Positions 1-12,383 of a stretch of DNA of 12,383 nucleotides are shown in pieces (the first letter of the stretch is position 1; each line of letters opens with the position of its first letter). The notes beneath the pieces are model-generated. The model saw only the letters and a list, made by a program, of their open reading frames with translations, did not search any database and was not told the origin of the DNA. The DNA is from Cyclostephanos tholiformis (taxonomy: Eukaryota; Bacillariophyta; Thalassiosirophyceae; Thalassiosirales; Thalassiosiraceae), in contig JALLPB010000878.1 of NCBI GenBank assembly GCA_036939975.1, forward strand, positions 1 to 12,383, in the 5' to 3' direction. The position numbers were made by a program, and so were the translations under genes.

Positions 1-71
1 TTGGCAGATTTAGAGAATTTGTGCTTATAGGCTTCGCACAAAAGGGTGCTAATTATGATAGATTTAGTGTC

Positions 72-102
72 TGGTGCTTAAACCCCAGTGGTGCTTAAAC
101 CC
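72..102. repeat. Two tandem copies of a 14-bp unit
   Basis: The unit TGGTGCTTAAACCC occurs at 72-85 and again at 89-102, a 17-bp period. No function is evident. Confidence 0.75.
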
Positions 103-590
103 TGGCCTCTGCGGTAGGTAAGTTCATGGTAAAGTGGTAGGGCGGTAAGTAGGGTATGGCGGGCTACGGTGGTCGCAGGTTCGAGGCCCAGGGTTCGAAG
201 TCCTGGGTAGGCTGGTGTGAACATATTTTTGTGCCCTGATAGTTAGGGTTGCATGCCCCAAGTTGGTAGTTGGTCTAAAAACCATATTTTTTTTTTATGG
301 AAGACGGCCAGAAATGCAATGGCAGAGATAATAAGAAATTCCTCCAAACTTTTCGTTGGGGTCTACTGTAGGAATAGTACAAAAGCAAAAATCTAGATTT
401 TAGCCTCGGGACAACTGTAGTACTGGGCACTGCACTGGTAGTTCAGTCCAGAAGGGAAGGCCAGACTGCGTTCTACGTATAGTATTACGCTAAGACTCGC
501 GTAGTGGTGTGAGTAAGACCACTCTCTAATAAGCGTCTGCTGCGTCCAATATATTGCGTTTAATACGTGCTTATGTACAAAACACAGTAC

Positions 591-605
591 GATACGATAC
601 GATAC
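591..605. repeat. GATAC x3 microsatellite
   Basis: Three perfect GATAC units lie in the presumed 5' leader or core promoter of the SDR gene, 36 bp before its ATG. This is a simple repeat with no recognised role. Confidence 0.7.
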
Positions 606-640
606 AAGAGATACAAAAAAGTTAGAGAGGCAGAGACGTT

Positions 641-2307
641 ATGTACCCGTACTACCGCAAAATGTCCGATGGGGAATCCTCGTCCGGCGCGGAACGCCGC
701 GACCCCGCCGCCAACGCTGGCGGTGCCCCGGCGTCGTCATCATCGTCGTCTTCGTCACCGTCGTCTTCATGGTCGATCGTCGACGTCTTCATAACGTCGA
801 TGCTATGCATTTACACCCTGGGCTTCGTCTTCTTCCGCATCGCGGAGATATGGACGTGTTTCTCGTTGTACGGGAGAATTTGCACTTCGGGACTAATCGG
901 TTACTACGCAGTTATCACGTCGTCTCATTCTTCCATCATCGGCATTGGTCGTCGTTCGAGGTATCCCCTCCACGCATTGTGTTTGATGATAATCGTTCAT
1001 TACCTCGATCATCGACTCCCTAAATCGTTGCCATCCCCCCCGGGGGGGAATGACGAGCAATACCGCTCGGGAAAGATCGTAGTTATCACGGGTGCCAACG
1101 CTGGCATCGGATACGAAACATCCAGGCGACTCGCGGTGGATTATGGCATGACGGTGATCATGGGATGTCGATCGACGTCGAAGTGTCGCGTGGCATCGGC
1201 ATCGATAGACGACGAGTTGAGACTGCTGGGGAGGGGGGGGGGGACGACTGGGACGGCGTTTGGCGGGGGGGGGGGGGGGGGGATACGTCATACCGATGAA
1301 TATCGATTTGGTCGATTTCGATTCGGTCAAATCGTTCGCGCTCGAATTGGATAGGCGTAACGTCGTCGTGGACGTGCTCTTCAATAATGCCGGATACGTA
1401 CCGATATCGGGCACGCCGGTGGACGACGTTACGGGCCTCGAATCGTCCTTCATGTCGATGCATCTAAGTCACCTATATTTGACGGAATTACTATTGAGAC
1501 GTAATCCGAAATTAAGGGTCGTCAATACCTCGAGTGGCACGCATCACATTTGCGCGTTACTGAATTCGATGAATTATTATATTATGTTCTCGAGAACGAC
1601 GCTCGGTATTCGTGGCGATGGCCACGGTGGCGGCGGTGGTGGTTGCATAAACGACGGATTCTTCGTGCGTGGGTGGAATTCGGCTACGGATGGTCGGGCG
1701 TACATACGGGCCAAGTTGGCGAACGTTATGCACGTCGTCGAACTGCCGCGACGTCATCCGGAGGCAACGGCGATCGTTGTCGACCTTGGATGGGTCGGTA
1801 CCTCCATCCAGCCTTTCATGACTGGGTCGATATTTGTGAGTTCTGTTTCCGACCGTTTGATCGCCTTGAGATGGATGATGATTGTAGGCGAGATTTATGT
1901 TTTCTTCTTCTTTTTTTCTTAGCACTTTTCTCGCCGCCTCGTTTTTTTTTGTATTTTCGACGACGGGCACGCGACGACGATCGCCGTTTTTGGAAAAAAC
2001 ACACAAGACCCCCGCGAATCTCGGCATGATGCGCAGCGCACGCGTCGGGATTCATCCCGTCCTGATTGCCGTATTGTCGAGCGAAGCGAGGCTTTGCGAC
2101 GACTTGGACGTCGGTAGGAAATTGAACGACGCGGGGATATCGTTGGACTCGTTCGGTCGATCGACGGAGGCGTTCACGGCGGGATGGTGGTGGAAGAAAT
2201 ACGAAGGCGGTGGAGAGGATATGAGCAGGGATGGCATGTTGAGGATTGGCGAGAGGTTGTGGGACGAGTCGGTGAAGATATTACAAGACCACGGACATCT
2301 TCTCTAA
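641..2307 (+). CDS. Membrane-anchored short-chain dehydrogenase/reductase (retinol-dehydrogenase type), reading frame interrupted
   Basis: An SDR expected to oxidise or reduce a lipophilic alcohol or carbonyl with NAD(P)(H), probably at a membrane. The start at 641 (Met-Tyr-Pro-Tyr) is followed by a Ser-rich stretch, then hydrophobic segments at about residues 45-65 and 108-120, then the Rossmann motif TGANAGIG. Further on come the NNAG motif, a catalytic-Ser region (NTSSG) and the YxxxK pair in AYIRAKLAN. The C-terminal LWDESVKIL matches the end of retinol-dehydrogenase-like SDRs. Two breaks exist. The frame changes between the Rossmann motif and NNAG, where G11 (1233-1243) and G18 (1265-1282) tracts encode poly-Gly; one G too many would explain it. 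The last exon needs an intron after FMTGSIF. The best fit is 1836-2007 (GTGAGT...AAG), which restores normal family spacing; acceptors at 1887 (same donor) or 1922 (donor 1826) are alternatives that would keep a T-rich hydrophobic segment. With one base removed the product is about 497 aa, longer than usual (about 320) through the N-terminus and low-complexity inserts. Substrate unknown. Confidence 0.8.
1035..1048. repeat. C7G7 perfect palindrome
   Basis: Seven C followed directly by seven G form a 14-bp self-complementary tract inside the SDR coding region. It encodes Pro-Pro-Gly-Gly just before the Rossmann fold. It may be a difficult template for sequencing. Confidence 0.8.
1233..1282. repeat. 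Two homopolymeric G tracts (G11 and G18)
   Basis: G runs at 1233-1243 and 1265-1282 flank a 21-bp spacer within the SDR gene. The coding frame upstream (codons starting at 641 + 3n) differs by one base from the frame downstream, so a length change in one of these tracts explains the break. This may be a sequencing or assembly error, allelic slippage, or a true mutation. Confidence 0.85.
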
Positions 2308-2581
2308 ATGCTGACTACGTATTCATATTCCATGATGGTCTAAAAGCTACACCGCGTAACTCGCTCCTGACGACGCCTAGATTAACGGACTATATGTGTC
2401 GAACTTTTCAAATAGCTACACTGCGCTGTGCTGCGTCATGCGTTTGTTTGGACCGATCGATGAGGCGGGATCTATTCGTTTGGCAAGACGGTGGATATGG
2501 GTATTATTTAAGCGCTAGGGTCTCAACACCCAGATAAAATTTAAAAACTGATCTGGGTGTCTCTCACTGTGAGCATTATCG
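2308..2581. promoter_or_regulatory. Spacer and presumed promoter/5' leader of the IDO-reductase fusion gene
   Basis: This 274-bp gap separates the SDR stop codon from the next ATG on the same strand, so it must contain the SDR 3' end and the promoter of the following gene. An AT-rich TATTATTTAA stretch near 2503-2512 could be a TATA-like element, and a perfect inverted repeat follows at 2526-2560. An in-frame stop at 2570 fixes the first possible Met of the next gene at 2582. Confidence 0.45.
2526..2560. repeat. Perfect 10-bp inverted repeat (hairpin) 21 bp before the fusion-gene ATG
   Basis: The arms ACACCCAGAT (2526-2535) and ATCTGGGTGT (2551-2560) are exact reverse complements separated by a 15-nt A/T-rich loop. 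In RNA this could form a stem-loop in the 5' leader of the fusion gene; in DNA it could be a dyad site for a transcription factor. No family match is recognised. Confidence 0.7.
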
Positions 2582-5500
2582 ATGATCCAGAGCCAAGAAA
2601 TACTATATAAATTCATGCCGCAAGAAGTCACGTCCCCCCGCGAGGCCGTCATAATGGCTCAGGAGATCAACGCAAGAGAAGGGAATGAGAACCAGGGATT
2701 TCTGTCATTCTCACATGGCTTTGCACCGCGTATCACTCCTGTAACGCACTTTCCGCCCGAGTTCGATGTTTGGAACAAGCTCGTCGACAAGTTACCATGG
2801 TTGGTCAGTTCAAGGAGGCTTCGTTTGTACTGTGATAGTCATGACACCCTGCCGGTGATGGATGCAACTCGTCTGCCGGCCATATTCGCCCTCCGCGCGG
2901 CCAATGTTTTGGGATTCACCGCCCACGCCTATTGGAATTTAGGAGAAGTGCCAGAGGGGAAGAAATTGCCCGATGGCCTCGAGGTTCCATGGCAAACTGT
3001 GAGCAAATACCATCTGGGACGACAGGACACACACTTCCTTGGCTTTTTCGAACAGATAACTGCCAACTTCCGGTTTCAGGAGGGAAGGGTCCCGCCTCCA
3101 CCACACTGCGCTGAACCCTGCCCATGGTTGACGGATGAGCTGGTCAAGTACGGAAGCGTCGAATACAACCCAGCAGAGGCGAATGTTGGCAACTGCGACC
3201 CCAGTCTCTTGCTTTCAGGCACGCAAGAGGAGAAGAATTTTTTCGGCGTAGTGACCGAGATGCAGCTGGCCGGGGCGCCGGCTGTCAAGCTTGTTGTCGA
3301 CGCTCAAGAGGCTGCAGCTGCCAATGATGTGACAAAGTTGAAGGGCACATTTGAGAATTTATTAAATATTTTGCGAGCGTTGACCTTCAACGTATTGAGT
3401 AAGATTCAACAACAAAGAAAGGCGCCTCATCATATCAATGCAGCCGTGTGGTGCAAGATAGTCGCTCCTATAGCGGTTCCAATCACAAGTACGAACCTTG
3501 GACCATCAGGCACTGCGTCACCCCTAATTCATCTGTTCGATTTCTTCTTTGGGCGTATCAAGCATGAGGGTTTTATTGGAAGAGAAATACAAGGTCTCTT
3601 CAAAAGCTTCCCACCAAACTGGACGAACTTTCTACTTGCTGTGAAGAATGGGCCCAATATTCCATCATTCGTCTACGACTCTGGTGATAGAGAACTCCAA
3701 GGCTTGTTTGGAGCCTGTCTTCAGCAGTACGCCGGAGAGAACGGCTTTCTCGGTAGACACAAGCTAAAAATGTTGGGGTACATTGAGGTCGCAATGAAAC
3801 TGGGCCGTGAAAACACAATTGGGGGCATCGCTGGTTTACTGAAGGACAGGTATGAGAATCACTTTTTGCTTGTTGTCCTGTTTTTGCTCGTCTCCAATAC
3901 TTAATCATCTCGGCTGAATTTGCGCACCCAAGAGCGTGGGATAAAATTGGTGATCATTTGAAAGTTGGACAAGATGAAAGGTTTGCCATCCCCATCAAAG
4001 CTGGTGGTCTGTACCATGTCGGGAAGATAATTCCAATACCAGAGAAAGATCTTAGAGGTCAAAGCGCAACTTCATATCATATTAGAATTGATGTAAAAGA
4101 TGCAGGCATCCGAGTCGTTCCTGGGTCTCATGTTGGGATTCTTTACGAATCAAACGCAGCAGAGATTCACAAGACTCTGCTTGCTTTCGCGGATGGAGAT
4201 GTAAACAAAGCTAAGGTAGGTAGTATTATGATAAAATTTCATCCGATATTACAGTGCTCACTGATGTCTCTTTTTATCTTACTTGCATTCTTATAGGCTC
4301 TCGGAGAGGAATACATGGTGGATCTCGATCTTTCGTGGATCAAAGCACTGCGACAACGACAAGAGTATCACGAAACCACTGGTTGCGATGACCCCAGTCT
4401 TCCTCATAAACTTCCGTTGAGTGAATTTCTCAAGTACGGTGAGCTGCGTCCAGCAAGCCGCCGGATGCTGCAGCTGGCATATCAAGCATCACATTCGAAT
4501 GAGATCCTTTCTATCTTGAATGCGGATCTGGACGCCGCATTGACGTTTTCTGATGTAGTTACAATCTTGAGAAGAGAACAAGTTGACCTGCTCCGGGTTA
4601 GTGAGATGCATAGCATCAACCTTGCAGCAATCGAAGAAAATCTCAAACTGCTGAAAAATGATGGAGGCAGGCGTGGAGGAGGTATCAAAGTTGCACGAGG
4701 TACCATTTTAAAGGGTACTGGATTGACACCACATCAGGAGGCAAGACTTACTATTGTGTCAACTTCCATGCAAGCAGCGTGTGATAAAGTGTTACGTGTG
4801 GTGCAGCAGATTCCAAGGCTCTGTGAGGTAAGCTGTTACATCGATGACCACCAAACCGCCTTATTCATGTGCTTACTCATGACGTGACTTGTCTAACCTC
4901 TGTTGCATCCTTGCATGAAAAGTTGGTCAAACCGTCAGGATTCAGGCATTACTCTGGTAAGGGGCTAAAGAATATTTTTTGACCGTGTCATATGACATTT
5001 TGCTTTCCAATCGTCATCCAATCTCACTATTTGATGCTTTTCTCCAGTTGCATCATCTTCACTTGTTCACCAAAACGAGATTCACCTTTATGTGGAGCAC
5101 TTGAAGTATCAAACAAAATCTGCAGTTGTTAGGTCATCTCCACTCCTTGCTGACACGCACGAGCTAGTCCAACAACGCGGGACTGCGTCAGATTATATCG
5201 TGTCAAAGTCGTTACCTCGTCCTTATATCGCTATCGATATTATGGAGTGTCTAGCCGGCTTAAAGCTTGATGATGATTACGAAAGAAAGGTTGAGGATTT
5301 GAAATTCAACCTCTCTGAAGAGTGGAAACGATTGCTGAAATACCATGCGCATCTTGATGATGGAGAGATCAACTCAATTGTGGAGCGAGCGAGCGGCTAC
5401 AGCGGAGGTCAGGCCATGTTCAAAAATCTCATCCGGGCCATAAATGACGAAATCAGCGAGACCGCTGATCCAAGAGATATGTCGGTTGTGTTGAAAACTT

Positions 5501-7433
5501 ACGAATCTCCTAGGTTCCGCCTTCCAACTTCCATAATGTCCAACCCACAACCAATAATCATGATCGCGGGGGGGACTGGTCTTGCTCCTTTCAGAGGTTT
5601 GTTTAACGTTTGTGGCGATTCATACTTTGTCCTTTCTAGAATTCTCCTCACTTCTAATTTTCCACCTTCGTTGGACACATACAGCATTTTGGCAGCAACT
5701 CGCCATGGCTCCACGCCCAGCCAATGGTTATAAACATCTCTTAATCGTTGGGCAGCGTACAAGGAAGAACATGCCATTCGAGAATGAGATTCTTGCTATG
5801 GTGATGGCTAATATCTTAGATGTAGAAATAATTTTCAGCGCAGACGAATGTAAGCCCAGTTTCAGTGGAAATGAAATTACCTATGAAGACATCCCGGGCC
5901 GCAAAGGCTACATCGATAAAGTCATCCGAGATGTGGCAGTCGAAGAACGTCTTGCGAAAATGATCGAAAATGGTGCTTTCTTGTTTCTTTGTGGAACGGG
6001 TGCTTTGGCCAGGACTGCTTTGGATGCAATCGACAGCTGCCTTTGCAACAGGTTCGGTGAGATTCACGGAAAGGAGTTGTTAGAGAAAATGGTGGCTGAG
6101 AATCGCTTGGTGAGTTTAACGTGCTTAAGAAATCCTCTCTTTGGTACATTTTGGTTGATTTGTTTCCGCCTTTCTGATTGCGCCTCACGTGTTCGCCCTA
6201 ACGAACAGGTGCTAGACATATTCACGAGTCTGAAGCAACCTAAGACGAGGGGGACGATCGATTTTTCTGAGCTGTGCCAGTGCAACGATTTTGTTGGCGT
6301 GCGCAAAGGAAAGGGCAAGGAGAAGCGACTACTCCTAGTCATTAATGCTGGTGTGTACGACATGAAGAAATTGTTTTCGTTGCACCCAGGCGGGGATTCA
6401 ATGTTGAAGCTCTACTGTGGAATGGATGCCACGAAGGCCTGGAATGCTGTTAAGCACAGTGAAACTCCAGAGGTAGCTGCCATGCTCGAAATGTTTGACA
6501 CGAAACAGCACCTCCGAAACGTAGAGTGAGTTCGACCTTTCTTTTCAGTAAGTTTTATCGAAGTGTCGATTCTTAATTCCAAGTATGATCTTATTTATTT
6601 CCTCCAGGATAAATCTTGTAGATGGCGAGAATGACTGGTACAGACACGGATGGAAAGCCATGACGAACACCTTGGTAGAAATACAAAATGCTATAAGTTT
6701 GGCGTTTGAGAAGAACTGGGACAGTGGAACCTATTCGCTGGCCGAAAAAGATCTCGGGGAACACTTCACCGTATGGGAGAGAAAGGCAGTGTGGAGATCG
6801 AAGTGCTCACTTCTGAAGGGTGAATTTTTCATCTCCACCCACAACCGTCTATGGTCTCTTTTCCTCCCAACTCTGTTCGGGGATGATTTCGATGAGCTCC
6901 TAAGCGGTATGGGTGACCGGACGGACTACTACGACCTCAGAATGGAAAAGTTGCAGGATAAAGAAGAGCACCGAATATGTGATGTCATATTCCCTTTGCT
7001 CAAACAAGAGCTGGATCGGGTATCGGTAGCAGCGGTGGAAGACATTGCCGTGCCTGCTGAGCTTCATGCATTAATGGAAGAAGTACGCAGCGTGGACGAT
7101 GCTCTCCTCGAAGGCATCAAGTCGTACCTTATTGCAGGACTTGCGGTCTTTGAAAATCACAAGAGCCCGCTCTTGCCAGCCTTCCACGCAAACTTTGATA
7201 GCTGCATTGTTGGGATCTTGAATGAATTCGATATTTTCATGTCCAAATTAGCCTTACTCGTCATCACATATTTTGGCGACGAAAAAGTGAAACGAGTTGC
7301 CGATAGGCCAAATGTAAAGCGAGGAGGTCTGGGTGGTGATGTTGATCATACCATTCGGCATCTGACGGACAAGGACGAAATGATAATCCGCGGGCAGGTG
7401 ACGCCCAAGTGCCCAATGCATCTCGGATCATGA
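2582..7433 (+). CDS. Fusion protein: IDO-like heme domain + FAD/NADPH reductase (no FMN domain) + cytochrome b5 + unknown C-terminal domain
   Basis: Predicted 1410-aa self-sufficient heme oxygenase-like protein. Exons by eye: 2582-3849, 3933-4215, 4297-4827, 4923-4956, 5048-5596, 5685-6109, 6209-6525, 6608-7433; all introns are GT-AG with matching phases. Residues about 45-423 align with indoleamine 2,3-dioxygenase: a Tyr in HAYWNLG (Y117, like IDO1 Y126), F220-F221 (like F163-F164) and proximal heme ligand H393 in GRHKLKM. The IDO1 Arg231 position is A295. Residues about 435-1037 form a P450 reductase/NOS-type FAD domain with its helical connecting segment, FAD motif R702-H-Y-S705, NADPH motif GGTGLAPFRAFWQQ (880-893), C991-G, D1033 and the FAD-stacking aromatic F1035. 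No flavodoxin domain precedes it. Residues about 1071-1127 are cytochrome b5, with HPGG (H1089) and second heme ligand H1113 at the standard 24-residue spacing. Residues 1137-1410 are mostly helical-looking, unrecognised, and end near a Cys-Pro-Met-His. No targeting peptide is apparent. Likely electron path: NADPH, FAD, b5 heme, IDO heme (inference). Substrate unknown; not a nitric oxide synthase, since that oxygenase fold is absent. Confidence 0.88.
6110..6208 (+). other. Stop-free 99-nt intron within the fusion gene
   Basis: This GT-AG intron (GTGAGT...ACAG) has a length divisible by three and no in-frame stop, so the frame stays open whether or not it is removed. Removal joins ENRL to VLDIFTS, restoring the conserved reductase ending that places an aromatic residue on FAD. 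Retention would insert 33 residues at that point. Homology therefore favours splicing. Confidence 0.75.
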
Positions 7434-7590
7434 GCGAAGAAGATTGCATTGCTAACGCGGGACTCCTTCGTGTGATTATGGATTCATGTTATTCGTATAT
7501 TTTCGAGTTCTGAGGTTGATTCTTTGTAACAAACTACTCATATCATTTATCTTACATCTGGATTATGTTAGTTCTCGCCCTACATTAAAT

Positions 7591-8852
7591 TTAACGAACG
7601 CGTTCCACTGCTCTCAGCCTCGCCGTCCTCGATCGTCCGTTCTTTTTCACCTCCTCAAATGTCGGACGCAACCCATCCTCCTCGGGCGTCAAAAGCCGAT
7701 ATCGTCCCGTATCGACCATGCGAGCCATGCCCTCCCTGACCAATCGGTCCTCGCCGGGATGGAACGCAATGGCAACCAGACGACCACCCATCGCCAAACA
7801 GCACCCCGGTGATGACGACGACGGCGAGGGTGTAAGAATCGACTTGAAGAGCGCCTCGATGTGATTGAGTTCATCATTCGCGGCTATTCGCAATGCCTGG
7901 AAGCATCTCATGACGTGGTTCGGATGGCGCGGCTTGCGCTCCTCGTACTTAAAAAGGAGTTTGTTCATCTTTTGCCTCGATAGTGGCATCCTTCCGGTCG
8001 GGGGCGGACGCCATATGGCACGATATCGCTCGAAATCATCCTTCTTCTCCTTTTTCTTCTGCGCGTCTCGGTCGTCCTTCTCATTTGTGTAGTGGTTGTT
8101 GGCGTTCATTGATGCAACGATACCCTCGACGGCCTCCTCGATGACGTACCGTAATTCGAGCGTGGATCGGATTCCTCCCCTTTCCCAGGGTAGGGATTCT
8201 CTCCACTTGACGATGCCGCCGGCGATCTCGACCGCATACGGCTCGTCGGCGTACGTCTTGAATATGCGCGATAGTTGGGATACCGACCATCGGTTCACTA
8301 TATCCCCCGCCTCGATGGACCTCCACTTGCCGGACTCGGTCCCACCCGTCGGTGGAGATGAAACATCAAACCTCATATCCAACGGGCCGCGTTTCCGGAA
8401 TGTGAATCCGCGCTCGTCGTCGTCGAGCTGATCCGAATTCATCCCAAGGTCGATGAGCATACCGTCCACGCCGCTGGTTGGGAAGGAATGTCGACGCAGT
8501 AACCCCGGCGACACGTCGGCGAAGGAACCGTGATGGTATGCCACGCGCGATGGCGCGGCGCGCGACGCGTCGCATTTCTCTGACGACGATGACGACGATG
8601 ACGACGACGAAGAAGGCGACAATGATGATTCGATTTCGATGCGCCTCCTCGCCTTCGAGAGGGCGGTTCCGTCCCTATCGATCCCCAGAACTCGAACGTC
8701 ATACCCCCTCGCGAGGACCGAGGACGTGTGCCCGCCCAGTCCCATAGTTCCGTCGATGAGGTGTATTGTCGTTGAATCGACGACGTCATCGCCGTTTTTT
8801 TCGTTGCATCCGACATCCTCCTCGTCGGCTACATGCACGTCTCCTCCTCCTC

Positions 8853-8888
<36 letters not shown>

Positions 8889-8951
8889 TGTCGGGAAGCC
8901 AAAGGCGGAGCACCTCATCCCGCATCACCGGGATGTGGGACGAGGCCAGGC

Positions 8952-8982
<31 letters not shown>

Positions 8983-9228
8983 ATTCGTCGACGTCGCTCG
9001 TCGTCCGTCGAGCCCCCTCGAGGACGACGACGACGACGATGACGACGACGAACGGGGCCACGAAACGGACGACGAGGTCGCGACGGCGGCGACGACCGGC
9101 CCCTCGACGTGCGGCGCTATTATTCGTCGGATGGATCGGCGTTGGGGGGTCGGATGGAACGGGGCGGTTATGGCGTCGGCGAAGATAAGGAGGGACGAGC
9201 GACGCAGCGAACCCTGGAGTCGATTCAT
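7591..9228 (-). CDS. RsmH/MraW-type 16S rRNA (cytosine-N4) methyltransferase, organellar
   Basis: S-adenosylmethionine-dependent enzyme that, in bacteria, methylates N4 of cytidine 1402 (E. coli numbering) in the ribosomal decoding site; here it presumably acts on plastid or mitochondrial small-subunit rRNA. The single exon encodes 545 aa. Family blocks in order: HIPVMRDEVL (about residue 98), the SAM-binding DGTMGLGGHT (about 159), LGIDRD, DLGMNSDQLDD (about 260), ERGFTFRKRGPLDMRFD, YADEPYAVEIA (about 326), FQALRIAANDEL and AIAFHPGEDR near the C-terminus. The ATG at 9228 is chosen because the frame upstream holds only non-ATG codons. The N-terminus (MNRLQGSLRRSS) is basic and Ser-rich like an organelle presequence. 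The protein is much longer than the bacterial form (about 310 aa) because runs of Ser, Ala, Arg-Gly and Asp/Glu separate the conserved blocks, each encoded by a trinucleotide repeat. It is convergent with the fusion gene (157 bp between stops) and divergent from the urea channel gene. Family assignment is firm; compartment is inferred. Confidence 0.95.
8582..8608. repeat. (GAC/GAT)9 microsatellite encoding a Ser run
   Basis: Nine GAC/GAT units on the + strand are read on the - strand as TCG/TCA, giving the poly-Ser insert between the SAM-binding block and the DLGMNSDQLDD block of the methyltransferase. Confidence 0.85.
8842..8888. repeat. (TCC)n-(TCG)n compound microsatellite encoding Gly and Arg runs
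   Basis: A TCC tract (about 8842-8855) runs into a perfect TCG tract (8854-8888, nearly 12 units). On the - strand these give four Gly and twelve Arg, inserted directly after the first methyltransferase block (HIPVMRDEVLRLWLPD). Confidence 0.9.
8953..8982. repeat. (GGC)10 microsatellite encoding poly-Ala
   Basis: Ten perfect GGC units read as GCC (Ala) on the - strand, just before the HIPVM block of the methyltransferase. Confidence 0.9.
9023..9049. repeat. (GAC/GAT)9 microsatellite encoding a Ser run
   Basis: Nine units with one GAT interruption encode poly-Ser in the N-terminal region of the methyltransferase, between the presumed presequence and the poly-Ala tract. Confidence 0.85.
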
Positions 9229-9393
9229 ATTTGTTTTTGTTTTGTGAGGATCCCCCGCAGGGTTCAACAAAATAATAACATTAAAACTACCGTCTGTATG
9301 AAAAATATTACCCTGGGGTTAGTTTTTCTTTAGAGGGCAGGCAATAAAATAAAGTGCCGATGAATGACGAAATAATAATATCATGTCTGACAT

Positions 9394-9408
9394 CAGAACA
9401 AAGTTCAT
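9394..9408. promoter_or_regulatory. Dyad element, copy 1
   Basis: CAGAACAAAGTTCAT contains the inverted repeat GAAC-AAA-GTTC. It lies 131 bp before the urea channel ATG. An identical copy follows 54 bp downstream, so a dimeric transcription-factor site is plausible; the factor is unknown. Confidence 0.5.
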
Positions 9409-9447
9409 ACCCCTACGAAATCTTCCACATCAATGCCGACGCGTATC

Positions 9448-9462
9448 CAGAACAAAGTTCAT
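9448..9462. promoter_or_regulatory. Dyad element, copy 2
   Basis: Second exact copy of the 15-bp element, ending 76 bp before the urea channel ATG. The sequence flanking the two copies is different, so this is not the remnant of a longer tandem duplication. The 54-bp spacing is close to five helical turns. Confidence 0.5.
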
Positions 9463-9538
9463 CTCGCTTAGAAACGTTCTCCCCTGTTTCCTCTTTCGTC
9501 TCTGGCGAATTTCCGATTGAGCTCCTTCAACCTTGACA

Positions 9539-10735
9539 ATGACGAGGCTCATATCGTTGGCCACTTCTTGCTGCCACCGACGAAGACCGTCGATGTGGTA
9601 CCGCCGGGTCGCCTTCTCCGGATATAACGACTCCGTCCAATGCGTCTTCCGTGCGTTCACTTCCACCCCATCATATAACCAGGAGAACGAACATGTCTCG
9701 CCCCCTCAGTCGTCTCTTGAAATTACTCCGGCGGGAAAGGGTGCCCCCCCTCCCGCGGTAGATCTTGGCCCGATCGAGGTCGCCAGCAAATCGATGGGAC
9801 AGGTGATATTCCTCGGTTCGCCGGCTTCGGGGGGTGTTATATTCGCGAGCCTCGCACTTGGGGATCCGAAGCTTGCGGCATTCGCGGCCCTGGGCGCCAT
9901 CACCGCCAATACGACGTCGAGGATCATTGGACTCGATGGGGAGACTTGGAATGACGGACTTTGGGGGTACAACGGCGCCCTCGTTGGCTGTGCCGCTTCG
10001 GTCTTTGGTCCGGCGTATTTTCCATACGCGGTTATTTCTACCCTGATCGGTGCCGCGGCAGCCCCCTTGGTCTCTGCGTCTCTCAAGGGCGCGTTATCCC
10101 AGCCTCAGTGGACTTGGTCCTTCAACATCGTGGCGCTGACATCTCTACTGCGCACGCGACCCCTCCTCCCGAATACAAACGATGATGACGTCGCAACTCC
10201 CACGACGGTTTTTGAGGACGTGCAAAAACTGCTCGAGACCTACGGGACGAGCGTGAACTCCCTTACTGCCGGTGTCGAGCCGGTCCTATTATCCCCCCTC
10301 ACCGGGATATCTCAAATTTTCGTGGTCAATTCGTCCTTGACGGGAGCAGGAATTTTGGCCGCGACCGCCATGTACTCGCCGATGTTGGCCCTTCATGCGG
10401 TGGGAGGATGTGCAACGGGAAGTGCCGTGGGTTATCTGTTGGGAGCTGATGTTACTGCTATATCCGACGGATTGTGGGGTTACAATTCATGCCTCGCGTC
10501 GATGGCCGTGGGCGTCTTCTTTGTGAACTCTCCCCAAACGATGGTTTTGAGCGCCACGAACGCTGCGGCGTCGGCTGCTCTGTTCGGGGCGATGGGGCCC
10601 ATATTTGGCGCATATGGAGTCCCCTGTCTTACACTGCCGTTTTGTATAGTTGCCACTGCATCCTATCTGCTTGAGGGGCACATCCCTGGCCTGAAACTTG
10701 CCAAAAATCCTCATTCTCCAGAAAAGAACAAGTAG
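9539..10735 (+). CDS. Urea channel/transporter of the UT (SLC14) family with N-terminal presequence
   Basis: Passive urea channel. The 398-aa protein shows the internal duplication typical of the family: the first half has SKSMGQVIFLGSPASGG, then DGLWGYNGALVG (about 139-150) and WSFNIVAL; the second half has GISQIFVVNSSLTGAG, then DGLWGYNSCLASMAVG (about 310-325). Hydrophobic segments fill about 85-200 and 245-380. The ATG at 9539 is used because the in-frame codon just upstream is TTG. The protein exceeds bacterial homologues (about 330 aa) by a basic N-terminus: residues 1-40 hold seven Arg, one Asp and no Glu, and end in R38-A-F/T-S, which fits the R-3 type mitochondrial processing site. 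This suggests the mitochondrial inner membrane rather than the plasma membrane, relevant because diatoms run a urea cycle. No intron is needed. It shares a promoter region with the methyltransferase and converges on the downstream gene (197 bp between stops). Family sure; location inferred. Confidence 0.92.
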   Translation: MTRLISLATSCCHRRRPSMWYRRVAFSGYNDSVQCVFRAFTSTPSYNQENEHVSPPQSSLEITPAGKGAPPPAVDLGPIEVASKSMGQVIFLGSPASGGVIFASLALGDPKLAAFAALGAITANTTSRIIGLDGETWNDGLWGYNGALVGCAASVFGPAYFPYAVISTLIGAAAAPLVSASLKGALSQPQWTWSFNIVALTSLLRTRPLLPNTNDDDVATPTTVFEDVQKLLETYGTSVNSLTAGVEPVLLSPLTGISQIFVVNSSLTGAGILAATAMYSPMLALHAVGGCATGSAVGYLLGADVTAISDGLWGYNSCLASMAVGVFFVNSPQTMVLSATNAAASAALFGAMGPIFGAYGVPCLTLPFCIVATASYLLEGHIPGLKLAKNPHSPEKNK

Positions 10736-10932
10736 TAGTTGGAGTATCGTAAGTGCCATTGGGAAGTGCCACTGGGGTGAACATCCTCTTGTGTAGGACA
10801 GCGCACTGTTTGATTTTTAAGGACGATAAATGTGTGCCCCTCGACGAAGGAATGCTGGGGGAAATGTATAGAAATTAAATTATCACATTAAGTTGAGTGT
10901 TACTTTGGTTCGACCTAGCGCTGACCAAAGAC

Positions 10933-12125
10933 CTACCCCCAACTGATGGGATTTCTCCAATCAATTCCCGGAAGATCATCCATGTACTGCGCCCTCGATT
11001 CAGATAACTTGCCGTTTTCATAAATTTGTCTCTGGGCGTCTACCCACTTCATGATTTCAGTGTCTTCGTACACAAGCTCTTTCACCTCCCCTCCAGCCTC
11101 AACAACTTTACTCAAATACGACAATACCTCCCTATATCTCTTCATGAACGAGCTTCCACACTTACGAGTCGAAGTCCATTCGAATCCCACAGCGTCCAAT
11201 TTGTCGATTTGCACCCTGGGCAATTCGTTCTTCTGACGTAAGCGTCGTAGCATAGTAACCCAAGCTCTTACACGCAAAACAATAATTACAGATCAACAAC
11301 GGTTAGTTACTGACGAAAATTTGCGTTTTATGAGTGAGATAAACATTCATCTCGGATATTCAATCGCTCACCCTAGCTCCGGATCCGGTTCGTACTTTTT
11401 CGGAATTTGATATGTTTGGAACTCCTTGTTGTACAAAGACAACTTGAACAACATCTCATCGAAGTCACATTCGTAATAGACATCTTCGAAGGAATGGAAT
11501 CGGAATCCCAATTCAGTCAAGAGGTTGGTCTCATCCTCCGTCAGCATATTCTGGAAATGAAGCCTCCGGAGTGTTTTGCATCTCTTGCCATCGGTGCAAC
11601 CGAGAGGAATATTCGGATTGCCATACTTCTCATTGTGCGCAATGAGGGCCTTACGGAAGAGGAGGAGAATTATCGAGGCAAAGAGAAGGAGAGCTGAGCT
11701 GTACGAATGTGATGACAGTGTCGATGAAGACTATGACGACGACGGCGTCGAAAGTGGGACAGAAATTGGGCACAACTAACATAATCATATGCAGCATCGT
11801 CATCTTATGGCTCAGATCTGAAGTGTCCACGAATTCTCACCGGATAAACTTGGGCGAGGACAGGGTTGACAATGAAGGAAGGGATGGCAATAGTTGATTC
11901 GTTCTCTTCACTCGGCGATGAGGCGGCGAAACAAACGAATGACCCCGTCGTAGTACCGGTCGAGGTCGAGTGAGTGCGGTCCAAATAATGCCCACGAAAT
12001 TGTGTGAAGGAAAATATACGAGGAGGCTCGGCGGTGGTGAACGCCGTTGCCACCGATATCGATGCCGCAAATAGGGCTGCCACACCGCCACGAACCACCA
12101 TCATGGTGCACGGGGCATACACCAT
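10933..12125 (-). CDS. Plastid-targeted(?) protein with three helicase-associated (HA)-like repeats
   Basis: Three exons by eye (12125-11841, 11649-11372, 11266-10933) with GT-AG introns of 191 and 105 bp and compatible phases give 298 aa. Residues 1-28 form a signal peptide with a hydrophobic core and an SVATA end, followed by F29-T-T; this Ala-x-Ala/Phe junction matches the bipartite plastid signal of diatoms, and the next 40 residues are Ser/Thr-rich like a transit peptide. The mature part shows three units of helicase-associated (PF03457-like) pattern: about 96-145 (YGNPNIPLG, ending LGFRF), about 186-218 (LGAWVTMLRR, ending VGFEW) and about 262-291 (WVDAQRQIYENGKLSESR, ending GIDW). Such repeats are abundant in diatom proteins, often without any helicase, as here; nucleic-acid binding is assumed for the family rather than shown. 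The precise role is unknown. The second intron is supported because joining restores the LGAWV motif. Confidence 0.8.
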
Positions 12126-12383
12126 GAAGACAAAAATATCACGCCAATTATATCAGCCTTGCGTTGGTTGCTTTGGGCTCCTCCTCCATTTTCAGAACTT
12201 CACAACTCTCTCAAAACGAAAGGGACAGCTGGACAACGGCTCGTCACCACCTCCCCTTTTATTGTATTCCTACGTATGTAGGAGATGAAACAATCAAATC
12301 AACTCAAGCTGTCATTTTTTCTGTTTAGGTTTACCTACTTAGGCTGGGATTTTATTCCGACCGGTGGATAGAGGAATAGACCT
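12126..12383. promoter_or_regulatory. Upstream region of the HA-repeat gene
   Basis: These 258 bp lie before the - strand ATG and should contain its promoter. A/T-rich stretches occur near 12135-12160. No coding region, RNA gene or distinct motif is seen up to the window edge. Confidence 0.35.

Follow-up and report, generated by a model that had tools for sequence, protein, structure and literature searches.

Human IDO1 is said to have its heme kept ferrous by separate proteins, cytochrome b5 and P450 reductase, and the cellular reduction of IDO-type hemes has mostly been examined with separate partners. In P450BM3/CYP505 and in NOS, a heme oxygenase domain and the NAD(P)H reductase that serves it form one chain, and the proximal ligand is a cysteine. 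Nitrate reductase and Ncb5or place FAD beside a cytochrome b5 in a single chain, with a flavin domain from another family than the P450-reductase type. Flavohemoglobin combines heme, FAD, and NAD(P)H but has no FMN.

The window (the whole stretch of DNA analysed, 12,383 nucleotides of contig JALLPB010000878.1 from the diatom Cyclostephanos tholiformis) contains a gene that appears to join in one spliced frame an IDO-family heme domain, a P450-reductase-type FAD/NAD(P)H module, and a cytochrome b5. It resembles P450BM3/CYP505 and NOS in carrying a heme domain and its reductase in one chain, but differs from them in its heme fold, in its proximal histidine, in the absence of an FMN domain, and in the presence of b5. 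Like nitrate reductase and Ncb5or, it has FAD beside a b5 fold that carries HPGG and, further on, another histidine, but it differs from them in having a P450-reductase-type flavin module. This could be the first self-sufficient oxygenase to use the IDO heme fold, with an FMN-less reductase and b5, shifted to electron-consuming oxygenation of a non-tryptophan substrate, and with an extra C-terminal region. We put this forward tentatively, as somewhat short of an even chance.

Gene Structure and Domain Order

The spliced model (2582–7433, eight exons) has 4233 nt coding for 1410 aa, with one stop, at the end; the alternative frames of the spliced message contain 76 and 80 stops. All seven introns are GT-AG (81–99 bp), and the splice phases fit at 7/7 joints (Table 1). 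Along the chain follow the IDO domain (residues 1–422), the FAD/NAD(P)H reductase (423 to about 1040), the cytochrome b5 (about 1041–1135), and a C-terminal region of 275 aa. An earlier note on this DNA had proposed one spliced frame with an IDO-like domain, a FAD/NAD(P)H module, and a cytochrome b5, and the frame, its introns, and the matches in Pfam and among PDB sequences bear this out. The motifs that it named are also in place: F220-F221, H393, R702-H-Y-S705, GGTGLAPFRAFWQQ from residue 880, C991-G, D1033, F1035, H1089 (in HPGG), and H1113.

Table 1. Exons of the fusion gene, the intron at the IDO/reductase joint, and the domains and residues that they encode
Feature	Position	Strand	Content
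Exon 1	2582–3849	+	IDO-family heme domain, residues 1–422; F220-F221 at about 3239–3244, A295 at 3464–3466, H393 at 3758–3760
Intron 1	3850–3932	+	83 bp, GT..AG, at the IDO/reductase joint
Exon 2	3933–4215	+	Reductase start, first FAD beta-barrel strands, residues 423–517; aligned to CysJ/CPR barrel strands
Exon 3	4297–4827	+	P450-reductase-type connecting (linker) domain with insertions, residues 518–694; assigned from its position between barrel and RxYS motif, without a family match of its own
Exon 4	4923–4956	+	R702-H-Y-S705 FAD motif at 4944–4955; aligned to CPR/CysJ RYYS/RLYS
Exon 5	5048–5596	+	Remainder of FAD domain, tentative GTAS (750–753, at 5179–5190), FRLP, start of GGTGLAPF
Exon 6	5685–6109	+	NAD(P)H-binding domain; FSA 939–941; K962, Y964; C991 at 5990–5992
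Exon 7	6209–6525	+	D1033 (6215–6217), stacking F1035 (6221–6223), then cytochrome b5 with H1089 (6383–6385) and H1113 (6455–6457)
Exon 8	6608–7433	+	C-terminal region, residues 1136–1410; stop codon 7431–7433

The whole fusion is probably carried by a single transcript. With two genes instead, or with a chimeric assembly, an IDO-like protein on its own would end at 3904, and the reductase and b5 would belong to a separate gene. Indeed, when intron 1 is retained the IDO frame closes at a stop at 3902–3904, 18 codons past exon 1 (stop-to-stop frame 2573–3904), giving a complete-looking protein, and GC3 differs between exon 1 (0.55) and exon 2 (0.32). However, no in-frame ATG was found in the translated frame of exon 2 before the FAD barrel, and only 28 bp separate the read-through stop from exon 2, too little space to hold a 3′ end and a second promoter. 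Hence, the reductase would lack a start of its own. As the splice phases also fit at every joint, two genes or a chimera are highly improbable, and retention of intron 1 may yield an alternative product of the fusion gene.

The IDO-Family Heme Domain

The N-terminal domain matches the Pfam IDO family (PF01231) with E = 6.8e-23 and 81.5 bits in the spliced protein, and 85.5 bits for exon 1 alone (cut-off 26). Among PDB sequences, exon 1 matches IDO2 (4.8e-8) and IDO1 (3.6e-7), and the structure search with this domain also returned IDO, the mean pLDDT of its structure model being only 50.7. In NCBIfam, exon 1 did not match the IDO model, the best score being 10.5 bits for an unrelated model. 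The homology with IDO1/IDO2 and haloarchaeal IDO extends to the F-x3-H-x6-Y segment with the proximal histidine, the FF pair, and the GG. The proximal heme histidine of IDO1 (H346) corresponds to H393, and F389, H393, Y400, G414, and G415 are invariant between the window protein and 7/7 haloarchaeal IDOs in the alignment that includes these seven; in a shorter alignment the aligner misplaced the H346/H393 column. The conservation of this segment suggests selection on heme binding. This speaks against a heme that is a sensor or catalytically dead, with the reductase and b5 serving another partner, such as an outside acceptor or the C-terminal region, a very unlikely alternative with which the loss of substrate residues (see following) and the unexplained 275-aa region would otherwise agree.

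The substrate side of the domain is much less conserved. The column of IDO1 R231, which we take to be the arginine that grips the tryptophan carboxylate, holds Ala295 in two alignments and Trp290 by another method, in a low-confidence region where the methods disagree. No arginine was found within residues 280–324 of the window protein. Val224 occupies the IDO1 S167 column in both alignments, where Ser or His is expected, the GTGGT loop is degenerate (TIGG), and there is an insertion around 165–205. In contrast, the Arg and GTGGT are kept in 7/7 haloarchaeal IDOs, which have only 22–26% identity to the window protein. The haloarchaeal proteins, encoded beside kynureninase, also differ in being stand-alone (380–386 aa) at 7/7 loci. 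In these comparisons the tryptophan-carboxylate arginine seems lost from the fusion, although K292, close to the R231 position, could act as carboxylate binder, and the heme domain may well oxidise something other than tryptophan.

These differences bear on the reading of the earlier note, in which the protein is a true tryptophan/indoleamine 2,3-dioxygenase and the attached reductase and b5 merely keep its heme ferrous. A reductase helps a true dioxygenase too, by re-reducing ferric heme, and the family scores, the structure search, and the conservation of the proximal histidine and FF pair all agree with tryptophan dioxygenation, as does the presence of a sole IDO match and no TDO match in the assembly. 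Against it stand the R231, S167, and GTGGT changes, set against their retention (Arg and GTGGT) in the distant haloarchaeal proteins, and the lack of a kynureninase match in the assembly. We regard this reading as unlikely but credible. Of the proposed "self-sufficient IDO-family oxygenase", the one-chain electron supply and the IDO-family heme hold, but IDO-type catalysis is weakened.

The diatom origin of the assembly is also borne out by its silicon transporters. NadA, of the aspartate route to NAD, has a match in it, which together with the missing kynureninase and TDO matches favors a reaction other than tryptophan dioxygenation. The pathway searches read one exon at a time in a possibly incomplete assembly, and the search for 3-HAO matched 0/14 controls, so absences from these pathways are weak evidence. 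If the alga makes kynurenine, the fusion is the candidate for making it, since it is the only IDO match and TDO has none. The gene also bears on whether diatoms break down tryptophan.

The FAD/NAD(P)H Module

The flavin parts were badly aligned in a three-sequence MAFFT alignment, and an HMM of diflavin reductases and the PDB alignments were used instead. The middle part of the protein matches CysJ (1.2e-11) and P450 reductase (3.3e-11) among PDB sequences, and the HMM built from three diflavin reductases scores 33.8 bits. Similarity to the diatom's own P450 reductase is low (only E = 7e-6 with blastp). In Pfam, NAD_binding_1 matches residues 877–999 (E = 1.4e-7, 32.6 bits, cut-off 22). The earlier note had suggested an HMM search of the protein; IDO, NAD_binding_1, and Cyt-b5 exceed their cut-offs, but FAD_binding_1 does not (E = 2.2e-6, 27.9 bits, cut-off 32.3), and its match to exon 2 alone is weak (E = 0.017).

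The fusion presents, in the same order as P450 reductase and CysJ, the FAD barrel, the connecting-domain position, RxYS, FRLP, GTGxAPF, CG, Asp, and the aromatic stacking residue; RxYS, GTGxAP, CG, and Asp, which characterize the FAD and NAD(P)H domains, are thus all found. S705, C991, and D1033 align with the triad that in CPR has a role in hydride transfer. The differences are long insertions (about 75 aa in exon 5, judged from alignments) and a chain that runs on past the stacking residue, where P450 reductase and CysJ end. In addition, the position of rat CPR R597, presumably the 2′-phosphate-site Arg, aligns with Ala, though the next Lys and Tyr (K962, Y964) are kept. Hence, the P450-reductase-type module of the earlier note is retained, but its assignment to NADPH is weakened, and a preference for NADPH is uncertain.

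A further difference concerns the flavodoxin/FMN domain. Pfam gives no Flavodoxin_1 or FMN-domain match in the fusion up to E = 10, whereas the same scan matches Flavodoxin_1 in all three diflavin comparators. Without this domain the fusion is not NOS- or BM3-like in anatomy, and the comparison with the logic of these enzymes in the earlier note loses strength.

The Cytochrome b5 and the C-Terminal Region

The cytochrome b5 is matched by Pfam Cyt-b5 (PF00173; E = 3.9e-10, 40.1 bits, cut-off 23.7; 1.8e-10 in the genome search) and by cytochrome b5 among PDB sequences (7.4e-6). Both axial histidines are present, 24 residues apart.

The 275 residues encoded by exon 8 have no match in Pfam (E ≤ 10), NCBIfam, PHROGs, or PADLOC (each E ≤ 1). 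One PDB sequence matched with E = 0.45, which was taken as chance. The single-sequence structure model is all-helical, with a pLDDT of 43.6, and is not reliable. Neither this region nor the missing FMN domain figured in the earlier account.

Proposed Electron Route and Reaction

One gene and one frame that keep the heme ligands and the residues for hydride transfer are naturally read as a self-contained electron chain. The product would be one soluble protein of ~158 kDa. NADH or NADPH would transfer hydride to FAD in the P450-reductase-like module, which lost its FMN domain or never had one. From FAD, electrons would then move one at a time to the attached b5, which would stand in for FMN; direct FAD-to-b5 transfer occurs in different reductase families. 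Through H393, the b5 would reduce the IDO-fold heme, and O2 would bind the reduced heme. Electron-consuming oxygenation of a non-tryptophan substrate seems likelier than tryptophan dioxygenation, because the carboxylate Arg is apparently lost and a built-in reductase brings most benefit when each turnover uses up electrons. From the sequence, we give this NAD(P)H-driven, self-sufficient oxygenase about an even chance.

A flavohemoglobin-like function would also use this chain: the O2-bound heme would turn NO into nitrate, each turnover drawing one electron from NAD(P)H via FAD (and b5), or the protein would handle peroxide. In outline, this FMN-less combination of heme, FAD, and NAD(P)H has the flavohemoglobin layout, and loss of an organic-substrate Arg fits a small-molecule substrate. 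However, the reductase belongs with P450 reductase and CysJ, and the b5 would be superfluous, which makes this analogy rather improbable.

If the self-sufficient oxygenase is correct, a natural one-chain version would reveal a workable route by which electrons reach an IDO-fold heme from NAD(P)H, by way of FAD and b5, and would test the capacity of this fold for electron-consuming chemistry. It is also a possible self-contained biocatalyst scaffold unrelated to P450.

Distribution of Relatives

No relatives were found in viral contigs, where the pattern-matching stretches numbered 3 for exon 1, 1 for the reductase-b5 part, 12 for one IDO alignment, and 29 for exon 8. Among genome contigs, the exon 1 query matched 18 stretches, none a relative, and another, shorter IDO alignment matched 123 stretches, with the seven haloarchaeal IDO loci. 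In plasmids, tblastn with exon 1 gave four records, all haloarchaeal, and with the reductase part a single record, a Paracoccus sulfite reductase.

Gene Structure and Genomic Context

The window is the entire contig C856 of an assembly of 24.95 Mb in 1566 contigs, which includes silicon transporters (PF03842, E = 4.0e-206) that mark it as a diatom. The fusion is placed as one gene between two neighbors. On one side is a short-chain dehydrogenase-like gene, whose split match could come from a frameshift, an intron, or an error in the sequence; on the other, on the reverse strand, is RsmH/MraW, presumably organellar. Its GC3 varies by exon between 0.32 and 0.60 (0.55 in exon 1, 0.32 in exon 2, and 0.60 in exon 7) and is lower than in both neighbors measured (0.68 in RsmH, 0.62 in the urea transporter).

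Features of the window
Feature	Positions	Strand	Remarks
Short-chain dehydrogenase-like gene	626-2307		adh_short match split over two frames near G runs at ~1221-1282
IDO-reductase-cytochrome b5 fusion gene	2582-7433	plus	
RsmH/MraW 16S rRNA methyltransferase	7591-9228	minus	Methyltransf_5, 7.5e-46; long low-complexity N-terminal stretches
Urea transporter, UT family	9521-10735	plus	PF03253, 1.3e-61; intronless frame of ~400 aa
Helicase-associated (HA) domains, two exons	10933-11292 and 11368-11730	minus	second under its cut-off

The earlier note had described a single frame after the splicing of seven small introns, and this is borne out: the eight exons join into 4233 nt without internal stop, all seven introns are GT-AG and 81-99 bp long, and the two alternative frames of the spliced message contain 76 and 80 stops. 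Two introns are divisible by three. The one of 81 bp has an in-frame TAG at its end; the one of 99 bp is open, and its excision is supported by the sequence N-R-L-V-L-D-I-F, which matches the C-terminal end of P450 reductases. Intron 1 is the joint of the IDO part and the reductase. If it is retained, the IDO part would end with a stop codon at 3904, leaving 28 bp to exon 2; an IDO-only product of this kind is possible besides the joined one. The exon-2 frame is open from 3856, with no ATG before the sequence of intron 2; hence a separate reductase gene would have no start ahead of its FAD barrel. This makes two genes instead of one fusion most improbable, and IDO, reductase, and cytochrome b5 are, as predicted from sequence, very probably joined in one protein.

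The Heme Domain

The Pfam IDO match of the fusion scores 81.5 bits, and human IDO2 and IDO1 are its nearest sequences in the PDB (E = 4.8e-8 and weaker). The AlphaFold model of this domain is poor (mean pLDDT 50.7); among the matches listed, its structural matches are IDO entries plus 2nwb. The references for the domain were seven haloarchaeal IDO loci, one of which, when tested, matched human IDO1 at about 1e-37 to 1e-38. These proteins stand alone (380-386 aa, nothing fused in any of the seven), whereas the IDO domain of the fusion, 22-26% identical to them, is joined to a reductase and a cytochrome b5. F389, H393, Y400, and G414-G415 are retained in the alignment, which identifies H393 as the proximal heme ligand (H346 of IDO1, numbered from the match of a haloarchaeal IDO to the human protein). 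The FF pair corresponds to F163-F164 of IDO1. The IDO-like domain with His393 and F220-F221 noticed earlier stands.

The substrate pocket appears to differ. In IDO1, R231 is the clamp for the substrate carboxylate. Its equivalent is Ala295 by MAFFT and Trp290 by HMM alignment, and residues 280-324 contain no Arg, their only Lys/Arg residues being Lys280 and Lys292. The S167 column, anchored by PDB entry 6cxu (S167H), has Val in the fusion and His in the haloarchaeal IDOs, and the GTGGT loop reads NTIGG. The assembly matches the IDO family in one place and has a match to NadA, with no match to TDO or kynureninase (the latter matched 9 of 14 control genomes, 2 above cut-off); these searches were read exon by exon in an assembly of unstated completeness, so absences weigh little, and the 3-HAO search, which matched no control, is uninformative. 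The loss of Arg, Ser, and loop and, weakly, the missing kynurenine genes suggest a substrate other than tryptophan and make a true tryptophan dioxygenase rather doubtful. Among haloarchaea, four plasmid records matched, and kynureninase lies near IDO in all three plasmid regions read (L013, L014, and L015), an arrangement that amounts to a kynurenine gene cluster in archaea; two of these regions have an alpha/beta hydrolase between the two genes.

The Predicted Electron-Transfer Modules

From residue 423 to about 1040, the fusion shows its elements in the order familiar from P450 reductase and CysJ, with barrel strands first, then the connecting region, followed by RHYS, a tentative GTAS, FRLP, GGTGLAPFRAF, CG, and DIF. 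NAD_binding_1 is above cut-off; FAD_binding_1 reaches 27.9 bits (cut-off 32.3), partly because insertions split the match. S705, C991, and D1033 correspond to the Ser, Cys, and Asp that serve hydride transfer in such reductases, and F1035 sits where P450-type reductases have the stacking Trp. The FAD module proposed earlier is thus upheld, its NADPH specificity less so: the 2'-phosphate Arg position is Ala, yet Lys962 and Tyr964 are retained in the HMM alignment, leaving NADPH or NADH as cofactor. Pfam finds no flavodoxin domain in the fusion and finds one in all three diflavin comparators, among them the diatom's own P450 reductase, also encoded in the assembly. The cytochrome b5 matches its domain with both His ligands, in agreement with the earlier note. 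Exon 8 (275 aa) received no family assignment from sequence-family, PDB, and model comparisons.

NAD(P)H would reduce FAD, FAD the cytochrome b5, and b5 the IDO-fold heme, where O2 would bind and the substrate be oxidized. Conserved residues suggest the first parts of this scheme and the architecture suggests the electron route; the dedicated reductase points to electron-consuming chemistry. The whole reading, an NAD(P)H-FAD-b5-IDO-fold heme oxygenase with a non-tryptophan substrate and electron-consuming chemistry, seems to us about equally likely to be right or wrong. Handling of NO or peroxide by the heme domain is unlikely, and a sensor or dead heme domain very unlikely.

Every individual part is of a known kind. 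We know of no precedent for their combination, nor for a P450-type reductase without FMN domain that would pass electrons through b5 to an IDO-fold heme; a bold reading, with eukaryotic sequence collections and literature outside the comparison, would make the fusion the first of its kind. There is no second copy in the assembly, where the sole match at E ≤ 1 beyond its own exons is a weak b5 stretch.

Other candidate multidomain loci occur in this genome. On contig C80 (L004, 1145-3052, minus strand), a P450 fragment (PF00067, 1.3e-11) lies upstream of a same-strand FAD_binding_1 fragment (4.9e-14) whose match contains one TAG; the two may together form a self-sufficient P450 like BM3/CYP505. 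A chitin synthase (Chitin_synth_2, 9.7e-91) on contig C575 (L036, 871-3129) has a cytochrome b5 domain in its open frame, and on contig C247 (L033, 835-3195) a b5 domain shares its frame with a part resembling amine oxidases/FAD-dependent oxidoreductases.
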